Below are positions 1-64,000 of a stretch of DNA of 64,000 nucleotides, piece after piece (the stretch's first letter is position 1; every line of letters starts with the position of its first letter). The notes beneath the pieces are model-generated. The model was given only the letters and a program-made list of their open reading frames with translations, made no database searches and was not told the origin of the DNA. The translations under genes were made by a program, and so were the position numbers. The stretch is from contig NZ_CP103372.1 in the NCBI RefSeq assembly GCF_024802625.1, forward strand, positions 62,001 through 126,000, written 5' to 3'. The stretch comes from Massilia sp. H6. Its GTDB lineage: Bacteria; Pseudomonadota; Gammaproteobacteria; Burkholderiales; Burkholderiaceae_D.

Positions 1-60
1 TCCCCACGTGTGTCTGGCTGAACAATTGCTATCGTCCCGCTCAACCGTCACAATCGCGCA

Positions 61-708
61 ATGACAAAGACACTCCCACCATGGATGTCCCCAGTATCGG
101 CGGTCGACGATCTCGACCGGCCGCTCGATGACGTTATCTCGCGTATCGAGAAGCTCAACGAGGGCTTGCGCCGCTTCTGGTCGGAAGCCTCCGGGTGGGC
201 GCCAGAGGATGCGGCCGCTCTCATGACGAAGTCGCGCCTTGACTGGCAAGTTTCGCTTTCGCGTTCACTGCGCCATTGGGACTGCGATCCGCCGGAAGAC
301 CTTGAGGAAGGGGACCTCATCCTTGCGTGGACAAACTTGGGTAGCCTGATTGAAGGCACCATCAAGCTCTTCCTGGCCGTCCACTACGATAGTTACAAGA
401 ACGATATTGAGACGCTCAAAGACACGAAGGCGTGGCATAAAACGAAGAAAAAACTCCTCGACCCGGATGGGTTGGCTTTGGACACGCTCATCGATTACAT
501 CCAAAAGGCGAACTTGTTTCCGACCGAAGAAATCGACCTTTGCAAACTGGTCCAGTCGCGCCGCAATGCGATCCACGCGTTTAAGGATCGCCCGATCGAT
601 ACTGGCCTCGAGCTCCACATGGCGATCAAGAAGTATTTGTCCATGCTGCGAAGCACGGCCCAGATCCTCCCTTATCCTGACGACGTGTATGCGCCGCGGG
701 AAACATAG
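61..708 (+). CDS. hypothetical protein, HEPN-like C-terminal half
   Basis: The product is 215 residues, soluble, with no signal peptide or membrane segment. I do not recognise a named family. The second half (about residues 95-205) is alpha-helical and ends in a segment reading SRRNAIHAFKDRPI. An R-x4-H motif of this kind (here RRNAIH) is the hallmark of HEPN and related RNase or abortive-infection folds, so a HEPN-like domain is possible. That is an inference from one motif. The ATG at 61 has no clear Shine-Dalgarno sequence. The gene stands alone and its downstream neighbour is a decayed gene on the other strand, which suggests a recombination-prone edge. Confidence 0.6.
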   Translation: MTKTLPPWMSPVSAVDDLDRPLDDVISRIEKLNEGLRRFWSEASGWAPEDAAALMTKSRLDWQVSLSRSLRHWDCDPPEDLEEGDLILAWTNLGSLIEGTIKLFLAVHYDSYKNDIETLKDTKAWHKTKKKLLDPDGLALDTLIDYIQKANLFPTEEIDLCKLVQSRRNAIHAFKDRPIDTGLELHMAIKKYLSMLRSTAQILPYPDDVYAPRET

Positions 709-836
709 GCTATCGACCATGGCACAGGACGAGCGATCAAAGTTTGTGCCGCCATCAGCCCGGTGTGCAAGTAATCCTGCCGGTTCGTTCGGTCCTTTTG
801 CAAGGACGGTCGAATGGAGCCGATTGTACGGCAGTG

Positions 837-1265
837 TCAGAGCGGGGTCGGCGTGAGGATCTTGGGAAGATACAGCGGGTGGCCGGGATGGCCATCCGCT
901 GTTTTTCTTAGATAATGCAGTGCCGGAACCATCGACCGCACTGCCGCATTCCGCTCCAGGTGCGTCCCATAGACGCCCATGCGGCCACGACAACGCCAAC
1001 CGCCGCGCGCCAGGCGCTGCAGGTGAAAGTCGTTTTGCGGCCCGATTGGCTCGGCGGCCGCCTTCATGTCGTCAGGATCCGTCGCTCTGAACGCGAACAG
1101 GTTCGTCATACAAAGTGCGCCGTACCCCCAGGCCTTGGCGAAAGCGATGCAGCGGCGGATGGTCGGATCGTCGGTAACCTCGTCGGCAGTGCTCGGATTG
1201 AGAACGACGAACATCGCGTAGCCTTCCGGCTAGGTCGCCCAAGTCGCGCTATAGCGGCGTGTGCC
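837..1265 (-). pseudogene. decayed DUF1643 family gene
   Basis: The minus strand encodes FVVLNPSTADE, DDPTIRRCIAFAKAWGYG and GHPGHPLYL, which are signature blocks of the DUF1643 family (function unknown). An open frame of 125 codons begins at the ATG at 1214, but it is too short at the N-terminus. Reading upstream in the same frame gives RRYSATWAT, an amber TAG at 1230-1232, then PEGYAM, so the original gene began farther right. The middle reads GGWRCRGRMGVYG, whereas a neighbouring frame gives AVGVVVAAW, the expected family sequence. This implies two compensating frameshifts near 985-1015. Together the lesions point to a pseudogene. Confidence 0.7.
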
Positions 1266-1369
1266 TCAATGTCCTGATTGCAAGCACCTTCCGTGCTTGT
1301 TTGTTATCAGATGGCCAAGCTCGGTCGTGGCCTAGGATCGGTCAATCTCGACCTTTTCCAGAGCCCATC

Positions 1370-2527
1370 ATGACAAAGATTGCGTTGCTTCAACGATCCA
1401 ATCTGTCCGAAGACCAGTGGCATTCCATGCTCATCTCGCTGCTGCGAGGTTTAGCGGCGCTAATCGTTGCGGCCGCGCATCTGCGTGCCCAAGTCTACCC
1501 TGGCTTCGGCACCGTTCAGAACCCATCACTGCCGTTTCAGGGGCTTGCCTTTGCAGCCGGGTTTGCCTACCTTGCGGTGATCGTTTTTTTCGTGCTCAGC
1601 GGCTGGCTTGTCGGGGGCAGTCTTCTCAACCGCATTGGCACCGACGGCGTTATCAGAAATTACACAATCGACCGGGTAACCCGGTTGTGGATCGTGCTGA
1701 TACCGACCTTTGGCGCGATTTTGTTGTTCGGCTTGGCGACGGCCGCGCTCGATCCGTCGCGTTTGGCGTTCGCACCGGACAATGCGTACTCGGCAACTGC
1801 TCTTGTTGGCAACCTGGTTGGACTGCAAAACATTCTCGTGCCAGAGTTTGGCGGTAATTTTCCGTTATGGAGCCTAGCGAACGAGACTTGGTATTACGTG
1901 CTGTTTCCTCTACTCGTCATGCTATTCCGTACCCGGTCCACATGGCGCCGGGTCCTGATCCTGTTAACGGTTGCCGCTATCGTACAACTGCTGAACAGCG
2001 CAATCCTGCTGTACTTTTCGATCTGGCTGCTGGGTGCAGCATTCTCACGCGTGCGGATCGAATGTGGCCCGTTCCTGCGCTGGACCTTATTTCTTGGACT
2101 CATCGGCGCGGCTGCCGCTATCCGCCTGAAAGGGAAGAGCGACATCAGTGTGGACAGCTTTGTCCAGTACCTGTTATTCAGCATGGTCTTCGTGCTGTTT
2201 CTGTCGAGCATGCAAGTCACGTGGGCACGTACGCGAGCTAACGAGTGGGTCAACCGCGTCGGGCGATTCTTTTCGGAGTTTTCGTTTACGCTGTATGTCC
2301 TGCACATTCCACTGATGGGAGCGATGCTGCACCTTGCAGCGCCCGTCCTTGGCAACGCCAAGCTCGATCCTCACCGGCCGCTGCATTTGTTGGTGTATCT
2401 GCTCCTGTATGTTGGGCTCGTCGTCGGCGCCTTCCTGTTTCACCTGCCGTTTGAAGCCAGGACCTATCAGGTCCGGGAATGGCTGAAGACGACGTTACGA
2501 TTCCGGAGCGGCGCCGTCCGGGTTTGA
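1370..2527 (+). CDS. acyltransferase 3 family membrane protein (OafA/YrhL type)
   Basis: The product is about 385 residues from the ATG at 1370. Longer upstream readings are possible, but MTKIALLQ is the first plausible start. Family features seen are an N-terminal segment with AAHLRAQ (the catalytic-type His), FFVLSGWLVGGSL, WSLANETWYYVLFPLLV and a late FTLYVLHIPLM, with about ten hydrophobic segments. Such integral membrane enzymes O-acetylate or otherwise acylate surface polysaccharides or other exported substrates. The substrate cannot be told from sequence. The gene is not obviously part of the metal cluster that starts downstream, and a strong hairpin at 2568-2604 separates them. Confidence 0.85.
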   Translation: MTKIALLQRSNLSEDQWHSMLISLLRGLAALIVAAAHLRAQVYPGFGTVQNPSLPFQGLAFAAGFAYLAVIVFFVLSGWLVGGSLLNRIGTDGVIRNYTIDRVTRLWIVLIPTFGAILLFGLATAALDPSRLAFAPDNAYSATALVGNLVGLQNILVPEFGGNFPLWSLANETWYYVLFPLLVMLFRTRSTWRRVLILLTVAAIVQLLNSAILLYFSIWLLGAAFSRVRIECGPFLRWTLFLGLIGAAAAIRLKGKSDISVDSFVQYLLFSMVFVLFLSSMQVTWARTRANEWVNRVGRFFSEFSFTLYVLHIPLMGAMLHLAAPVLGNAKLDPHRPLHLLVYLLLYVGLVVGAFLFHLPFEARTYQVREWLKTTLRFRSGAVRV

Positions 2528-2567
2528 TTTCCGGCGCCGCCGCATAGCCAGGGCAGGGAACTGCAGG

Positions 2568-2604
2568 ACAAGTGGCGTCGTTGACAACAACGGACGCCAC
2601 TTGT
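2568..2604. terminator. long hairpin after the acyltransferase gene
   Basis: Arms ACAAGTGGCGTC and GACGCCACTTGT pair perfectly over 12 bp, and an inner GTTG/CAAC stem closes a small loop. There is no T-run after it, so it is either a terminator of unusual form or a processing hairpin. It lies between the acyltransferase stop and the first gene of the cus operon. Confidence 0.5.
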
Positions 2605-2620
2605 AGCATCCCACTTAATC

Positions 2621-3031
2621 ATGAAGCACCTCTCCCGTCCATCGCGGCTATTCGCTGCGACGATCACCCTTTTCAGCATCCTGTTCATGCAGCTTGCTGT
2701 GGCGGCGTACGCCTGCCCGGCGCTGAGCGTGCAGCATGAAAGCGAAGTCGCGCGCATGTCGGCCTACGTGCCGCCAGACGAGATGCCGGCCTGCCACGAG
2801 ATGGACCTGGTGCAGCCCAGCCTTTGCCACGCCTACCACCAAGCGGACAACCAATCGCTCGACAAGCCAGGGGTGCCGCCACTGCAACCGTTCCTGGCCG
2901 TCGGTTTCGGCTTGCCGCTGCTGCCGCTGGACGTCGCTTACCGACCAGACTCCGCCCCCGCTAATCCTCCTTTCCTGACGCGAACAACGTCACCGCCCCT
3001 GGCGATCCGCCACTGCTGTTTCCGTATCTGA
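2621..3031 (+). CDS. small secreted Cys/His protein heading the cus operon
   Basis: The product is 136 residues. It has a signal peptide (residues 1-31, basic MKHLSRPSR then a hydrophobic run to VAAYA). The rest contains potential metal ligands: YACPALS, MPACHEMD, SLCHAYHQ and a C-terminal HCCFRI. No known enzyme domain is visible. It sits 76 bp before cusC in the same direction and looks like the most diverged member of the short leader-like secreted proteins that precede four other metal operons here. A role as a periplasmic metal binder or as a modulator of operon expression is inference. Confidence 0.65.
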   Translation: MKHLSRPSRLFAATITLFSILFMQLAVAAYACPALSVQHESEVARMSAYVPPDEMPACHEMDLVQPSLCHAYHQADNQSLDKPGVPPLQPFLAVGFGLPLLPLDVAYRPDSAPANPPFLTRTTSPPLAIRHCCFRI

Positions 3032-3107
3032 TCCTCCTGCTTGCCAAGTCTGTCGTCGCTGCGCCTCGCGCACTGGCGATGTTGTGCGTTGCATCCTTGG
3101 AGGTTCC

Positions 3108-4442
3108 ATGTTTATCCCATACACCGCGCCCGTGCTGGCGCGTCATCGCGCCTGTCGACACGGCGCACGGCTCGTACTCGCCTCATTGATCTCCGCATTG
3201 TGCGGCGGTGCCGGCGCGGCCAACAGTCTGCTGACACTGCAGGAGGCGCAGTTCCGCGCGGTAGAACGTTCCCGTCTTCTTGCCGCCAAGGACTATGCCG
3301 TTCATGCGTCGCGAGAACAGGCCGTCGCTGCCGCGCGTTTGCCCGACCCGGTCCTGAAGGTCGGCGTCGACAACGTACCGGTCGACGGACCGGACCGGTT
3401 CAGCACGACACGCGATTTCATGACCCAGCGTCGCATCGGCCTCATGCAAGACCTGACGCGCGCCGACAAGCGGCGCTTGCGCGCAGAGCGCTTTGAGCGC
3501 GAAGCCGACAGGACATCGGCGGAAAAGACTGCGGCCGCCGCCGCGATCGAGCGCGACACGGCGGTGGCCTGGCTGGAACGCTATTACGCTGAGGCGATGG
3601 CAGGGCTGGTCGCCGAACAGGAACAGCAGGCGGGCCAGGAGGTCGCGGCGGCCGAGGCTGCATACCGTGGCGGACGCGGCGCACAAGCCGACGTCTTCAG
3701 CGTCCGCGGGGAAGCGGTTGCCCTGGCTGATCGCGCCCGCGAGCTGGGACGGCGCGTCGCCAACGCCAAACTGGCGCTCGCGCGCTGGATCGGCGAGGCG
3801 GCGCAGCTCCCCCTCGCAGGCAAGCCGGTACTTGACGCCGTTCCGCTCGAGCTGAGGACGCTGGAAACCCAGCTTGGCCATCATCCCGAGATCGCCGTCC
3901 TGCGCAAGCAGGAAGACATCGCTGCAGCCGAAGCGGCGCTGGCACGGGCCGACAAAAAGCCAGACTGGAGCGTCGAAGTCGCATTCCAGCAGCGCGGACA
4001 CGCGTACTCGAACATGCTGTCTGTCGGTGTGTCCGTTCCCTTGCAGTGGAATCAAGGTAACCGGCAGGACAGGGAGGTATCGGCACGGCTGGCACAGCTC
4101 GAGCAGGCGAAGGCCGAAAGCGAGGATGCGCTGCAGGCGCACGTAGCCGAGGTGGGGGCCATGCTCAATGAGTGGCAGAGCAACCGGGAGCGCCAGGCGC
4201 GACTGGAGCAGGACCTGCTTCCGCTGGCACGCTCACGGAGCACGTCTGCTCTCGCGCAATACCGCGGAGGCAAGATGTCGCTCGCCGACGTGCTCGCGGC
4301 GCGGCGCAGCGAACTCGATGCACGTTTACAGGTGCTGCAGCTGGAGGCGGACACTGGCCGCCTCTGGGCGCAGCTCCGGTTCCTGGTCCCTGCGGGCGGA
4401 CAACACAATGCGAACCCGGGTACCGACGGGAGGCAGCAATGA
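3108..4442 (+). CDS. cusC: TolC-family outer-membrane efflux channel (CusC-like)
   Basis: The product is about 444 residues from the ATG at 3108, chosen because GGAGG lies 4 bases upstream; a GTG at 3084 is an alternative. A signal peptide ends near CGGAGA. Long heptad-rich helices rich in Ala, Glu and Gln with two repeats follow, typical of outer-membrane factors that form the periplasmic tunnel. There is no clear lipobox, unlike E. coli CusC. The stop overlaps the start of the next gene (ATGA), indicating translational coupling with the adaptor and pump. The expected role is the outer channel of a Cu(I)/Ag(I) tripartite efflux complex. Metal specificity is inferred from the neighbours. Confidence 0.88.
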   Translation: MFIPYTAPVLARHRACRHGARLVLASLISALCGGAGAANSLLTLQEAQFRAVERSRLLAAKDYAVHASREQAVAAARLPDPVLKVGVDNVPVDGPDRFSTTRDFMTQRRIGLMQDLTRADKRRLRAERFEREADRTSAEKTAAAAAIERDTAVAWLERYYAEAMAGLVAEQEQQAGQEVAAAEAAYRGGRGAQADVFSVRGEAVALADRARELGRRVANAKLALARWIGEAAQLPLAGKPVLDAVPLELRTLETQLGHHPEIAVLRKQEDIAAAEAALARADKKPDWSVEVAFQQRGHAYSNMLSVGVSVPLQWNQGNRQDREVSARLAQLEQAKAESEDALQAHVAEVGAMLNEWQSNRERQARLEQDLLPLARSRSTSALAQYRGGKMSLADVLAARRSELDARLQVLQLEADTGRLWAQLRFLVPAGGQHNANPGTDGRQQ

Positions 4443-6025
4443 ACAGGAAAACCATGGCGATTGCCCTGCTGGCGACGCTCGTCGTCGGGGCAGGGGGGTA
4501 TGGCGTCTATCGCCTCGGGATGAACAAGGGAATGGAAGCCGGGGCCGGGGCAGCGCCGGCGGCGCACGCAGGGGCGGGCAGTGCGCTCGATCCGGCGACC
4601 GGAAGGAAGGTGCTGTACTGGCATGACCCGATGGTGCCGGGGCAGAAGTTCGACAAGCCAGGCAAGTCGCCTTTCATGGACATGCAGCTCGTTCCCGTGT
4701 ACGCCGATGCGCCTGCGGACGAGGGCAAGGTCTCGATCAGTCCAGTGGTGGAACAGAATCTCGGGATCCGCACCGCCGACGTCACGCGGGGCAAGCTGGC
4801 CATGGGCGTCGAAGCCGTCGGCACCGTCGCCTACAACGAGCGCGACGTCGCGCTGGTGCAGGCGCGCAGCGCCGGCTTCGTCGAGCGGCTGTTCGTGCGG
4901 GCGCCGCTCGACCCTGTAAAAAAGGGCCAGCCGCTGGCGGCAGTGTATGTGCCGGACTGGGTCGGGGCGCAAGAGGAATTCCTGGCGGTGAAGCGCATGC
5001 CCGGGAACGGCCTTGATGGCCTGTTGGATGGCGCCCGGCAGCGCATGCGCCTTGCAGGCATGACCGACGCCCAGATTCGGGCTGTCGACCTTGGGGGGAA
5101 GGTGCAGCCGCGGGTGACGATCGACGCCCCGGTCAGCGGCGTCGTGTCCGAGCTGTCGGTACGCGAGGGAACGACGGTTGCCGTCGGCGCACCGATGTTT
5201 CGGATCAACGGACTGCGCACCGTCTGGATCAACGCGGAAGTGCCGGAAGCGGCCGCGGCGCAGGTACGCCCCGGCAGCCTCGTGGAGGCACGCACCCCAT
5301 CCTCGCCCGGCACCGTGCTGAAAGGCCGGGTCAGCGCGATCCTGCCGGAAGTCGATCCTGCAACTCGAACCCTGCGCGCCCGAGTCGAGCTGGAGAATCC
5401 GGGGCAGCGGCTCGTGCCGGGCATGTTCGCGACCGTGCGCTTCGCGCCGGCCGCGGGCACGGACACGCTGCTGGTACCGACCGAAGCAGTCATCCGGACG
5501 GGACAGCGCAGCGTCGTGATGGTGGCGCTTGGAGAGGGCAAGTTCACGCCGGTGGAGGTCGAACCTGGCAGCGAGGGCGATGGCAAGACCGAGATCCGCC
5601 GTGGGCTCGAGGCAGGACAAAAAGTGGTGGTCTCAGGCCAGTTCCTGATCGATTCGGAAGCAAGCCTGCGCGGAACCGCGACTCGCCTGGCCGAGCCCCC
5701 GAAAGCTGCGCAAGCCCCGCAGGGCGTGCGACCCCAACCGGCCGATACGGGTGCGGGCACGGGTGCGGATACGGGGGCCGGACGCCATCGCGGCGAAGGC
5801 AAGGTCGAGAGCATCGACAAGGACGAAATCGTACTCTCGCACGGGCCGGTTCCAAGCCTGCAATGGCCACCGATGACGATGGGCTTCAAGCTGCCCGCCG
5901 GCGGATTGCCGGGCGAGTTCGCTGTCGGAGACTCGGTAACGTTCGAGTTCCGGCAAAGCGGTGAAGGCGAGTACGAGATCATCAATATCACCCGGACGCC
6001 CGGGGAGCAGAAAGGCCGGAAATGA
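4439..6025 (+). CDS. cusB: RND periplasmic adaptor with fused CusF-like copper domain (CusB-like)
   Basis: The product is about 528 residues starting at the ATG at 4439 that overlaps the cusC stop. Order of domains: N-terminal membrane anchor (residues 5-22); a heavy-metal-binding segment with [22 protein letters not shown] (about 60-85); the membrane-fusion barrel and lipoyl parts; then a C-terminal CusF-type domain (about 455-520) with [13 protein letters not shown], the Trp and Met ligands used for Cu(I)/Ag(I). E. coli keeps CusB and CusF as separate proteins, so this is a fusion that builds the metallochaperone into the pump. A Gly/Ala/Thr-rich linker joins the parts. The stop overlaps cusA. 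Confidence 0.9.
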
Positions 6026-9000
6026 TCGCCCGACTGATCCGCTGGTCGATCGCCAATCGTTTCCTCGTGCTCCTGGCCACGGCAGGCATGACCGCATGGG
6101 GCGCCTGGTCCCTCCAGCGCACGCCGCTCGACGCGCTTCCCGACCTGTCCGACGTGCAGGTCATCATCCGCACGACCTGGCCCGGCCAGGCGCCGCAGAT
6201 CGTCGAGAACCAAGTCACCTATCCGCTGACGACCACCATGCTGTCGGTTCCCGGGGCGAAGACCGTGCGCGGTTATTCGTTCTTCGGCGACTCCTTCGTT
6301 TACATCCTGTTCGAGGACGGGACCGATCCGTACTGGGCACGTTCGCGCGTGCTGGAATACCTGAACCAGGTCCAATCGCGGCTCCCGACGCAAGCGAAGC
6401 CTGCACTCGGACCGGACGCGAGCGGCGTCGGATGGGTCTATGAATATGCGCTGGTCGACCGGAGCGGCAAGATGGACCTCTCGCAGCTGCGTGCGCTCCA
6501 GGACTGGTTCCTCAAGTACGAATTGAAGACTGTACCCAACGTGTCGGAGGTCGCAAGCCTGGGTGGCATGGTGCGGCAGTATCAGATCGTGCTTGATCCT
6601 GCCAAGCTGCGGGCCTACAACATTGCGCATAACGTGGTGATCGAGGCGGTGCAGAAGGCCAATCAGGAAGCCGGTGGTTCGGTGCTCGAGCTGGGCGAAG
6701 CCGAATACATGGTACGTTCGAGCGGTTATCTCCAATCGCTCGACGACTTCCGCAAGATTCCCCTGATGACATCCGAGGCTGGTATTCCTGTCCGGCTCGG
6801 TGACGTCGCGCGAATCCAGCTGGGTCCGGAAATGCGACGCGGCATCTCCGAGCTCAACGGCGAAGGCGAGGTTGCAGGTGGCATCATCGTCATGCGCTCA
6901 GGGAAAAATGCACTGGAAACCATCGATGCGGTGAAAGCCAAACTGGCGGCCCTCAAGCCAGGTCTGCCCCCTGGCGTGGAGATCGTTCCCACTTACGACA
7001 GATCGCACTTGATCAGACGGGCGGTAGACAATCTGCGCGACAAGCTGGTCGAGGAATTTGTCGTCGTTGCGATTGTGTGCGCAATCTTCCTGTTCCATCT
7101 GCGTTCGGCGCTGGTCGCGATTGTCACATTGCCGATCGGTATTCTGGTCGCCTTTATCATCATGCATTACCAAGGGGTGAACGCGAACATCATGTCGCTG
7201 GGCGGTATCGCGATCGCGGTCGGGGCGATGGTGGACGCCGCCGTGGTCATGATTGAGAACGCGCACAAGCATATCGAAGCATGGAATCACGCCCATCCGG
7301 GAGCGAAGCTGGAAGGGGAGGCTCGCTGGCGGGTCATTGGAGACGCCGCAGCGGAAGTCGGCCCAGCGCTGTTCTTCTCGCTGCTGATCATTGTGCTGTC
7401 GTTCATTCCGGTGTTCACATTGGAGGCGCAGGAAGGACGCCTGTTCTCGCCGCTCGCGTTTACGAAGACCTACTCCATGGCAGCGGCTGCAGGTCTGGCC
7501 GTGACCTTGATTCCGGTATTGATGGGTTACCTGATCCGCGGGCGTATTCCCGAGGAGCACAAGAATCCACTGAATCGCTTCCTGATCGCCGTCTACCGGC
7601 CCTTGCTTGATGGCGTGCTGCGCTTTCCCAAGGCGACGCTGGTCGCTGCCGCCGTGATTGCCACCATCACTATCTGGCCGATGACCCGGCTCGGCGCAGA
7701 ATTCATGCCGCCTCTCGACGAAGGCGACGTTCTGTACATGCCCTCGGCGCTACCAGGGCTATCGGCGGGCAAGGTGTCGCAACTGCTGCAGCAAACCGAC
7801 CGCCTGATCAAAACCGTACCCGAAGTGCAAAGCGTGTTCGGGAAAGCGGGACGGGCCGAGACGGCAACCGATCCTGCGCCGCTGGAGATGTTCGAAACCA
7901 CGATCCAATTCAAGCCCAGGGATCAATGGCGGCCGGGCATGACCACGGATAAGCTGGTCGAGGAACTCGACCGCGTGGTCAAGGTACCTGGGCTCTCCAA
8001 CATCTGGGTGCCACCCATCCGAAATCGCATCGATATGCTGGCCACCGGCATCAAGAGTCCGGTCGGCGTCAAGGTAGCCGGTACCAGCCTGCAGGAGATC
8101 GATCGCGTTGCTGGAGAAATCGAACGGATCGTCAAGACGGTGCCCGGCGTGTCGTCGGCACTCGCTGAACGTCTCAACGGAGGACGCTATGTCGACGTCA
8201 ACATCAACCGCGACCAGGCAGCTCGGTACGGCTTGAATATCGCCGACGTGCAGAGCGTCGTGTCGGCAGCAATTGGGGGCGACAACATCGGCGAGACTGT
8301 CGAAGGCCTGCAGCGCTTCCCGATCAACGTTCGCTATCCGCGCGAAATCCGTGATTCAATCGAAAACCTGCGGCAATTGCCCGTCCTGACGCCACGCGGG
8401 GCACAGATTCGCCTGGGTGATGTGGCAGAGATCCGCATCAATGAGGGCCCACCCATGCTCAGGAGTGAAAACGCACGCCTGTCCGGGTGGGTGTACGTCG
8501 ACATCCGGGGACGCGACATGAACTCGGTGGTACGCGACATGCAGCAAGCTGTCGCGAAGGAGGTCAAGCTGCAACCGGGTTACTCGATTTCCTGGTCAGG
8601 TCAGTTTGAATACCTGGAACGCGCCAGTGCGAAGCTCAAGATTGTGGTGCCGGCGACGCTCCTGGTGATCTTCATCCTCCTCTACCTGACATTCAAGCGC
8701 TTTGACGAGGCGATCCTGATCATGGCCACCTTGCCGTTCGCACTGGCCGGCGGTATCTGGCTTCTCTGGATGCTCGGACACCACCTTTCGGTTGCCAGTG
8801 CGGTCGGCTTCATTGCACTTGCCGGCGTAGCGGCCGAGTTCGGCGTGATCATGTTGCTCTACCTGAAGCATGCCTGGGAAGCCCGCCTGGCTGCCGGAAA
8901 GTCATCCGAAGCCGATCTGTTGGATGCCATTCGAGAGGGGGCAGTTCAACGCGTGAGGCCGAAGGCCATGACCGTCGCGGTAATCATCGCAGGTCTGGTG

Positions 9001-9198
9001 CCCATCATGATCGCCCATGGCACCGGTTCCGAAATCATGCAGCGTATTGCGGCGCCAATGGTTGGCGGGATGCTGTCCGCGCCATTGCTGTCGATGTTTG
9101 TGGTTCCGGTCGTTTATATGTTGATGCGCCGTCGGGAGCTGCGACAAGAGGATATCCCGAAACCCGCACGTAACGAGGTCAGTTATGAAAGCACATGA
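6022..9198 (+). CDS. cusA: heavy-metal RND efflux pump (CusA-like)
   Basis: The product is 1058 residues, full length for the HME-RND family. Twelve membrane segments and two large periplasmic loops are apparent. The TM4 motif [19 protein letters not shown] (Asp near residue 404) is that of the Cu/Ag (CusA) branch, rather than the DFGxxxDGAVV motif of Zn/Co/Cd pumps. [15 protein letters not shown] and VRPKAMT supply the other relay charges. It uses the proton gradient to move Cu(I)/Ag(I) from periplasm or cytoplasm into the CusC channel. The ATG overlaps the cusB stop, completing a coupled CBA operon. Confidence 0.93.
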
Positions 9199-9256
9199 AT
9201 GATGTTGTCCGGTCGCGGATGAAAAACTCTACTTTACCCACCTTGAGGAGAATCTC

Positions 9257-9691
9257 ATGAAACGTTTTGCCCCACTGTCCCTGATCGCTGCATAGACCAT
9301 TTCCGGCGCTGCCTTCGGCCAGGCTGGCGATATGAAGGGTATGGATATGAAACAAGGCTGCATGGACATGAAGGATATGAAGGATATAAAGGGCATGGAT
9401 ATGTCGGCATGTAAGGACATGATGAAGGAGAAAACGTCCGATAGCAAAGCCCAGGGTACGCCCCAAAAAGGGGTAGTGCATAAAACGTCGGCCGTAGTGA
9501 AGGCGCTGGATCAGGCCAACGGCAAAGTGACGCTTGCACATGATCAGGTAAAAACCCTCAACTGGCCGCCAATGACGATGAGCTTCGGCGTTAAGGACAA
9601 GTCATTGTTCGACAAGCTTGCAGTCGGCAAAAAAGTTGACGTGGAGTTCACCCAGCAAGGGTCGAACTACATCATCTCATCTGTCAAATGA
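9257..9691 (+). pseudogene. CusF-like periplasmic copper chaperone with amber codon in the signal peptide
   Basis: A good ribosome site (GAGGAG) precedes the ATG at 9257, which opens a signal peptide MKRFAPLSLIAA. A TAG follows at 9293-9295, and the same frame continues TISGAAFGQAGD into the mature part. The mature protein has a Met/Lys/Asp-rich stretch (KGMDMKQGCMDMKDMKD) and then a CusF domain with LNWPPMTMSFGVKD, the Cu(I)/Ag(I) site. Translation could restart at the ATG at 9332, but that product would lack an export signal. A sequencing error, a true null allele or readthrough are all possible. TAG is used as a normal stop elsewhere in the window, so decay is the simplest reading. Confidence 0.75.
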
Positions 9692-9726
9692 CGCGCGTAC
9701 GAGCGTTCATGCTCGTACGCGCGTCA
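9689..9726. terminator. 16-bp perfect inverted repeat ending the cus operon
   Basis: Arms TGACGCGCGTACGAGC and GCTCGTACGCGCGTCA flank the 6-base loop GTTCAT, and the left arm begins at the stop codon of the cusF-like gene. No T-run follows, so termination efficiency is uncertain. It marks the end of the cus transcription unit. Confidence 0.6.
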
Positions 9727-10027
9727 TCGCAGTGAAAGGCTGGGCAGCTGCGGTCGCTGCTCTGGCATGCCATTGTGCTGACGCTGAATGACCAGGATGT
9801 TGACCACTATCCCTTCAGAATGGCTTGTCGCGCCTGAGTTTCCGTTTTCTGAAACGTCCCGGAAGATGGAATAGGCAGAACCGAAGAAGTGGCGCAACGA
9901 GTGGTCCTCCGGACATTACAATCTGCGGCGCTGCGCGCAGCACCGTACAGAGCCGGGTGTCTCCATCAAGTTCGTTTCAACTTTCTAGTGTGTGCGCTTG
10001 TCGCTGCAAGCATGCTACATTGACCAT
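9727..10027. other. intergenic stretch with no recognised gene
   Basis: About 300 bases separate the cus operon hairpin from the next secreted protein. Open frames here are short and resemble nothing I know. No clear operator or transposon end was seen. The promoter of the cop genes probably lies in its last 100 bases. Confidence 0.4.
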
Positions 10028-10477
10028 ATGTGCAGCAGGCTACGATCATTTTTCTTGTGCCTACTCATCGTTTCCTTACCAGTGCAGGGCATTGCGGGAG
10101 TAGCGAGGTTCGCGTGCGGCATGTCTCACCATGCTTCAGTCGTCTCCAATACCGAGCCGGATGCGCCATTGGCGGTAGCCGCCGAAGACGCCGGCAATCA
10201 TGCGGGCGATCACGAACATGTCGCCGCGGCGGCGCAGGGCGCTTCTTCACCTGATGGAGACTGCGCGTCCACAAGCACGGATGCGCATGAGCGGTCCAGT
10301 TGTGGTACCTGCGCGGGCTGCAGCATTGGCGCATGCGCGCCGCCCCCCGTGGCCCTTCTGACCGCAGTGGAAGAGCCGGCCAACGGACTTCAGCAACTCT
10401 CCCCATCCTCGTTTACCGGGCATGTCCCCGCCCGGATCGAACGCCCACCTCGTATTCTCACGCCAACCGCGGCGTGA
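10028..10477 (+). CDS. small secreted CxxC protein preceding copAB (DUF2946/CzcI-like)
   Basis: The product is about 149 residues from the ATG at 10028 (MCSRLRSFFLCLLIVSLPVQG), chosen because it opens a normal signal peptide. The mature part is His/Asp/Ala-rich and carries SSCGTCAGCSIGACAPPP, a closely spaced Cys cluster. It ends with HVPARIERPPR, a tail shared in style with the proteins at 26079 and 27301. It lies 253 bp ahead of copA on the same strand. It is probably periplasmic or membrane-attached, and either metal binding or a regulatory role is possible. The family has no agreed function. Confidence 0.7.
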   Translation: MCSRLRSFFLCLLIVSLPVQGIAGVARFACGMSHHASVVSNTEPDAPLAVAAEDAGNHAGDHEHVAAAAQGASSPDGDCASTSTDAHERSSCGTCAGCSIGACAPPPVALLTAVEEPANGLQQLSPSSFTGHVPARIERPPRILTPTAA

Positions 10478-10730
10478 CAACTTGTCGCGGCTAGTACCGG
10501 CGAACGTTTCCTGAACCTGCTGCTCAGCCCGTGCTGCGCGCCTGTGCGTCCTTGACCCAAGGGCGGCGCGCGGTCCTGCGGCTTTGCTCCACCAGCAGCG
10601 CGCGGTGCCTGCCGAGTCGGCTGCGAGCCTGGCCTGCGCACGCGCACGTGCCGGGAGCACGGACATTGGCCTGGCACCGCGCCGCGCAGCCTGTCTGCGC
10701 CATAACTTTCAATTCGTATCGGAGGTCCAT

Positions 10731-12590
10731 ATGAAGTATGTCGATGTATCTGAAGGGGGCGTCAGCAGATGGCGCCGCCGCTTCCTGCAAGGGCTTGGTG
10801 CAGTGGCCGGGCTCGCAGGCTTGAGTCCGGGCACACTGTTCGCTGCCCAGGAGGACCGCAGGGCCCTGCGCGGCAGCAATTTCGAGCTGGAGATCGGGCC
10901 CGCAGCCGTCAACTTTACCGGCGCCGACCGCATTGCCACCGTGGTCAATGGCCAGCTTCCTGCGCCGACGCTCTACTGGACCGAAGGTGATACCGTGACG
11001 ATCCGGGTCACCAACCGGCTCCCGACGGTCAGTTCGATCCACTGGCACGGCATCCTCCTTCCAGCCGAGATGGATGGTGTGCCGGGATTGAGTTTCGCCG
11101 GTATCGAGCCTGGCCAGACGTTCACGTACCGGTTCGACGTCAAGCAGAGCGGCACTTACTGGTACCACAGCCACTCCGCCTTCCAGGAGCAGACCGGTTT
11201 GTACGGTCCGATTGTCGTGGTCCCGAAGGGAGGGGAGCGCGTAGCTGCAGACCGCGACTACGTGGTGATGCTTTCGGACTGGACCGACGAGAAACCCGAA
11301 CGTGTACTGGCAAACCTGAAGAAGATGAGCGACTTCTTCAACAACAAACAGCCGACCTTCGGCGAATTCGTGCGTGACGTCCAGACGATGGGTTTTTCCG
11401 CCGCCGTAGACAAGCGCAAGATGTGGAACCAGATGCGGATGATGCCCAACGACTTCAGCGACGTGACGGCGAGCAGGAACATCAGCGGAGCGCTTCGATA
11501 CCTTATCAATGGCGCCACGGCGGAGATGAACTGGACGGGCTTGTTCCGCCCGGGCGAGAAGGTCCGCCTGCGCCTCATCAATGGTGCGGCAACGACCATC
11601 TTCGACGTACGCATCCCAGGCCTGAAGATGACGGTGGTTTCTGCCGATGGCCAGGATGTGGAGCCGGTCAGCGTGGACGAAATACGCATCTCCGTGGCGG
11701 AAACCTACGATGTCATTGTCGAACCGACCGAGGAGAAGGCGTATACGGTCTTCGCCCAGTCGATAGGGCGTTCGGGATTCGTGCGCGCGACGCTCGCGCC
11801 ACGGCCAGGCATGCAGGCCCCCGTTCCCGCTGTGGACGAAGCACAGTGGCTGACCATGACGGACATGATGGGTGCGATGGCCATGTCCGGCATGCACGGC
11901 GGTGGGCGCGGCGGGCACGGGACGGACGCACAGGGGACGGGGGGCTCTTCGTCCGCTGGGGGAGTCGCCGCCTCGGCCCATCAGGGCCATGCGCAGCCAG
12001 CGGCTGCCCCGGCCGATGCCCATGCCGCACACGCACAGATGTCCTCGCCCACGAAGCCTGTCCAGCCTCCCAAGGTGACCCATGCGCGCACCGAATACGG
12101 ACCAGGTGTCGACATGCACGTCGATATGCCGCGCACGAACCTCGATGATCCTGGCGTCAACCTGCGCGGAAATGGCCGCCGCGTGTTGACCTATGCGGAT
12201 TTGCGGACGATCGGCGGCTCGGTCGATCCAAGGGAGCCGACACGCGAGATCGAACTTCACCTGACAGGCAACATGGAGCGGTTCATGTGGTCCTTCGACG
12301 GCCAGAAATTCTCCGAGGCCCTGCCCATCCATTTCCGGTATGGCGAGCGGCTGCGCATTGTTCTCGTCAACGACACCATGATGAACCACCCGATCCACCT
12401 GCATGGGATGTGGAGCGACTTGGAGTCCGAAAACGGGGAGTTCCAGGTGCGGAAACATACCATCAACGTGCAGCCGGCACAACGAATCACCTACCGCGTC
12501 ACAGCCGACGCACGCGGCCACTGGGCCTTTCACTGCCACCTGATGTACCACATGGAAGCCGGCATGTTCAGGGAGGTAGTCGTATCATGA
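10731..12590 (+). CDS. copA: copper-resistance multicopper oxidase CopA/PcoA
   Basis: The product is about 619 residues. The ATG at 10731 follows CGGAGG. An N-terminal twin-arginine signal (SRWRRRFLQGLGAVAGLAGL) sends the folded, copper-loaded enzyme to the periplasm. All four cupredoxin copper motifs are present: HWHG (104-107), WYHSHS (144-149), HPIHLHG (553-559) and HCHLMYHMEAGM (601-612). Between them lies a Met/His/Gly-rich region (MTDMMGAMAMSGMHGG and following) that probably binds extra copper. The enzyme oxidises Cu(I) to the less toxic Cu(II). The stop overlaps the copB start, so the two are translationally coupled. No copRS two-component genes are next to it. Confidence 0.94.
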   Translation: MKYVDVSEGGVSRWRRRFLQGLGAVAGLAGLSPGTLFAAQEDRRALRGSNFELEIGPAAVNFTGADRIATVVNGQLPAPTLYWTEGDTVTIRVTNRLPTVSSIHWHGILLPAEMDGVPGLSFAGIEPGQTFTYRFDVKQSGTYWYHSHSAFQEQTGLYGPIVVVPKGGERVAADRDYVVMLSDWTDEKPERVLANLKKMSDFFNNKQPTFGEFVRDVQTMGFSAAVDKRKMWNQMRMMPNDFSDVTASRNISGALRYLINGATAEMNWTGLFRPGEKVRLRLINGAATTIFDVRIPGLKMTVVSADGQDVEPVSVDEIRISVAETYDVIVEPTEEKAYTVFAQSIGRSGFVRATLAPRPGMQAPVPAVDEAQWLTMTDMMGAMAMSGMHGGGRGGHGTDAQGTGGSSSAGGVAASAHQGHAQPAAAPADAHAAHAQMSSPTKPVQPPKVTHARTEYGPGVDMHVDMPRTNLDDPGVNLRGNGRRVLTYADLRTIGGSVDPREPTREIELHLTGNMERFMWSFDGQKFSEALPIHFRYGERLRIVLVNDTMMNHPIHLHGMWSDLESENGEFQVRKHTINVQPAQRITYRVTADARGHWAFHCHLMYHMEAGMFREVVVS

Positions 12591-13828
12591 GGACTCCTGT
12601 AATGAAATTAATGCCCTCCGTCGTGATCCTGGCTGGCGCGCTGTCAGTGAGCGCAATGGCACAGACTACGCCAGCAGCGGGACACCAACACCAGCCGCCC
12701 CCGCCCGCCAGTGGACACGACATGTCGACGATGGACCATTCGAAGATGGGTCACGCTGCGCCGCCTGCCTCGAACCCAACGCCATCGCAGCAAACGACGG
12801 CTGCTCCGGGTTCATCAAAAACTGGGGAAGCTGGTCACGCCGGCCACGGGAGCCCAGCCGCGGCACCACAGGCGACAACCCCAGTCCAGAAAGCGGAACC
12901 CCAGGCACGCGATACTGGGCACACAGGCCACGGCACGCAGCCACAGACCGCGCCCGTCGCCAAACCGAGTACAGTCCCCGGCCACACGCCGGGCGTGGAT
13001 CACTCGGCGATGGGGCACGACGCCGGCGCTGCCCAGGCTAGGCAACCGGCTCAAGGGGCTCCCGCTGCGCCCATGGGTGGACACGGCATGACGATGGGAC
13101 CGATGCAGGGGGGTAAGCCCCCGCCGGATGCGCGCGATCCGAACGCCTATAACGAAGGGACGCGCCACGCCAATTTCGGCAACCACGAGATGCACGACAA
13201 CGCCCCGTTCGGGAAAGTGCTGGTCGACAAGGCTGAGGTGGCGAAGGGCGATGGCGAACGCGGCCAAAACCTAGAGGTCGAGGCGTGGTACGGCAACGAC
13301 TACAACAAGGCTTGGGTGAAGCTCGAAGGCGAGCGCCGCGGCGGGGCACTCGAAGCGGCCCGTACCGAACTCCTCTGGGACCGCGCATTCGCGCCGTTCT
13401 GGAGCACCCAGCTGGGCATACGGCACGACGCCGGCGAAGGCGGCGGAAGGGACTGGCTCGCCTTCGGGGTGCAAGGCCTCGCGCCGTACTGGTTCGAGAC
13501 CGAGGCGACAGCGTACTGGCGATCCGGAGGCGAGTTTGCGGCGCGCTTTGCGATGAAGTACGAGATCTTGTTCACTTCTAGGGTGATTCTCGAACCAGAG
13601 TTGGGTGCAAACCTGTACAGCCGGGCCGATCCCGAGCGGGGCACTGGAAAAGGTCTTTCGGATCTCAGCTTCGGACTGCGACTCCGGTACGAAATCACCC
13701 GCAAATTTGCGCCTTACATCGGTGTTACCTGGGGCAGGCAGTTCGGGGAAACCGCCGACTACACGCGCGTACGCGGCGGCCAACGTAGCCAAACGCAGGC
13801 AGTAGCTGGTCTGCGCCTGTGGTTTTGA
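12587..13828 (+). CDS. copB: outer-membrane copper-resistance protein CopB
   Basis: The product is about 413 residues from the ATG overlapping the copA stop; a second ATG at 12602 is also possible. A signal peptide ends at SAMAQ. The N-terminal half is low-complexity and rich in His, Met, Gly and Pro with repeated HDMSTMDHSKMGH-like units, which are copper-binding in this family. The C-terminal half (from about residue 195) is the conserved CopB beta-barrel, ending in VAGLRLWF with a terminal Phe typical of outer-membrane proteins. CopB works with CopA in periplasmic copper sequestration or export. Confidence 0.92.
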   Translation: MRTPVMKLMPSVVILAGALSVSAMAQTTPAAGHQHQPPPPASGHDMSTMDHSKMGHAAPPASNPTPSQQTTAAPGSSKTGEAGHAGHGSPAAAPQATTPVQKAEPQARDTGHTGHGTQPQTAPVAKPSTVPGHTPGVDHSAMGHDAGAAQARQPAQGAPAAPMGGHGMTMGPMQGGKPPPDARDPNAYNEGTRHANFGNHEMHDNAPFGKVLVDKAEVAKGDGERGQNLEVEAWYGNDYNKAWVKLEGERRGGALEAARTELLWDRAFAPFWSTQLGIRHDAGEGGGRDWLAFGVQGLAPYWFETEATAYWRSGGEFAARFAMKYEILFTSRVILEPELGANLYSRADPERGTGKGLSDLSFGLRLRYEITRKFAPYIGVTWGRQFGETADYTRVRGGQRSQTQAVAGLRLWF

Positions 13829-13913
13829 GTCTACATAGGGTGACGCGTCAGTAGCCCAGGGCAAGGGATGTCCTGCGGGCGACACTGAAACCAACCTTTT
13901 TGAGGAGAGCATC

Positions 13914-14243
13914 ATGCATCAACAGTACGAGAGCTGTATCGAAGCTTGCAACGATTGCGCTAACGCGTGCGACATGTGTGCGGCAGCGTGTCTGCAGGAG
14001 GATGACGTAAAGATGATGGCGCGCTGTATCGCCCTGGACATCGATTGCGCGCAGCTGTGCCGGTTGGCTGCGGCAATGATGGCGAGGGGTAGCGAAGCGG
14101 CAAAGCTTGTCTGCGAAGCATGCGCTTCGCTTTGTGACCTGTGTGCGGAAGAGTGCGGCAAGCATCAGATGCAGCATTGCCAGGAATGCGCTGCGGCATG
14201 CCGCAAGTGTGCCGCCGAGTGCCGTCAAATGGCATCTGCTTGA
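13914..14243 (+). CDS. Cys-rich four-helix-bundle copper storage protein (Csp/DUF326)
   Basis: The product is 109 residues with no signal peptide, preceded by GAGGAG. Cys residues recur with helical spacing: YESCIEACNDCANACDMCAAACL, CIALDIDCAQLC and CEACASLCDLCAEECGKHQMQHCQECAAACRKCAAEC. This is the pattern of the Csp family, four-helix bundles whose inward-facing Cys bind many Cu(I) ions. Absence of a signal suggests a cytosolic form (Csp3-like). It would buffer Cu(I) before export. It lies 85 bp after copB in the same direction, so it may share the cop transcript. Confidence 0.9.
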   Translation: MHQQYESCIEACNDCANACDMCAAACLQEDDVKMMARCIALDIDCAQLCRLAAAMMARGSEAAKLVCEACASLCDLCAEECGKHQMQHCQECAAACRKCAAECRQMASA

Positions 14244-14531
14244 GTTGAAGCGAGGCGACTGCTGCTGTCCTGCGCAGTCGCTGAGCGACTCCACACTCAT
14301 GCATGGCGCGAATATGCGTCGGCCTTTTTGCGCGCGAAAGAATCTTATATGGGCGAGTGTTGTAAAAACACATTTTTATTGCCAACGTGTAGACTTCTGG
14401 CTACATTGGAAGGGCGGCAATATGTATAGACAGGTTGGCTGTCGGGTCTCCCGCTCCGGCTTGGTTCTGAAGCCTCGGAAATGTGTCAGCTTCAGTTGAG
14501 TAGCTCCTACAAAAACAAACCCGGAGGGTAA

Positions 14532-17240
14532 ATGGCTTACAAGTACGTCCCAAGAACGACTGCCGCGCTTGCACTGATGGTTCTGCAACAGAGCGCATAT
14601 GCACAACAGCCAGCCACAGCCGCTACCGCTGAAGCGACAGGAATGCAGCGCGTCCAGGTCACCGGTAGCCGTATCAACCTGCGACAAGAACAAGTCTCCG
14701 GGGTCGGTCCCGTCACCGTGATCGATGCCGACACCATCCAGCGCTCCGGCGCAATCTCGATCGAAACACTTCTGCAGCGGCTTCCTTCATCCGCCGGCAC
14801 GGCGGGCAGCCAGACCAGCGCGTACTGGACCAGTAACGGCTACGGCACGACACAGGTGAACCTGCGCGGCCTGGGAATCGACCGCACGCTGGTGCTCCTG
14901 AACGGTCGTCGCGTCGTGTCGGGCGGAACGGGCGCGAACAGCTCGGTTGACCTGAACATGATTCCCGTCGCGATGATCGAACGGATCGAGGTGCTGAAGG
15001 ACGGCGCATCTGCCATCTACGGCGCCGATGCAGTGGCCGGCGTCGTCAACATCATCACCAAGAAGGCGATGGACGGCGTCGAAGCGTCGGTCCGTTACGG
15101 GAAGACCGAGCGCGGCGACGGCGCCGAGAAGTCGGCGGACATCGTCTGGGGCACCAAAAGCGAGCGCGGTTCGCTGATGGCATCCCTGAACTATTCCGAG
15201 AGCGAAGCGGTCAACCTGGCCTCGCGCGCGCCCTGCTCACTGTTCGAGGACGAGGGCGAACTGGTGTGCTCGGGCAGCTCGTCCACCATCGGCGGACGCG
15301 CGCGGCTGGCGGATGGCCGCCGGGTCAATTTCAACCAGGACCCGAGCGGCAATCCGCGCGGTTTCGAGACCTACAGCGCGGCCAGGCACGCCTATAACAG
15401 CAACCCGTTCCTCAACGCGGTGAACCCGATCAAGCGCGTCGGCGCCAGCGCTTTCGGCAATGTGCGCTTGAACGACAAGGTCGACCTGTTCACAGAGCTC
15501 ATGTTCACCAACCGCCAGTCCAGGCAGCTTGCAACGCCCGGCGCGATTGGTGTGTACCGGCCGATTGAAATCGCTGCAAGCCATCCCACCAATCCGACCG
15601 GTCAGAACCTGACACTCGAGCGGCGCCGCGTGGCCGAAGTCGGCCCGCGCTACTTCTTCCAGGAGACGAACACCTTCCGGGTGCTCGCCGGACTGAAGGG
15701 TGAGATCGGGGAAAAATGGGACTGGTCGGCATCCCTCAACTGGGGACGGAACACCGGCGTTGATGGGATGACGAACATCATCAACCTCGATCGTGTCGAT
15801 GCGACGCTCAACGCCGCAACCTGCGGCAGGGGGCCAACAGCAGCCCCGTGCGGCAACTATCTTGGCTACGGCAACCTCAGCCCGGCGGTCCTCGAATACA
15901 TCCACTTTACGACCCGCGACCATGGTGGGAACGACCAGAAGAGCTTCAATGCAAGCATCAGTGGCGAGGTGTTCTCTTTGCCAGCTGGGCCGGTGGGTTT
16001 CGCATCCGGCTTCGAGTACCGCCAGGAGCGCGGATGGCGCGACCCGGACGCCCTGATCGTGTCGGGCGCCGCTAATACGCCTGCGCAGGCCGCGATCGCC
16101 GGCGAGTACAGCGCGCGCGAGGTCTTCGCGGAGCTGGCCGTCCCCTTGCTGGCCAAGCTGCCCCTGGTAGATTCCCTGACGCTGAACGCCGCAGCGCGGT
16201 ACTCCGACTACAGCCTGTTCGGGTCGCAGGCCACCTACAAGCTCGGTCTCGACTGGCAGGTCATCCCCACCTTGAAAATGCGCGCCAACCGGTCGACCGC
16301 ATTTCGCGTGCCGAATGTCCCTGAACTGTTCGGCGGTGTCTCCGAGGGTAACCTGACGACGACCGATCCATGCAACAACTGGAATACGTTAGATGCGAAC
16401 TCCGCGGTCTACAAGAACTGCCAGGCGTCTGGCCTGCCTGCCGGATTCCGGCAATTCGGACCGTCCATTCTGACGACAGGCGGCGGCAACCAGAACCTGA
16501 AACCGGAAGAGGCGGACACGTTCACCGTCGGTGCCGTCTGGACGCCGTCGAAGGCATTGACCCTGACGCTCGACTATTTCAACATCAAGATCAACAACGC
16601 GATCGAGACCGTCCCCGGCTCGACCAAACTCTCGGTCTGCTACAACTCGCCGGGGCTGGCACACATCTTCTGCGGGCCGCAGAGCTTTACGCGCGATCCG
16701 CGTACGGGTGAAATCAACTTCCTGTCGTCCCAGCCCGAGAACGCGGCACAGCAGCGCGTCGCCGGGATTGACCTTGGCGCCATGTACGACTTCAGTCTGT
16801 TCGGGTGGTCGTCGTCGGTCACGGCCGATGTCTCCCGTCTCAGCGAGTTCGACGTGACGCCGTTCCCTGGCGGTGAGGTCATCGAGTATGCCGGCAAGAT
16901 CACGGGCGGCCGGGGCAGCTACGCCAAGTGGCGGTCGACTGCCTCGCTAACCACGTCGAACGGACCATGGTCGGGATCCTATGCGGTGCAGTACATCGGC
17001 AAGGCTGACGACATCAACGCTGCCCCAAGCGATATCGGCTCCCGCGCGCCGAGCATCGCCTACCACAACGCCAGCCTGAAATATGCATTCAACAAGGCGG
17101 TTGCACTGTCGGTCGGCATCGACAACCTGTTCGACAAACGTCCACCGTATATCCAGAGCTGGACAGACGGGAACACCGACACGATGACCTATGACCTGCT
17201 CGGTCGCCGCTGGCACGTTCGCCTCGGCTACAAGTTCTAG
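14532..17240 (+). CDS. TonB-dependent outer-membrane receptor
   Basis: The product is 902 residues, with GGAGGG upstream of the ATG. It has a signal peptide to about residue 25 (AYAQ), a plug domain (about 45-180) with VQVTGSRIN and VEVLKDGASAIYGADAVAGVVNIITKK, then a 22-strand barrel ending in WHVRLGYKF. It has the architecture of receptors that import siderophores, other metal chelates or large nutrients using TonB. The ligand is not evident. It is followed by two PepSY proteins, one fused to a reductase, a grouping that suggests reductive release of an imported metal complex. Its placement inside a metal island raises the question whether copper is involved. Confidence 0.9.
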   Translation: MAYKYVPRTTAALALMVLQQSAYAQQPATAATAEATGMQRVQVTGSRINLRQEQVSGVGPVTVIDADTIQRSGAISIETLLQRLPSSAGTAGSQTSAYWTSNGYGTTQVNLRGLGIDRTLVLLNGRRVVSGGTGANSSVDLNMIPVAMIERIEVLKDGASAIYGADAVAGVVNIITKKAMDGVEASVRYGKTERGDGAEKSADIVWGTKSERGSLMASLNYSESEAVNLASRAPCSLFEDEGELVCSGSSSTIGGRARLADGRRVNFNQDPSGNPRGFETYSAARHAYNSNPFLNAVNPIKRVGASAFGNVRLNDKVDLFTELMFTNRQSRQLATPGAIGVYRPIEIAASHPTNPTGQNLTLERRRVAEVGPRYFFQETNTFRVLAGLKGEIGEKWDWSASLNWGRNTGVDGMTNIINLDRVDATLNAATCGRGPTAAPCGNYLGYGNLSPAVLEYIHFTTRDHGGNDQKSFNASISGEVFSLPAGPVGFASGFEYRQERGWRDPDALIVSGAANTPAQAAIAGEYSAREVFAELAVPLLAKLPLVDSLTLNAAARYSDYSLFGSQATYKLGLDWQVIPTLKMRANRSTAFRVPNVPELFGGVSEGNLTTTDPCNNWNTLDANSAVYKNCQASGLPAGFRQFGPSILTTGGGNQNLKPEEADTFTVGAVWTPSKALTLTLDYFNIKINNAIETVPGSTKLSVCYNSPGLAHIFCGPQSFTRDPRTGEINFLSSQPENAAQQRVAGIDLGAMYDFSLFGWSSSVTADVSRLSEFDVTPFPGGEVIEYAGKITGGRGSYAKWRSTASLTTSNGPWSGSYAVQYIGKADDINAAPSDIGSRAPSIAYHNASLKYAFNKAVALSVGIDNLFDKRPPYIQSWTDGNTDTMTYDLLGRRWHVRLGYKF

Positions 17241-17344
17241 GGCATTGGGTAAACACCAGGCAGGCCGCTGCGCGTGCATAATGCGCGGCGGCCGCGCGGT
17301 GGACAGTCTGCCCTGTCGGGAAACACAACTCAAACACGAACACT

Positions 17345-18037
17345 ATGCAAATCGCCTTCTGGGTGCGACGCGCCCATAAATGGATCGGACTTGTCATTGG
17401 GGTGCAGGCACTGCTCTGGATGATCAGCGGCCTGTACATGGTCGTCGTTCCTCTCGAGGTCGTCCACGGCGACCATCTGGCGCATGTGCCCACCGAACGG
17501 CTCAAACCGTCGGCAACCCGCATCACGCAGGCACGCCTGCACGAGCTCTACCCTGGCATTACCTCCCTCCGCATGAAGAGCCTGCTCGGGAAGGAAGCCT
17601 ACGAAATCAAACAAGGCCAGCAGACCACCCTGGTGGACGCCGCCGACGGCAAAAAGCTCAGCCCGCTCGGCCGGGAGGACGTCGTCGCGCTCGCTGATGC
17701 AGCCTATGTCGGCGAAGGCAGCGTCCGCGGCGTCGAGTGGGTCACCAAAGCACCCCAGGAAGTCGGTGCACGACCTGTGCCTCTGTGGGCGGTCCATTAC
17801 GACGAGCCGGGCAAGACAACGCTGTACTTTTCGCCTTTTACCGGCGACCTCGTCGCGCGGCGTCATGAACTCTGGAGGTGGTTCGATTTCCTGTGGATGT
17901 TCCACATCATGGATTACGAAGAACGCGAGAACGTGAACAACACGCTTCTGCGCGTCGCCTCGATCTCCGGGCTGGCGTTCGCGCTGAGCGGAGCCTGGCT
18001 GCTCTTCTACAGTTTCACGCGGAGGAAGGCAGTATGA
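17345..18037 (+). CDS. PepSY-associated membrane protein
   Basis: The product is 230 residues. An N-terminal membrane segment (residues 10-30, RRAHKWIGLVIGVQALLWMISGLYM) is followed by a periplasmic PepSY-like part and a C-terminal pair of hydrophobic segments containing FDFLWMFHIMDYEE. His residues at the start (AHKWIG) and in MFHIMDY match the haem- or redox-linked PepSY_TM proteins. Its stop overlaps the start of the next gene, whose N-terminal half is a paralogue of it. The likely role is as a membrane partner in electron transfer to the periplasm. The function is inferred. Confidence 0.8.
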   Translation: MQIAFWVRRAHKWIGLVIGVQALLWMISGLYMVVVPLEVVHGDHLAHVPTERLKPSATRITQARLHELYPGITSLRMKSLLGKEAYEIKQGQQTTLVDAADGKKLSPLGREDVVALADAAYVGEGSVRGVEWVTKAPQEVGARPVPLWAVHYDEPGKTTLYFSPFTGDLVARRHELWRWFDFLWMFHIMDYEERENVNNTLLRVASISGLAFALSGAWLLFYSFTRRKAV

Positions 18038-19836
18038 GCCACTGGATGCGATGCCTTCACAAGTGGGTGGGACTGATCCTGGCGATTCAGTTCGTTCTGT
18101 GGATGTCCAGCGGGGTCATGATGAGCCTGCTCGAGGCAGACAAAGTGGCCGGACGCGAGTTTCGCGTCAAGCCGCCGGCGCCGCCGGCATGGCCGCGCGA
18201 TGCCATGAGCACGGATGCGGTGGTGGCCGCCACAAAAGAAAACATCATGACCATCAGTTCCGGCTGGCTGCTCGACCACCCTGTCTACCGGCTGCAAAAC
18301 GACAAGCGCAGCTGGCTCGTGAGCGCAAGCGACGGAGCCGCCGTCGTGGTCGACGCGCAGCTTGCCGCAAAGATCGCCCGTGCGTCTTACTCCGGTCCCG
18401 GTAAAGCTAGCGCGCCGCGGCTTCTTTCATATACGCTGGAAGCCCGCAACCATAAGGAACCGGTCTGGCGCATCGACTTCGATGATGCCGACGAGACGTC
18501 GGTCTATGTGTCGAGCAAGTCGGGCGCCGTGCTCGAACATCGGAACAGTACCTGGCGCCTGTTCGACCTGTTCTGGATGCTCCACATCATGGATTACAGC
18601 GAGCGGACCAACTTCAACAATCCCTTGCTGGTCGCGAGCGCGATCAGCGGCTTGTGGATGGCCTTGACGGGCGTATGGCTACTGTTCGTCAGCGTGCGCC
18701 TGGCAGAGTTCGTCCCCAGCCGCTGGCGTCGAAGCCGGACCGTGAACCTGGTCGACACTAGCGGGAGGCCGCAGCGTTCGATCGATGCCGTACAGGGCGA
18801 CACGGTGTTCCAGGCGCTTGCCCGTTCCGGCCTGCAGTTGCCGTCCAATTGCGGCGGTGGACAAAGCTGTGGCCTGTGCGAAGTCCGGTGCGTCGGAAAT
18901 GTACCCGCACCGACAGGCGCCGACCGCGCGCTGCTGTCGCCCGCTAAACTCGAGGCAGGTTACCGTCTGGCCTGCAACCTGCCCGTGAAGCGCAGCCTCG
19001 ACATCGACGTTGGGGATGCCACGGCCTTAGCCGACGAGCGGACAGGGGTCGTCACCAGCGTCAAACCCTTGTCGCCCTTCCTGCGTGAGATAACGGTGCG
19101 TCCGAATGAACCTGTAGCGTGTCGTCCAGGCTCATACGTTCAGGTTCATGTTCCCGCGTACGAGCGCGATGCCAGCCATCTCGAGATTCCTGAGGACCAT
19201 CATGAGGACTGGCGGACTGCGGGCACCCTGGCAGCACTTGCGAACGATGCGCCGGTTCGCCGTTCGTATTCGGTGGCAGTGCCGCTCGAGCGCTGCGACG
19301 GGCAACTGACTTTCCTCGTGCGCTTCGTACCTGGCCCAAGGCCGGGCAGGGGATCCGGCTACATGTACACGCTAAAGGCCGGCGATGAGCTGCGCTTCAG
19401 CGGCCCGTTTGGCGATTTCGCGCTGAAGACCGGAGCACGTGAAAAGGTGTTCATCGGTGGCGGCGCCGGTATGGCGCCGCTGCGCGCGATGATCCACGAG
19501 TTGCTGGCAAAGGGCGCTACGGAGCATATCCACTTCTGGTATGGCGCGCGCAGCCGCCGCGATGCTCCTTACGTGGACGAGATGCGTGGCTTTGCGTTGA
19601 ATTATCCAAACTTCCACTGGCATTTGGTGCTGTCAGATGAAGTCGAAGAAGCTGACATTCGGGTCGGATTCGCACATGAAGCTGTACTGAACGGTCTGCT
19701 GCGGACGCACCCGGATGTCACGTCCTTGGAGTTCTATGTCTGCGGTCCGCCGGCGATGCTGTCCGCTACCCGCGCGATGTTGCGCGATTTGGGTGTGCAC
19801 GACGAGCACGTCGCGTACGACGATTTTAAGATTTGA
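18034..19836 (+). CDS. PepSY membrane protein fused to NqrF-type ferredoxin/FAD/NAD reductase
   Basis: The product is 600 residues. Residues 1-230 repeat the PepSY membrane layout of the upstream protein (LHKWVGLILAIQFVLWMSSG and FWMLHIMDYSER). A 2Fe-2S ferredoxin domain follows with PSNCGGGQSCGLC (about 271-283) and a fourth Cys near LACNL. Then comes a FAD-binding domain with RRSYSVAVP (about 408-416) and an NAD-binding domain with GGGAGMAPLR (about 475) and CGPPAML (about 570). Electrons would run from NAD(P)H through FAD and 2Fe-2S into the membrane part, and possibly to a periplasmic metal complex. The ATG overlaps the previous stop. The substrate is unknown. Confidence 0.85.
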   Translation: MSHWMRCLHKWVGLILAIQFVLWMSSGVMMSLLEADKVAGREFRVKPPAPPAWPRDAMSTDAVVAATKENIMTISSGWLLDHPVYRLQNDKRSWLVSASDGAAVVVDAQLAAKIARASYSGPGKASAPRLLSYTLEARNHKEPVWRIDFDDADETSVYVSSKSGAVLEHRNSTWRLFDLFWMLHIMDYSERTNFNNPLLVASAISGLWMALTGVWLLFVSVRLAEFVPSRWRRSRTVNLVDTSGRPQRSIDAVQGDTVFQALARSGLQLPSNCGGGQSCGLCEVRCVGNVPAPTGADRALLSPAKLEAGYRLACNLPVKRSLDIDVGDATALADERTGVVTSVKPLSPFLREITVRPNEPVACRPGSYVQVHVPAYERDASHLEIPEDHHEDWRTAGTLAALANDAPVRRSYSVAVPLERCDGQLTFLVRFVPGPRPGRGSGYMYTLKAGDELRFSGPFGDFALKTGAREKVFIGGGAGMAPLRAMIHELLAKGATEHIHFWYGARSRRDAPYVDEMRGFALNYPNFHWHLVLSDEVEEADIRVGFAHEAVLNGLLRTHPDVTSLEFYVCGPPAMLSATRAMLRDLGVHDEHVAYDDFKI

Positions 19837-19976
19837 TGGCTCGGAACTTCAGAACGTCGAGAAATCTGTCGCACAAGTAGAACGGCACAAACTTCGTCAA
19901 GTGAACCGTGCGGACCGACGTTACTTTGATGAGAGGCCAGTACTCATTGATAATGATCTGGCGAGATTTTGTGAAA

Positions 19977-20003
19977 CGCGCAAGGGGTGACACCCCTTGC
20001 GCG
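19977..20003. terminator. bidirectional hairpin between convergent operons
   Basis: Arms CGCGCAAGGGGTG and CACCCCTTGCGCG pair over 13 bp around a single central base (in practice 12 bp with a 3-base loop). It lies between the plus-strand reductase gene and the minus-strand cop operon, where a shared terminator is expected. Confidence 0.7.
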
Positions 20004-20033
20004 CCTCAGTACTGCGGTCTCCCAGAGGCGGTA

Positions 20034-20477
20034 TTACTTTGCCTTCCGCGATGACCAGTGCACGTGTACGATCGTCCAGTTATCGCCATTCTTCTCGAGG
20101 ACTGCCGTCTCGGTTCCAAATGCGTGGACCGGCTTTCCACGCGCGGTTCCCGTTGTTTCGGTTTCCTCCCACACGATCGCCGTTTTGCCATCGATACGTT
20201 CGGTCTGCTTCAACACCTTGCGGGTCGCGCTCTTCGCGAACTCCATGTCACCACCGAGATGGTGGCCGGCATATTCTTCACGCGAGCGTTCCACATAGCC
20301 AGATTCATAGATCGTGATCTCAGGTGCGAGCAGACTGGTTGCCTTTGCCTTGTCACCATTGGAAAGGGCCGCATGGAACGCGGCCAGGGTTTCTTTCGGC
20401 GTTGCCGCCAGGCTGCTAGCCGAGGATGCGAATAGCGCTGCTGCGAGGAGAGCTCCTACCGTGAATTGCAATCTCAT
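20034..20477 (-). CDS. secreted NTF2-like (SnoaL/DUF4440) protein
   Basis: The product is about 147 residues from the ATG at 20477, which has AAGGAA upstream; a longer reading adds 10 residues. A signal peptide ends near SLAATPKE. The rest reads ETLAAFHAALSNGDKAKATSLLAPE and later GDNWTIVHVHWSSR, the fold pattern of the NTF2-like superfamily common in small secreted proteins. It is the last gene of the minus-strand copper operon, after copD. Its role is unknown; a periplasmic binding role would fit the context but nothing in the sequence proves it. Confidence 0.8.
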   Translation of the reverse strand: MRLQFTVGALLAAALFASSASSLAATPKETLAAFHAALSNGDKAKATSLLAPEITIYESGYVERSREEYAGHHLGGDMEFAKSATRKVLKQTERIDGKTAIVWEETETTGTARGKPVHAFGTETAVLEKNGDNWTIVHVHWSSRKAK

Positions 20478-20503
20478 TGTTATTCCTTTTAGGTTGAAAT
20501 GTG

Positions 20504-21445
20504 TCACGACGCCATTGGCGGTGAGGTCGAACTCAAGATGGCGGCTGCTACGATGACTGCGAGCAGAATGACCGCCTCGATCTGAAGGACAAGCGCGAAC
20601 TTGTGAGTGGTAGCTCGGTCAGTTGCTCCGGTTCTGCGGAGCTGTGCCAACAGGGCAGGCATGACGATGAAGCGATTCATACCTCCGAGCGCTGCGGCGG
20701 CAGAAACCAGGCCGACCTTGATGAGCAACACGGTTCCATATGGATTACCGAAAACCTGATCTGGACTTCCGAGTCCACGCCATGCGCTCAGGATGCCGGT
20801 GACGAAGATGCCGATTAACGCGACGGTTGCCGAGGTCGAGAGCGCCTCGACGTAGCGCGCACACTCAGTACGGTTTGCCTGTCCAGCGGCAGGCTCGGCG
20901 CGCAGCACGATCAACCCGGCGACGATCACTTCGCCCACCCAGAGACTGATCAAGACGAGGTGAACCCAGTCGACTGCGACTGCCCAGGTGAAATCCCCCC
21001 CGGCGCCGGCATGGCTGACGATGCTGCGGCTGTACAGGAACAGTGCGAGCGCGCCGAGCCGCAATATGGAAGCCAGTCGGAGTCCGCGCCTCCCGGAAGC
21101 CACTGCAGTAGTGATTCCGGCCACGATCAGTGCCCCAGCGCCAAGCATCCAGGCATAGCCGTAGTGTGTTGCCGTGATAACGGACTGTACTGCAGGGAAG
21201 GCCTCTGCAACCGGCACCTCCGCCATCGACGCTCCCTCGAGCCACAGCATCACAACATATGTCACGATGGCCACCGCAAAACAGGCAAGCATCGCCTTGC
21301 GCAAACGGGGCAGCATGCCGGTTGCCCAAGGCGAGCTCGCCCTGGACAGCCAGAGGGACGCGGCCCCCGCACCCAGGAGCGTGGCGACCGACAGGTTGAG
21401 GACGACGGTCGCGGCCCGCTGGATCAATGCCAAGTCTGATTCCAT
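20504..21445 (-). CDS. copD: copper-resistance inner-membrane protein CopD
   Basis: The product is 313 residues with eight or so hydrophobic segments and the CopD-family spacing of conserved His and Trp, for example SHAGAGGDFTWAVAVDWVHLVLISLWVG. The family is thought to move copper across the inner membrane, usually with the periplasmic binder CopC. It begins one base after the copC stop. The predicted cargo direction (uptake for cuproenzyme supply) is from the family, not from this sequence. Confidence 0.9.
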   Translation of the reverse strand: MESDLALIQRAATVVLNLSVATLLGAGAASLWLSRASSPWATGMLPRLRKAMLACFAVAIVTYVVMLWLEGASMAEVPVAEAFPAVQSVITATHYGYAWMLGAGALIVAGITTAVASGRRGLRLASILRLGALALFLYSRSIVSHAGAGGDFTWAVAVDWVHLVLISLWVGEVIVAGLIVLRAEPAAGQANRTECARYVEALSTSATVALIGIFVTGILSAWRGLGSPDQVFGNPYGTVLLIKVGLVSAAAALGGMNRFIVMPALLAQLRRTGATDRATTHKFALVLQIEAVILLAVIVAAAILSSTSPPMAS

Positions 21446-21446
21446 G

Positions 21447-21812
21447 TCACTTTACCCGGAAAGCGAACTCACCTTTGACCTTGTGTCCATCGCGCGTGAC
21501 CGTACTCCACTGGACGCGATATGCGCCCGAATGCAAGGCCGGAACAGTTGCGACTAATATTTTGGGGTTGGCAGCATCGAGCACCTTCTTCGAGGGCTCG
21601 ACGACCGCGCCTTTCTCGTCGATCAGCTTGACTTTGCTGAACGGCAACTCCACCTGCTCGTTGAATTGCAGGCGCACCTGCGTTGGGGCCGGGGTGACGA
21701 CGGCATTAGCTTGGGGCATGGATGCCTCAAGTTTCGCATGGGCGAGGGCGGCGGAAGTGAAGACACATCCGAAGGCAGCCACCGCTGCAACCACAAGGTT
21801 CTTTGCTTTCAT
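21447..21812 (-). CDS. copC: periplasmic copper-binding protein CopC
   Basis: The product is 121 residues. It has a signal peptide (1-24, ending SAALA) and then HAKLEASMPQ, where the His at the mature N-terminus is the known Cu(II) ligand of the family. The Ig-like fold is seen in RLQFNEQVELPFSKVKL and the C-terminal AYRVQWSTVTRDGHKVKGEFAFRVK, whose DGH supplies the second His ligand. The Met-rich Cu(I) site of Pseudomonas CopC is not obvious, so this is probably a Cu(II)-only form. It is coupled to copD. Confidence 0.93.
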   Translation of the reverse strand: MKAKNLVVAAVAAFGCVFTSAALAHAKLEASMPQANAVVTPAPTQVRLQFNEQVELPFSKVKLIDEKGAVVEPSKKVLDAANPKILVATVPALHSGAYRVQWSTVTRDGHKVKGEFAFRVK

Positions 21813-21870
21813 TTGATTCTCCGGTTGAGGCCCCGAGTCCGTTGACTGAGGGGCCGGTCGATAGTTTTGC

Positions 21871-22236
21871 TTATTGGGCCGTGGCCAGCTGGACGATCGT
21901 CACAGCGCCATTGACGCGATCGGCCGCGAACTTGACCTTGTTGCCGACCTTAACCTGGTCGAGCATGGCTGGATCCTTGACGCGGAAGACCATGGTCATC
22001 GCGGCCATGTTGAGGTTTTTCAGCTCACCGTGACGCAGCGTGATCTTGCCGGCTTCCTTGTCGATCTTTTTGACTTCGCCATCTGTCAGTTCGGCAGGCG
22101 CCGCAGCCTGGCTGCCCGAGTGCACGGCATGCGCGTCGTGGGAACCGTGGCTACCGTGCCCGCTTTCCTGTGCAGTCGCGATGGAAGCAGCGGCGCTCAT
22201 AGCGATGGCGATCGTCAGTTTCGAAAATGCGTTCAT
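21871..22236 (-). CDS. CusF-like periplasmic copper-binding protein, Trp-less variant
   Basis: The product is 121 residues. A signal peptide ends at ATAQE. A His/Gly-rich spacer (GHGSHGSHDAHAVHSG) is followed by a CusF-type beta-barrel with KNLNMAAMTMVFRVKD. The Trp next to the Met ligands in E. coli CusF is replaced by Met (NMAAMTM), so the site would be Met-based. It is one of three CusF domains in the window, the others being the cusB fusion and the broken gene at 9257. It is in the minus-strand cop operon between the DUF411 gene and copC. Confidence 0.88.
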   Translation of the reverse strand: MNAFSKLTIAIAMSAAASIATAQESGHGSHGSHDAHAVHSGSQAAAPAELTDGEVKKIDKEAGKITLRHGELKNLNMAAMTMVFRVKDPAMLDQVKVGNKVKFAADRVNGAVTIVQLATAQ

Positions 22237-22265
22237 GGTATTTCCTTTCGTTCGTTCAAAGTCGG

Positions 22266-22709
22266 TTAGTTGTAGTGCTTGAAAACCTTGGTGCTGCCGT
22301 TGGCCTGTACCAGCAAGACGTCGTACGGGTCCTTGCGCGGTCCTTCCATTCCAGGCGAGCCGAGCGGCATCGCCGGCACGGCCAGGCCCTTCGCCTTTGG
22401 TTTCTGTGCGAGCAAGCGCTTGATGTCGCTGGCAGGGACATGGCCTTCGATGGCGTAGCCCTGGACCATGCCGGTATGGCAGGAGCCGAGCTTGTCCGGG
22501 ATACCGCCACGTTGCCGGTAATCCGAAGGGTTCTCGACATTGACGACACGCGTGGCGAAGCCATTCGCTTTCAGGTGCTCGACCCAGGCGCCGCAGCAGC
22601 CGCAGGATTCGGTCTTGAACACCTCGATGATGGGGGCGGCAGCCATCGCAAATACGGGCGTGAATAACGCAGCTGCGAGTGCAACCTGGCTGAATAATCG
22701 TCGCTTCAT
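22266..22709 (-). CDS. DUF411 family metal-binding protein (CopG-like)
   Basis: The product is 147 residues with a signal peptide (1-24, FAMAA). The core has the thioredoxin-like DUF411 signature TESCGCCGAWVEHLK (CxCC), then GSCHTGMVQGYAIEGHVPA and AVPAMPLGSPGME. These Cys, His and Met are the proposed copper or silver ligands. Proteins of this family occur in cop/cus operons and are thought to bind or convert periplasmic copper. It lies between the multicopper oxidase and the CusF-like gene in the same operon. Confidence 0.9.
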   Translation of the reverse strand: MKRRLFSQVALAAALFTPVFAMAAAPIIEVFKTESCGCCGAWVEHLKANGFATRVVNVENPSDYRQRGGIPDKLGSCHTGMVQGYAIEGHVPASDIKRLLAQKPKAKGLAVPAMPLGSPGMEGPRKDPYDVLLVQANGSTKVFKHYN

Positions 22710-22771
22710 GAGACAGTCCTTTCGTACCTGGTCGGTACCCGAGTGGTACCTGAGTTGATGACGTATTTTGG

Positions 22772-24163
22772 TTAGTGATGACCTTGGTGGCCAGTCGGCT
22801 TACGAACGGTTACCTCGATGTCTGCAGGTTTCACGGCGGGCATGGCCTGGCCGCCAGCCGTCTGGCTGCGCACGGCCGCCGGCGGCTCTCCCTTCCACTC
22901 GTAGGCAACCGTGCCTGCCGGGTGCTTGTACCAGCCGGGATCCTTGTAGTCGCCCGGCTTCTGGTCCTTGCGCACTTTCAGAACCGTGAACATCCCGCCC
23001 ATTTCGACGCCGCCGAAAGGCCCCTGTCCCGTCATCATCGGCAAGGTGTTTTCCGGGATCGGCATCTCCATGTCGCCCATGGAGCCGCCTTTGTCGCCCA
23101 TGACCATGTAGTCCGGGATCAGCTTGGTGATCTTCTCGGCGACACCGCGGTGGTCCACGCCGATCAGCGTCGGGACGTCGTGTCCCATGGCGTTCATCGT
23201 GTGGTGCGACTTGTGGCAATGGAAGGCCCAGTCGCCCGGTTCGTCGGCGACAAACTCGATGGCGCGCATCTGGCCTACCGCGACGTCGGTCGTGACCTCG
23301 GGCCAGCGCGACTCGGGCCGGGTCCAGCCGCCGTCGGTGCCGGTCACTTCGAACTCGTGTCCGTGCAGGTGGATCGGGTGGTTCGTCATTGTCAGGTTGC
23401 CGGTCCGGATGCGCACGCGGTCGCCCTGGCGGACGTTCATCGTGTCGATACCAGGGAAGACGCGGCTATTGAAGGTCCAGATATTAAAGTCGAGCATCTC
23501 GTTGACCCGCGGTGTATAGCTGCCGGGCTCGATGTCGTAGGCGTTCAGCAGGAAGACGAAGTCCCGGTCCACCGCGTGGTGCTTCGGATTCTTCGGGTGG
23601 GTCACCCAGAACCCCATCATCCCCATCGCCATCTGCACCATCTCGTCGGCATGTGGGTGGTACATGAAGGTGCCAGGGCGCCGTGCCACGAACTCGTAGA
23701 CGAAGGTCTTGCCCGGCTGGATGCCGGGCTGGTTCAGGCCCGTGACCCCGTCCATGCCGTTCGGCAGGCGCTGGCCATGCCAGTGGATGCTCGTGTGCTC
23801 CGGCAGGCGGTTGGTGACAAAAATGCGGACGCGGTCGCCCTCGACCACTTCGATGGTCGGCCCCGGGCTCTGGCCGTTGTAGCCCCACAGGTTGGCTTTC
23901 ATGCCAGGGGCGATTTCACGCACCACCGGCTCGGCAATCAAGTGGAACTCCTTGACGCCATTGTTCATGCGCCAGGGGAGCGACCAGCCGTTCAGGGTGA
24001 CAACCGGGTTGTACGGGCGGCCGTTAGGAGGCAGCAGCGGTGGCTGCGTCGCCGCGGTGGTCATGATCGGCGCCTCCGGCAGCGTGGCGGCGCCTGCACG
24101 GCTTACCAGCCCGGCACCGACCAACGCTGCGGCACCGGTGAAGAAATCTCTACGAGAACTCAT
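22772..24163 (-). CDS. Tat-exported multicopper oxidase (second copper oxidase)
   Basis: The product is about 463 residues. I chose the ATG at 24163 (MSSRRDFFTGAAALVGAG) because AAGGAA is nine bases upstream; the ATG at 24172 abuts that site. The twin-arginine motif SRRDFF is clear. Copper motifs are HWHGQRLPNGMDG (about 127), MYHPHADEMVQMAMG, HPIHLHGHEF (about 262) and HCHKSHHTMNAMGH (about 314). It is shorter than CopA and resembles the CopA-like copper oxidases found with a TolC lipoprotein. Reaction: oxidation of Cu(I) or another reduced substrate with O2. A Met/Gly-rich loop lies near residues 350-385. Confidence 0.9.
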   Translation of the reverse strand: MSSRRDFFTGAAALVGAGLVSRAGAATLPEAPIMTTAATQPPLLPPNGRPYNPVVTLNGWSLPWRMNNGVKEFHLIAEPVVREIAPGMKANLWGYNGQSPGPTIEVVEGDRVRIFVTNRLPEHTSIHWHGQRLPNGMDGVTGLNQPGIQPGKTFVYEFVARRPGTFMYHPHADEMVQMAMGMMGFWVTHPKNPKHHAVDRDFVFLLNAYDIEPGSYTPRVNEMLDFNIWTFNSRVFPGIDTMNVRQGDRVRIRTGNLTMTNHPIHLHGHEFEVTGTDGGWTRPESRWPEVTTDVAVGQMRAIEFVADEPGDWAFHCHKSHHTMNAMGHDVPTLIGVDHRGVAEKITKLIPDYMVMGDKGGSMGDMEMPIPENTLPMMTGQGPFGGVEMGGMFTVLKVRKDQKPGDYKDPGWYKHPAGTVAYEWKGEPPAAVRSQTAGGQAMPAVKPADIEVTVRKPTGHQGHH

Positions 24164-24179
24164 ATTGCTCATTCCTTGT

Positions 24180-25595
24180 TCAATGTTCGGGGGCTGCTTC
24201 GGCAGAGGAGCTTGATGCCAGCGAGACGGAAGACCCTCCGCTTCCGCTGATGGCAGCCTGCAGATCGGTTTCGGCGATCCAGTAATCGCGCTGCGCTTCG
24301 ATGGCAGCGTTCACGCCGGTAACCTGGGCGCGTGCATCGGCCAGCAGCTCGAAGACACTCATCAGCATGCCGTTGTAGCGGAGCAGGGTCTCTTCGGAGA
24401 TCTTTTTCTGGAGTGGGACGACTTCGTCGCGATAGTGCCTGGCGACGTCGTACGTGGTCCGGTAGGCCGAATAGGCTTCGCGCACCTGGGAGCGGGCGAC
24501 GGTGGCGGTATCGGCCGTGCGGTGCACCGACTGCATGTAGAGCGCCTCGGCCTTGGCGGTGCGTGCGCCGCCCCAGTCGAAGATGGGCAGGGCCAGCTCG
24601 ATCTCGTAGCCGTTCTCGCGCGGGGAGCCCGACTTGCTCGCGTTGGCGTAGCCGGCGTCGAGGACGTTGACGAATCCAGTCGCTTTTGTCAGCCCCAGGG
24701 CGCGCGCCGTCGCCTCCGTGCCCAGCTTGGCCAAGCGCACGTCGAGGCGCTGCTGCATTGCGGTCGCCTCGATATTGGCGGCATCGCGCGGAGTTGCCGG
24801 CAGTTCCGGGAGCTTGTCCGGGAGCTGGAAAGCCGTGTTGGTTCCCCAAACGCCCATCAGCCGTGTGAGCTGCTCGCGAGCGGCCGTTGCATTGTGGCGT
24901 GCTCGAGCGAGCTGCGCTGTTGACTCGGCGGAGAAGGCTTGCTCGCGTGCCTGGTCGAGGGCGCTGAGGTTTCCGACCTTGGCCATGCGCTGCGCTAGTT
25001 CGGCACTTGCCTGAGCTGCGTCGCGGACCTGTTCCGCGTAACGCGCCGCCTGCACAGCCGCCACGGCGTTGAAGTAAGCCTTGCGTGTGTCGGCAGCCAG
25101 GCGAACCGCTTCAGTAGCCGCGACGAGCTTGGCGCTTTGGAAGCGGCGCGATTCGATATCCCGGCGCAGTGGAATGGTGACCAGACCGACCAGGTCGATC
25201 ATGACGCTGCGCTCGATCTCGGTCTCTCCGCCGCCCGACATGCGCCCGAAACTGAAGCTTGGGTTGCTCATGCGGCCCGCCTGCACGAGGTCGGCCTCGG
25301 CTACACCCAAGTTGGCGAGCGAGGCGCGCAGGCCCCGATTGTTAAGAAGGGCGATACGTACGGCACTGTCGGCCGACAGCGGCTGCTTCAGGATTTCAGC
25401 AAGCTCAGCCTGCGCAGGCTCGCTATCGCCAGTTGCTTTCGAGAGGCGGATGTCCTGGCCTGTGCGCTCGGCCGTCAAAGTCGAGACTGCGTCGAGGCCG
25501 CCGTCCTTCGAGAAGGTAGCGCAACCGCTCAGAACAAGGACCGCAACGCCTGCAGCAATGGCACGCAGTGAAGGAATTGGTGGCTTTATTGTCAT
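24180..25595 (-). CDS. TolC-family outer-membrane lipoprotein
   Basis: The product is 471 residues. A lipoprotein signal ends at VLVLSGCATFSKDGG, with the lipobox Cys near residue 25. The remainder is the two-repeat helical outer-membrane factor fold (PSFSFGRMSGGGETEIE, LALPIFDWGGARTAKAEAL). No adaptor or RND pump accompanies it here; the neighbours are a multicopper oxidase and a His-rich protein. It may serve a pump encoded elsewhere, such as CusBA, or act with the oxidase in copper secretion. Pairing of such a channel with a copper oxidase is seen in other proteobacteria. Confidence 0.87.
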   Translation of the reverse strand: MTIKPPIPSLRAIAAGVAVLVLSGCATFSKDGGLDAVSTLTAERTGQDIRLSKATGDSEPAQAELAEILKQPLSADSAVRIALLNNRGLRASLANLGVAEADLVQAGRMSNPSFSFGRMSGGGETEIERSVMIDLVGLVTIPLRRDIESRRFQSAKLVAATEAVRLAADTRKAYFNAVAAVQAARYAEQVRDAAQASAELAQRMAKVGNLSALDQAREQAFSAESTAQLARARHNATAAREQLTRLMGVWGTNTAFQLPDKLPELPATPRDAANIEATAMQQRLDVRLAKLGTEATARALGLTKATGFVNVLDAGYANASKSGSPRENGYEIELALPIFDWGGARTAKAEALYMQSVHRTADTATVARSQVREAYSAYRTTYDVARHYRDEVVPLQKKISEETLLRYNGMLMSVFELLADARAQVTGVNAAIEAQRDYWIAETDLQAAISGSGGSSVSLASSSSAEAAPEH

Positions 25596-25607
25596 TGGTG
25601 CCTTGGC

Positions 25608-25976
25608 TTAATGATCTTTGCTGTGGTCGGCAGCAGGCTGAACAGCTGGCTTGGCAGCGGGTGCCGGCGCCGCATGTCCGGCGTGTGCGTGGCTGCTGGC
25701 TGGCGCGGGGTTGGTCCCGTGCGCGGCGCCGTGCCCGGCATGCCCGGGGCCTCCGGCTACGGTGTCGTTTGCGGTTCGCCAGACCTTGTCAGGCGTAACA
25801 TCGCTCTCTTGCGGCCGAGGCAGGGAAGCGCTCGTGAAGGCGGATTCGTACAGTGCGGGCGGAACGGCAACGCGTGGATCTGCCGGGTCAGGCGCGTGGT
25901 GGGATTGCTGGGCCAGTGCGGAAACAGGCACAGCCAGCAGGGCGCCAATAGTGGCGACCCAAAGCTTGAGTTTCAT
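25608..25976 (-). CDS. secreted His-rich protein
   Basis: The product is 122 residues with a signal peptide (1-22, VSALAQ). The mature region has SHHAPDPADP and a C-terminal half rich in Gly, Ala and His (GPGHAGHGAAHGT, SSHAHAGHAAP, DHSKDH), which fits periplasmic metal binding. No defined domain is visible. GAGGA precedes the ATG. It is the first gene of the seven that run to copD, followed by the NTF2-like gene. Confidence 0.7.
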   Translation of the reverse strand: MKLKLWVATIGALLAVPVSALAQQSHHAPDPADPRVAVPPALYESAFTSASLPRPQESDVTPDKVWRTANDTVAGGPGHAGHGAAHGTNPAPASSHAHAGHAAPAPAAKPAVQPAADHSKDH

Positions 25977-26078
25977 TGTCAGTCCTCAAAATCGGAAACG
26001 GGCGTGCGTACGCACGCGCTGATGCTCAAGAGGCGCAACACCGGCGGCTGCAAACAGCCGGGTCAGCTCTTGTTTCGA

Positions 26079-26507
26079 TTAAGCGGATTGGTGCCGGGGA
26101 GGCCGCCGGGGGCCATCCTGGACGAAGCCCACAACAAACGCGGCAGGCGAGGGGAGAACGACGTCGGAGCCGTCGAATGTAGGAACAGTAAGATCAGTTG
26201 AAGGTGGTGCGACTGCGCCGAGGCAGAAAGCCGAACAGGAACTGCAGGAAGTGTGTGGTTGCTTCTCGATATCCGGGGCAAGTGAATCGGCTGTAGCGGT
26301 CAAATCGACCACATGGCCTGCATGCTCCGCGCCATGGTGAGCATGTCCCTCAGTCATGTCTTCCTGGTGAGGCACACCAGTGACAATCGGTTCTTGCATC
26401 TGCTGGTGGACCGGCGAGCAAGACATGCCAAGGCTGCCAGCGACCGCGTTGAGCGGTAGCACGGCAATCAACAGCCAGAGCAGGAATGTCTTGAGAGTGC
26501 GGGTCAT
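26079..26507 (-). CDS. small secreted CxxC protein heading the minus-strand cop operon
   Basis: The product is 142 residues with an N-terminal signal (MTRTLKTFLLWLLIAVLPLNAVAG). It carries CSPVHQQMQ and the cluster TSCSSCSAFCLGAVAPPS, and ends GPRRPPRHQSA. The Cys cluster and the RPPR tail match the product at 10028, so these are paralogues. It lies 102 bp ahead of the His-rich gene on the same strand and is divergent from the DUF305 gene at 26748. It belongs with DUF2946/CzcI-type leader proteins. Function is unknown. Confidence 0.7.
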   Translation of the reverse strand: MTRTLKTFLLWLLIAVLPLNAVAGSLGMSCSPVHQQMQEPIVTGVPHQEDMTEGHAHHGAEHAGHVVDLTATADSLAPDIEKQPHTSCSSCSAFCLGAVAPPSTDLTVPTFDGSDVVLPSPAAFVVGFVQDGPRRPPRHQSA

Positions 26508-26747
26508 GGTCGGGCGGAGTATAGCACGACAATTTTCGGCCAGTCATGGGGCTTAAGGCGGATTAAAGGCAGCATGCACGCAGGCCAGGACCAACATCGA
26601 AAGCATTGGGGATGCAGATGCATCAATGTCAACATAGGGTGCGTTAGCGCACAGCAGACACGTATTGAATCCTCACAGAATCGGCACGGACGTGCTGCAT
26701 TTGTGTGTTCCTGCGGCACGCTGACCAATTTGAACAAGGAGATCAAG

Positions 26748-27161
26748 ATGAAAAACGTACAGGCACGTATCGCTCTGGTTGCAGGGGCAGTTGCACTCGC
26801 ATTTGGCGCTGCGGGAAGCGCGTTCGCCCAGTCCGGCCAGCATGGCCAACATGCCCAGCATGGAACTGCCGCTGCCACAACGTCGCAGCCAGGTAACATG
26901 TCTCATCAGGAAATGATGAAGACCATGCAGGACATGCATCAGAAAATGTCGACCATGTCGATGACGGGCGATCACGACCACGATTTTGCAATGATGATGC
27001 GTTCCCATCACCAGGCCGGCATCGATATGGCGAAAGCACAGCTAAAGAACGGCAAAGACCCGCAGATGCAGCAGATGGCAAAGAAGATCATTGCCGATCA
27101 AACGAAGGAAATCCAGAAGCTTGATCAGTGGATGGCCAAGCACCATCCGTCGAACAAGTAA
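26748..27161 (+). CDS. DUF305 periplasmic protein
   Basis: The product is about 137 residues. I use the ATG at 26748 (MKNVQARIALVAGA), which has AAGGAGA upstream, not an upstream in-frame start. A signal peptide ends at SAFAQ. The DUF305 ferritin-like core reads DHDFAMMMRSHHQAGIDMAKAQLKNG, with the conserved His pair, and is surrounded by Met and His (MSHQEMMKTMQDMHQKMSTMSM). Copper or silver binding in the periplasm is the usual suggestion for this family in cop/cus regions. The 240 bases upstream hold a divergent promoter region with a small GTGCG/CGCAC hairpin near 26639. Confidence 0.85.
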   Translation: MKNVQARIALVAGAVALAFGAAGSAFAQSGQHGQHAQHGTAAATTSQPGNMSHQEMMKTMQDMHQKMSTMSMTGDHDHDFAMMMRSHHQAGIDMAKAQLKNGKDPQMQQMAKKIIADQTKEIQKLDQWMAKHHPSNK

Positions 27162-27300
27162 GCAGTTGCTTTGAACCCGGGGTGCCGAGCGCGGAAAAAC
27201 CTTTCGCAGCGGCCCCTCAATTCGGTCGCTGCATGGTCTGCATCGTTTGCCCATTCGTATCGTGTAGCGGAACGTCGGGCGAAGGAGTTAGAGTTTTTGC

Positions 27301-27642
27301 ATGGCTGCGCTCCTACGCAAAATTGTCTGGTGCACGTTTTGTTTGATGATCGCATATCACGGGTATGCGACCGCAGCCGTTACGTGCCCTACGATGACAG
27401 TCGAGATTGGAGCCGGAACCGGCGATTGCGCTGAAATGGCGGGCGAGGCCGCTGAAAACGAGGATGGCAGTTGCTGCCACGGCGAGCGGCTTTGCTGTTC
27501 GGACGCAGCCGTGGCGTACGCTCCCGTTCCCGTATTGCCATTATTCATCACCTCATCCATCCCACCGGAACATTGGCTTTCTCCACGAGCCGAGTTTTCC
27601 AGTCACATTCCCGCAGTTCTTCACCCGCCCCCTCGTGCCTGA
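27301..27642 (+). CDS. small secreted Cys-rich protein (DUF2946/CzcI-like)
   Basis: The product is 113 residues with a signal-like N-terminus (MAALLRKIVWCTFCLMIAYHGYATA). The mature part has TCPTM, GDCAEMAGE and DGSCCHGERLCCSD, then AYAPVPVLPLF and a tail SSHIPAVLHPPPRA like those of the proteins at 10028 and 26079. It lies between two DUF305 genes and 199 bp upstream of the second. It is a candidate member of the leader-like group in front of metal operons. Whether it is exported or stays membrane-anchored is unclear. Confidence 0.6.
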   Translation: MAALLRKIVWCTFCLMIAYHGYATAAVTCPTMTVEIGAGTGDCAEMAGEAAENEDGSCCHGERLCCSDAAVAYAPVPVLPLFITSSIPPEHWLSPRAEFSSHIPAVLHPPPRA

Positions 27643-27689
27643 CTCGACGGCGCCTTATCGACTCCGGATCCGTCGTGGGACCGGGGGCG

Positions 27690-27765
27690 GGGCATTGCCG
27701 CCACGAGCGCAATCCCCTGCCCGATGACCCAACAAGCCCGCATTCGCGCGCGGGCATTGCCGCCA
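27690..27765. repeat. 14-bp direct repeat upstream of the second DUF305 gene
   Basis: GGGCATTGCCGCCA occurs at 27690-27703 and again at 27752-27765, 62 bp apart, in the gap before the gene at 27841. It may be a pair of regulator sites or the trace of a small duplication. Confidence 0.4.
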
Positions 27766-27840
27766 TCGCTCAGGGGACGCCGTCGACGTGGCCCACGTCC
27801 TCGCACGTAAACCCGTTGATACTCATTTAAGGAGCGAACC

Positions 27841-28563
27841 ATGGAAACCGCAGCCAAGAAACTGAACCGCACCTCTGTATTCGATCAATCCCGGGCAGTG
27901 ATCCGCAACACTGCACTGGGTCTGAGCGCGCTGGTCGCCAGCGCTGGCGTAGCATATGCCGACGGGCCAGGTAGGGGCAACACCGCGCAGTTCGAGAGAA
28001 ACTACCTGGTCTTCATCATCAACCATCACTATTCGGCGCTACGCATTACCGAGCTCGCTGCCGGTACTGATCCGGTGCGCGATGCGCAGGTCGTTGCCCC
28101 GCAAGAAGGTACATCGCCGACACCCGGGTTCAGCGCGACTCCGCCCAAGGCGACCGATGACGAAATCAGGTCGATGGCCCGCATGGGAAACCGCGAACAG
28201 CGCGAGGAAATAGGCCGTGCCCAGCGCTTTTTACAGGAATGGTATGGAGTCCACTATCATCCCCAGCTCACCGCCGAGGGACGTCGGATGATCGCTACCC
28301 TGGAGGCCGCGCCTGCCGGCGCACAGTTCAACCAGGCCTTCCTGCGGACTTTCAGCAGCCACCACTTCAGTGCACTGGCGCCGAGTGTGCACTGCATGGT
28401 CAAGAGCGATCTTAATCATGACGGACTGCGCCGGTACTGCGAGAACATCGTGATCGTTCAGAAGAACGGGATTAATGACATGCGGGAAATGCTGTGCAAA
28501 CAGTATTCTGACTGCGGCTTCGTTCCAATGAATGGCGACAGGCGTAAGGATAACGAGCTATAA
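27841..28563 (+). CDS. large DUF305-type protein with two His-pair repeats
   Basis: The product is 240 residues, preceded by AAGGAGC. The first 40 residues include a hydrophobic stretch ending VAYADGPG, a probable long signal peptide. Two copies of a DUF305-like signature follow: YLVFIINHHYSALRITELAAG (about 57-77) and FLRTFSSHHFSALAPSVHC (about 168-186). Between them is a charged helical segment with GRAQRFLQEWYGVHYHP. The C-terminus has further Cys. A duplicated, diverged DUF305 fold is the simplest reading. It is followed by a hairpin and a CueR-type promoter. Confidence 0.75.
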   Translation: METAAKKLNRTSVFDQSRAVIRNTALGLSALVASAGVAYADGPGRGNTAQFERNYLVFIINHHYSALRITELAAGTDPVRDAQVVAPQEGTSPTPGFSATPPKATDDEIRSMARMGNREQREEIGRAQRFLQEWYGVHYHPQLTAEGRRMIATLEAAPAGAQFNQAFLRTFSSHHFSALAPSVHCMVKSDLNHDGLRRYCENIVIVQKNGINDMREMLCKQYSDCGFVPMNGDRRKDNEL

Positions 28564-28580
28564 GCACCATACGGGTACGG

Positions 28581-28611
28581 GGCTGGAACGGTTGGCACAA
28601 GCGTTCCAGCC
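28581..28611. terminator. hairpin after the DUF305 gene
   Basis: GGCTGGAACG and CGTTCCAGCC pair perfectly around an 11-base loop, 18 bases after the stop codon, and are followed by a short T-rich stretch. It separates the DUF305 gene from the CueR-type promoter downstream. Confidence 0.55.
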
Positions 28612-28680
28612 TGTTCGGTTTCAGGTCTCTGCGGCTGGCCATACGTCGTCACGGGACGGCCGAACGATGCGTATGCACGC

Positions 28681-28711
28681 TTGACCTTACTACCATAGGA
28701 AGGTCTAAATT
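28681..28711 (+). promoter_or_regulatory. CueR-type promoter for the YHS copper ATPase
   Basis: TTGACC (28681-28686) and TAAATT (28706-28711) are separated by 19 bp, the stretched spacer that MerR-family activators need. The spacer holds the dyad ACCTT...AAGGT, matching CueR sites. The predicted transcript starts near 28719, leaving a leader of about 130 bases. The regulator is probably the CueR encoded at 49152. Confidence 0.75.
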
Positions 28712-28848
28712 GGGTTCTGTCCACGGCCATGGAACGTCGGCAGAGATCGAACATTTCCTTGATTGTGAGACGGAGCGACCAGACCAGGCCATCGGGGCCC
28801 GGGGTTATTCGGCGTGAAGGACATACCTATATCTTTGTCGGAGCCACT

Positions 28849-31275
28849 ATGAAACACGAGTCGCACAAGCTTCCTGACCACCAGCACGGAAACCATGGTC
28901 ACCATTCCCGTTCTGGACACACGCCCGGGGAAATGAAGGCAGGTGATGGATCGGGCGACCTGACGTCGGTGTTCGCTGAGAAACCACACACCGACCCGGT
29001 ATGCGGGATGAAAGTCGCGGATAAGGAAGATCGGCGGATCGAGCACGAGGGTAGCGTTTATCACTTCTGCAGCCCAAAGTGTATGGACAAATTCCGCGCC
29101 AACCCGGCAGCCTATCTGGAGGCAAATGACACGCCTGTGTCTGCTGAAGCACCGGCGGGAACGATCTATACCTGTCCCATGCACCCCGAGATCCAACAGC
29201 CCACGCCCGGGAACTGCCCGAAGTGCGGCATGGCATTGGAACCCATGATGCCCTCGCTAGAGGACGAGGATAACCCTGAGCTGGCTGATTTTCGGCGCCG
29301 GTTTCGCTGGACCTTGCCGTTGACGATCACCGTCACCCTGCTTGCCATGGCAGGGCACCGCATTTTCAGTGGCGGGCTGGCGTATCAAAGCTGGATTGAG
29401 CTCGTCCTCAGTACACCGGTCGTGCTTTGGGCCGGCTGGCCATTCTTCCTCCGGGGTGCCCAGTCGATCAGGAACCGCAGCCCCAACATGTGGACTCTGA
29501 TCAGTCTCGGAGTGAGCGCCGCCTATGGGTACAGCGTCGTCGCGACCCTCGCGCCCGGATTGTTCCCTGCGACGTTCGCCGAGCACGGCCGTATTGGCGT
29601 CTACTACGAGGCAGCCGCGGTGATCGTATCGTTGACCCTGCTGGGCCAGATCCTGGAGCTGCGCGCCCGCTCACAGACCTCGGCAGCAATCAAATCCTTG
29701 CTTGGCCTCGCGCCCAAAACAGCCCGCCGCATACGCTCGGACGGAACCGAGGAAGATGTCGAGCTTTCGCATGTCCATATCGGCGACCTGCTGCGCGTGC
29801 GGCCTGGCGAAAAGGTGCCGGCCGACGGCACCGTCGTCGAGGGCGAAAGCGCAGTGGACGAAGCGATGCTTACCGGCGAACCGCTACCGGTGACGAAGCG
29901 GCCGGGGGACAAGGTCATCGGTGCGACGATCAATGCTAGCGGCAGCCTGATCATTCGCTCCGAACGAGTAGGATCTCAGACGATGCTCTCCCAGATTGTT
30001 CAAATGGTGGCTCAGGCTCAGCGCTCCCGGGCACCCATGCAGCGGCTGGCGGACGTTGTGGCCGGCTATTTCGTGCTCGTGGTTGTCGTTATCGCACTGC
30101 TTACCTTGTTCGGTTGGGGCCTACTCGGGCCCGAACCCAGCTGGGTCTACGGATTCGTCAATGCCGTCGCGGTCCTGATCATCGCATGCCCCTGTGCGCT
30201 CGGCCTGGCAACGCCGATGTCGATCATGGCGGCGACAGGGCGTGCTGCCACCCAGGGTGTCCTGTTCCGGGACGCCGCAGCGATCGAAGCGATGCGCAAG
30301 GTCGATACCATCATCGTCGACAAGACAGGCACGCTCACGGAAGGCAAGCCAGCCTTTGACCGCGCCATTCCTGCCGCCGGATTCCAGGAGGAAGATGTTC
30401 TTCAGGTCGCAGCCAGTATCGACCAGGGTAGCGAACATCCGCTGGCCCATGCGATCGTCGCCGAGGCCCGCCGGCGCAACCTCGCCTTGGACAAGCCTGA
30501 AACCTTCGAGTCCTCAAGCGGTATTGGCGTGCGAGGAAAGTTGAAGGGGCAGCAAGTAGCCCTGGGCAATACGGCACTCATGGATATCGAGAAGGTCGAC
30601 TGGAAGCCCTTGCAGCCTGCTGCGGAAGACCTTCGCCAAGTGGGCGCAAGCGTCATGTACCTGGCGTTGCAAGGCAAGCTCGTCGGGCTCATCGCCGTGT
30701 CCGACCCGGTCAAGCAGACTACCCCCGAAGCTTTGGCAACGCTTCGTGACGCGGGAATGACGGTTGTGATGGCAACGGGTGACGGTGTCACCACCGCGAA
30801 AGCGGTCGCGGCGAAGCTGGGTATCGCTGAGGTATATGGCGAGGTCAAGCCCCGAGATAAACTGGCCCTGGTAGAGCGGTTGCAACAGCAGGGACGGGTC
30901 GTGGCAATGGCCGGCGATGGCATCAACGACGCACCGGCACTTGCGAAAGCCAATGTTGGCATCGCGATGGGGACGGGGACCGATGTTGCGATCAACTCTG
31001 CACACGTTACCCTGATCAAAGGCGACCTGCGGGCGATTGCACGGTCCCGCCTCTTGTCACTCGAGACCGTGCGTAACATGCGGCAGAACCTTGGCTTCGC
31101 ATTCGTCTACAACGCACTTGGGATTCCGCTCGCCGCGGGCGTTCTGTATCCTTTCACCGGGCAGCTGCTGTCGCCGATGATCGCTGCCCTGGCGATGAGC
31201 CTGAGCTCGGTATCGGTGATCGGGAACGCGTTACGGCTGCGTGGAACGGCGGGCGGGACGAACGAACCGGGATAA
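28849..31275 (+). CDS. copper/silver P1B-type ATPase with YHS and heavy-metal-binding N-terminus
   Basis: The product is about 808 residues from the ATG at 28849. An upstream reading adds 40 residues, but this start follows CGGAG. Order: His-rich leader ([18 protein letters not shown]); YHS domain with DPVCGMKV and [12 protein letters not shown] (about 45-90); a heavy-metal-binding motif [26 protein letters not shown] (about 105-130); then the ATPase. Transport motif CPC ([11 protein letters not shown]), phosphorylation site DKTGTLTEG and hinge GDGINDAP are intact. It lacks the GMTCxxC domains of the CopA at 46648. It exports Cu(I)/Ag(I) from the cytoplasm, probably to feed or protect periplasmic proteins. 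Confidence 0.93.
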
Positions 31276-31423
31276 GTCTGGCAGGGCAGGTCTCTGGCCT
31301 GTCCCGGAGGTATGCGAAAATGCGTGGCTCCGCAAACAGAGGCCCTTCGCGATTGCAGGCTGCTCTTGCTTTGTTTGTGACGAACTGCGCTGCGGGGCTC
31401 ATCTTATTCTTCGCACATAGACC

Positions 31424-31609
31424 ATGAATGTTGTCGTCACACGTGAAACGCTCGACCTTGTCGCCTTTGTCGGTGCCATTTTTGCCCTCGTCGCGCTTGG
31501 CTGTGTCGTGTACTGGGAAGTGCAGCGGCGGCGGCAACGGCGGCGTCAGATTGCACGCGCGGAATCCGCCGGCCGAAGAAGCAAGAAACGGGCGCGAGCC
31601 AAGAGGTAA
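31424..31609 (+). CDS. small single-membrane-segment protein
   Basis: The product is 61 residues with one hydrophobic segment (about 12-31, DLVAFVGAIFALVALGCVVYW) and a strongly basic tail (RRRQRRRQ ... SKKRARAKR). No ribosome site is clear. Size and layout resemble the minus-strand protein at 37463 (one membrane segment and a Lys/Arg tail), but sequence identity is low. It may be a small accessory protein of the ATPase, or a spurious frame. Confidence 0.4.
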   Translation: MNVVVTRETLDLVAFVGAIFALVALGCVVYWEVQRRRQRRRQIARAESAGRRSKKRARAKR

Positions 31610-31741
31610 GCAGGGCTCCGGATGCGACACGAGTTCCAGGGACCCGTGGTCCGGAGCGCCACAGGCGCCGGCGCCTGGCTCGTCTGGCAAAGGTCAGGGA
31701 GATGCATGTCGACCGTCGCGGCCGCCTGATCATCGACCAAA

Positions 31742-32314
31742 TTACCCGACTGCCTTGGTGAGGTGTTCGTAAAGGATAAGCGAGCCAACAACGATCAGCA
31801 CCAGGCCGCCAAGCAGCTCCGCGCGCTTGCCGATCACCGACCCGATGCCGCGACCGACCATGACGCCGATCGTGACCATCGTGAAGGTTGCCAGGCCGAT
31901 CGCGGAAGCGACTATCCAGATATTGGCATCGATGAAGGCCAGGCCGACGCCGACTGCCATGGCATCGATGCTGGTGGCGAAACCGGTCATCGCCAGCACC
32001 CAGAATGTGTGCGACTCAGGCCTGGTTTCTTCTGCGTCGGGCGCCGACATGCCCTCGCGAACCATTTTCAAACCCAGGACCAGAAGCAGGGTGAAGGCGA
32101 TCCAGTGGTCCCAGGCGGACACGTACGGCGCCGCCACCGTGCCGAGGGCCCAACCGACCACGGGAGTCAGGCATTCGATCACGCCGAAAATGAGGCCGGT
32201 CCGCAGGGCTTCCTTGATCTGCGCGCGTTGGAGTGCCGCCCCCTTGCTGACGGCGGCCGCGAAGGCGTCGGTGGACATGGCGAGGGCGAGGGCAGCGATA
32301 GCAGCGGAATTCAT
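31742..32314 (-). CDS. mntP: manganese efflux pump MntP
   Basis: The product is 190 residues with six membrane segments. Acidic residues in the first and fourth segments ([16 protein letters not shown] and [17 protein letters not shown]) are the hallmark of the MntP/YebN family, which exports Mn(II). The upstream leader contains a yybP-ykoY riboswitch, so expression should rise with Mn(II). It is the only manganese gene in the island and is separated from cadR by about 330 bp. Confidence 0.95.
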
Positions 32315-32321
32315 GGGCGCT

Positions 32322-32482
32322 TTCAGGTCGGGCTAACGCAAAGGCATAGCTGCGCGGCCCGACGTGGCGCGCAGGTATGCCAATGGTCTTGCCAACCGAA
32401 ACGGCTGCCCGTACCACGGCGACTGCGCCGAGTATGTTGATACGGGAACTTCCAGGGCGGAAGCAGGCTACTCCCCAAAGGA
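32322..32482 (-). promoter_or_regulatory. yybP-ykoY manganese riboswitch upstream of mntP
   Basis: Read on the minus strand, the leader begins TTTGGGGAGTAGCC (GGGGAGTAG at 32476-32468), passes through TCAACATACT, and ends GCGTTAGCCCGACCTGAAAG just before the mntP ATG. These are conserved blocks of the yybP-ykoY element that binds Mn(II). The position, about 8-170 bases upstream of mntP, is the expected one. Exact boundaries are approximate. Confidence 0.88.
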
Positions 32483-32645
32483 CGGCGGGACTATACCTGA
32501 CCCAGGGGGCAAACTCAACCACCAATTACATCTGCTGGAAGCTATGTTGGTCACCTGCAAGCATCTGAGGTTCGCCATGCCTAATCGATAGGACGCCGTA
32601 GGGATGCGCATAAATGCCAGGTTCGGTCTATGGTCAGGTTCCGGA

Positions 32646-33077
32646 TCAGTCAATGCCCCCCCGTTTTGCTGGCTCGTCGCACGTGTCCGCAGTGCCAAGC
32701 GCATGGAGAATTTCGCATGCGCCTGTGGTGTCGGTGACGACGCAACGGCTCCTGAGCTCCCTGAGCTGCGTCTCCAATATCGACAGGTTTGCTATACGGT
32801 CGACGATGTGCCTGATGTGTTTGTCGAGGAGCGCGTTGACGCCCTCGCAGTTTTGTCCGGGGGCGTCGCGAAAATCGAGCAGCGTACGGACCTCGTCGAG
32901 TGTCATGTCCAGGGCGCGGCAATGCCGGATGAACAGCAAGCGCTCGGCATGAAGCTCGGTATAGGCCCGATAATTGTTCGACGACCGGTCCGGCGGGGCA
33001 AGCAGGCCAATCCGTTCATAGTAGCGAATAGTTTCGACCAAGCAGCCTGAGCGTTCCGCCAATTCGCCAATTTTCAA
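32646..33077 (-). CDS. cadR: Cd(II)/Pb(II)-responsive MerR-family regulator (CadR/PbrR)
   Basis: The product is 143 residues. The N-terminal winged helix-turn-helix reads MKIGELAERSGCLVETIRYYERIGLL. Metal ligands fit CadR/PbrR: Cys77 (GQNCEGVNALLDKHI), Cys112 (LRSRC) and Cys121 (TTGACEILH), with a further Cys133. It is divergent from cadA and shares a 90-bp promoter region with a classical MerR dyad. It would activate cadA in response to Cd, Pb or Zn. Confidence 0.93.
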   Translation of the reverse strand: MKIGELAERSGCLVETIRYYERIGLLAPPDRSSNNYRAYTELHAERLLFIRHCRALDMTLDEVRTLLDFRDAPGQNCEGVNALLDKHIRHIVDRIANLSILETQLRELRSRCVVTDTTGACEILHALGTADTCDEPAKRGGID

Positions 33078-33105
33078 GAGAAACCCCGGTACGTTAGTCT
33101 AGTGC

Positions 33106-33136
33106 TTGACCCTGTACCCGCTACAGGGTGTTTAAT
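33106..33136 (+). promoter_or_regulatory. CadR operator/promoter for cadA
   Basis: TTGACC (33106-33111) and TTTAAT (33131-33136) have a 19-bp spacer. Perfect 8-bp arms ACCCTGTA (33109-33116) and TACAGGGT (33122-33129) surround CCCGC. This is the standard MerR-type architecture. A short AACTATATATAGTT palindrome follows near the expected transcript start. Confidence 0.85.
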
Positions 33137-33167
33137 GCAAACTATATATAGTTCTCAAGGAGTCGTC

Positions 33168-35651
33168 ATGTCGGAATGCCAGGCCAAGTCATGTTGCGCA
33201 AAGTCTGCGCCAATCGAGACCGCGGCGACCTCGCCTGCAGCCCAAGACCGTTCGCTGCTCATTCGCATCGATCAAATGGACTGCCCGACGGAAGAGGGCC
33301 TGCTGAGGCAAGCGCTGGGGCGCATCGCAGGGGTCGGAACACTGGAGTTCAATCTAGTCCAGCGCAGGTTGCGGGTGGAGCACAGCCTCGATGACTCAGC
33401 GGCGATTCTTGCAGCAGTACGTGCGGTCGGCATGGAACCGGTGGTTGAACAGGCAGATGAGAAAAACGGGTCAGCGGCAGGCACTGTTTTCCGCATCGAG
33501 AACATGGATTGCCCCACCGAGGAGGCACTCATCCGTAGCAAGCTGTCCGGGCTGCCGCAAGTCGAACAGCTCGACTTCAATCTCGTCCAGCGCCGTTTGA
33601 GCGTCAGACACAGCGGGCCAGTAACGGCGATCCAGGATGCACTGACGTCCATCGGCATGCAGGCGGTGCTCGTTGGGGCTGCACAAGGACGAGCCGAGGC
33701 GGCGGAGCCCACCTCCCGAAAGCGGCAGTATGCGATCCTCGGGTTTGGGTTGGCCGCGGCGATCGGTGCCGAAATCCTTGCATGGATGACGGGCGATGAG
33801 AACTCGTGGCCGGTGATCCTGCTGTCGCTGCTTGCGATTGCGACGACGGGCCTGGGGGTGTACAAGAAGGGCTGGATCGCACTCAAGAACCGCAATCTCA
33901 ACATCAATGCCCTGATGTCGATCGCAGTGACCGGTGCCGTGCTGATCGGTCAGTGGCCGGAAGCGGCAATGGTGATGGTGCTGTTCGCGGTTGCCGAGAT
34001 GATCGAGGCGCGTTCGCTCGATCGGGCGAGAAACGCCATCCAGGGCCTGATGGCATTGACGCCCGACCGGGTCAGCGTACGCCTGGACGACGGTAGCTGG
34101 AGCGAACAGGACGCCACCACGGTCGCGATCGGCGCCTTGGCCCGTGTTGCGCCCGGCGAGCGGATTGCCCTGGATGGGGAAGTGACCTCTGGCCAGTCTT
34201 CCGTCAATCAGGCGCCAATCACGGGCGAGAGCATGCCGGTACCAAAAATGATGGGCGACAAGGTGTTCGCCGGCACGATCAACGAAACCGGTTCCTTTGA
34301 ATACCGCGTCACCGCCGGTCACAGCAACTCGACCCTGTCGCGCATCATCCGCGCGGTCGAGGATGCGCAGGGCAGCCGCGCCCCGACCCAGCGTTTCGTC
34401 GACCGTTTCTCCAGCATCTACACGCCTATCGTATTCGCCATCGCGCTTGCCGTTGCCCTCGTGCCGCCGCTCATGCTGGGCGCCGAATGGATGCCCTGGA
34501 TCTACAAGGCACTCGTGCTGCTCGTGATTGCCTGCCCCTGCGCCCTGGTGATCTCGACCCCCGTGACTGTCGTCAGCGGCCTGGCTGCCGCAGCACGCGC
34601 CGGCATCCTCATCAAAGGCGGCGTGTACCTGGAGCAGGGCGGCAAACTGCGCTCGCTCGCGCTCGACAAGACCGGTACGATCACCCAGGGCAAACCCAAG
34701 GTGACGGACGTGTTGCCCCTGCAAGGCGATGCACAGACCCATCTGCAGCTCGCGGCCGCGCTCGCGGACCGGTCCGACCACCCGGTATCGACCGCAGTAA
34801 GCCGCCACTGGCAACACTCAGGCCTGGACCTCTCCCTCGCTGCCGTGACCGAGTTCGAGGCGCTGACCGGCCGTGGCACGAAAGGGCGAATCGACGGCAA
34901 GTGGTATTACCTGGGCAATCACCGCCTGGTCGAAGAGCTTGGCATCTGCAGCGCCGCTACGGAAAGTGCCCTCTCCCGGCTGGAAGGTGAAGGCAAGACT
35001 GCGGTCGTCCTGTGCGATGACGCGTCGCCACTGCTGGTCATTGGGGTAGCCGATACCATCCGTGAAACCAGCCGCGAGGCGATCGCCCAGCTACACCAGC
35101 TCGGCATCCGGACGATCATGCTCACCGGCGACAATGGGGTGACGGCAACGGCCATCGCACGCCAGGTCGGCATCGACGACGCCCGGGGAAACATGCTGCC
35201 GGAGGACAAACTCGCGGCCGTGAGCGACGAAATTGCGCGATACGGCATTATCGGCATGGTTGGCGACGGCATCAACGACGCGCCGGCACTGGCGAAGGCC
35301 GATATTGGGTTTGCAATGGGCGCCGCAGGCACGGACACCGCCATCGAAACGGCCGACGTGGCGCTGATGGACGACGACCTGCGCAAGATTCCCCAGTTCA
35401 TCCGCTTGAGCAGGCAGGCCGCCGCCATCCTGAAGCAGAATATTCTCGCAGCCCTGACGATCAAGGCAGTGTTCCTGGTCCTGGCGATCGCCGGTTCGGC
35501 CACCCTGTGGATGGCCGTGTTTGCGGACATGGGCGCAAGCTTGCTCGTTGTCTTCAACGGGCTTCGTCTGCTTAAAGTACGGGAAGCACGCAGCCAGGTT
35601 AGCGGTCAGGCAGGCACCGGCTCCAAAAGTCGGACGTTGCGAGCCGGCTGA
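33168..35651 (+). CDS. cadA: Cd/Zn/Pb P1B-type ATPase (CadA/ZntA)
   Basis: The product is about 827 residues from the ATG at 33168, which follows AAGGAG. The N-terminus has a Cys motif (ECQAKSCCAKS) and two heavy-metal-associated domains with MDCPTEEGLLR and MDCPTEEALIR, the diverged DCPTEE type without GMTCxxC. Transport motif CPC (CPCALVISTP), DKTGTITQG and GDGINDAP are present, and the late segments have the Zn/Cd-ATPase layout. It exports divalent Cd, Zn and Pb from the cytoplasm. It is controlled by the divergent cadR. Confidence 0.95.
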   Translation: MSECQAKSCCAKSAPIETAATSPAAQDRSLLIRIDQMDCPTEEGLLRQALGRIAGVGTLEFNLVQRRLRVEHSLDDSAAILAAVRAVGMEPVVEQADEKNGSAAGTVFRIENMDCPTEEALIRSKLSGLPQVEQLDFNLVQRRLSVRHSGPVTAIQDALTSIGMQAVLVGAAQGRAEAAEPTSRKRQYAILGFGLAAAIGAEILAWMTGDENSWPVILLSLLAIATTGLGVYKKGWIALKNRNLNINALMSIAVTGAVLIGQWPEAAMVMVLFAVAEMIEARSLDRARNAIQGLMALTPDRVSVRLDDGSWSEQDATTVAIGALARVAPGERIALDGEVTSGQSSVNQAPITGESMPVPKMMGDKVFAGTINETGSFEYRVTAGHSNSTLSRIIRAVEDAQGSRAPTQRFVDRFSSIYTPIVFAIALAVALVPPLMLGAEWMPWIYKALVLLVIACPCALVISTPVTVVSGLAAAARAGILIKGGVYLEQGGKLRSLALDKTGTITQGKPKVTDVLPLQGDAQTHLQLAAALADRSDHPVSTAVSRHWQHSGLDLSLAAVTEFEALTGRGTKGRIDGKWYYLGNHRLVEELGICSAATESALSRLEGEGKTAVVLCDDASPLLVIGVADTIRETSREAIAQLHQLGIRTIMLTGDNGVTATAIARQVGIDDARGNMLPEDKLAAVSDEIARYGIIGMVGDGINDAPALAKADIGFAMGAAGTDTAIETADVALMDDDLRKIPQFIRLSRQAAAILKQNILAALTIKAVFLVLAIAGSATLWMAVFADMGASLLVVFNGLRLLKVREARSQVSGQAGTGSKSRTLRAG

Positions 35652-35770
35652 GCTACGTGCTAGCCGCGTTCCCGCCAGTCGACATCGGTGGCCCGACGCG
35701 CAGATCGGTCGCAAGCCGGCCTGCGTTATGCCATCCACGGTAGACCAACTCAGCCTGTGAGCTCATCCCT

Positions 35771-36358
35771 TCAGGGGTAATTCAATGGTTGCAGGGCCCG
35801 CTCCACCAGCTCGATCAGGATATGGATGACCTTGATATGGAGCTCCTGCACCCGATCAGCGTAGCGTCCAGCACTTGTGCAGATGCAGATGTCGGCACAT
35901 TGCTCGAGCTGCGATCCCGGCCGTCCAGTCAGCCCGACCACCCTCATCCCCTTGGCACGGGCTGCTTGCGCAGCAAGGACAACGGACGCGCTGCTCCCGC
36001 TCGTGCTGATTGCGAACAGGACGTCGCCAGCGCTGCCGTTGCCCTCGACGAACCGGGCGAAGACTTGGTCGTATCCATAGTCATTGGCGACGCAGGTAAT
36101 GTAGCTCGGGTCGCTGATCGCCACCGCCGCCATTGCGGGACGATTCTCGCGGAACCGTCCTGACAACTCTTCAGCCAGGTGCATTGCGTCGCACATCGAG
36201 CCGCCGTTCCCACACGAGATGACACGCCGCCCGCTGCGCAGCGAATCGATGAGGAGGGCGGCCCCCGCCTCGACATTTGCGAGCTGGGCGTCATCGTTGA
36301 TGAGGTGATCGAGCGCTTCCCGTGCCTCGACGAGGTTTGCCCTGATATGTTCGATCAT
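35771..36358 (-). CDS. gmhA: SIS-domain phosphoheptose isomerase (GmhA)
   Basis: The product is 195 residues, the family's usual length. Signature blocks are CGNGGSMCDAMHLAEELSGRF, ISTSGSSASVVLAAQAA and DRVQELHIKVIHILIELVE. They match sedoheptulose-7-phosphate isomerase, the first step of ADP-heptose synthesis for LPS core. The AMH/EE and C-terminal QELH residues that line the zinc-bearing active site are kept, while the GSH of E. coli reads GSM here. Its start overlaps the czcD stop, so it is translated with a zinc exporter, an odd place for an LPS gene. It is probably an extra copy of the chromosomal enzyme. Confidence 0.9.
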   Translation of the reverse strand: MIEHIRANLVEAREALDHLINDDAQLANVEAGAALLIDSLRSGRRVISCGNGGSMCDAMHLAEELSGRFRENRPAMAAVAISDPSYITCVANDYGYDQVFARFVEGNGSAGDVLFAISTSGSSASVVLAAQAARAKGMRVVGLTGRPGSQLEQCADICICTSAGRYADRVQELHIKVIHILIELVERALQPLNYP

Positions 36359-37332
36359 TGCTTTTCTCCCTCATGTTCACGGTGGCCAGGATGTTCGGCA
36401 TGTTCGGCATGGTCGTGACCTGCGGCCGGACCGAAAATATGTCCCTCGATTGCCTGCTCGCACGGCGTCGTCTCGACCTGGACGGTAGCGTGATGTATGT
36501 CGTACTTGCTCGCAATCAGCTGGCGGATGGCCATCAACAGCGCTTGCGGATCGGCGACGTCGTCACTCTGGACGACGTGGACCGTCAGACTGGCTTTGCC
36601 GCTTGTAATCGACCAGACATGCAGGTCGTGCACACTGGCCACACCCGGCACGCCGGCGATCGCTTCGTTAATCTCGTCGATACCGAGCCCCTCGGGGACG
36701 CCTTCGAGCAGCACATTCATGCTTGCCTTAAGCAGCGTCCAAGTGCGCGGCAGCACCCACAGCCCGATGCCCACAGCAATCACCGAATCGACCCAGGCCC
36801 AGCCGGTGTAGCGGATCACGAGGGCGCCGATGATGACGCCGATCGACCCGAGCATGTCGCTCCATACCTCCAGGTAGGCTCCCTTGACGTTCAGGCTGCT
36901 GTCCTTGCCGCTCGATAGCAGCCGCATGCTGATGAGGTTAACGACCAGGCCAAAGGCAGCAACCAGGAGCATCGTTCCCGACTGGATTTCAGGCGGGTTG
37001 CCCAGGCGCTGGTACGCTTCGTACAATATGTACGTCGCCACCAGGAGAAGCAGGATGGCATTGAGTGCGGCCGCGAGGATCTCGAAGCGGTAGTACCCGA
37101 AGGTACGCGCGCTGTCGGCCGGCCGCCTGCCAATGCGGATCGCTGCCAGCGAGATCGCCAGCGCGGCGCTGTCGGTGAACATGTGCGCCGCATCCGAAAT
37201 CAGTGCGAGGCTGTTGGTGAGAATGCCTCCGATAATTTCGGCTACGAGAAACGCCGTGGTGAGGATGAGCGCGATCCAGAGCGGTCGTTCGCTCTGGCCG
37301 GGCAGTGCTGCATGAGAGTGTCCTGAACCCAT
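36355..37332 (-). CDS. czcD: cation diffusion facilitator CzcD
   Basis: The product is 325 residues with six membrane segments. Metal site motifs are HMFTDSAALAISL in the second segment and LEVWSDMLGS in the fifth, which matches CzcD-type Zn/Co/Cd:H+ antiporters. The N-terminus has GHSHAA and the C-terminus a His/Glu-rich tail (HDHAEHAEHPGHREHEGE) for metal binding. It moves Zn, Co or Cd from the cytoplasm to the periplasm, upstream of CzcCBA. It shares four bases with gmhA. Confidence 0.95.
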   Translation of the reverse strand: MGSGHSHAALPGQSERPLWIALILTTAFLVAEIIGGILTNSLALISDAAHMFTDSAALAISLAAIRIGRRPADSARTFGYYRFEILAAALNAILLLLVATYILYEAYQRLGNPPEIQSGTMLLVAAFGLVVNLISMRLLSSGKDSSLNVKGAYLEVWSDMLGSIGVIIGALVIRYTGWAWVDSVIAVGIGLWVLPRTWTLLKASMNVLLEGVPEGLGIDEINEAIAGVPGVASVHDLHVWSITSGKASLTVHVVQSDDVADPQALLMAIRQLIASKYDIHHATVQVETTPCEQAIEGHIFGPAAGHDHAEHAEHPGHREHEGEKQ

Positions 37333-37462
37333 CGTTTTCCCCTTATGTAGTGATTATGGTTGTCCTGCTGGTGACAGAAGCGAGGAGATCTCGTATGTCG
37401 AGATACCCTGCCGTGTTCTGGACCGCGATATCCGCTGACCGCCTCGCCTGAGGGGGCGTGCA

Positions 37463-37648
37463 CTACTTTCGCCTTGCCTTCGGTTTGGAGCGCTTTCGCG
37501 GTTTCGTCCCTGCAGGATTGTTTCGATCCTTGTACTTTAGCCAACCGAAAAACACCATGATTACTCCGAACAGGACTAAACCGCCAATTCCGATAACCTC
37601 GACCAGATGGTCGTGTATCGCGTCAGCGGGTTGTTGTTGCAGCTTCAT
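37463..37648 (-). CDS. small single-membrane-segment protein with basic tail
   Basis: The product is 61 residues. Residues 16-37 (LVEVIGIGGLVLFGVIMVFFGW) form one membrane segment, and the tail is basic (TKPRKRSKPKARRK). It lies between the CDF-like gene and czcD on the same strand, so it probably belongs to the czc transcript. AAGGAGG sits upstream of the ATG. It could be a small subunit or regulator of an efflux protein. No family is recognised. Confidence 0.55.
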   Translation of the reverse strand: MKLQQQPADAIHDHLVEVIGIGGLVLFGVIMVFFGWLKYKDRNNPAGTKPRKRSKPKARRK

Positions 37649-37698
37649 TCATCGCCTCCTTTGAATATCAATGGACGCACTGTCCGTTCAACCGCCAT

Positions 37699-38292
37699 TT
37701 AATCCAGCGCCCGCCCCAGATAAATCACCGTACGCGCACAAAGCATCAGTACGATAGCAAGACCGGCAAGCGCATCCAGCCTTCCTGCATCGGCGCCCAG
37801 ATCACCAAAGGCGACACAGAGAGCAGCTACAGTTGGTACTGCAGACAGCAGCGCATCTACCCGGTCGCTTCCGTGGCCGCCATGAACAGACCAGCGCGTT
37901 AGCGCAGCAGTAGTGCCTGCGGCGACTGCTCCCGGTGCCGCAAAGCCCGCCATCGCCATGGCATCGAGAGACTCGGCGTGAAACAGGCCGTGCGCTCCCT
38001 GCGCAGTCACGCATATGGCGAGCACCAGGCAGCACGTCCAAAGGATGAGCTGAACGGCTGAGAACATCGCGTCGCCGGCTCCGGACCGGGTCTGCTCGTC
38101 GGCCATCTCTTTCGAGTACAGCCGAAATCCGATACTGGCCACGTGATGCGAGGCTGCTCCCATCAGGATGACGCTTTCAAGAACGATTCCTCCAGTCGCG
38201 CAGCTCACAAGAGCTACCCCGTGCGCAGCCAGGTCCAGCTTGACAAATCGGCGGGTGCTTCGAGAACACCGGCCACGGTTGTCTCGACCCAT
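37699..38292 (-). CDS. CDF-like membrane protein lacking the metal-site residues
   Basis: The product is 197 residues with about five hydrophobic segments. The layout follows the membrane half of a cation diffusion facilitator: GIVLESVILMGAASHHVASIG in place of the HMxxD segment, and DRVDALLSAVPTVAALCVAFG in place of the second HxxxD segment. The normal His and Asp ligands of the transport site are not in the usual positions. It is probably a degenerate or repurposed CDF protein. It follows czcA by 48 bp and is cotranscribed. Transport activity is doubtful. The start is uncertain because the first 20 residues are very basic. Confidence 0.6.
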   Translation of the reverse strand: MGRDNRGRCSRSTRRFVKLDLAAHGVALVSCATGGIVLESVILMGAASHHVASIGFRLYSKEMADEQTRSGAGDAMFSAVQLILWTCCLVLAICVTAQGAHGLFHAESLDAMAMAGFAAPGAVAAGTTAALTRWSVHGGHGSDRVDALLSAVPTVAALCVAFGDLGADAGRLDALAGLAIVLMLCARTVIYLGRALD

Positions 38293-38340
38293 TTCGTCCT
38301 CCTTGGCTGGGCCGCAAGAAGTCCCCGCGGCCCAGTACGC

Positions 38341-41300
38341 TCAATGGACGAGGACTTTCGCCTTCTGCATCGGTACTTCATCGCTATCGTTGCGATGCGC
38401 AAGCCGGTAGAGCAGGGGAAGAACGAGCAGCGTCAGCGCCGTCGAGGACAGGATGCCTCCGATCACAACGGTCGCCAGTGGCCGCTGTACTTCGGCGCCG
38501 GTACCGGTCGCAATGGCCATCGGTACAAAGCCCAGCGATGCAACCAGGGCGGTCATCAGGACTGGCCGCAACCTTGTCAAGGCGCCGTGCGTGATTGCCC
38601 GGTCCAGTCCCATGCCTTCCTCGCGCAAGGTCCGGATATAGGAAATCATCACCAGGCCGTTCAGGACCGCCACACCCGAGAGCGCGATGAACCCGACCGC
38701 TGCGGATATCGACATCGGAATACCCCGCAGGGCCAGCGCGATGACGCCGCCGGTGAGGGCGAACGGGATACCCGTAAACACGAGCAAGCCGTCTTTCACG
38801 TTGTTGAACATCATGAACAACAGCGTGAACACGATGAACAGGGCAAGCGGCACGACCACCTGCAGGCGCGTGGTCGCCGATTCGAGCTGCTGGAATGTGC
38901 CGCCCCAGCTCGTCCAGTAACCCGCGGGCACCTTCACGTCCCTCGCGATCGCCGCAGCTGCCTCAGGTACGAAGGTGCCGATATCACGTCCGCGCACGTT
39001 CGCGCTCACGACAATACGGCGCTTACCGTTCTCCCGGCTGATCTGGTTCGGACCAGGCGTAAACTCGAGCGTTGCCACCTCCCCCAGGGGAATGAAGGAG
39101 GTCGCGCTGCCTTCCTTGGCCGGCAGCGAGATCGGAAGCTGCCTGAGGGCGTCGAGATCGGCCCGCGACGTTTCCGGGAGTCGAACGACGATGTCAAAGC
39201 GGCGGTCGCCCTCGAACATGGTGCCGGCTTCACGGCCGCCGGTAGCAATCGCCAGGGCTTCCTGCACCGCGCCGATATTCAGGCCATAGCGCGCTGTCTT
39301 CTCGCGGTCGATGTTTACAGTCAGCATTGGCAAGCCACCTGTTTGCTCGACCTTCACTTCGGCCGCACCGGGAATACGCTGGAGCACCTCAGCGATTTCC
39401 TGGCCCGTCGACGCCAGCACATCCATGTCGTCGCCGAAGACCTTGACGGCGACGTCGCTGCGCACGCCGGAGATCAGCTCGTTGAAGCGCAGCTGGATCG
39501 GCTGCGAGAATTCGTAGGCATTGCCTGCATATTTCTCGGACTCCTCCTGGATCGCCGTGACCAGCTCGGCCCGGCTCTTCTTCGGCTTTGGCCAGTCCGA
39601 CTCGGGCCTGAGCATGATGTAGCCGTCCGAAATGTTCGGCGGCATTGGATCCGACGCGATCTCCGCAGTACCGGTCCTAGCGAACACCCGGTCGATCTCG
39701 GGGAACTTCGCCTTGAGCCCGGCTTCGATTTTCTTCTGCATCTCGACGGACTGGCTCAGGCTGGTGCCGGGGATACGCAGTGCTTGTATCGCGAGGTCGC
39801 CTTCGTTCAGGCTCGGAATAAATTCACTGCCAAGGCGCGTGACCAATAGTCCCGACAGCAGAACCAGCACGATCGCACTGGTGACGACAAGCGAGGCGTT
39901 ACGGAAGACCTTTTCGAGCATGGGAGCGTAGGCGCGACTGGCCGCCGTCATGATCTTGTTTTCCTTCTCCGAAACACGTTTGCCGATGAACAGGGCGACG
40001 GCGGCAGGGATGAACGTGATCGACAGGATCATCGCGCCGAGCAAAGCAGCGACAACGGCGAAGGCCATCGGATGGAACATCTTGCCCTCGACACCGGACA
40101 GCGCGAAGATCGGCAGGTACACCACCATGATGATGAGCTGGCCGAAGAGCAGCGGCCGCCGTGCTTCCTTGGCAGCGGCGAACACTTCGTGGAAGCGCTC
40201 GGCCAGGGTCAGCTCGCGCTTGTGATGGTTCTGCGCATGCGCGAGGCGCCGCACGCAGTTCTCGACGATTACGACGGCACCGTCGATGATGATGCCGAAG
40301 TCCAGCGCACCGAGGCTCATCAGGTTCGCGCTGACCTTGTAGGTCACCATGCCCGTGAACGTGAACAGCATCGCCAGCGGGATAACCATCGCAGTAATGA
40401 TTGCAGCCCGAATATTCCCGAGGAATAGGAAGAGAATGACGATCACGAGGACCGCGCCCTCGAGCAGGTTCTTCTTGACGGTATTGATGGCCTTGTCCAC
40501 CAGCACGGTGCGGTCATAGACGGGAACTGCCTTGACGCCTTTCGGCAGTGAGCGATTGACGTCGACCATCTTGGCTGCCACCGCCTGGGAAACGGCACGG
40601 CTGTTCTCGCCGATGAGCATGAACACTGTGCCGAGCACGACCTCGCGGCCATTCTCGGTCGCGGCGCCGGTGCGCAGCTCCCGGCCGATATCGACGGTTG
40701 CGACATCACGTATGCGGATCGGGACGCCATCGACGTTGCTGAGGATGGTGTTGCGGATGTCGTCGAGGGTGCGCACCTGGCCCGGCGCCCGGATCAGGAA
40801 TTGCTCGCCGCGGCGCTCGATGTAGCCGGCACCGACGTTGTTATTGTTCTGGTCGATCGAGCCCACGACGTCGGCCAGCGACAGGCCGTAAGAACTGAGC
40901 TTTGCAGGATCAGGAGCGATCAGGTACTCCTTGGCGAAGCCACCGATGGAGTTGATTTCGGTGACGCCGGCCACCTGGCGCAATTGCGGCTTGATGATCC
41001 AGTCCTGGATTTCGCGCAGGTCAGTCGGGGTATAAAGCGTGCCGTCAGGCTTCTTCGCACCTGGCTCGCTTTCGACCGTCCACAGGTAGATCTCGCCCAG
41101 GCCGGTCGAGATCGGGCCCATCATCGGCACCACACCGCCAGGCAGGTTTTCCCTGGCCTCCTGGATCCTCTGGTTGACGAGCTGGCGGGCAAAATAAATG
41201 TCCGTCCCGTCCTTGAAGATGACGGTCACCTGCGACAAACCGTAACGCGACAGCGAGCGTGTTTCTTCCAGACCAGGGAGGCCGGCCATGACCGTCTCAA

Positions 41301-41505
41301 TCGGGAAGGTGACGCGCTGCTCGACTTCGAGCGGTGAATAGCCGGCCGCCGACGTGTTGATCTGGACCTGGACATTGGTAATGTCAGGTACTGCGTCGAT
41401 CGGCAGTTTCTGGTAGTTGTAGATGCCCACGGCCGCCATAGCGACGACGGCCAGCATGACGAGCCACCGGTGCTCGATGGCAAAGCGAATTATTCGTTCA
41501 AACAT
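38341..41505 (-). CDS. czcA: Co/Zn/Cd RND efflux pump CzcA
   Basis: The product is 1054 residues, full length. The TM4 motif reads ALDFGIIIDGAVVIVENCVRR, the DFGxxxDGAVVxxEN of CzcA-type (HME1) pumps with both Asp and Glu for the proton relay. Two periplasmic porter regions and twelve membrane segments are apparent. It exports Co, Zn and Cd from the periplasm or cytoplasm across the outer membrane with CzcB and CzcC. It starts 14 bp after the czcB stop. Confidence 0.96.
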   Translation of the reverse strand: MFERIIRFAIEHRWLVMLAVVAMAAVGIYNYQKLPIDAVPDITNVQVQINTSAAGYSPLEVEQRVTFPIETVMAGLPGLEETRSLSRYGLSQVTVIFKDGTDIYFARQLVNQRIQEARENLPGGVVPMMGPISTGLGEIYLWTVESEPGAKKPDGTLYTPTDLREIQDWIIKPQLRQVAGVTEINSIGGFAKEYLIAPDPAKLSSYGLSLADVVGSIDQNNNNVGAGYIERRGEQFLIRAPGQVRTLDDIRNTILSNVDGVPIRIRDVATVDIGRELRTGAATENGREVVLGTVFMLIGENSRAVSQAVAAKMVDVNRSLPKGVKAVPVYDRTVLVDKAINTVKKNLLEGAVLVIVILFLFLGNIRAAIITAMVIPLAMLFTFTGMVTYKVSANLMSLGALDFGIIIDGAVVIVENCVRRLAHAQNHHKRELTLAERFHEVFAAAKEARRPLLFGQLIIMVVYLPIFALSGVEGKMFHPMAFAVVAALLGAMILSITFIPAAVALFIGKRVSEKENKIMTAASRAYAPMLEKVFRNASLVVTSAIVLVLLSGLLVTRLGSEFIPSLNEGDLAIQALRIPGTSLSQSVEMQKKIEAGLKAKFPEIDRVFARTGTAEIASDPMPPNISDGYIMLRPESDWPKPKKSRAELVTAIQEESEKYAGNAYEFSQPIQLRFNELISGVRSDVAVKVFGDDMDVLASTGQEIAEVLQRIPGAAEVKVEQTGGLPMLTVNIDREKTARYGLNIGAVQEALAIATGGREAGTMFEGDRRFDIVVRLPETSRADLDALRQLPISLPAKEGSATSFIPLGEVATLEFTPGPNQISRENGKRRIVVSANVRGRDIGTFVPEAAAAIARDVKVPAGYWTSWGGTFQQLESATTRLQVVVPLALFIVFTLLFMMFNNVKDGLLVFTGIPFALTGGVIALALRGIPMSISAAVGFIALSGVAVLNGLVMISYIRTLREEGMGLDRAITHGALTRLRPVLMTALVASLGFVPMAIATGTGAEVQRPLATVVIGGILSSTALTLLVLPLLYRLAHRNDSDEVPMQKAKVLVH

Positions 41506-41519
41506 GTCGGTTCCTTGTT

Positions 41520-42758
41520 TCAGTGCTCGTGCTCGGCACTACCTTTGCCTTGCTCGGCCTTCACAACGAAGCTTCCCGTTGCGACGTATTCGGCACCAGC
41601 ACTCAATCCCTGGACGATCTCCACGATCTTGCCGTCGCCCGCTCCAGTGGTAACGGGCTGTGCGCGGAAGCCCTCGGCTGCCTTGACGAATACGACTGGC
41701 TTGCCTTCGATCGTCTGAACAGCGTCTGCCTGTACTGTTACGGCCGCGTCCTTCTTGCCACGAACGACCGAGACGTTCACGAACAGGCCGGGACGCCAGG
41801 CGAGGCCCGGGTTATCGATCACGACGCGGGCGGTCGCAGTCCGGGTCTGTTCACCCAGCATGTTGCCCACGTAGCTCACCTTGCCGTTGACGGATTCGCC
41901 GCCAGCGGAAGATCGGATGGTTACGCTCTGGCCGACACGGATCATCTGCAGGTCTTTCGGGCTGACCACAATTTGCACCCACACCTTCGACAGGTCGGAC
42001 AGTACGAAGGCGTTGGCGTCTTCCTTGACGGCCTCGCCCTGCACCAAATGTTTTTCAACCACCACGCCATTGAAAGGCGCGCGTAATACGTACCGGTTGA
42101 GGGTGCCCGAGCCTGGCCCGGCCCCCAGCGCGGTAAGTTTCGACCGCGCCGACTGTGCTTCAATCTGGGCCTCGCGGTATTGCTGCTCGGCCTGCAGATA
42201 ATCCTGCTGGGCCGAGATCTTGTCTTCCCACAGCTTCTTCTCGCGCTCGTAGGTCACGCGGGCGAATCCCAGGCGCTTGTCCGCAGCCAGGGCAGCGCTG
42301 CGCAGTTCAGCCAGCTCCGCGCTCGCAATCTCGGCCAGTGCCTGGCCCTTCTTGACGTCCTGGCCGAGCGAGGCGGAGACAGATTCGACGACACCGGCGA
42401 CCCGTGGAACGACGTGTGCCGTGCGGTCCTCGTTGAAATGCACTTCGCCAGGGAGGGTCACGGCCGTGTCAACGCTGGCTGCGGCCGCCCTGGCGGTCAC
42501 GATGCCGGCGCCCTGGATTTGCTGGGGAGTCATCTTGATTAGGCCGGGCGCGGCGTCGGCGTGGCCTTTTTCCTTGTCTTCGGCATGACCTCCTTCCTTG
42601 GGGGCAGACTTCTCCGTTGTTTCCTCTGCGTGTTCGCTTTCACCTTGCGCAGCGGGGGCATCCTTTTTCCAGAACAGAATGGCAAGCGCGAGAACAATAC
42701 CTACGGCAACAACGGCCAGGATGGAGAATGTGGACTTTTTGTCGATGTTGAACTTCAT
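41520..42758 (-). CDS. czcB: RND periplasmic adaptor CzcB
   Basis: The product is 412 residues. An N-terminal anchor (residues 11-29, FSILAVVAVGIVLALAILFW) is followed by an acidic/His spacer (SEHAEETTEKSAPKEGGHAEDKEKGHADA), a long coiled-coil hairpin with lipoyl halves (GQDVKKGQALAEI), a beta-barrel, and a His-ending tail SAEHEH. It joins CzcA to CzcC and may bind Zn. Its ATG overlaps the czcC stop. Confidence 0.95.
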   Translation of the reverse strand: MKFNIDKKSTFSILAVVAVGIVLALAILFWKKDAPAAQGESEHAEETTEKSAPKEGGHAEDKEKGHADAAPGLIKMTPQQIQGAGIVTARAAAASVDTAVTLPGEVHFNEDRTAHVVPRVAGVVESVSASLGQDVKKGQALAEIASAELAELRSAALAADKRLGFARVTYEREKKLWEDKISAQQDYLQAEQQYREAQIEAQSARSKLTALGAGPGSGTLNRYVLRAPFNGVVVEKHLVQGEAVKEDANAFVLSDLSKVWVQIVVSPKDLQMIRVGQSVTIRSSAGGESVNGKVSYVGNMLGEQTRTATARVVIDNPGLAWRPGLFVNVSVVRGKKDAAVTVQADAVQTIEGKPVVFVKAAEGFRAQPVTTGAGDGKIVEIVQGLSAGAEYVATGSFVVKAEQGKGSAEHEH

Positions 42759-44053
42759 GGGGAGATCCTGTTATTTGGGTTGGCGCCGTCGGTGTCGACG
42801 TAGCGGCCAAGGTGCGCGACGGCGCGGTAGCGGTCGTACAGCGCCTGGATGTACTGGGTGCGGATTTGCAGCAGCGTGCGCTGGGCGTCGAGGACGTCGA
42901 GGAAGCTGAACTTGCCTGCTTCAAACCCTGTCACGGCCGCATCGAACACGCGCTGCGCCCTTGGCAAAACGTCTTCACGCATGGTGCGCACCTGCTCGCG
43001 GGAGAGCTGCGCCCGCTGGTACGCAGTCGTCAGGGACTGGTGCAACCGCAGCCGCTCCGCCTCGAGTTCCGTCCGCGCCTTTTCAGCCCGCGAGAGCGAT
43101 GCCTGGAGACTGCCCTGATTCCGGTTGAACAGGGGAATCGGCAGCGAAACGCCGAGCACGGTTTGCGAGCGGCCGATTTCGTCATCCTTTTGCCTGCCGA
43201 CCATCAGGGTGACGTCGGGCATGCGCTGGGAGCGATCGAGGCCAACCTGGGCTTCCTCGCGCTCCAGCTGCAGGCGCGAGCGCCGCATCTGTGGCGAGGC
43301 ATCGAGTCGCCGCTGCAGCTCGTCCAGCGCCGGGGGCAGCGCCAGGTCGAGTGCGGGAATTGCCAGAGGCTGCGAAACCGCGATCGTCTCGCCCCAGTAG
43401 GCGGCGAGCGTGAGCATGGCGATCGACAACTCGCTCTGCGCCTGAGCGAGCTCGAGGCGTGCCGTTGCTTGGGCCACGCCAGCGCGGTCCTGCTCGACAG
43501 GCGAGACGCGGCCAGCTGCGACCCGTCTTTCGGCGGCATAGGCAGCCTTGCTGGCGACGTCGAGCGAAGCTTGCGCGACTTGGAGCCGCTCCTGCGCACC
43601 GAGTGCGTCGAAGTAGGCGGTGGTGACATCGGCGCGCAGGTCTGTGCGCGCAACGCCAAGGTTACCTTCCGCCAGGCTGCGCTCACGCTCGGCCAGCCTG
43701 ATGCGGGCCGAGCGCTTGCCGCCAAGCTCGAGCACCTGGCTGAGCTGAACTGTTTGGGTGCGGGTGCCGCGCTGGGTTCCCTCGCGGACAAAAGAGACCT
43801 CTGGATTGCGAAACACGCCGGCCTGGCGGCGCGCACCCTCGGCAATCGCCACGTCGAGCGCGGCTGCGCGCAGGGTCGGGTTGGCGGCCAGGGCCTTGGC
43901 GACGGCCTGCTCGAGCGTCAGCGGCGCGCTTGTGGCCATGGAGGACTGCTGGGTTGCCCCAGGCAACACCGGCTGCGCAGTCATCTGCGCAGCACTCGGC
44001 AACGCCTGTGCAAATAGCACAGCCGCCCCGAGGACGAAATACTTGGAATGCAT
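42755..44053 (-). CDS. czcC: outer-membrane channel CzcC
   Basis: The product is about 432 residues from the ATG at 44053 (MHSKYFVLGAAVLFAQALPSAAQ), which has GGAG upstream and opens a signal peptide; the longer frame adds 26 unlikely residues. The TolC fold shows two helical repeats (LTLEQAVAKALAANPTLRA and SLPIPLFNRNQGSLQAS). It is the outer channel of the Czc complex and overlaps czcB by four bases. Confidence 0.94.
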   Translation of the reverse strand: MHSKYFVLGAAVLFAQALPSAAQMTAQPVLPGATQQSSMATSAPLTLEQAVAKALAANPTLRAAALDVAIAEGARRQAGVFRNPEVSFVREGTQRGTRTQTVQLSQVLELGGKRSARIRLAERERSLAEGNLGVARTDLRADVTTAYFDALGAQERLQVAQASLDVASKAAYAAERRVAAGRVSPVEQDRAGVAQATARLELAQAQSELSIAMLTLAAYWGETIAVSQPLAIPALDLALPPALDELQRRLDASPQMRRSRLQLEREEAQVGLDRSQRMPDVTLMVGRQKDDEIGRSQTVLGVSLPIPLFNRNQGSLQASLSRAEKARTELEAERLRLHQSLTTAYQRAQLSREQVRTMREDVLPRAQRVFDAAVTGFEAGKFSFLDVLDAQRTLLQIRTQYIQALYDRYRAVAHLGRYVDTDGANPNNRISP

Positions 44054-44163
44054 GAATAACTCCGGTTGTTGAAAACGAAGGCTATTCAGCAGCGAGACGT
44101 ATCGGGACGGCCTTCCAGCCCTCCCGCACAACGATGAGTGGATTTATACGATCTGCCGCCGAA

Positions 44164-44532
44164 TCAGACGGCGGAGATCCATTGAGGCCGCTCGGGGCGA
44201 GCGGAGTACGAGGAAGAGTAGTGCGGGGAAATAGCTGGGGGAACGACACGAACAGGTTCCAGGATTGCTACCGCTACTGGAAGAGCGTCGAAGGATAAGG
44301 AGATGTGGGAACAGGACGAACAGTGCGAATGCACGATTGTTTTCTTTGCCGAACCCGAAGGCTGGTCCTTTCCGTCGAAGGCGACCTTGTGCCCCTCGGC
44401 TTCCGACGAGTGATGGCCGAAATGCTGGGCGGCGCGACCGGATTCATGCTCGCAATACGCAGCGACCACGCTCCAGCTGAGCTGAAGAGCGAGGATCGTC
44501 AAGACGAGGTAGATGAAGCGTCGGGCAGCCAT
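44164..44532 (-). CDS. czcI: CzcI-like secreted protein heading czcCBA
   Basis: The product is about 122 residues from the ATG at 44532 (MAARRFIYLVLTILALQLSWS); an in-frame ATG at 44556 is also possible. Features of the CzcI family are the signal peptide to SVVAAYC, a His-rich stretch (CEHESGRAAQHFGHHSSEAEGH), HSHCSSCSHISL, and the C-terminal ARPERPQWISAV. CzcI precedes czcCBA in Cupriavidus and is thought to affect its expression, though how is unsettled. It is one of five such proteins in the window. Confidence 0.82.
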   Translation of the reverse strand: MAARRFIYLVLTILALQLSWSVVAAYCEHESGRAAQHFGHHSSEAEGHKVAFDGKDQPSGSAKKTIVHSHCSSCSHISLSFDALPVAVAILEPVRVVPPAISPHYSSSYSARPERPQWISAV

Positions 44533-44622
44533 GGAGAAAAGTATAGCATGAGGCATCGTCTTTCTTCTGTACCCATTACGGCAGGCTAGTGAGCGGGCGC
44601 AGCCAAATGGTACGCATCTATG

Positions 44623-44634
44623 ATGTTGCAACAT
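44623..44634. promoter_or_regulatory. perfect palindrome upstream of czcI
   Basis: ATGTTGCAACAT is a 12-bp perfect palindrome in the gap between czcI (minus) and the ynfA remnant (plus). It could be an operator for a dimeric metal regulator such as a Fur/Zur-type protein. That is conjecture from symmetry and position. Confidence 0.35.
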
Positions 44635-44644
44635 TTTCTACTGG

Positions 44645-44897
44645 ATGAGAATCGCGTTGATACTGAAAACCGCCGCCGCTGTTGGTAGCCACCGCCGTCG
44701 CCCGAATCTTCGGCTGCTTTCTGCCCTACATTTGGCTGCGCAGGGGCAGCGTGATCTGGCTCCTGGCAGCGGCAGCGGCAGCGGCAGCGGCCAGCCTCGC
44801 GATTTTCGTCTTGTTACCTACGCTGTATCAAGCAGCTAGCAAGCGGGTGTACGCAGCCTAAGGCGGTGTATACGCTGCGACCGCCTTGGTGTGGCTA
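44645..44897 (+). pseudogene. ynfA: YnfA/UPF0060 family membrane protein remnant
   Basis: The reading starts MRIALIL, then shifts frame by +1 near 44665-44682 to [28 protein letters not shown]. It continues through an Ala-rich run to [13 protein letters not shown], meets a TAA at 44859-44861, and goes on GGVYAATALVWL. These are conserved UPF0060 blocks (GCYLPYLW, RVYAAYGGVYVATALAW). The stop replaces the Tyr of YAAYGG. Frameshift, nonsense codon and loss of the C-terminal segment mark it as dead. Confidence 0.78.
44765..44788 (+). repeat. (GGCAGC)4 hexanucleotide repeat in the ynfA remnant
   Basis: Four tandem GGCAGC units code for a poly-Ala run in the ynfA frame, where intact homologues have a varied hydrophobic segment. 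It looks like slippage expansion after loss of selection. Confidence 0.7.
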
Positions 44898-45061
44898 AGA
44901 TTCCGGGTTCAGCAGCGGCTGCGTTTCCCGCAAGCGATTCCAACATACCTGCCGACCCCGAAGAACGTACATTGCTTTTCGATACTTGGTCAGGGAAGCG
45001 GGTTAATATATGGTTCTGATACGGAATATAACGCAACTAACATTCCTCCGGACGGGCACCG

Positions 45062-45889
45062 ATGGCAAGTAAAGTCGAGCGCATTCTCATACTGGCAAAG
45101 ACCTACCCTTCACCTAGCGCGAAGCACACCGAGACGTCCTGCGTTGCGGGAATCAATGAAGATGGTCTGGCGCGGCGCTTATATCCTGTGCCATTCCGTA
45201 TGATTTCCACGCCTCAGCAATTCGAGAAGTGGCAGTGGATCACTGTCAGAATTGAGAAGCCGCCTGCTGATCACCGTCCGGAAAGTCATCGCGTTTTTGT
45301 CGACACAGTTCAAACCGGCGACAAAATCCTCACGACAAGGGGCTGGAATCTGCGTCGACCATGGTGGGAGAAGTTACCGATGTTCGACAGCTTTACAGCT
45401 ATGGAAGCGGCACGGGAGCGTCGACAAATCAGCTTGGCGATATTGCGCCCGAAGTCCTCGGTCAAGCTCGAAATCTCGCCGGTACAGCATCCGGAATGGA
45501 CGGAAGAAGAGATGGCCAAGTTAGTACAACAGCAAAGTCAGGGTAACCTGTTCTCCCCCGACGAACAACGCAAACAGCTCAAACTACTGGAAAAGCTTCC
45601 ATTCGATTTTTACTACCACTACATCTGCGATACACCTGAAGGCGAGCGCGTATGCAAGCATAAGATTGTCGACTGGAAGGTCGGCATGCTTTATCGCACG
45701 TGTCGGAAGGACTACGGGGCCGAGTGGGAAGTGAAGTTTCGCGCTAAGCTAGAAGGCGACTTCAGCAAGAAAGACCCGATGTTTATGATGGGAAACATCC
45801 ACCGGTTTCAGCACCAGTGGCTGATAATCAGCCTTCTGTATCCGCCAAAAGCAGACCGTTCTGCGGGCCTGCAGCCATCTCTGTTTTAA
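45062..45889 (+). CDS. probable dual OB-fold protein paired with DUF488
   Basis: The product is 275 residues, soluble. The N-terminal part (VERILILAKTYPSPSAKHTETSCVAGINEDG, then LYPVPFRM) and the beta-rich later part suggest two OB-like barrels. I recall a dual-OB domain family often encoded next to DUF488 proteins, predicted to sense or bind nucleic acid; I cannot confirm membership here. Its last 62 bases overlap the end of the DUF488 gene on the opposite strand. The genes around it (a dead ynfA and a copper ATPase) are unrelated. Function unproven; a defence or repair role is inference. Confidence 0.6.
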   Translation: MASKVERILILAKTYPSPSAKHTETSCVAGINEDGLARRLYPVPFRMISTPQQFEKWQWITVRIEKPPADHRPESHRVFVDTVQTGDKILTTRGWNLRRPWWEKLPMFDSFTAMEAARERRQISLAILRPKSSVKLEISPVQHPEWTEEEMAKLVQQQSQGNLFSPDEQRKQLKLLEKLPFDFYYHYICDTPEGERVCKHKIVDWKVGMLYRTCRKDYGAEWEVKFRAKLEGDFSKKDPMFMMGNIHRFQHQWLIISLLYPPKADRSAGLQPSLF

Positions 45890-46328
45890 CTGCAGCTTTG
45901 GAGAGATGCTGTACTTCGGCGCCACTGGCATGCCGCACGGCAGCCGCAACAAAGCTCCTATGGCACATGCGGTAATTCGCCTCGAAGCACAGTAGAGCAC
46001 AATGGGAAGCCTCTGCCATTTCGGATAGCTCGGCAATGATTTCCCCTTTGCCAGCAAGGTAGCGCTTGAAATCCTTCGTATAGCGCTGCCAATCTCCGTC
46101 TTGCCGATATTGGTCCCGTATTGGTTTCGGGCACCCAAGCTCGGAGATATGCCGATAGTGAAAGCCGTTAGCGCTAAGAATTTCGCGTAGTCCATTCTTT
46201 GAGAAGCCGCGCTTGCGCGAGAGCGGCAGTTCGCGGATGTCGACAACGGTCTCTACATTGCCTAGTCTGAGCAGTGCCAGGAAATTTTCGATGTCCAGGC
46301 CTTCGTAGCCGATAGTAAAAATGCTCAT
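45828..46328 (-). CDS. DUF488 family protein
   Basis: The product is 166 residues. Signature blocks are FTIGYEGLDIENFLALL, VVDIRELPLSRKRGFSKNGL and LLCFEANYRMCHRSFVAAAV, with the conserved Cys/Glu/Cys-His-Arg (CFE ... CHR). The family is of unknown function and is suspected to act on nucleic acids. It converges on the preceding gene with a 62-bp overlap of their 3' ends, so the two transcripts would be antisense there. The pair is likely a mobile two-gene unit. Confidence 0.85.
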   Translation of the reverse strand: MSIFTIGYEGLDIENFLALLRLGNVETVVDIRELPLSRKRGFSKNGLREILSANGFHYRHISELGCPKPIRDQYRQDGDWQRYTKDFKRYLAGKGEIIAELSEMAEASHCALLCFEANYRMCHRSFVAAAVRHASGAEVQHLSKAAVKTEMAAGPQNGLLLADTEG

Positions 46329-46580
46329 GTGCTGTCCCTTGTGACCGCGGAGTTTACACGAAAATAGTCGGGCACTTCGGTGGACCTCACTGAGCGGCTA
46401 TCGTTGCCGATCTTGCGCACATTTCCCGCATTCGTTTACCTGCAATACATACGTCGCGCGTGTCACGCTCCAGTATGCATTGGCATGCGTGCCGAGTGTC
46501 ACGGGCTCGCTGAAGTATTCTCAGGATTCATTCCCAAACCAGGGTCCCGGCACCCGCTCGGGCTAGCTCGCCGTTTTTTC

Positions 46581-46611
46581 TTGACCTTCCTATGATGGCA
46601 AGGTGTACGGT
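46581..46611 (+). promoter_or_regulatory. CueR promoter for copA-cueR
   Basis: TTGACC (46581-46586) and TACGGT (46606-46611) are 19 bp apart, with the dyad ACCTTCC (46584-46590) and GGCAAGGT (46597-46604). This is the canonical CueR site of Cu(I)-inducible copA promoters. The predicted start of transcription is near 46618, which favours the ATG at 46648 over upstream ATGs. Confidence 0.88.
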
Positions 46612-46647
46612 GTCAGTATGGTGAACACTGAGTCAGGAAGGACCGGT

Positions 46648-49155
46648 ATGTCGAACAAGAATCTGGCGGGCGTCGGCCCGTCCATCATGAGCCTGCCGAT
46701 CGAGGGGATGACCTGTGCGTCCTGCGTCGGGCGGGTGGAAGCGGCACTCCGAAAGGTCGATGGCGTGGGCAGCGTCGCGGTCAACCTCGCAACGGAGCGC
46801 GCGGAAGTACGACCCAGCAGAAACGGTACAGTCGACCGTACTGCCTTGGTGCAGGCGATCGAGAAGGCTGGCTATGATGTTCCTGCTCAGACGATCGAAC
46901 TATCTGTCGAGGGCATGACCTGCGCGTCCTGCGTCGGGCGCGTCGAGCGTGCGCTCCAGGCCGTGCCAGGCGTGACTCAGGCCACGGTGAACCTGGCCAC
47001 GGAGCGTGCGACGGTACGGGGTACGGCATCGACCGACGCCCTGGTGGAAGCTATCGACAAAGCCGGCTACGACGCCCGTATCCTCGACGCCCTTGCCCGG
47101 TCTGGCGATGACGACGCTGCGTCGAGAAAGGACGCGGAGCGGCTGTCGATCAAGCGCGACCTGGTGATTGCGTCCGCTCTTGCGTTGCCCGTGTTCATTC
47201 TCGAAATGGGCCCACACCTGATTCCGTCCATGCACCATTGGGTAATGGACACTCTCGGCAGAGAGTCGAGCTGGTACCTGCAGTTCCTGCTGACTACGCT
47301 GGTGCTACTGGTCCCGGGGCGCCGCTTTTATACGAAAGGTTTCCCCGCGCTGCTGCGGCTGGCACCCGACATGAATTCACTCGTGGCGGTCGGTACGCTG
47401 GCAGCGTACGCGTACTCAGTGGTGGCCACATTCACGCCTGGCGTGCTGCCGGCTGGCACGGTCAACGTCTACTTCGAAGCAGCTGCCGTGATCGTGGCGC
47501 TGATCCTTCTGGGACGATTTCTCGAAGCCCGGGCAAAGGGACGGACTTCACAGGCAATCCAGCGGTTGGTGGGCCTGCAGCCCAAAGTTGCCCACGTGGT
47601 GCGCAGCGGGCGCCCAATCGATATACCCATTGGCGATGTCGTAGCTGACGATATCGTCGAGGTACGCCCAGGCGAGCGTGTTCCAGTCGACGGAGAGGTC
47701 ACCGGCGGCGACAGTTACGTCGACGAATCCATGATCACCGGCGAGCCCATCCCGGTACAGAAACGGGCTGGGAGTGCGGTGGTAGGCGGGACCGTCAATC
47801 AGAGGGGCGCCTTTACTCTGCGGGCCACGGCGGTGGGCGGGCACACCGTGCTTGCCCAGATCATTCGCCTGGTCGAGCAGGCCCAAGGCTCCAAATTGCC
47901 GATCCAGGCTGTCGTCGACAGGGTAACGATGTGGTTCGTACCGGCCGTAATGATTGCTGCCTCGATCACCTTCCTGGTCTGGCTGGCCTTTGGCCCTTCA
48001 CCAGCGCTGAATTTTGCCTTGGTGAACGCCGTTGCAGTGCTCATCATTGCTTGTCCTTGCGCCATGGGATTAGCGACACCGACGTCGATCATGGTCGGTA
48101 CCGGGCGCGGCGCGGAGCTGGGGGTGTTGTTTCGAAAGGGCGAGGCGCTGCAACTGTTGAAGGACGCCAAAGTGGTGGCCATGGACAAAACCGGAACCCT
48201 GACCGAAGGGAAACCAGTGCTGACCGATCTCGAAGTTGTTGACACTTTCGTGCGAGCCGATGTATTGGCCCACATTGCGGCCGTGGAATCGCGCTCAGAA
48301 CACCCGATTGCCCGCGCTATTGTCGAGGCTGCGGAGAAAGAAGGCCTTGGGCTTGCCGCGCCAGCCGAGTTTGAGTCCGTCACCGGTATGGGCGTGTGTG
48401 CCAATGTCGACGGCGTGCGCGTGGAGATCGGTGCAGACCGCTACATGCGGTCGCTGGGCCTGGATGTCGGGACGTTCGCGCAAACCGCCGAGAGGCTGGG
48501 TCGCGAAGGAAAATCGCCGCTTTACGCAGCAGTCGATGGGCGCCTGGCGGCGATCATCGCCGTCGCCGACCCGATCAAGGAGAGCACGCCAGCTGCGATC
48601 TCGACGCTGCATCAGCTGGGTCTAAAGGTCGCGATGATCACCGGAGATAACGAACGTACCGCCAGGGCGATCGCTGCACGTCTCGGTATCGACGAGGTTG
48701 TTGCTGAGGTACTACCCGAAGGTAAAGTCGAAGCGATCCGGCGCCTTCGCGCTGCGCACGGGTCCGTGGCTTATGTGGGCGATGGCATCAATGATGCGCC
48801 GGCGTTGGCCGAGGCGGAGGTGGGCCTTGCGATTGGCACTGGTACCGACATTGCGATGGAAGCTGCGGACGTGGTACTGATGTCAGGCAGTTTGCAAGGC
48901 GTACCCAACGCCATTGCGCTATCGAAAGCGACCATCGGTAACATCCGCCAGAATCTTTTCTGGGCTTTCGCCTACAACACTGCCTTGATTCCCGTGGCAG
49001 CCGGCATGCTGTACCCAGTCAATGGCGTCTTGCTGTCGCCGGTCTTTGCCGCCGGCGCGATGGCATTGTCCAGCGTTTTCGTCCTGGGCAATGCGTTGCG
49101 CCTGCGGGGCTTCAGGCTGCCGCTACTGGTGAATGAAAAGGGAGAAAACAGATGA
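46648..49155 (+). CDS. copA: Cu(I) P1B-type ATPase CopA
   Basis: The product is about 835 residues from the ATG at 46648, which has AGGAAGG upstream and fits the CueR transcript start. Two N-terminal heavy-metal-associated domains each carry [12 protein letters not shown] (about residues 17-28 and 84-95). The ATPase has [21 protein letters not shown] and GDGINDAP. It exports Cu(I) from the cytoplasm. Its stop overlaps the cueR start, so the sensor is made with the pump, a self-limiting arrangement. Confidence 0.96.
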
Positions 49156-49616
49156 ACATCGGTGAAGCATCCAAGGCATCAGGCGTGTCAGCCAAGATGA
49201 TCCGCTACTACGAGGACACCGGGCTGATCCCACCCGCGGCCCGCACCGAGTCGGGCTACCGTGCATATGCACGGAACGATGTGCACCGCTTGGGTTTTAT
49301 CCGCCGTGCACGGGATCTCGGGTTTTCGGTAGCAGAAATTGGGGAATTGCTCAGCTTGTGGAGCGATCGCGCACGGCAAAGCGCTGACGTTAAACGTCTG
49401 GCGCAGGCCCACATTGTCGAGCTTGAAAAGCGGATTGAAAGTCTGCGGGAAATGGCGGACACCTTGCAGGAGCTGGTCAGCTGTTGCGCAGGTGATGAGA
49501 GACCGGAATGTCCGATTTTAGCTAAGCTCGAACATCCTGACGATGGTGATGCGAAATCTCAGCTGCAGCCAGGCATGACGTCTGTCTTCCGCAGCATGGC
49601 GTCGGCCGGAAATTAA
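49152..49616 (+). CDS. cueR: Cu(I)-responsive MerR-family activator CueR
   Basis: The product is 154 residues. The winged helix-turn-helix is [28 protein letters not shown]. Cys112 and Cys120 ([14 protein letters not shown]) match the linear Cu(I)-binding pair of CueR. A tail of about 25 residues beyond the usual end ([16 protein letters not shown]...) is extra. It lies in the copA transcript, overlapping its stop, and should activate copA, copZ and the ATPase at 28849. Confidence 0.94.
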
Positions 49617-49675
49617 CTGGAACCGCGCTCCAGGCTGTGCGGCTTGGGAACCGGGGCCTTTAATGAGCGCAACAA

Positions 49676-49739
49676 CAGGTCCCCGCCGGGGATGAGGTCC
49701 GTATGCCCGGACGTGCACCCCGGCGGGGGGCAGGGACCT
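49676..49739. terminator. nested hairpin between convergent cueR and copZ
   Basis: Outer arms CCCCGCCGGGG (49681-49691) and CCCCGGCGGGG (49718-49728) flank an inner GTCCG/CGGAC hairpin (49697-49712), with further pairing AGGTCCC/GGGACCT outside. The very stable structure lies between the ends of two convergent genes and probably terminates both. Confidence 0.65.
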
Positions 49740-49933
49740 TATAAAGCCCGCGGGGGGAAACCTGCTTCGGTCAGAGCGTGCTCGAGTTCGGCGCGTGTAG
49801 CAGAGGCCACAACTTGCACGGTACGCTTCGGAGGATCAGCAGTTACCTGTGCATTCGCGTCGACCGACTGAATAGCCCTCGTGACGCCGCGCGCACAACC
49901 GCCGCAGGTCATGTTGTCGATGTGAAACTCCAT
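49739..49933 (-). CDS. copZ: CopZ-like cytosolic copper chaperone
   Basis: The product is 64 residues, one heavy-metal-associated domain with MTCGGCARGVTRAI, the GMTCxxC-type Cu(I) site near residues 8-14. GGAGG precedes the ATG. It would deliver Cu(I) to CopA and buffer free copper. A CueR-type promoter lies directly upstream, so it is a member of the same regulon although divergent from it. Confidence 0.92.
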   Translation of the reverse strand: MEFHIDNMTCGGCARGVTRAIQSVDANAQVTADPPKRTVQVVASATRAELEHALTEAGFPPRAL

Positions 49934-49963
49934 ACAAACCTCCTTATTTAAAGTGTGAGAAGA

Positions 49964-49994
49964 AGCGTAGGGCTTCCAACGGTAGGAAGGTCAA
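49964..49994 (-). promoter_or_regulatory. CueR-type promoter for copZ
   Basis: On the minus strand TTGACC (49994-49989) and TACGCT (49969-49964) are separated by 19 bp with the dyad ACCTTCC ... GGAAG. It matches the promoter in front of copA ATPase. The predicted transcript begins about 25-30 bases before the copZ ATG. Confidence 0.83.
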
Positions 49995-50156
49995 GAGCTT
50001 CCCGAAACGCGCGAATCCAAGCTGTTCGGTCGCTTCGACTTCTGGGGTATGGGCGTAGCAATGACGGAGGGCCTACTGAATCGCCTGTTCGCACCGCTCG
50101 GCTACATAGTGCCGACCGAGGCTGAGCCAAACTATTTCGAGCAACCGAATAGTTGA
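49986..50156 (+). other. unidentified gene fragment in a 530-bp gap
   Basis: An open frame of 56 codons without a credible start reads KLFGRFDFWGMGVAMTEG, LFAPLGYIVPTEAEP and FEQPNS before a TGA at 50154. Codon usage looks coding, and the frame stays open for about 65 more codons after the TGA. It may be the tail of a gene lost when the copper block joined the plasmid backbone. I do not recognise the family. The rest of the gap (50157-50419) shows nothing I can identify. Confidence 0.4.
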
Positions 50157-50419
50157 CCCATCTCGGACTGGCTCACAAACCAGCGTCCGCGAGAGCCGGG
50201 GCGGCCGCATGTGGCCAAGTGCCTGATTGCAGTGTTAGAAATTCAAATTTCCGCTAGCAGAAGCCCGAGGTTGTTCTCTGCACATTCGACCTATGCGAGT
50301 CAAGAACGTGAGGCTCCAGGTGTGTTATGTATGATGATCGATGAGGCACAGTAGGCCGCACTGCAATAGAAGATGTTGTTTATAAGCACTTTTCCACTGC
50401 TCCTAGGCTAGGGTTCACG

Positions 50420-50428
50420 TGGTATACT
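50420..50428 (+). promoter_or_regulatory. extended -10 promoter element
   Basis: TGGTATACT (TGn plus TATACT) lies about 35 bases before the ATG at 50463, which also has a strong AAGGAGG ribosome site. No good -35 is visible, as is usual for extended -10 promoters. Confidence 0.5.
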
Positions 50429-50462
50429 GAATGCTAGCGATACAAACTGCCAAGGAGGCACC

Positions 50463-50660
50463 ATGTTTGCATTCAGCCCGGTTTTCTCTCGTGAAGACGT
50501 GCGTCGCGTCGGCGAGAAGATGAACGGCAACTCGCCCCCCCAACTTTCTGATCGAACCAGAAAACTTCTTACTACTGTCCAATTCTCAAGCGGCGATCTT
50601 GTCAAAGCAACATCGGGCGCTGTAATTGAAACCTCGTTGGAACTACAGAAGGGCAAGTAA
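50463..50660 (+). CDS. hypothetical small protein
   Basis: The product is 65 residues, soluble, with no signal or membrane segment. AAGGAGG lies nine bases or less before the ATG, so translation is likely. It contains SREDVRRVGEKMNGNSPPQLSD and ends SLELQKGK. The next gene starts four bases after its stop. Together they look like a two-gene unit. Family unknown. Confidence 0.6.
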   Translation: MFAFSPVFSREDVRRVGEKMNGNSPPQLSDRTRKLLTTVQFSSGDLVKATSGAVIETSLELQKGK

Positions 50661-50663
50661 CAT

Positions 50664-51203
50664 TTGCAATATCTTTATCCACTTCTGGTTTCTGGTCCCA
50701 ACGATGTTCCGGGCGCGCTAGCTTACTTCGTATATAAGCGAAGCAAAGTGGAATGGCGTGACAAATTCGTCCTTGATCATGGTCGTCAACCCTCTCCGGA
50801 CGAGGAAAAGGAATTCGTCAGGATTTTGGCACTTCCAGAAAGTGTAGCAAGCTTCAAGCAGCGAGGGGAACAACTAGCTACGCTGTTTGCGAACAAGCTG
50901 CTTGAAGAAAAAATGGCAGTTCTTGCTGCCGAAGTTGTGCAGTCTGAACTAGCGACCAAATTTACTTCGCTTGAGTCCCAAGTCGCATCGTCCATGACTC
51001 GCATTGAGGCCCGGTTCGACGAAAAGAAAACACTTGGCGGCTGGTTACGCGATATCGGCACCTCATTGATTTCTGGCTTCGGCTTGATCATCATTCTTGG
51101 TGCCGCAGCGCTGGGGTATGCCATGCTCAGCAAGATGAACTCCTCACTGGAGGAGGCAGCCGGGGTCGGTACACCCAAGGACCAAGCAGCTGCAGCGAAA
51201 TAA
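50664..51203 (+). CDS. coiled-coil membrane protein, partner of the gene at 50463
   Basis: The product is 179 residues from a TTG start directly after the previous gene. The N-terminal part has YFVYKRSKVEWRDKFVLDHGRQPSPDEEKEF, a motif (YKR..K..W...F....GR.P...E) that I believe recurs in small bacterial conflict-related proteins. This is followed by a helical coiled-coil region (about 70-125), a membrane segment (about 136-157, LISGFGLIIILGAAALGYAML) and a short tail. It is probably anchored in the inner membrane. Function unknown. Confidence 0.6.
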   Translation: MQYLYPLLVSGPNDVPGALAYFVYKRSKVEWRDKFVLDHGRQPSPDEEKEFVRILALPESVASFKQRGEQLATLFANKLLEEKMAVLAAEVVQSELATKFTSLESQVASSMTRIEARFDEKKTLGGWLRDIGTSLISGFGLIIILGAAALGYAMLSKMNSSLEEAAGVGTPKDQAAAAK

Positions 51204-51608
51204 TCGCGCATTGGCCGCGATTTCCGACTACCTCATCTACCGTACGATACCGATGGCCCCAGCGTAGCCTTTGCTTATCTATCGTAGCTTCTCCAATAAC
51301 GACGAAGTACGCAGTTCAGTTAAGAATCTCAGGTATTGCATTTCAGCCACTGCAAGTACCCCGGAGACGACGGGCCTACGCCAAACAAGTCCCTGCGACT
51401 TTCGCGCGCGAAAGTGTGTAGCTTGAGATTTCAAAGTTGCTACATGTGCTCTCTCGCTCTCGCGTGTCCGAGGAATACAAATTCGATGGCCCAGCTAGGT
51501 GAAATGTGCATCGTCTTCCGCGCCTGAACGTGGCTATACAGTCAGCGCTATACTGGAGCCGGTAGACAAACAGCTCGGAGAATGTCGCTACATTTCGGAG
51601 GTCAGAAG
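51204..51608. other. intergenic region with palindrome copy 1
   Basis: About 400 bases without a convincing gene. It holds the first copy of the 18-bp palindrome (51398-51415). Two CTATAC blocks near 51531-51553 may belong to the promoter of the gene at 51609. Confidence 0.45.
51398..51415. repeat. 18-bp perfect palindrome, copy 1
   Basis: ACTTTCGCGCGCGAAAGT, identical to the cores at 53490 and 60044. It is a candidate operator or protein-binding site of the plasmid backbone. Confidence 0.75.
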
Positions 51609-52079
51609 ATGAGCTTACAAGATGCCGTAGACGTGCTGAGCGACCAAGCCGCTGGCCGACTAGTGCAGAGCCGATCCCAGCTGATTTCCGCCGCCCTCGC
51701 GCTAGAAACAGTAAGTTTTGACACAACCAGCCGGGATCTCCTCGACGCGGCAGCAGGACTCAATTTGCTTGCAAGGGGAGGCGACCTACTGCTTGATCAA
51801 AAGGGACAAGAGCGCGCAGCCCATTTGGCGATGGTGGTCACGGCACTGCATTGGCGCGCACAGCACGGCTATACTGGCCGAGACGGTTTGATTGTGTTTT
51901 TCGGCGGCAAGGTGCAAGGCTGGGTAGATGAATTACGCAATCCCGAACATTGGCGGGATGGCTGCATTGCCGTGAATGAACTAGGCGATTCCTGGGTAGC
52001 GACCGGTGGAAACGAACAGAATGGCGCCAAAAGTTGGGAGCCCGAATGGACCGATGGTCGGCGCCTTACGACCAGCTAA
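51609..52079 (+). CDS. hypothetical plasmid protein
   Basis: The product is about 156 residues from the ATG at 51609, preceded by GGAGG at 51597-51601. The N-terminal half is helical (LQDAVDVLSDQAAGRLVQSR). The C-terminal half has a compact beta-like segment (GLIVFFGGKVQGWVDELRNP and WVATGGNEQNGAKSWEPEW). No known domain is recognised. It is a lone gene, convergent with the small minus-strand genes that follow. Confidence 0.55.
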   Translation: MSLQDAVDVLSDQAAGRLVQSRSQLISAALALETVSFDTTSRDLLDAAAGLNLLARGGDLLLDQKGQERAAHLAMVVTALHWRAQHGYTGRDGLIVFFGGKVQGWVDELRNPEHWRDGCIAVNELGDSWVATGGNEQNGAKSWEPEWTDGRRLTTS

Positions 52080-52147
52080 CTGGTCAATAATCCAGTGAAG
52101 GAAATTCATTGGAGCACTGAATCGCAACATCACATTCGTTGGGCCAC

Positions 52148-52372
52148 CTAAGGTGTGAACTGCGGCAAGCCATGCGCCCGCGTATCCCGCAACCACGCTT
52201 GCGGTAAAACGTCGCAGTCAAACATCTCCATGTCGGGCGTAAGCATGAGAATGCCCCACGGGGCATGCCGTTGCTGATAGCTGCTCCCCAGGCCGATGCC
52301 AATACTGCGGTCACCGGCTCGTTCCACTAACGCATATCCTGGATCCGAAGCATGCTCGGGAAAACGCCTCAA
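52148..52372 (-). CDS. hypothetical protein downstream of the SOS-controlled gene
   Basis: The product is about 74 residues from a TTG start; the frame is open for some 15 codons farther upstream (YFAWRLASLDWPLRRFPEHA). It contains GLGSSYQQRHAPWGILMLTPDMEMFDCDVLP. It lies 54 bp after the stop of the next upstream gene and in the same frame, so it may be cotranscribed with it. No family recognised. The true start is unsure. Confidence 0.4.
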   Translation of the reverse strand: MRRFPEHASDPGYALVERAGDRSIGIGLGSSYQQRHAPWGILMLTPDMEMFDCDVLPQAWLRDTRAHGLPQFTP

Positions 52373-52426
52373 GGGCCAGTCGAGGGAGGCGAGCCGCCAT
52401 GCAAAGTAGCATAATCCGGTGCCAGT

Positions 52427-52747
52427 TCAGCTGTCAGCGTCATCGTTAACGACTTGGACGTACCAAGACTGCACCGTGCATTCTTTCGTTGTATTGTCGA
52501 GTTCAAAGCCGCTGATCGTCATGCAACCGTCCCCAATCCAACGCACCACTGCATCGCGCAGGCGGGGCAGCACGTCTGCACCGACCTTTATATCGCGTAG
52601 AACAGCATAGGTCATGCTGCGGCGGAAGTCCTGGTCATACTGTTCGGTCAAGGTAAGATAGCCCATGTGTACAGGCTGGGCTGTTATAGACCGATGGCGG
52701 GGAAGGGGTCTGCCATCTTCGAATAGCTGAGCGACACGGACGAACAT
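52427..52747 (-). CDS. SOS-regulated hypothetical protein
   Basis: The product is about 106 residues from the ATG at 52747 (MFVRVAQLFEDGRPL); a GTG at 52774 would lie inside the LexA box and is unlikely. The sequence has RHRSITAQPVHMGYLTLTEQYDQDF and DVLPRLRDAVVRWIGDGCMTISGFEL, with no motif I know. The LexA-type box upstream suggests DNA-damage induction. Such genes on plasmids are often found near error-prone polymerase cassettes, but none is seen here. Confidence 0.55.
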   Translation of the reverse strand: MFVRVAQLFEDGRPLPRHRSITAQPVHMGYLTLTEQYDQDFRRSMTYAVLRDIKVGADVLPRLRDAVVRWIGDGCMTISGFELDNTTKECTVQSWYVQVVNDDADS

Positions 52748-52758
52748 GACATACACAA

Positions 52759-52778
52759 TGCTGTATAAAAACACAGTA
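52759..52778 (-). promoter_or_regulatory. LexA (SOS) box
   Basis: On the minus strand the sequence is TACTGTGTTTTTATACAGCA, matching the LexA pattern CTGT-N8-ACAG with TA flanks. It overlaps a TATACT that could be the -10. It lies 12 bases before the ATG at 52747. Confidence 0.75.
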
Positions 52779-53021
52779 TAGCAGATGCCTGATTGTCAAA
52801 GCATCTGTGGCAAGGCAATCGCGGCCAGGCACACAAACCACACGTCTACCATCATTCTCCCCATTCTACGCACCCTTCATGGACGGCGCCGATAACTGCG
52901 GGGCCCTCTGGTAAAGTTGACCCTCAACGGTACAAACACGTGATAGTTTTCGTGGCTTGCTTTATAATTACTGTTTTACAACTTTTTGTGGCATCCACTT
53001 CGATACTGCCTTTAACAAATC

Positions 53022-53477
53022 ATGCTTAGAACCGAACAGAAGGCAGCGATTCGTCAAGGCTTTGAGATGGGCTTCTCGGACACACGTATTGCCCGTAGTG
53101 TTGAAGGCATCAATCACATGCAGGTGTTCAACTACCGGCATAAGCTGAAGATACCGACGAGTGATATCGTCAACAGGCGTTACGACATCTGGACTCAGCT
53201 CATCTACAAGGGTGTGAGCATCGGCCAAATTGCCAGGATGTATGACGTCACCGAAAAGAGCATCAAAGTCCTGCTCTGGAAAAATCGTGACATATCTCTG
53301 GTCGAAGCAAAGGCCCAGGTGTTGAAGCTCCGGGAAGAAAACCAGTTACTCGAGTTGGGAGACGGTATTCCAAGCCTCGGTCAGCTCGGTCTTCAGTTCA
53401 CACCGATCTCGCCGGGAGAAAAACCTACGGAAGAGGCGCTTGGCGACCAAGAGACCGAGGGACAAAAGGCCGGGTAG
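53022..53477 (+). CDS. plasmid protein with two helix-turn-helix regions
   Basis: The product is 151 residues. Two helix-turn-helix-like segments are seen: SDTRIARSVEGINHMQVFNYRHKL (about 19-42) and SIGQIARMYDVTEKSIKVLLWKNRD (about 66-90). A leucine-rich coiled coil (LVEAKAQVLKLREENQLLEL) follows, fit for dimerisation. A TATAAT box lies at 52963-52968. A copy of the 18-bp palindrome begins 13 bases after its stop, so it could be the protein that binds these sites. That link is inference. Confidence 0.65.
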   Translation: MLRTEQKAAIRQGFEMGFSDTRIARSVEGINHMQVFNYRHKLKIPTSDIVNRRYDIWTQLIYKGVSIGQIARMYDVTEKSIKVLLWKNRDISLVEAKAQVLKLREENQLLELGDGIPSLGQLGLQFTPISPGEKPTEEALGDQETEGQKAG

Positions 53478-53484
53478 CAAACCT

Positions 53485-53512
53485 GCTCGACTTTCGCGCG
53501 CGAAAGTCGAGC
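53485..53512. repeat. 18-bp palindrome, copy 2, extended to 28 bp
   Basis: The core ACTTTCGCGCGCGAAAGT (53490-53507) is extended by GCTCG on the left and CGAGC on the right, making a 28-bp perfect palindrome just after the helix-turn-helix gene. Confidence 0.75.
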
Positions 53513-53610
53513 GTGATCTCCAAACATACCAGGTTCCTGCAACGACCGATCATCCTGGCACCCGCCGTCGCCCCACGACGCGGATCTCGATCAACCGGCG
53601 TGACCGCCAA

Positions 53611-54213
53611 TCACTGTTCATTGCGTGGACGGCCACACACTTCGATCAAGCGCGTGTCCGGATGCGGATGGTGGTCTCCTTCTTCCTGATAGCCTTTCAG
53701 GAACTCGTGCCAGTGCCGCGCAACGGTTTCCTTCATTGCCCCACATCCGACCAGCCGGACGGCGATCCGGTCCGCGTCGAGCTCGCGCGCCGCCGCGCCG
53801 CTATCGGTCCAGCGCGTCCAGAACCGGTAGGCGTCCAGTCGCGCCACATGGCCGACCTCGTGGGCAAGAATGAAGCGCACATCGTTATCGCTGAATTTTT
53901 CGGGGTCGAGCATCCCGGGTGAGACGACGATGACGGCATTACCGGAGAACGCGCCGGCCGCCGCTGCGGCACTGCCGATGACGAAGGTCGGATTGAGTCG
54001 AAGACGCAGCCGGCGCGCATAGTCGTCGACTTCCTGGACGATAAATTGTTCGCGCGCAGTGGCGGCGCCCATGCGTGGGCCGAGCTTCTGATAGACCTGG
54101 TGGGGCCAGTCATAAAGCATCGCCAGCAGCGCGGCCGAGTAGACCGTGTTCGCGATCCTGCCTGTAAATCGCCCCTTTTTTTTGGCCGGCATTGCCGGCG
54201 CTGCAGCCGTCAC
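53611..54213 (-). CDS. M48-type zinc metalloprotease in the transfer operon
   Basis: The product is 200 residues from a GTG at 54213; an ATG at 54192 is an alternative, and neither has a clear ribosome site. A membrane segment (about 20-35, IANTVYSAALLAMLYDW) precedes the protease fold. The zinc motif HEVGH (FILAHEVGHVARLD, about 132-145) and the downstream ELDADRIAV are intact. It is the last gene of a run beginning at traC, after two small proteins. It could process envelope or pilus proteins; substrate unknown. Confidence 0.8.
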   Translation of the reverse strand: MTAAAPAMPAKKKGRFTGRIANTVYSAALLAMLYDWPHQVYQKLGPRMGAATAREQFIVQEVDDYARRLRLRLNPTFVIGSAAAAAGAFSGNAVIVVSPGMLDPEKFSDNDVRFILAHEVGHVARLDAYRFWTRWTDSGAAARELDADRIAVRLVGCGAMKETVARHWHEFLKGYQEEGDHHPHPDTRLIEVCGRPRNEQ

Positions 54214-54224
54214 GCGCTAGGCCG

Positions 54225-54407
54225 TCAACGGCGCCATGGCCCGTCACCCGTGCCGAAGTTGCGGCCACGGATGTCGACATTACCCACCATCGGCGTCCCA
54301 TCGATGTTCATGCCCGTTGAATGCCCCAGGTCCGGCCCTCGGCTCGGGCGGTAAGTCGTCCCCAGGCTGAACAACTTCGGAATTTTCGAGAACCATTTTT
54401 TAAACAT
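54225..54407 (-). CDS. hypothetical small protein between traG and the M48 gene
   Basis: The product is 60 residues with GAGG before the ATG. It starts with MFKKWFSKIPKLFS (amphipathic) and continues in a Gly/Arg/Pro-rich tail (DLGHSTGMNIDGTPMVGN, RGRNFGTGDGPWRR). No domain recognised. It sits in the transfer operon with 11 bases to the next gene. Confidence 0.55.
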   Translation of the reverse strand: MFKKWFSKIPKLFSLGTTYRPSRGPDLGHSTGMNIDGTPMVGNVDIRGRNFGTGDGPWRR

Positions 54408-54416
54408 ATGACCTCC

Positions 54417-54551
54417 TCAAACGCTGCTGCGAGCCCACCAGGCGAGCAGCAGCACGACGATGGCGACACCGGCCGCTATCCAGGAATACTTCTCCTTTTT
54501 GCTGATCTTGTGCGCCGCGAGTGCAGCGAAAGCATTTTGCCTCTTGTTCAT
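54417..54551 (-). CDS. 44-residue membrane protein
   Basis: The reading from ATG at 54551 is MNKRQNAFAALAAHKISKKE and then KYSWIAAGVAIVVLLLAWWA, ending RSSV. A single C-terminal membrane segment is clear. GGGAGCAGG precedes the start. It lies between traG and the 60-residue gene with short gaps on both sides. It is probably a small membrane component of the transfer apparatus; no family is known to me. Confidence 0.6.
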   Translation of the reverse strand: MNKRQNAFAALAAHKISKKEKYSWIAAGVAIVVLLLAWWARSSV

Positions 54552-54589
54552 GACCTGCTCCCATGCTAACGGATTGAGAAAACAACGAC

Positions 54590-57589
54590 TTATTTTTTCG
54601 CTGGTAACTCGGTGCGCTTCCCTGAAAGCACCGTGTTGTGCAGCGTATTGGCAACGGCGCGCGCATTGGTGCCGCTGCCGTTCTGGTCGAGGCCTGACTC
54701 GGCCGCAGCCCGCTCGCCCGAAGCGCGATCCGCGTGGACCGTGTCTGCAACGCCTTTAACCCCATGTGCGACCTCGGTGGCGAATGTGTAGCCGCCGACA
54801 AGCTGCTCGGCCACCGACCGCTCGCCGCCTGCGGCACCCGATTTGCCAGTTCCCCTCGCAGGCTGGGCCCGCGGTCCCGTCGGGACCTGCTTGACCAGTC
54901 CGGCCGCGTTCACGCCACTATGATCCGTTGGCGAAGCGATGTCGAAATGGGCGCGAGGCTGGAGGTCCGCCGTCGCGAACTGGGCTGCGATCATGGCATT
55001 TACCGATCCCATCAGGAACTCGTTCGCTCGGAGCCGGTCCTCCGGCCTTGCGTTCTCGTCGGAAGCCAGGAGGTAAGCAGCGCGGTGCCGCGCCATTGCT
55101 TCGTTTGCCCGGTCATCCCCGACGATGCGGTCGGTCACCCCCGCGCCCATATCATGCCGTGCCCGCTCAAGGTATGGCTGAGCTGACGCAGAATTCCCGA
55201 ACAAACGTCCCTGGTTGAGCTGGAAGCGCTGGTATTCGGGATTTGTCTTCATCTGGTTGGCGACTTCCTTGCCGCCAATCTGGGCATTGAGGGACACGAA
55301 ACCGGAGGATCGCTTGACCGCATCGGACGCAACATCGGAAAGCGACTTGGACTCGGAAAGCGTTTTGGCATATTGCCGTTGTACGCCAAGCGAGTGCTGC
55401 AGCGTGCGTGCCTCGTCGGTACCGATATTTTTGAACTTGTCGCTCTGCAGCGCCGTGTTGAATGTTTTCGCCAGTGCCTGCGACTTCGCCACACTTTGGT
55501 CCTGTTCGACCCTGCGGCCGGCGGACATCGAGTCGGTCGCTCCAGTGGAAGTGGTGTGCTGTCCCTTGACGCTGGCCCCGCCGCTGACGCCGAACAGGCC
55601 ACCCTTGCCGGATAGGGGAGGCCCGACGCTCAGCTCGGCGCTGGCGCCCAGGCTCTGCTGTGTATTGTTCGCGTTCTGCTTGTCGGAAGTGACCGCATGT
55701 CCCGATTTCCCGGCCTGGATCGCCGAGTAGTTGCGGCTGTACTCGTCCCTCAACGCCTTGAACGTCGACTCCGTGACCCCGAGCTTCTTGTAGTCCCCGG
55801 TCTGGAATGCACGCGTCCAGGACTGCATGTTGGTTTGCCCGTCGGTTATCGACTGCATCTTCTGGTGCGCGGAAGTCAGGCTGTTGGAGGCCTCGCGATG
55901 CAAACTCCCAAACTGGGCGTTCGTCGCGATCGCCGGCACGGCGCCCGTGAGGCTGACGTTCGTGCCGCCAACACCTTGCTCTGCCTTCGCCACGCTGCTG
56001 TTCGTGACCAGCGGCGTCGCGTCTACGGGCGCCGGGTTGACGGACTTGCTCTCGTCTTTCGAGCCCGACGCCATCGAATCGGATATCTTCACCAGTGCGG
56101 CCGACTGACCGAGGGCGAAGATGGTCGACATCAGGATCGGCAAGGTCGCCATCAGGTGGCTGGCCGTGCCGATCTCGAGCGAGAAGTTCTTGTAGACCTC
56201 CACCGCGGTCGACTGGTTGATGAAGCCGCCCTGCGCGATCGCACGCATGAAGTTCGAAACCTGGATGTAGATCATCCCATTGATGAGCTCGGCGCCGACG
56301 TTCATAATCAGGAGCGGCCAGACGATCATGTGCACGGCCACCTTCATGTTCCGCGCGGCGCCGACGCCCGACCACATCATGAACAGGATGATCACCGGAC
56401 CGAGCCCAATGATCACGGCCGTGATCTGGTTAGCGAACGCGCCGGCGTACATCAGCGATTCGAAGCCGTTGGCGGCAGCCTGGATGTTGTTGCGCTCGAT
56501 TTCATTCGCCTGCACCGCCATCGCCAGACAGGTGCTCTTGTTGGTGCCGTCGGCGCGCAGGCAGTCCAGGTCGTTCTTCACCAACTCCGCAAACAGCAGG
56601 TTGATCACCTCGGCGTTGGCTTGGGCCACGCCGCCGGCGAGCCCGCCAGAGGTCAGATTCGCGGTGCGTACCGCCGCGTACTGGCTGGCGATTCCTGCGA
56701 TCGTAAAGTCACCGTTGGCGTTCGGCTGGTCCGCTGCATTCACGGCGCCTTGCACGACGCGACGGAATGCGTCGGACCTAAGCGCCGCGTCGATGTCGGC
56801 GCCGACCTGGGCGGCCGCGTCCGCGCACGTGGCAATGTGATTCGTTCCTACCTGAACCTGGGTGACGATGGCGGTCGTGTTTTGCGCCGCCTCGGCCAGT
56901 AACATGCCGATCGACGTGCGTTCCGATCCCACGTCCGACCACACCGAAATCGACGCTGGACCCGCCGCGGCTCCGGTCAGGTTGCCGGCAAAGAGGACCC
57001 GATCGGCGATCTGGGCGTAATCGGCGCCGGAATCAGAATTCAGACAGGCGCTCAGGACTGCATTGACCTTCGAGGGAATCCCCCCCAACCGCAGCACCGC
57101 GGTGCGCGACGTCAACAGGGTTTTCAAGGGATTGATGAAACCGCGGTTTGCTGCCGAGATAGAGGCGTAGTCCGTGCCAGTCGCCTGCATGGCGGTCCTG
57201 ACCTTATCGCCGACGCTTGTCGAAACCAGGCTTGCCGTCGCCGGCGCGATCGATATCAGCAAAGGCACATTGTCGACCGAGGTCGTCGCCCCGGTCATGC
57301 CACTTTCGACGGTCACCGTCGTCTTCAGTGTCGGAGAGGTCAGGAAGATGGCCAGGCAAAACGGGATCAGCAGGGCGACCGCCCGTTTGCCCAGATCGGC
57401 GCCGGCCGTACCACCAGGCGCCCCGCCGGCGGCCGCCGTCGTCATCATGAGGAGCGACCACATCGCCGCCAGCAGGGCGAACCCCCACACCAGCATATCT
57501 TCCTGACACACCATCGCCACCGTGTTCAGGATCGCGTTCAGCGTCGTCAGGTCGCCATTCGCCGTATAGATGACTTGATCTGGAAACAT
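54590..57589 (-). CDS. traG: F-type conjugative transfer protein TraG
   Basis: The product is 999 residues, slightly longer than F TraG (938). The N-terminal 500 residues hold several membrane segments (DMLVWGFALLAAMWSLLMMTTAAAGG, and later AVIIGLGPVIILFMMWSGV) and match TraG_N. The large C-terminal part is periplasmic and Ser/Ala/Gln-rich. TraG acts in pilus assembly and mating-pair stabilisation. It follows traH by five bases. The C-terminal region is much less conserved and could contribute entry exclusion specificity. Confidence 0.88.
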   Translation of the reverse strand: MFPDQVIYTANGDLTTLNAILNTVAMVCQEDMLVWGFALLAAMWSLLMMTTAAAGGAPGGTAGADLGKRAVALLIPFCLAIFLTSPTLKTTVTVESGMTGATTSVDNVPLLISIAPATASLVSTSVGDKVRTAMQATGTDYASISAANRGFINPLKTLLTSRTAVLRLGGIPSKVNAVLSACLNSDSGADYAQIADRVLFAGNLTGAAAGPASISVWSDVGSERTSIGMLLAEAAQNTTAIVTQVQVGTNHIATCADAAAQVGADIDAALRSDAFRRVVQGAVNAADQPNANGDFTIAGIASQYAAVRTANLTSGGLAGGVAQANAEVINLLFAELVKNDLDCLRADGTNKSTCLAMAVQANEIERNNIQAAANGFESLMYAGAFANQITAVIIGLGPVIILFMMWSGVGAARNMKVAVHMIVWPLLIMNVGAELINGMIYIQVSNFMRAIAQGGFINQSTAVEVYKNFSLEIGTASHLMATLPILMSTIFALGQSAALVKISDSMASGSKDESKSVNPAPVDATPLVTNSSVAKAEQGVGGTNVSLTGAVPAIATNAQFGSLHREASNSLTSAHQKMQSITDGQTNMQSWTRAFQTGDYKKLGVTESTFKALRDEYSRNYSAIQAGKSGHAVTSDKQNANNTQQSLGASAELSVGPPLSGKGGLFGVSGGASVKGQHTTSTGATDSMSAGRRVEQDQSVAKSQALAKTFNTALQSDKFKNIGTDEARTLQHSLGVQRQYAKTLSESKSLSDVASDAVKRSSGFVSLNAQIGGKEVANQMKTNPEYQRFQLNQGRLFGNSASAQPYLERARHDMGAGVTDRIVGDDRANEAMARHRAAYLLASDENARPEDRLRANEFLMGSVNAMIAAQFATADLQPRAHFDIASPTDHSGVNAAGLVKQVPTGPRAQPARGTGKSGAAGGERSVAEQLVGGYTFATEVAHGVKGVADTVHADRASGERAAAESGLDQNGSGTNARAVANTLHNTVLSGKRTELPAKK

Positions 57590-57594
57590 GGCGG

Positions 57595-59079
57595 TTACCG
57601 GTTAGTGAAACCGTTGAGGATCGCGGCCTGGTTCAGCATCTGGGCGATTTCCAGTACCGAACGGTCATGGTCGCAGCTTTGCTGCCGCTCCAGGAAGTCA
57701 TTCCGGAGCCGCTCGATGTTGTGCTTTGCCTCGTCAGTCAGAACGTAGGAATTGTTGTTGCCGACGGCCGCGGCTCCCCGGTACAGCGCGCTGCCGAGCT
57801 GGGCGGCCACACAATTGCGGATCCCGACCCGCATCCTGCGCGCCATGCTTTTGCGTGCTTCCGGGTTGCTGGTCTTCTGGAGGAGGGCGATGATCGGGTA
57901 ATTCGCCTGGTGAAGGAACTGCAGCTGCGCCGTCGTGAACTGCCCGCTCGTGCCGCTATTGATGATGCCTACGATCGACGCCGGATCGACGCCGGTGTCG
58001 TCAGGCGAGCCGAACAACATACTGTTGATCCACCCCTCGATGCCCTGATAGTTGAAGTCATCGACCCGAATCTGGCTGCAGATTTGCGGGTCGAATCCAC
58101 CGCTCGACGGTGCCGTACCTGCCGGATCAAGACAGGTGTACAGGTGCAGCGGGTAGTCCGGCCTGCTCGAGCCCGGCCCGCCGCCAGTGACAAAGTCCTC
58201 GAGGGTGATGGTGGCGCCGCCCCTGCAGCTCACGCGCGGAATATTGTTAGTGGACTGGTTGCTGGTCGTGTCCTCGACGCCGGCCCCGTTGAACGAGCGG
58301 CAGGGTATCCCCGCGATTTCGTAGCCAAGGAGCGACAGCAGTACCTTGTTATTCAGCGAATTCGGATTGCTCGAATCGTCCGCGCTACCGTCAATGTTCG
58401 CCAATCCGATGACGCCGAGCACGGAACTCGATCCGGAGGAGACGATGGCCTTGACGACCTGGTTCCCGACGCGCGGGTTGACCTCTCCCTGTTTTCGCAG
58501 GTACTGCGCAGCGTTCGTATTGAATTCCTTCAGCCCCGCGGCGAGGTCGGTAAAGATGCCTTTCGCCGTGGAGCCGACCGCGCCATCGCCATCCGTCGAG
58601 TCGGAAAGAGCGCGCTCGGCCTTGTCGACGATCAGGTGAGCCAGGCTGCATGAGTTCTTGGCGAGATTGTTCATGTTCTGCAGCATCGTCTGGAATTCCG
58701 TCATCAGCGAGTCGAGTGAAGGCGAAATGACTTTGATGGCGGCCTTGAAAGCCAGGCCGGCTGCATTCGAGGCGACGCTTCTGAAAATGGCGATCAGCTC
58801 AGCACCATTGATGAAGCTAAAGCTGCCTCCGTACAGGTCGACCCCACCGCACCCGGCGTTCAGGCGCGGCGGATCGAAAGCGACGACGTTTACGTTGTGG
58901 ATCGGGGTTCTCATCGAATAACCGCCGGCATGGATCCCGACACGGTCCCGGGCGGTGAACGTACCCGGCGCGGTCGAATTCGACATGAACATGGAGTTCA
59001 GGTCAGCCATGATGCCGGCCCTGGCGGCGGTCGACAGCAGGAACAGGGTACTGATGGCCACGATGGTGCGCAGTTTCAT
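57595..59079 (-). CDS. traH: F-type conjugative transfer protein TraH
   Basis: The product is about 494 residues from the ATG at 59079 (MKLRTIVAISTLFLLSTAARAG), which opens a signal peptide and has GAGG upstream. The family signature FDPPRLNAGCGGVDLYGGSFSFING lies near residues 69-94. The C-terminal half is helical and Asn-rich. TraH is a periplasmic protein needed for pilus extension, working with TraF and TraW. Confidence 0.92.
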   Translation of the reverse strand: MKLRTIVAISTLFLLSTAARAGIMADLNSMFMSNSTAPGTFTARDRVGIHAGGYSMRTPIHNVNVVAFDPPRLNAGCGGVDLYGGSFSFINGAELIAIFRSVASNAAGLAFKAAIKVISPSLDSLMTEFQTMLQNMNNLAKNSCSLAHLIVDKAERALSDSTDGDGAVGSTAKGIFTDLAAGLKEFNTNAAQYLRKQGEVNPRVGNQVVKAIVSSGSSSVLGVIGLANIDGSADDSSNPNSLNNKVLLSLLGYEIAGIPCRSFNGAGVEDTTSNQSTNNIPRVSCRGGATITLEDFVTGGGPGSSRPDYPLHLYTCLDPAGTAPSSGGFDPQICSQIRVDDFNYQGIEGWINSMLFGSPDDTGVDPASIVGIINSGTSGQFTTAQLQFLHQANYPIIALLQKTSNPEARKSMARRMRVGIRNCVAAQLGSALYRGAAAVGNNNSYVLTDEAKHNIERLRNDFLERQQSCDHDRSVLEIAQMLNQAAILNGFTNR

Positions 59080-59086
59080 GTTTGCC

Positions 59087-60031
59087 TCACTGGTATTGTT
59101 TTTGCAAGAGCGGCTGCAGCTTCCGCTTGATGGCGGCCGGGTCGTTTCCGTTGAGTTCAAGGCCGCCGAGGTCCTCGGTCGATGCCACCCCGCGGTTCCA
59201 TACCGCCAGGTCGCGCATCGTCTGGGACGACAACAGTTTCGTCGTGTGACCGGCGAACGCGATTTGCTTCACAAGCTCGTCCTGTGCGTAGAAGCCCTGG
59301 GCGATGACGCGATACTGGTTATTGTCCTTGCCGTCCTGATATGCCCGCGGACGGTGGACGTAGACGACGCTCGGTGTCAGCTTCAGGTCCAGCTTGCGAT
59401 ACAAGCCGTTATCCCTCACCAGGGGACCGCTATAGCCGCGTGGACGCTTGCCGTCGAGCGACACGACAAGCGCTTCCATTCCATACTGGGTGCGCAGCGC
59501 GCTCACGATGGGCATCTGCATGGCGCAGAATCGGCAGCTGCCGTCGACGAACACGACAAGGCCGCCGGCTGTGGCCAGCTCCCGCGTTGCCTGTTCCTGT
59601 GCCCGGCGGTTCGCCGAGCGGATTGATTGCGCGCCAGCGCTGGCGTAGGGGATACGGTTGTTTTCGTTGAGCAGAGGGTCGGTGTTGGTTACTTCGCTCA
59701 CCTTTTCGGAGAAGCGCTGGGACTTGTCCATCGCAATGCGACGGACGTACAGATAAGCAGCGACATTCTCATCGGTCGGATCGTCGATGGCCCTTTCCTC
59801 GAGCAGCTTGTAGTTCTCCTGCAGCCACTTGACGTCGACCTTCCGGTCTTCCTTCTTCGGCTGAGGTGCGGGGGCACGGACCTGGGTGTCGGGTGGCTTC
59901 GCTGTTTTCCCCTTCACCACATACGGCTTGTAATGAAGGAACGCATCGCCGTAGCTGTCGTCGGTGCGCACTTCCTGCCCGAGTACGGCGGTCGATAAGC
60001 CAAGGGCGAGTGGAATGATCAGGTAGCGCAT
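59087..60031 (-). CDS. traF: F-type conjugative transfer protein TraF (thioredoxin-like)
   Basis: The product is 314 residues with a signal peptide (ALGLSTAVLGQ). The C-terminal thioredoxin-like fold has GSCRFCAMQ, with Cys166 and Cys169, so unlike F TraF it keeps a CxxC pair. It probably helps disulfide formation in other transfer proteins. No Shine-Dalgarno is evident; the 18-bp palindrome lies 13-30 bases before the ATG. It precedes traH by seven bases. Confidence 0.88.
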   Translation of the reverse strand: MRYLIIPLALGLSTAVLGQEVRTDDSYGDAFLHYKPYVVKGKTAKPPDTQVRAPAPQPKKEDRKVDVKWLQENYKLLEERAIDDPTDENVAAYLYVRRIAMDKSQRFSEKVSEVTNTDPLLNENNRIPYASAGAQSIRSANRRAQEQATRELATAGGLVVFVDGSCRFCAMQMPIVSALRTQYGMEALVVSLDGKRPRGYSGPLVRDNGLYRKLDLKLTPSVVYVHRPRAYQDGKDNNQYRVIAQGFYAQDELVKQIAFAGHTTKLLSSQTMRDLAVWNRGVASTEDLGGLELNGNDPAAIKRKLQPLLQKQYQ

Positions 60032-60043
60032 AGCGTGTCTGCG

Positions 60044-60061
60044 ACTTTCGCGCGCGAAAGT
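60044..60061. repeat. 18-bp perfect palindrome, copy 3, inside the tra operon
   Basis: ACTTTCGCGCGCGAAAGT lies between the signal-peptidase-like gene and traF. It touches the last base of the peptidase stop codon and occupies the usual ribosome-site region of traF. In RNA it would form a 7-bp stem with a CGCG loop. Confidence 0.75.
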
Positions 60062-60585
60062 TAGTAAATCCGGTAGCCCTTGCCGACGATGCTCGCGTGG
60101 GGCAGGTATCCCCAGTAGCGCGAATCGTTCGACATGCGGGCGGTACCGACAACGAAATAGCGGTCAGGCGGAATCACCTCCGTTCGCTGGAAGGAGGACG
60201 CGGGACGCTTGTAGAGGACCGCGTCCTCGAGCCCTTCGGCCACCAGGCGTTCATTGATGAAGACCTGTTCGCCCCGGATGCTGAGTGTGTCGCCAGGAAC
60301 GCCGGCAACGCGCTTCAGGACGAAGTCCTCGCCCACATAAGCAAGCGCGCTGATGGACGATGCCTTCCAGAACAGGTAATCCCCGCGTTCTACCTTGTCC
60401 GGCTGATGGTGCACCAGCAGGGCCAGGTGCAATTCTGGAAGACAGTTGACCTCGTGAGGATCGTGCGACAGGCTGACGAAAGAGCGGCCGTGCCCGAGGT
60501 AGATCGACAAGGCGCAGACCACGGCGACGCCGATCGCGAGCTTGGTACGGCGCGCCGGCACGGATGCCGCAGGCTGCGCGCTCAT
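60061..60585 (-). CDS. S26-type signal peptidase-like transfer protein (TrhF/TraF type)
   Basis: The product is about 174 residues from the ATG at 60585, which follows GGAGGA. A membrane anchor (residues 17-34) leads to the peptidase fold, with DKVERGDYLFWKASS, FVLKRVAGVPGDTLSI (catalytic-type Lys) and RYFVVGTARMSNDSRYWG. The usual nucleophile Ser (as in SMPxG) is not evident; the position seems to be Cys in VNCLPELHLALL. It may mature the pilin or another transfer protein. The start overlaps the 52-residue gene upstream. Confidence 0.82.
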   Translation of the reverse strand: MSAQPAASVPARRTKLAIGVAVVCALSIYLGHGRSFVSLSHDPHEVNCLPELHLALLVHHQPDKVERGDYLFWKASSISALAYVGEDFVLKRVAGVPGDTLSIRGEQVFINERLVAEGLEDAVLYKRPASSFQRTEVIPPDRYFVVGTARMSNDSRYWGYLPHASIVGKGYRIY

Positions 60586-60740
60586 TCGACATTCCTCCAG
60601 CAAAGCGGCCGTGACTCAGGTTTGAGGCCGCCGCAGTAGGCCCGGTCGACCCCGTCGAGCATGGACGAAGCATTGTCGTATCCCAGCGGCAGAGCGATGG
60701 CCAGGGCAAGCACGATTCCGATAGATCTCAGCAGCTTCAT
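60582..60740 (-). CDS. 52-residue exported protein in the tra operon
   Basis: The product is MKLLRSIGIVLALAIALPLG then YDNASSMLDGVDRAYCGGLK and PESRPLCWRNVE. It has a signal or membrane anchor and two Cys. The ATG overlaps the trbI stop (ATGA) and its TGA overlaps the next ATG, which is good evidence for translation. It is probably a small periplasmic or membrane-anchored transfer protein. No family recognised. Confidence 0.65.
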   Translation of the reverse strand: MKLLRSIGIVLALAIALPLGYDNASSMLDGVDRAYCGGLKPESRPLCWRNVE

Positions 60741-61114
60741 TTCGTTGGCTCCTTTCGGGCGACCGCGGCCGCCAGTTCTTTCGTGATGTCACGTGTCCCG
60801 GCCGGCAGGGCGGCAATGGTCAGGTTTCCGTGGGCGTCGCGGGCGCCGTCGACGATGACATAGCCCTGGTCGGTGTACTGCTTCATGACCTGCAGGATCG
60901 GCTGCGCGACCTCGGCTTTCAGCGTCTGGGCGTCGGTGCTGTCGCGTTCCAGGACCGCCGCCAGAATCACCGCGTTCTTGTCGGCGACGAGGTACTTGCC
61001 GTTGGGTGTCACGCTGCTGAACTTGCCGCCGGCGTAGAAGCAGGCGGCGCACAGGAATGCGATCGCCACCGCTGGCACGGCGAACGACGCACTCTTCTTG
61101 AACGTATCAGCCAT
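60737..61114 (-). CDS. trbI: F-type TrbI-like inner-membrane protein
   Basis: The product is 125 residues. One membrane segment near the N-terminus (SFAVPAVAIAFLCAACFYAGG) is followed by a periplasmic domain ending AALPAGTRDITKELAAAVARK. Size, layout and the APDISREI-like C-terminal block match F-type TrbI, which affects pilus retraction. It overlaps the traC stop by eight bases. Confidence 0.8.
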   Translation of the reverse strand: MADTFKKSASFAVPAVAIAFLCAACFYAGGKFSSVTPNGKYLVADKNAVILAAVLERDSTDAQTLKAEVAQPILQVMKQYTDQGYVIVDGARDAHGNLTIAALPAGTRDITKELAAAVARKEPTK

Positions 61115-63692
61115 TCAGGATCTCCTCGAGTTCGCGGCGGATGTCGGTATCGTTCAGGTTCTCGGCGCGCAGCTGCGCCACGATGTCCTTCAGCCATTTA
61201 TTGCGCTTGCCCCGCGCATCGCTGATCACCATGTTGACCGCATCGACCGCCGGCACTCCGCTGCGCATGAGTTGGAACACGACGTTGCGGTCGGCACCGT
61301 CAGTGGAGAACAGCGCCGCGGTAAAGCGGTCCACATACAGGCGAACTACCTCGTACGTGTTCTCCCCGCAGATGAGAATTTCGGAACAGATCCCCTTTTG
61401 GGTCTTTACATCCTTGATAAGCTTGTTGAAGTAGGGGTCGCCCGCGAATTTGGTCATCACGCCTTCGGCGACGATCTTGTCGATCTCCTCGGCCTCCTGT
61501 TCCATGACCAGCTTCCAGACCGACTGGCTGAGGATGACCTCGCCGGTGGCGTTGTTCGCCAGGTCGCGCGGGCTCTGCGTAATCACCCAGATCGAGCCCT
61601 CGTCCTTGCGCGCTTTTCGATACAGGCCCTCCATCACCGCAGACGCACCTTCGTCCTTCAGCAGCTGCCAGGCCTCGTCGAGCATGACCAGCTTGCGTCC
61701 GTCGAGTTTTTTCATCTGGCGCATGATCGTGTTCATCACGAAAAACAGGACGCATTGCTTCAGGTGCTCGTCGCCATCGAGCCCCGACATCTCAAACACC
61801 GTGAACTGGTTATTTGCAGCCAGGTTGCACTCGCCAAGGAAATATCCACCACGAGTTGGCGAGTCAACGAAGTTACGCAAGCGGGGGATCAGGTTACAGG
61901 CCGCCAGCTGCACCTCGCTGCGGTGCTTGCTGTCGTCGGTGTTCTCCTTGATCGTCGTAAGCGCCTCGATAACGGTGTTGATGTCGGCCTTGCCGCGCGC
62001 CTGGCCATAGGCTGCCTTGACTGCTTCGCTGACGGCGATGCGCGCTCCTTTTTCCTCAGGCTCGTTGAAATAGGCCGCTTTCAGGATCAATGCGGTGATG
62101 TCCGGATGCTGCTCCAGAAAGTCTTCCTCGCTTAGCCCCGTAAAAGGATTGAGCGAAGGCGGTGTCGGCGTGTCGAGGGTGAACTCGATGAAGTCGCCGT
62201 CGGCGCCTTCGCAGAATTTTTTCGAAGATCTCCCGTTGTCGAAGAGGGCAACCCGCGTCCCCGACGCCAGCTCGTTCGTGATCATGTACTGCACTTTGAA
62301 CGACTTGCCGGCGCCCCCGGCCGCCGCAATAACCCCGTTTTTGTTCTTGTTAGAGAGGAACGGATCGAGGTAAAAGGCCGAGCCCCGGCGCGTGAGATAA
62401 ACCGACCCCATACGGTCGGTGGATCCGCTCGCATTACCCCGGTAGTCGCCGAAGATCGGCATCAGCTTGGCCGCGACACTGGCTGGAACCAGGGCTTCGG
62501 AGTCGAGCTTCTCGGCGATCTTGGCCGAATAGTTCAGCGGCAGGGTCTGGACGAAGCGCACGCCGGTCGTGTCGGTCACATCACGGGCGTCGAAGTCCAG
62601 GTTGTTCATCGTCGTCTTGACGTCCGACCGGGCCTGCGCCAGTTCCGCCTTGTCGTACGAAAACACAAAGGCGGTCACGCTCGTGAAGGTCAGCTTGTTG
62701 GTACCGTCCTTGCAGGTCTGCAGCAGATAATCCAGGTCGCTGGCAATCTCGGCGCCGTTCTCGGCACCCAGTGAAAACGGAAGGTTGTTGTCCGCACGGT
62801 TGCGTGACTTGAGTGCCTTCTCGATGCGGTCCAGCTCTTTGCGTTGATTGGCGACGCGAACCGTTGCGTTGAGAATGAACGGGGTCTTGATCCGCACGCC
62901 GCCGCCATCCTTCGTCTGCCCACGATTCAGGGGCGCGCCGATCAGGAGATTTGTCAGGCCGTGCGAGATCCTTGGCGGCAGTGATTTCGGAACGACCGCG
63001 GCACAGTAAAGGCGCTTGTTGAAGAGCGCGTAATCGTCCTTGGTGAAATCGAAGATCTCATCCGGACCGTATGCCTGGTGCCGCAATTCCATCAGGTCGT
63101 CGAGCGGCTTTTCCTTGCGCCTGTCGTAGATGTTCGGGTACTGGCGGTAGATGGCCAGCAACTGGGAGGGAGTGCGGGCCTCCACGTCGACGAAGCCGCA
63201 GGCCTTCAGCCCGGCCAGGAATTCGTTTTGCGCGGCCAGCGCGAGCTCGAGCGTCTCATCGTTGATCAGATGGACCGGTGTCATGAACGACACGATCAGC
63301 GTCTTTCGGTTGATGATAGGCATGTCGGTCAGGACACCGATGCGTTGTGCGCGCTCGTACAGCAGTGCCTGACGCTGGATGAGTTCCTGCAGGAGCTTGT
63401 TTCCGTGCCCCTTGCCGCGGACGAGGTTATACGGAACATCATAGTCCGGGAGGTTCAGCAGGCTCATCTGCAGCACCGAATCGTCGGGAGCACTCTTGTA
63501 GATGTTCTGAATCAGCCCGGCGAACTCGGCACCGCCGCCAGATAAGGGGCTCATCTCATAACATCTGCCGACGCACAGGCCGTCACCATCGGGCTTCGAG
63601 ACGATCAGATTGCTCGCGCGCGCATAGCTCTCAAGGTGCACAAAGCTGCTGCTCACCTGAGTCGGTAGGTCGGGACGGTTTATGACGATCAT
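61107..63692 (-). CDS. traC: F-type transfer ATPase TraC (VirB4 family)
   Basis: The product is about 861 residues from the ATG at 63692 (MIVINRPDLPTQ); a longer reading adds 14 residues without support. Walker A GAGKS near residue 460 (AAGGAGKSFKVQYM) and Walker B LVMLDEAWQLL near 670 are intact. The N-terminal half carries the TraC-specific domain. It powers pilus assembly. The gap of 60 bases upstream to the next gene suggests the same transcript. Confidence 0.92.
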   Translation of the reverse strand: MIVINRPDLPTQVSSSFVHLESYARASNLIVSKPDGDGLCVGRCYEMSPLSGGGAEFAGLIQNIYKSAPDDSVLQMSLLNLPDYDVPYNLVRGKGHGNKLLQELIQRQALLYERAQRIGVLTDMPIINRKTLIVSFMTPVHLINDETLELALAAQNEFLAGLKACGFVDVEARTPSQLLAIYRQYPNIYDRRKEKPLDDLMELRHQAYGPDEIFDFTKDDYALFNKRLYCAAVVPKSLPPRISHGLTNLLIGAPLNRGQTKDGGGVRIKTPFILNATVRVANQRKELDRIEKALKSRNRADNNLPFSLGAENGAEIASDLDYLLQTCKDGTNKLTFTSVTAFVFSYDKAELAQARSDVKTTMNNLDFDARDVTDTTGVRFVQTLPLNYSAKIAEKLDSEALVPASVAAKLMPIFGDYRGNASGSTDRMGSVYLTRRGSAFYLDPFLSNKNKNGVIAAAGGAGKSFKVQYMITNELASGTRVALFDNGRSSKKFCEGADGDFIEFTLDTPTPPSLNPFTGLSEEDFLEQHPDITALILKAAYFNEPEEKGARIAVSEAVKAAYGQARGKADINTVIEALTTIKENTDDSKHRSEVQLAACNLIPRLRNFVDSPTRGGYFLGECNLAANNQFTVFEMSGLDGDEHLKQCVLFFVMNTIMRQMKKLDGRKLVMLDEAWQLLKDEGASAVMEGLYRKARKDEGSIWVITQSPRDLANNATGEVILSQSVWKLVMEQEAEEIDKIVAEGVMTKFAGDPYFNKLIKDVKTQKGICSEILICGENTYEVVRLYVDRFTAALFSTDGADRNVVFQLMRSGVPAVDAVNMVISDARGKRNKWLKDIVAQLRAENLNDTDIRRELEEILNG

Positions 63693-63752
63693 GATAGGGT
63701 TCCCAGAGCGACATGGCGGGCCGGCGCCCGCCATGTCTGGTTACACGCGGCC

Positions 63753-64000
63753 TTACTTGGCCACCAGGGTCAATGCGGGCGCAGCTGCCGGCGCCTGCTG
63801 TGCCTGCACGATCAGTTGGACTTGCTGCGCGTCCGGCATGCTGGTCGAGATCGTCGTCAGGAAGCCAGGACCCACGAGCGCGATCGCGAGCACGCCCAGG
63901 ATCACGCCGACCGTCTTGTAGCCGCCGCCATGAGCCAGCTGCCAGATCGCCACCACCAGGACGACCAGGGCGAGCATGATCGTCCACGAGCTGGCCAGGA
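63753..64000 (-). CDS. small two-segment membrane protein, possibly pilin-like (partial)
   Basis: The open frame continues past the window edge; within it the sequence ends ASSWTIMLALVVLVVAIWQL, YKTVGVILGVLAIALVGPGF and then QQVQLIVQAQQAPAAAPALTLVAK. Two hydrophobic segments in a small protein upstream of traC suggest a TraA/VirB2-type pilin or a TraL/VirB3-like component. The missing start prevents a firm call. Confidence 0.45.
   Translation of the reverse strand, partial: LASSWTIMLALVVLVVAIWQLAHGGGYKTVGVILGVLAIALVGPGFLTTISTSMPDAQQVQLIVQAQQAPAAAPALTLVAK

Follow-up and report, generated by a model that had tools for sequence, protein, structure and literature searches.

Pairs of a DUF488 and a DuOB protein were reportedly described as conflict systems in the 2023 rhodanese-phosphatase survey of Burroughs and Aravind, with DNA-end or nucleic-acid processing as the predicted activity. 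We know of no clamp-binding motifs described in that survey. Among the defence models of PADLOC, PDC-M19 belongs to the PDC systems, which are unvalidated candidates (PMC12813430). Other described systems resemble such pairs in single features. Pol III alpha carries QADMF internally and QVELEF at its C-terminus, together with an OB domain (PMC11139829), SocB of the SocAB system targets the clamp through a clamp-binding motif, and the HIN-200 (AIM2/IFI16) and RPA proteins have a tandem-OB nucleic-acid-binding architecture.

In a 64,000-bp stretch of Massilia sp. H6 DNA (the window), two adjacent genes encode proteins that match PDC-M19 over nearly their full DUF488 and OB lengths. With both PDC-M19A and PDC-M19B matched, the pair is a defence candidate that PADLOC already lists, and the locus itself adds a new member to this family of candidates. 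It differs from the catalogued form in that the M19A models (294 and 234 positions) have an additional N-terminal region, which the shorter window DUF488 protein lacks, and in that the genes are convergent and overlapping rather than co-directional. The locus shares the domain pair with the DUF488/DuOB conflict systems, and its DUF488 protein passes the DUF488-N3a profile PF22751 (34.4 bits, cut-off 27), but the DuOB profile PF22557 gave no match to the window OB protein at E values up to 1 and remained below the cut-off of 27 bits in distant homologues (Saccharolobus, 20.4 bits; Gordonia phage, 18.6 bits). The OB protein also echoes the arrangement in Pol III alpha, where internal and C-terminal clamp motifs accompany an OB domain, but it has no polymerase domains and no sequence homology is implied. 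Its likeness to HIN-200 and RPA is at the fold level only (7-10% identity), and SocB, a single non-OB toxin, is comparable by motif only. Many defence candidates in the catalogue have no mechanism, this pair among them; for this pair the putative clamp motifs give a concrete partner and place of action.

The gene pair and the predicted folds of its products

Both open reading frames of the convergent pair, with their 62-bp overlap, were found where the initial annotation had placed them (Table 1). Homologues of both genes are numerous. In comparisons with Rugamonas and Burkholderia relatives, synonymous change greatly exceeded non-synonymous change in both genes, indicating that they are maintained under purifying selection. 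Against the Rugamonas copy, the dN/dS ratio of the DUF488 gene was 0.11, and for the OB gene the same comparison yielded saturated dS and a pN of 0.19.

Table 1. Coordinates of features at the OB-DUF488 locus, numbered from the first base of the window
Feature	Position	Strand	Remarks
Dead ynfA	about 44688-44903	+	recognisable YnfA frame with in-frame stop
OB protein gene (DuOB-type, PDC-M19B)	45062..45889	+	275 aa, ATG start; PADLOC PDC-M19B E 2.4e-56
OB domain 1	45062..45487	+	residues 1 to about 142; predicted beta-barrel strands; VIA-align
Inter-OB linker, low confidence	45488..45595	+	AlphaFold pLDDT 59-75
Linker clamp-binding motif QGNLF (putative)	45539..45553	+	residues 160-164, between the OB domains
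OB-like domain 2	45596..45847	+	residues about 179-262, long helix 205-236; AlphaFold, HIN-200 alignment
DUF488 gene (PDC-M19A; DUF488-N3a)	45828..46328	-	166 aa, ATG; Pfam, PADLOC PDC-M19A, AlphaFold
Convergent overlap, both coding 3' ends	45828..45889	.	62 bp; mostly 44 bp in relatives
Ancestral DUF488 stop position	45846..45848	.	+ strand CTA in 58/58 relatives with 44-bp overlap; CAA in window
C-terminal clamp-binding motif QPSLF (putative)	45872..45886	+	residues 271-275, extreme C-terminus
Predicted active-site loop C114-x-E116-x5-C122-H123-R124	45957..45989	-	invariant in 26 diverse and 54 closer partners

The commonest overlap among the relatives was exactly 44 bp (58 loci), and in every one of these the DUF488 stop lies antisense, as CTA, to Pro-Pro-Lys codons that are fixed in the OB gene. 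On the recurrence of this form with its fixed stop position, a chance origin of the convergent overlap was rejected. Since the window has CAA at this triplet instead of CTA, the ancestral DUF488 stop has been lost and the frame reads to the next stop, which gives the overlap of 62 bp. The arrangement seems to be ancestral and frozen in place, and not to be a regulatory device, although antisense regulation may still operate.

The DUF488 protein passed the Pfam profile PF04343 (94.3 bits, cut-off 22.2), and its PDC-M19A match (1.1e-34) spans positions 150-289 of the 294 in the profile, the N-terminal half of which is absent. The CFE/CHR motif noticed in the initial annotation is retained as C114, E116 and C122-H123-R124 and is invariant among the partners. 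The AlphaFold model (pLDDT 93) resembles tetrapyrrole-methylase/diphthine-synthase Rossmannoid domains with Z-scores of 8 to 9 and, to a lesser degree, DUF442 and PTP phosphatases. From this model the protein is predicted to be a Rossmann-like Cys-Glu...Cys-His-Arg enzyme. By analogy with its superfamily and with the predictions reported by Burroughs and Aravind (2023), the reaction would be end or phosphate processing.

No family was found in Pfam or NCBIfam for the 275-aa OB protein, and sequence searches of the PDB returned nothing significant for either protein. The PDC-M19B match covers residues 6-265 of the OB protein. Its AlphaFold model has a mean pLDDT of 87 and is least confident in the linker (blocks of 73, 59 and 75 over residues 151-180) and in the tail, and the top Foldseek matches were the tandem-OB proteins RPA, CST and HIN-200. 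In VIA-align comparisons, residues 1-105 of the model aligned to the OB folds of RPA, telomere end-binding protein and RecO at Z-scores of about 8, while HIN-200 tandem-OB structures spanned residues 3-267 at Z-scores of 7 to 8. The dual-OB fold suspected from the sequence was thus recovered by all three structural methods, with the second domain weaker. Z-scores near 8 are modest for OB folds, and in the model the first domain is secure and the second less so. We predict on this basis a tandem-OB, RPA/HIN-200-like nucleic-acid-binding protein, which presumably binds DNA.

Two short motifs in the OB protein

We searched the 109 intact bacterial and phage relatives of the OB protein for the pattern Q..[LM][FLI]. 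The linker motif was present in 101 of these proteins and the tail motif in 86, or in 98 if hexamer variants such as QGSFDF were included; 94 proteins contained both, hexamers counted. After clustering at 40% identity (n=10), the linker motif was retained in 9 clusters and the tail motif in 8. Only 8 of 777 control C-termini, taken from other proteins at the same loci, carried the tail motif. The density of the motif per 100 aa was 3.2 in the linker and 6.0 in the tail, as compared to 0.08 elsewhere in the same proteins, an excess of roughly 40- to 80-fold. The Q and the L/F of the motif are nearly fixed and position 3 favours S, D or T, whereas the residues flanking the tail motif and the length of the tail vary, a pattern that at the sequence level marks short linear motifs. 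The low pLDDT values of the linker and tail are as expected of such motifs.

Conservation of the tail motif could have been a by-product of antisense DUF488 coding. This explanation was rejected, since the motif is kept at 31 of 39 loci that are free of the overlap constraint (hexamers counted) and since the linker lies outside the overlap. The DUF488 protein was likewise discarded as a carrier of the motif, which occurred in 1 of 125 DUF488 tails.

Both motifs resemble the bacterial clamp consensus QL(S/D)LF, which is found in pentamer and hexamer forms in protein tails and loops (PMC11139829, PMC9690074, PMC4549789). A point against clamp docking is that QGNLF and QPSLF have Gly and Pro at position 2, residues that according to a review confer weaker binding to the E. 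coli clamp than Leu (PMC11139829). The QxxLF motif is short, and hydrophobic motifs of this size can have more than one ligand. Another hydrophobic pocket could be bound instead, for example on the DUF488 partner, which is always present, or on another OB protein molecule. We consider this quite improbable, because both motifs fit the clamp consensus, including S, D or T at position 3 and hexamers of the QxSFxF type, and because the archaeal members from Sulfolobales and Haloquadratum retain DUF488 yet have lost the QxxLF tail.

Archaea use PCNA as their clamp. The OB proteins of all three archaeal lineages lack the QxxLF tail motif, and in two of the three a PIP-like Q-x-x-L-x-x-[YF] is seen at one of the two motif sites: Sulfolobales proteins have a PIP-box-like QATL[DE]QYI in the linker, and the Natronococcus protein has QPGLDSF at its C-terminal end. 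The Haloquadratum protein has kept a linker QAKLF despite its archaeal host, which counts against the clamp reading. Drawn from three lineages, the archaeal pattern is a hint at most. Overall, the sequence patterns make it very probable that the two motifs dock the OB protein to the beta sliding clamp (DnaN).

In the literature searched, which included few subscription papers or preprints, we found no link between DuOB or DUF488 proteins and the clamp; the one paper returned for DUF488 and the clamp concerned ParB clamps, which are unrelated. The two clamp-binding motifs seem to be a new feature of the OB protein, for which we claim no priority.

Gene pairing, defence neighbours and a possible mode of action

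For the survey of gene neighbourhoods, relatives were gathered by the OB protein alone, which yielded 80 genome loci and 32 viral contigs in addition to plasmids, phages and sampled genomes. A DUF488 gene was located within 150 bp of the OB gene in 107 of the 109 intact bacterial and phage members, bearing out the recurrent co-occurrence on which the initial annotation had staked its proposal. The two exceptions were a locus at a contig end with a partial DUF488 gene in place (L034) and one with DUF488 1.5 kb away (L074). Copies without DUF488 included a C-terminally disrupted OB copy and a pseudogene; DUF488 was also absent near the Natronococcus and pSOG2 copies, while the Sulfolobales and Haloquadratum members keep their partner. 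Pairwise distances of the OB and DUF488 proteins were correlated (r 0.81; 0 of 2000 permutations). The L034 copy is 57% identical and comes from a metagenome-assembled genome labelled Desulfovibrionaceae, reflecting either a recent transfer or a binning error.

The OB family was identified in 1 of 100 sampled relatives and in none from the same genus, and in 11 of 369 genomes of the class and 10 of 398 of the phylum, the genome itself being counted. Such patchy occurrence is typical of horizontally moving accessory genes. Carriers include plasmids of many mobility types, temperate phages and chromosomal-scale contigs, with no constant plasmid neighbour. A search for further archaeal relatives in viral contigs found none.

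Gene orientation is mostly convergent in Proteobacteria; elsewhere the genes are co-directional, usually with DUF488 upstream and fused to a ParB-HTH (archaea), an XRE-type HTH (Streptomyces) or another N-terminal domain. Since fusions of this kind are common in regulators, they would fit a model of growth arrest in which the DUF488 protein is a regulator or antitoxin and the OB protein a toxin-like clamp competitor, released or activated on infection. With both pockets of the dimeric clamp taken up by its two motifs, the OB protein could outcompete Pol III; SocB of Caulobacter is a precedent (PMC9690074). We hold this model to be unlikely: the predicted DUF488 catalytic set is fully conserved in all partners, which would be unusual for a pure antitoxin, toxin-antitoxin pairs normally form one operon rather than a convergent pair, and two well-folded OB domains do not resemble a short toxin.

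An archaeal ParB-DUF488-HTH fusion is known to bind CTP (PMC12704722), and on two archaeal plasmids (L021:3936-4985, L135:7028-8110) a ParB-HTH-DUF488 gene, often annotated merely as a ParB partition protein, lies beside the OB gene. In one co-directional clade (L003-L008, L126-L134, L142) DUF488 has an N-terminal fusion domain of about 150 aa, the equivalent of the first half of the PDC-M19A profile. By eye, this N-terminal region was suspected to be Panacea/SocA, an identity that was dropped as no Pfam match was obtained.

The neighbours of the pair are rich in defence genes. In all, 188 PADLOC models were matched among 113 neighbour genes and 5 among 112 random chromosomal genes, tallies that count models rather than genes and use a chromosomal control unmatched for mobile elements. 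The neighbours include Gabija, SIR2 and HerA, AbiE, a DRT-type helicase, CapP and type III methylases. Directly after DUF488, the nearest relative, Rugamonas rivuli, has a gene for a UvrD-type helicase and another large gene (L102:7409-10992), the probable gajB and gajA of a Gabija system. In Gordonia temperate phages (L022, Eviarto and relatives) the convergent pair adjoins the immunity repressor near the integrase, as a prophage-encoded defence would. Together with the PDC-M19 match, this neighbourhood agrees with the defence association put forward at the outset. As a candidate, the pair is rather more likely to have a defence role than to lack one.

The same carriers raise the alternative that the pair serves its element in replication or repair, guarding or processing the element's own incoming single-stranded DNA or ends through the host clamp, with no part in defence. 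The spread over plasmids and temperate phages and the SSB/RPA-like OB protein would suit such a helper, and some carriers lie among plasmid replication and recombination genes, near SSB, RecT-type or RadC genes, which fits a housekeeping role. The excess of defence genes over the chromosomal control and the copies on chromosomal-scale contigs speak against it, and we consider the helper role improbable, to about the same degree as the growth-arrest model.

Returning to a defence role at the clamp, the OB protein would hook onto DnaN via its linker and C-terminal motifs. Docking would place it at primer-template junctions and on nascent DNA of an incoming phage or plasmid whose replication relies on the host clamp, and it would there deliver its partner DUF488 enzyme to the replicating invader DNA. 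The enzyme may then act on DNA ends or nucleotide phosphates, modifying or processing them, and invader replication would be halted. As to the earlier idea of a nucleic-acid surveillance unit, the motifs point to action at replicating DNA rather than to generic surveillance. We give even chances to the proposal that this is a mobile two-gene PDC-M19 defence candidate acting at replicating DNA through a clamp-docked OB protein and a DUF488 enzyme, in which we infer the interaction of the partners and the anti-phage effect. The full mechanism, with a clamp-docked tandem-OB protein and DUF488 acting at invader DNA, has even or slightly lower chances. More tentatively still, the DuOB-DUF488 family at large may be a clamp-docked immune system (DnaN; PCNA in archaea) that polices the replication fork with a tandem-OB sensor and an end-processing DUF488 enzyme. 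If so, the replication clamp of the host would serve this defence family as the address at which invading DNA is met, and DUF488 enzymes as a class would gain their first defined substrate context.

Plasmid setting and mobility

The window is located on contig C2 of a three-contig genome, in which dnaN lies at the start of C1. C2 contains a ParA gene together with F-type transfer genes whose counterparts on a Massilia plasmid are about 80% identical, and is therefore most likely a conjugative plasmid. As had been noted, the pair sits between a dead ynfA and a copper operon: both the ynfA remnant, in which 4.5 copies of a GGCAGC repeat (44765-44791) encode an alanine run, and copper/RND operons were found. 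The GC content drops to 0.52-0.53 at the pair, compared to 0.60-0.64 in the flanks. Of the signs of a mobile cassette, the pair shows this GC dip and its location on a likely conjugative plasmid. A discrete transposon was not found: the segment 44100-46650 contained no inverted repeats and direct repeats at chance level only, no recombinase ORF was present between 44164 and 46603, and no integrase or transposase adjoined the pair.

A link to metal resistance or ynfA was considered and rejected, since the 139 related loci contained two ynfA matches and one CusA match; with these genes so rare near related pairs, the copper setting is local. An intact or recognisable ynfA lies near the pair on an Arthrobacter plasmid (L138:5319-5657) and on an alphaproteobacterial contig (L099), possibly by coincidence. 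A second dip in GC content, to 0.49, occurs at window positions 50250-50999, in the stretch that separates the copper operon from the transfer genes.
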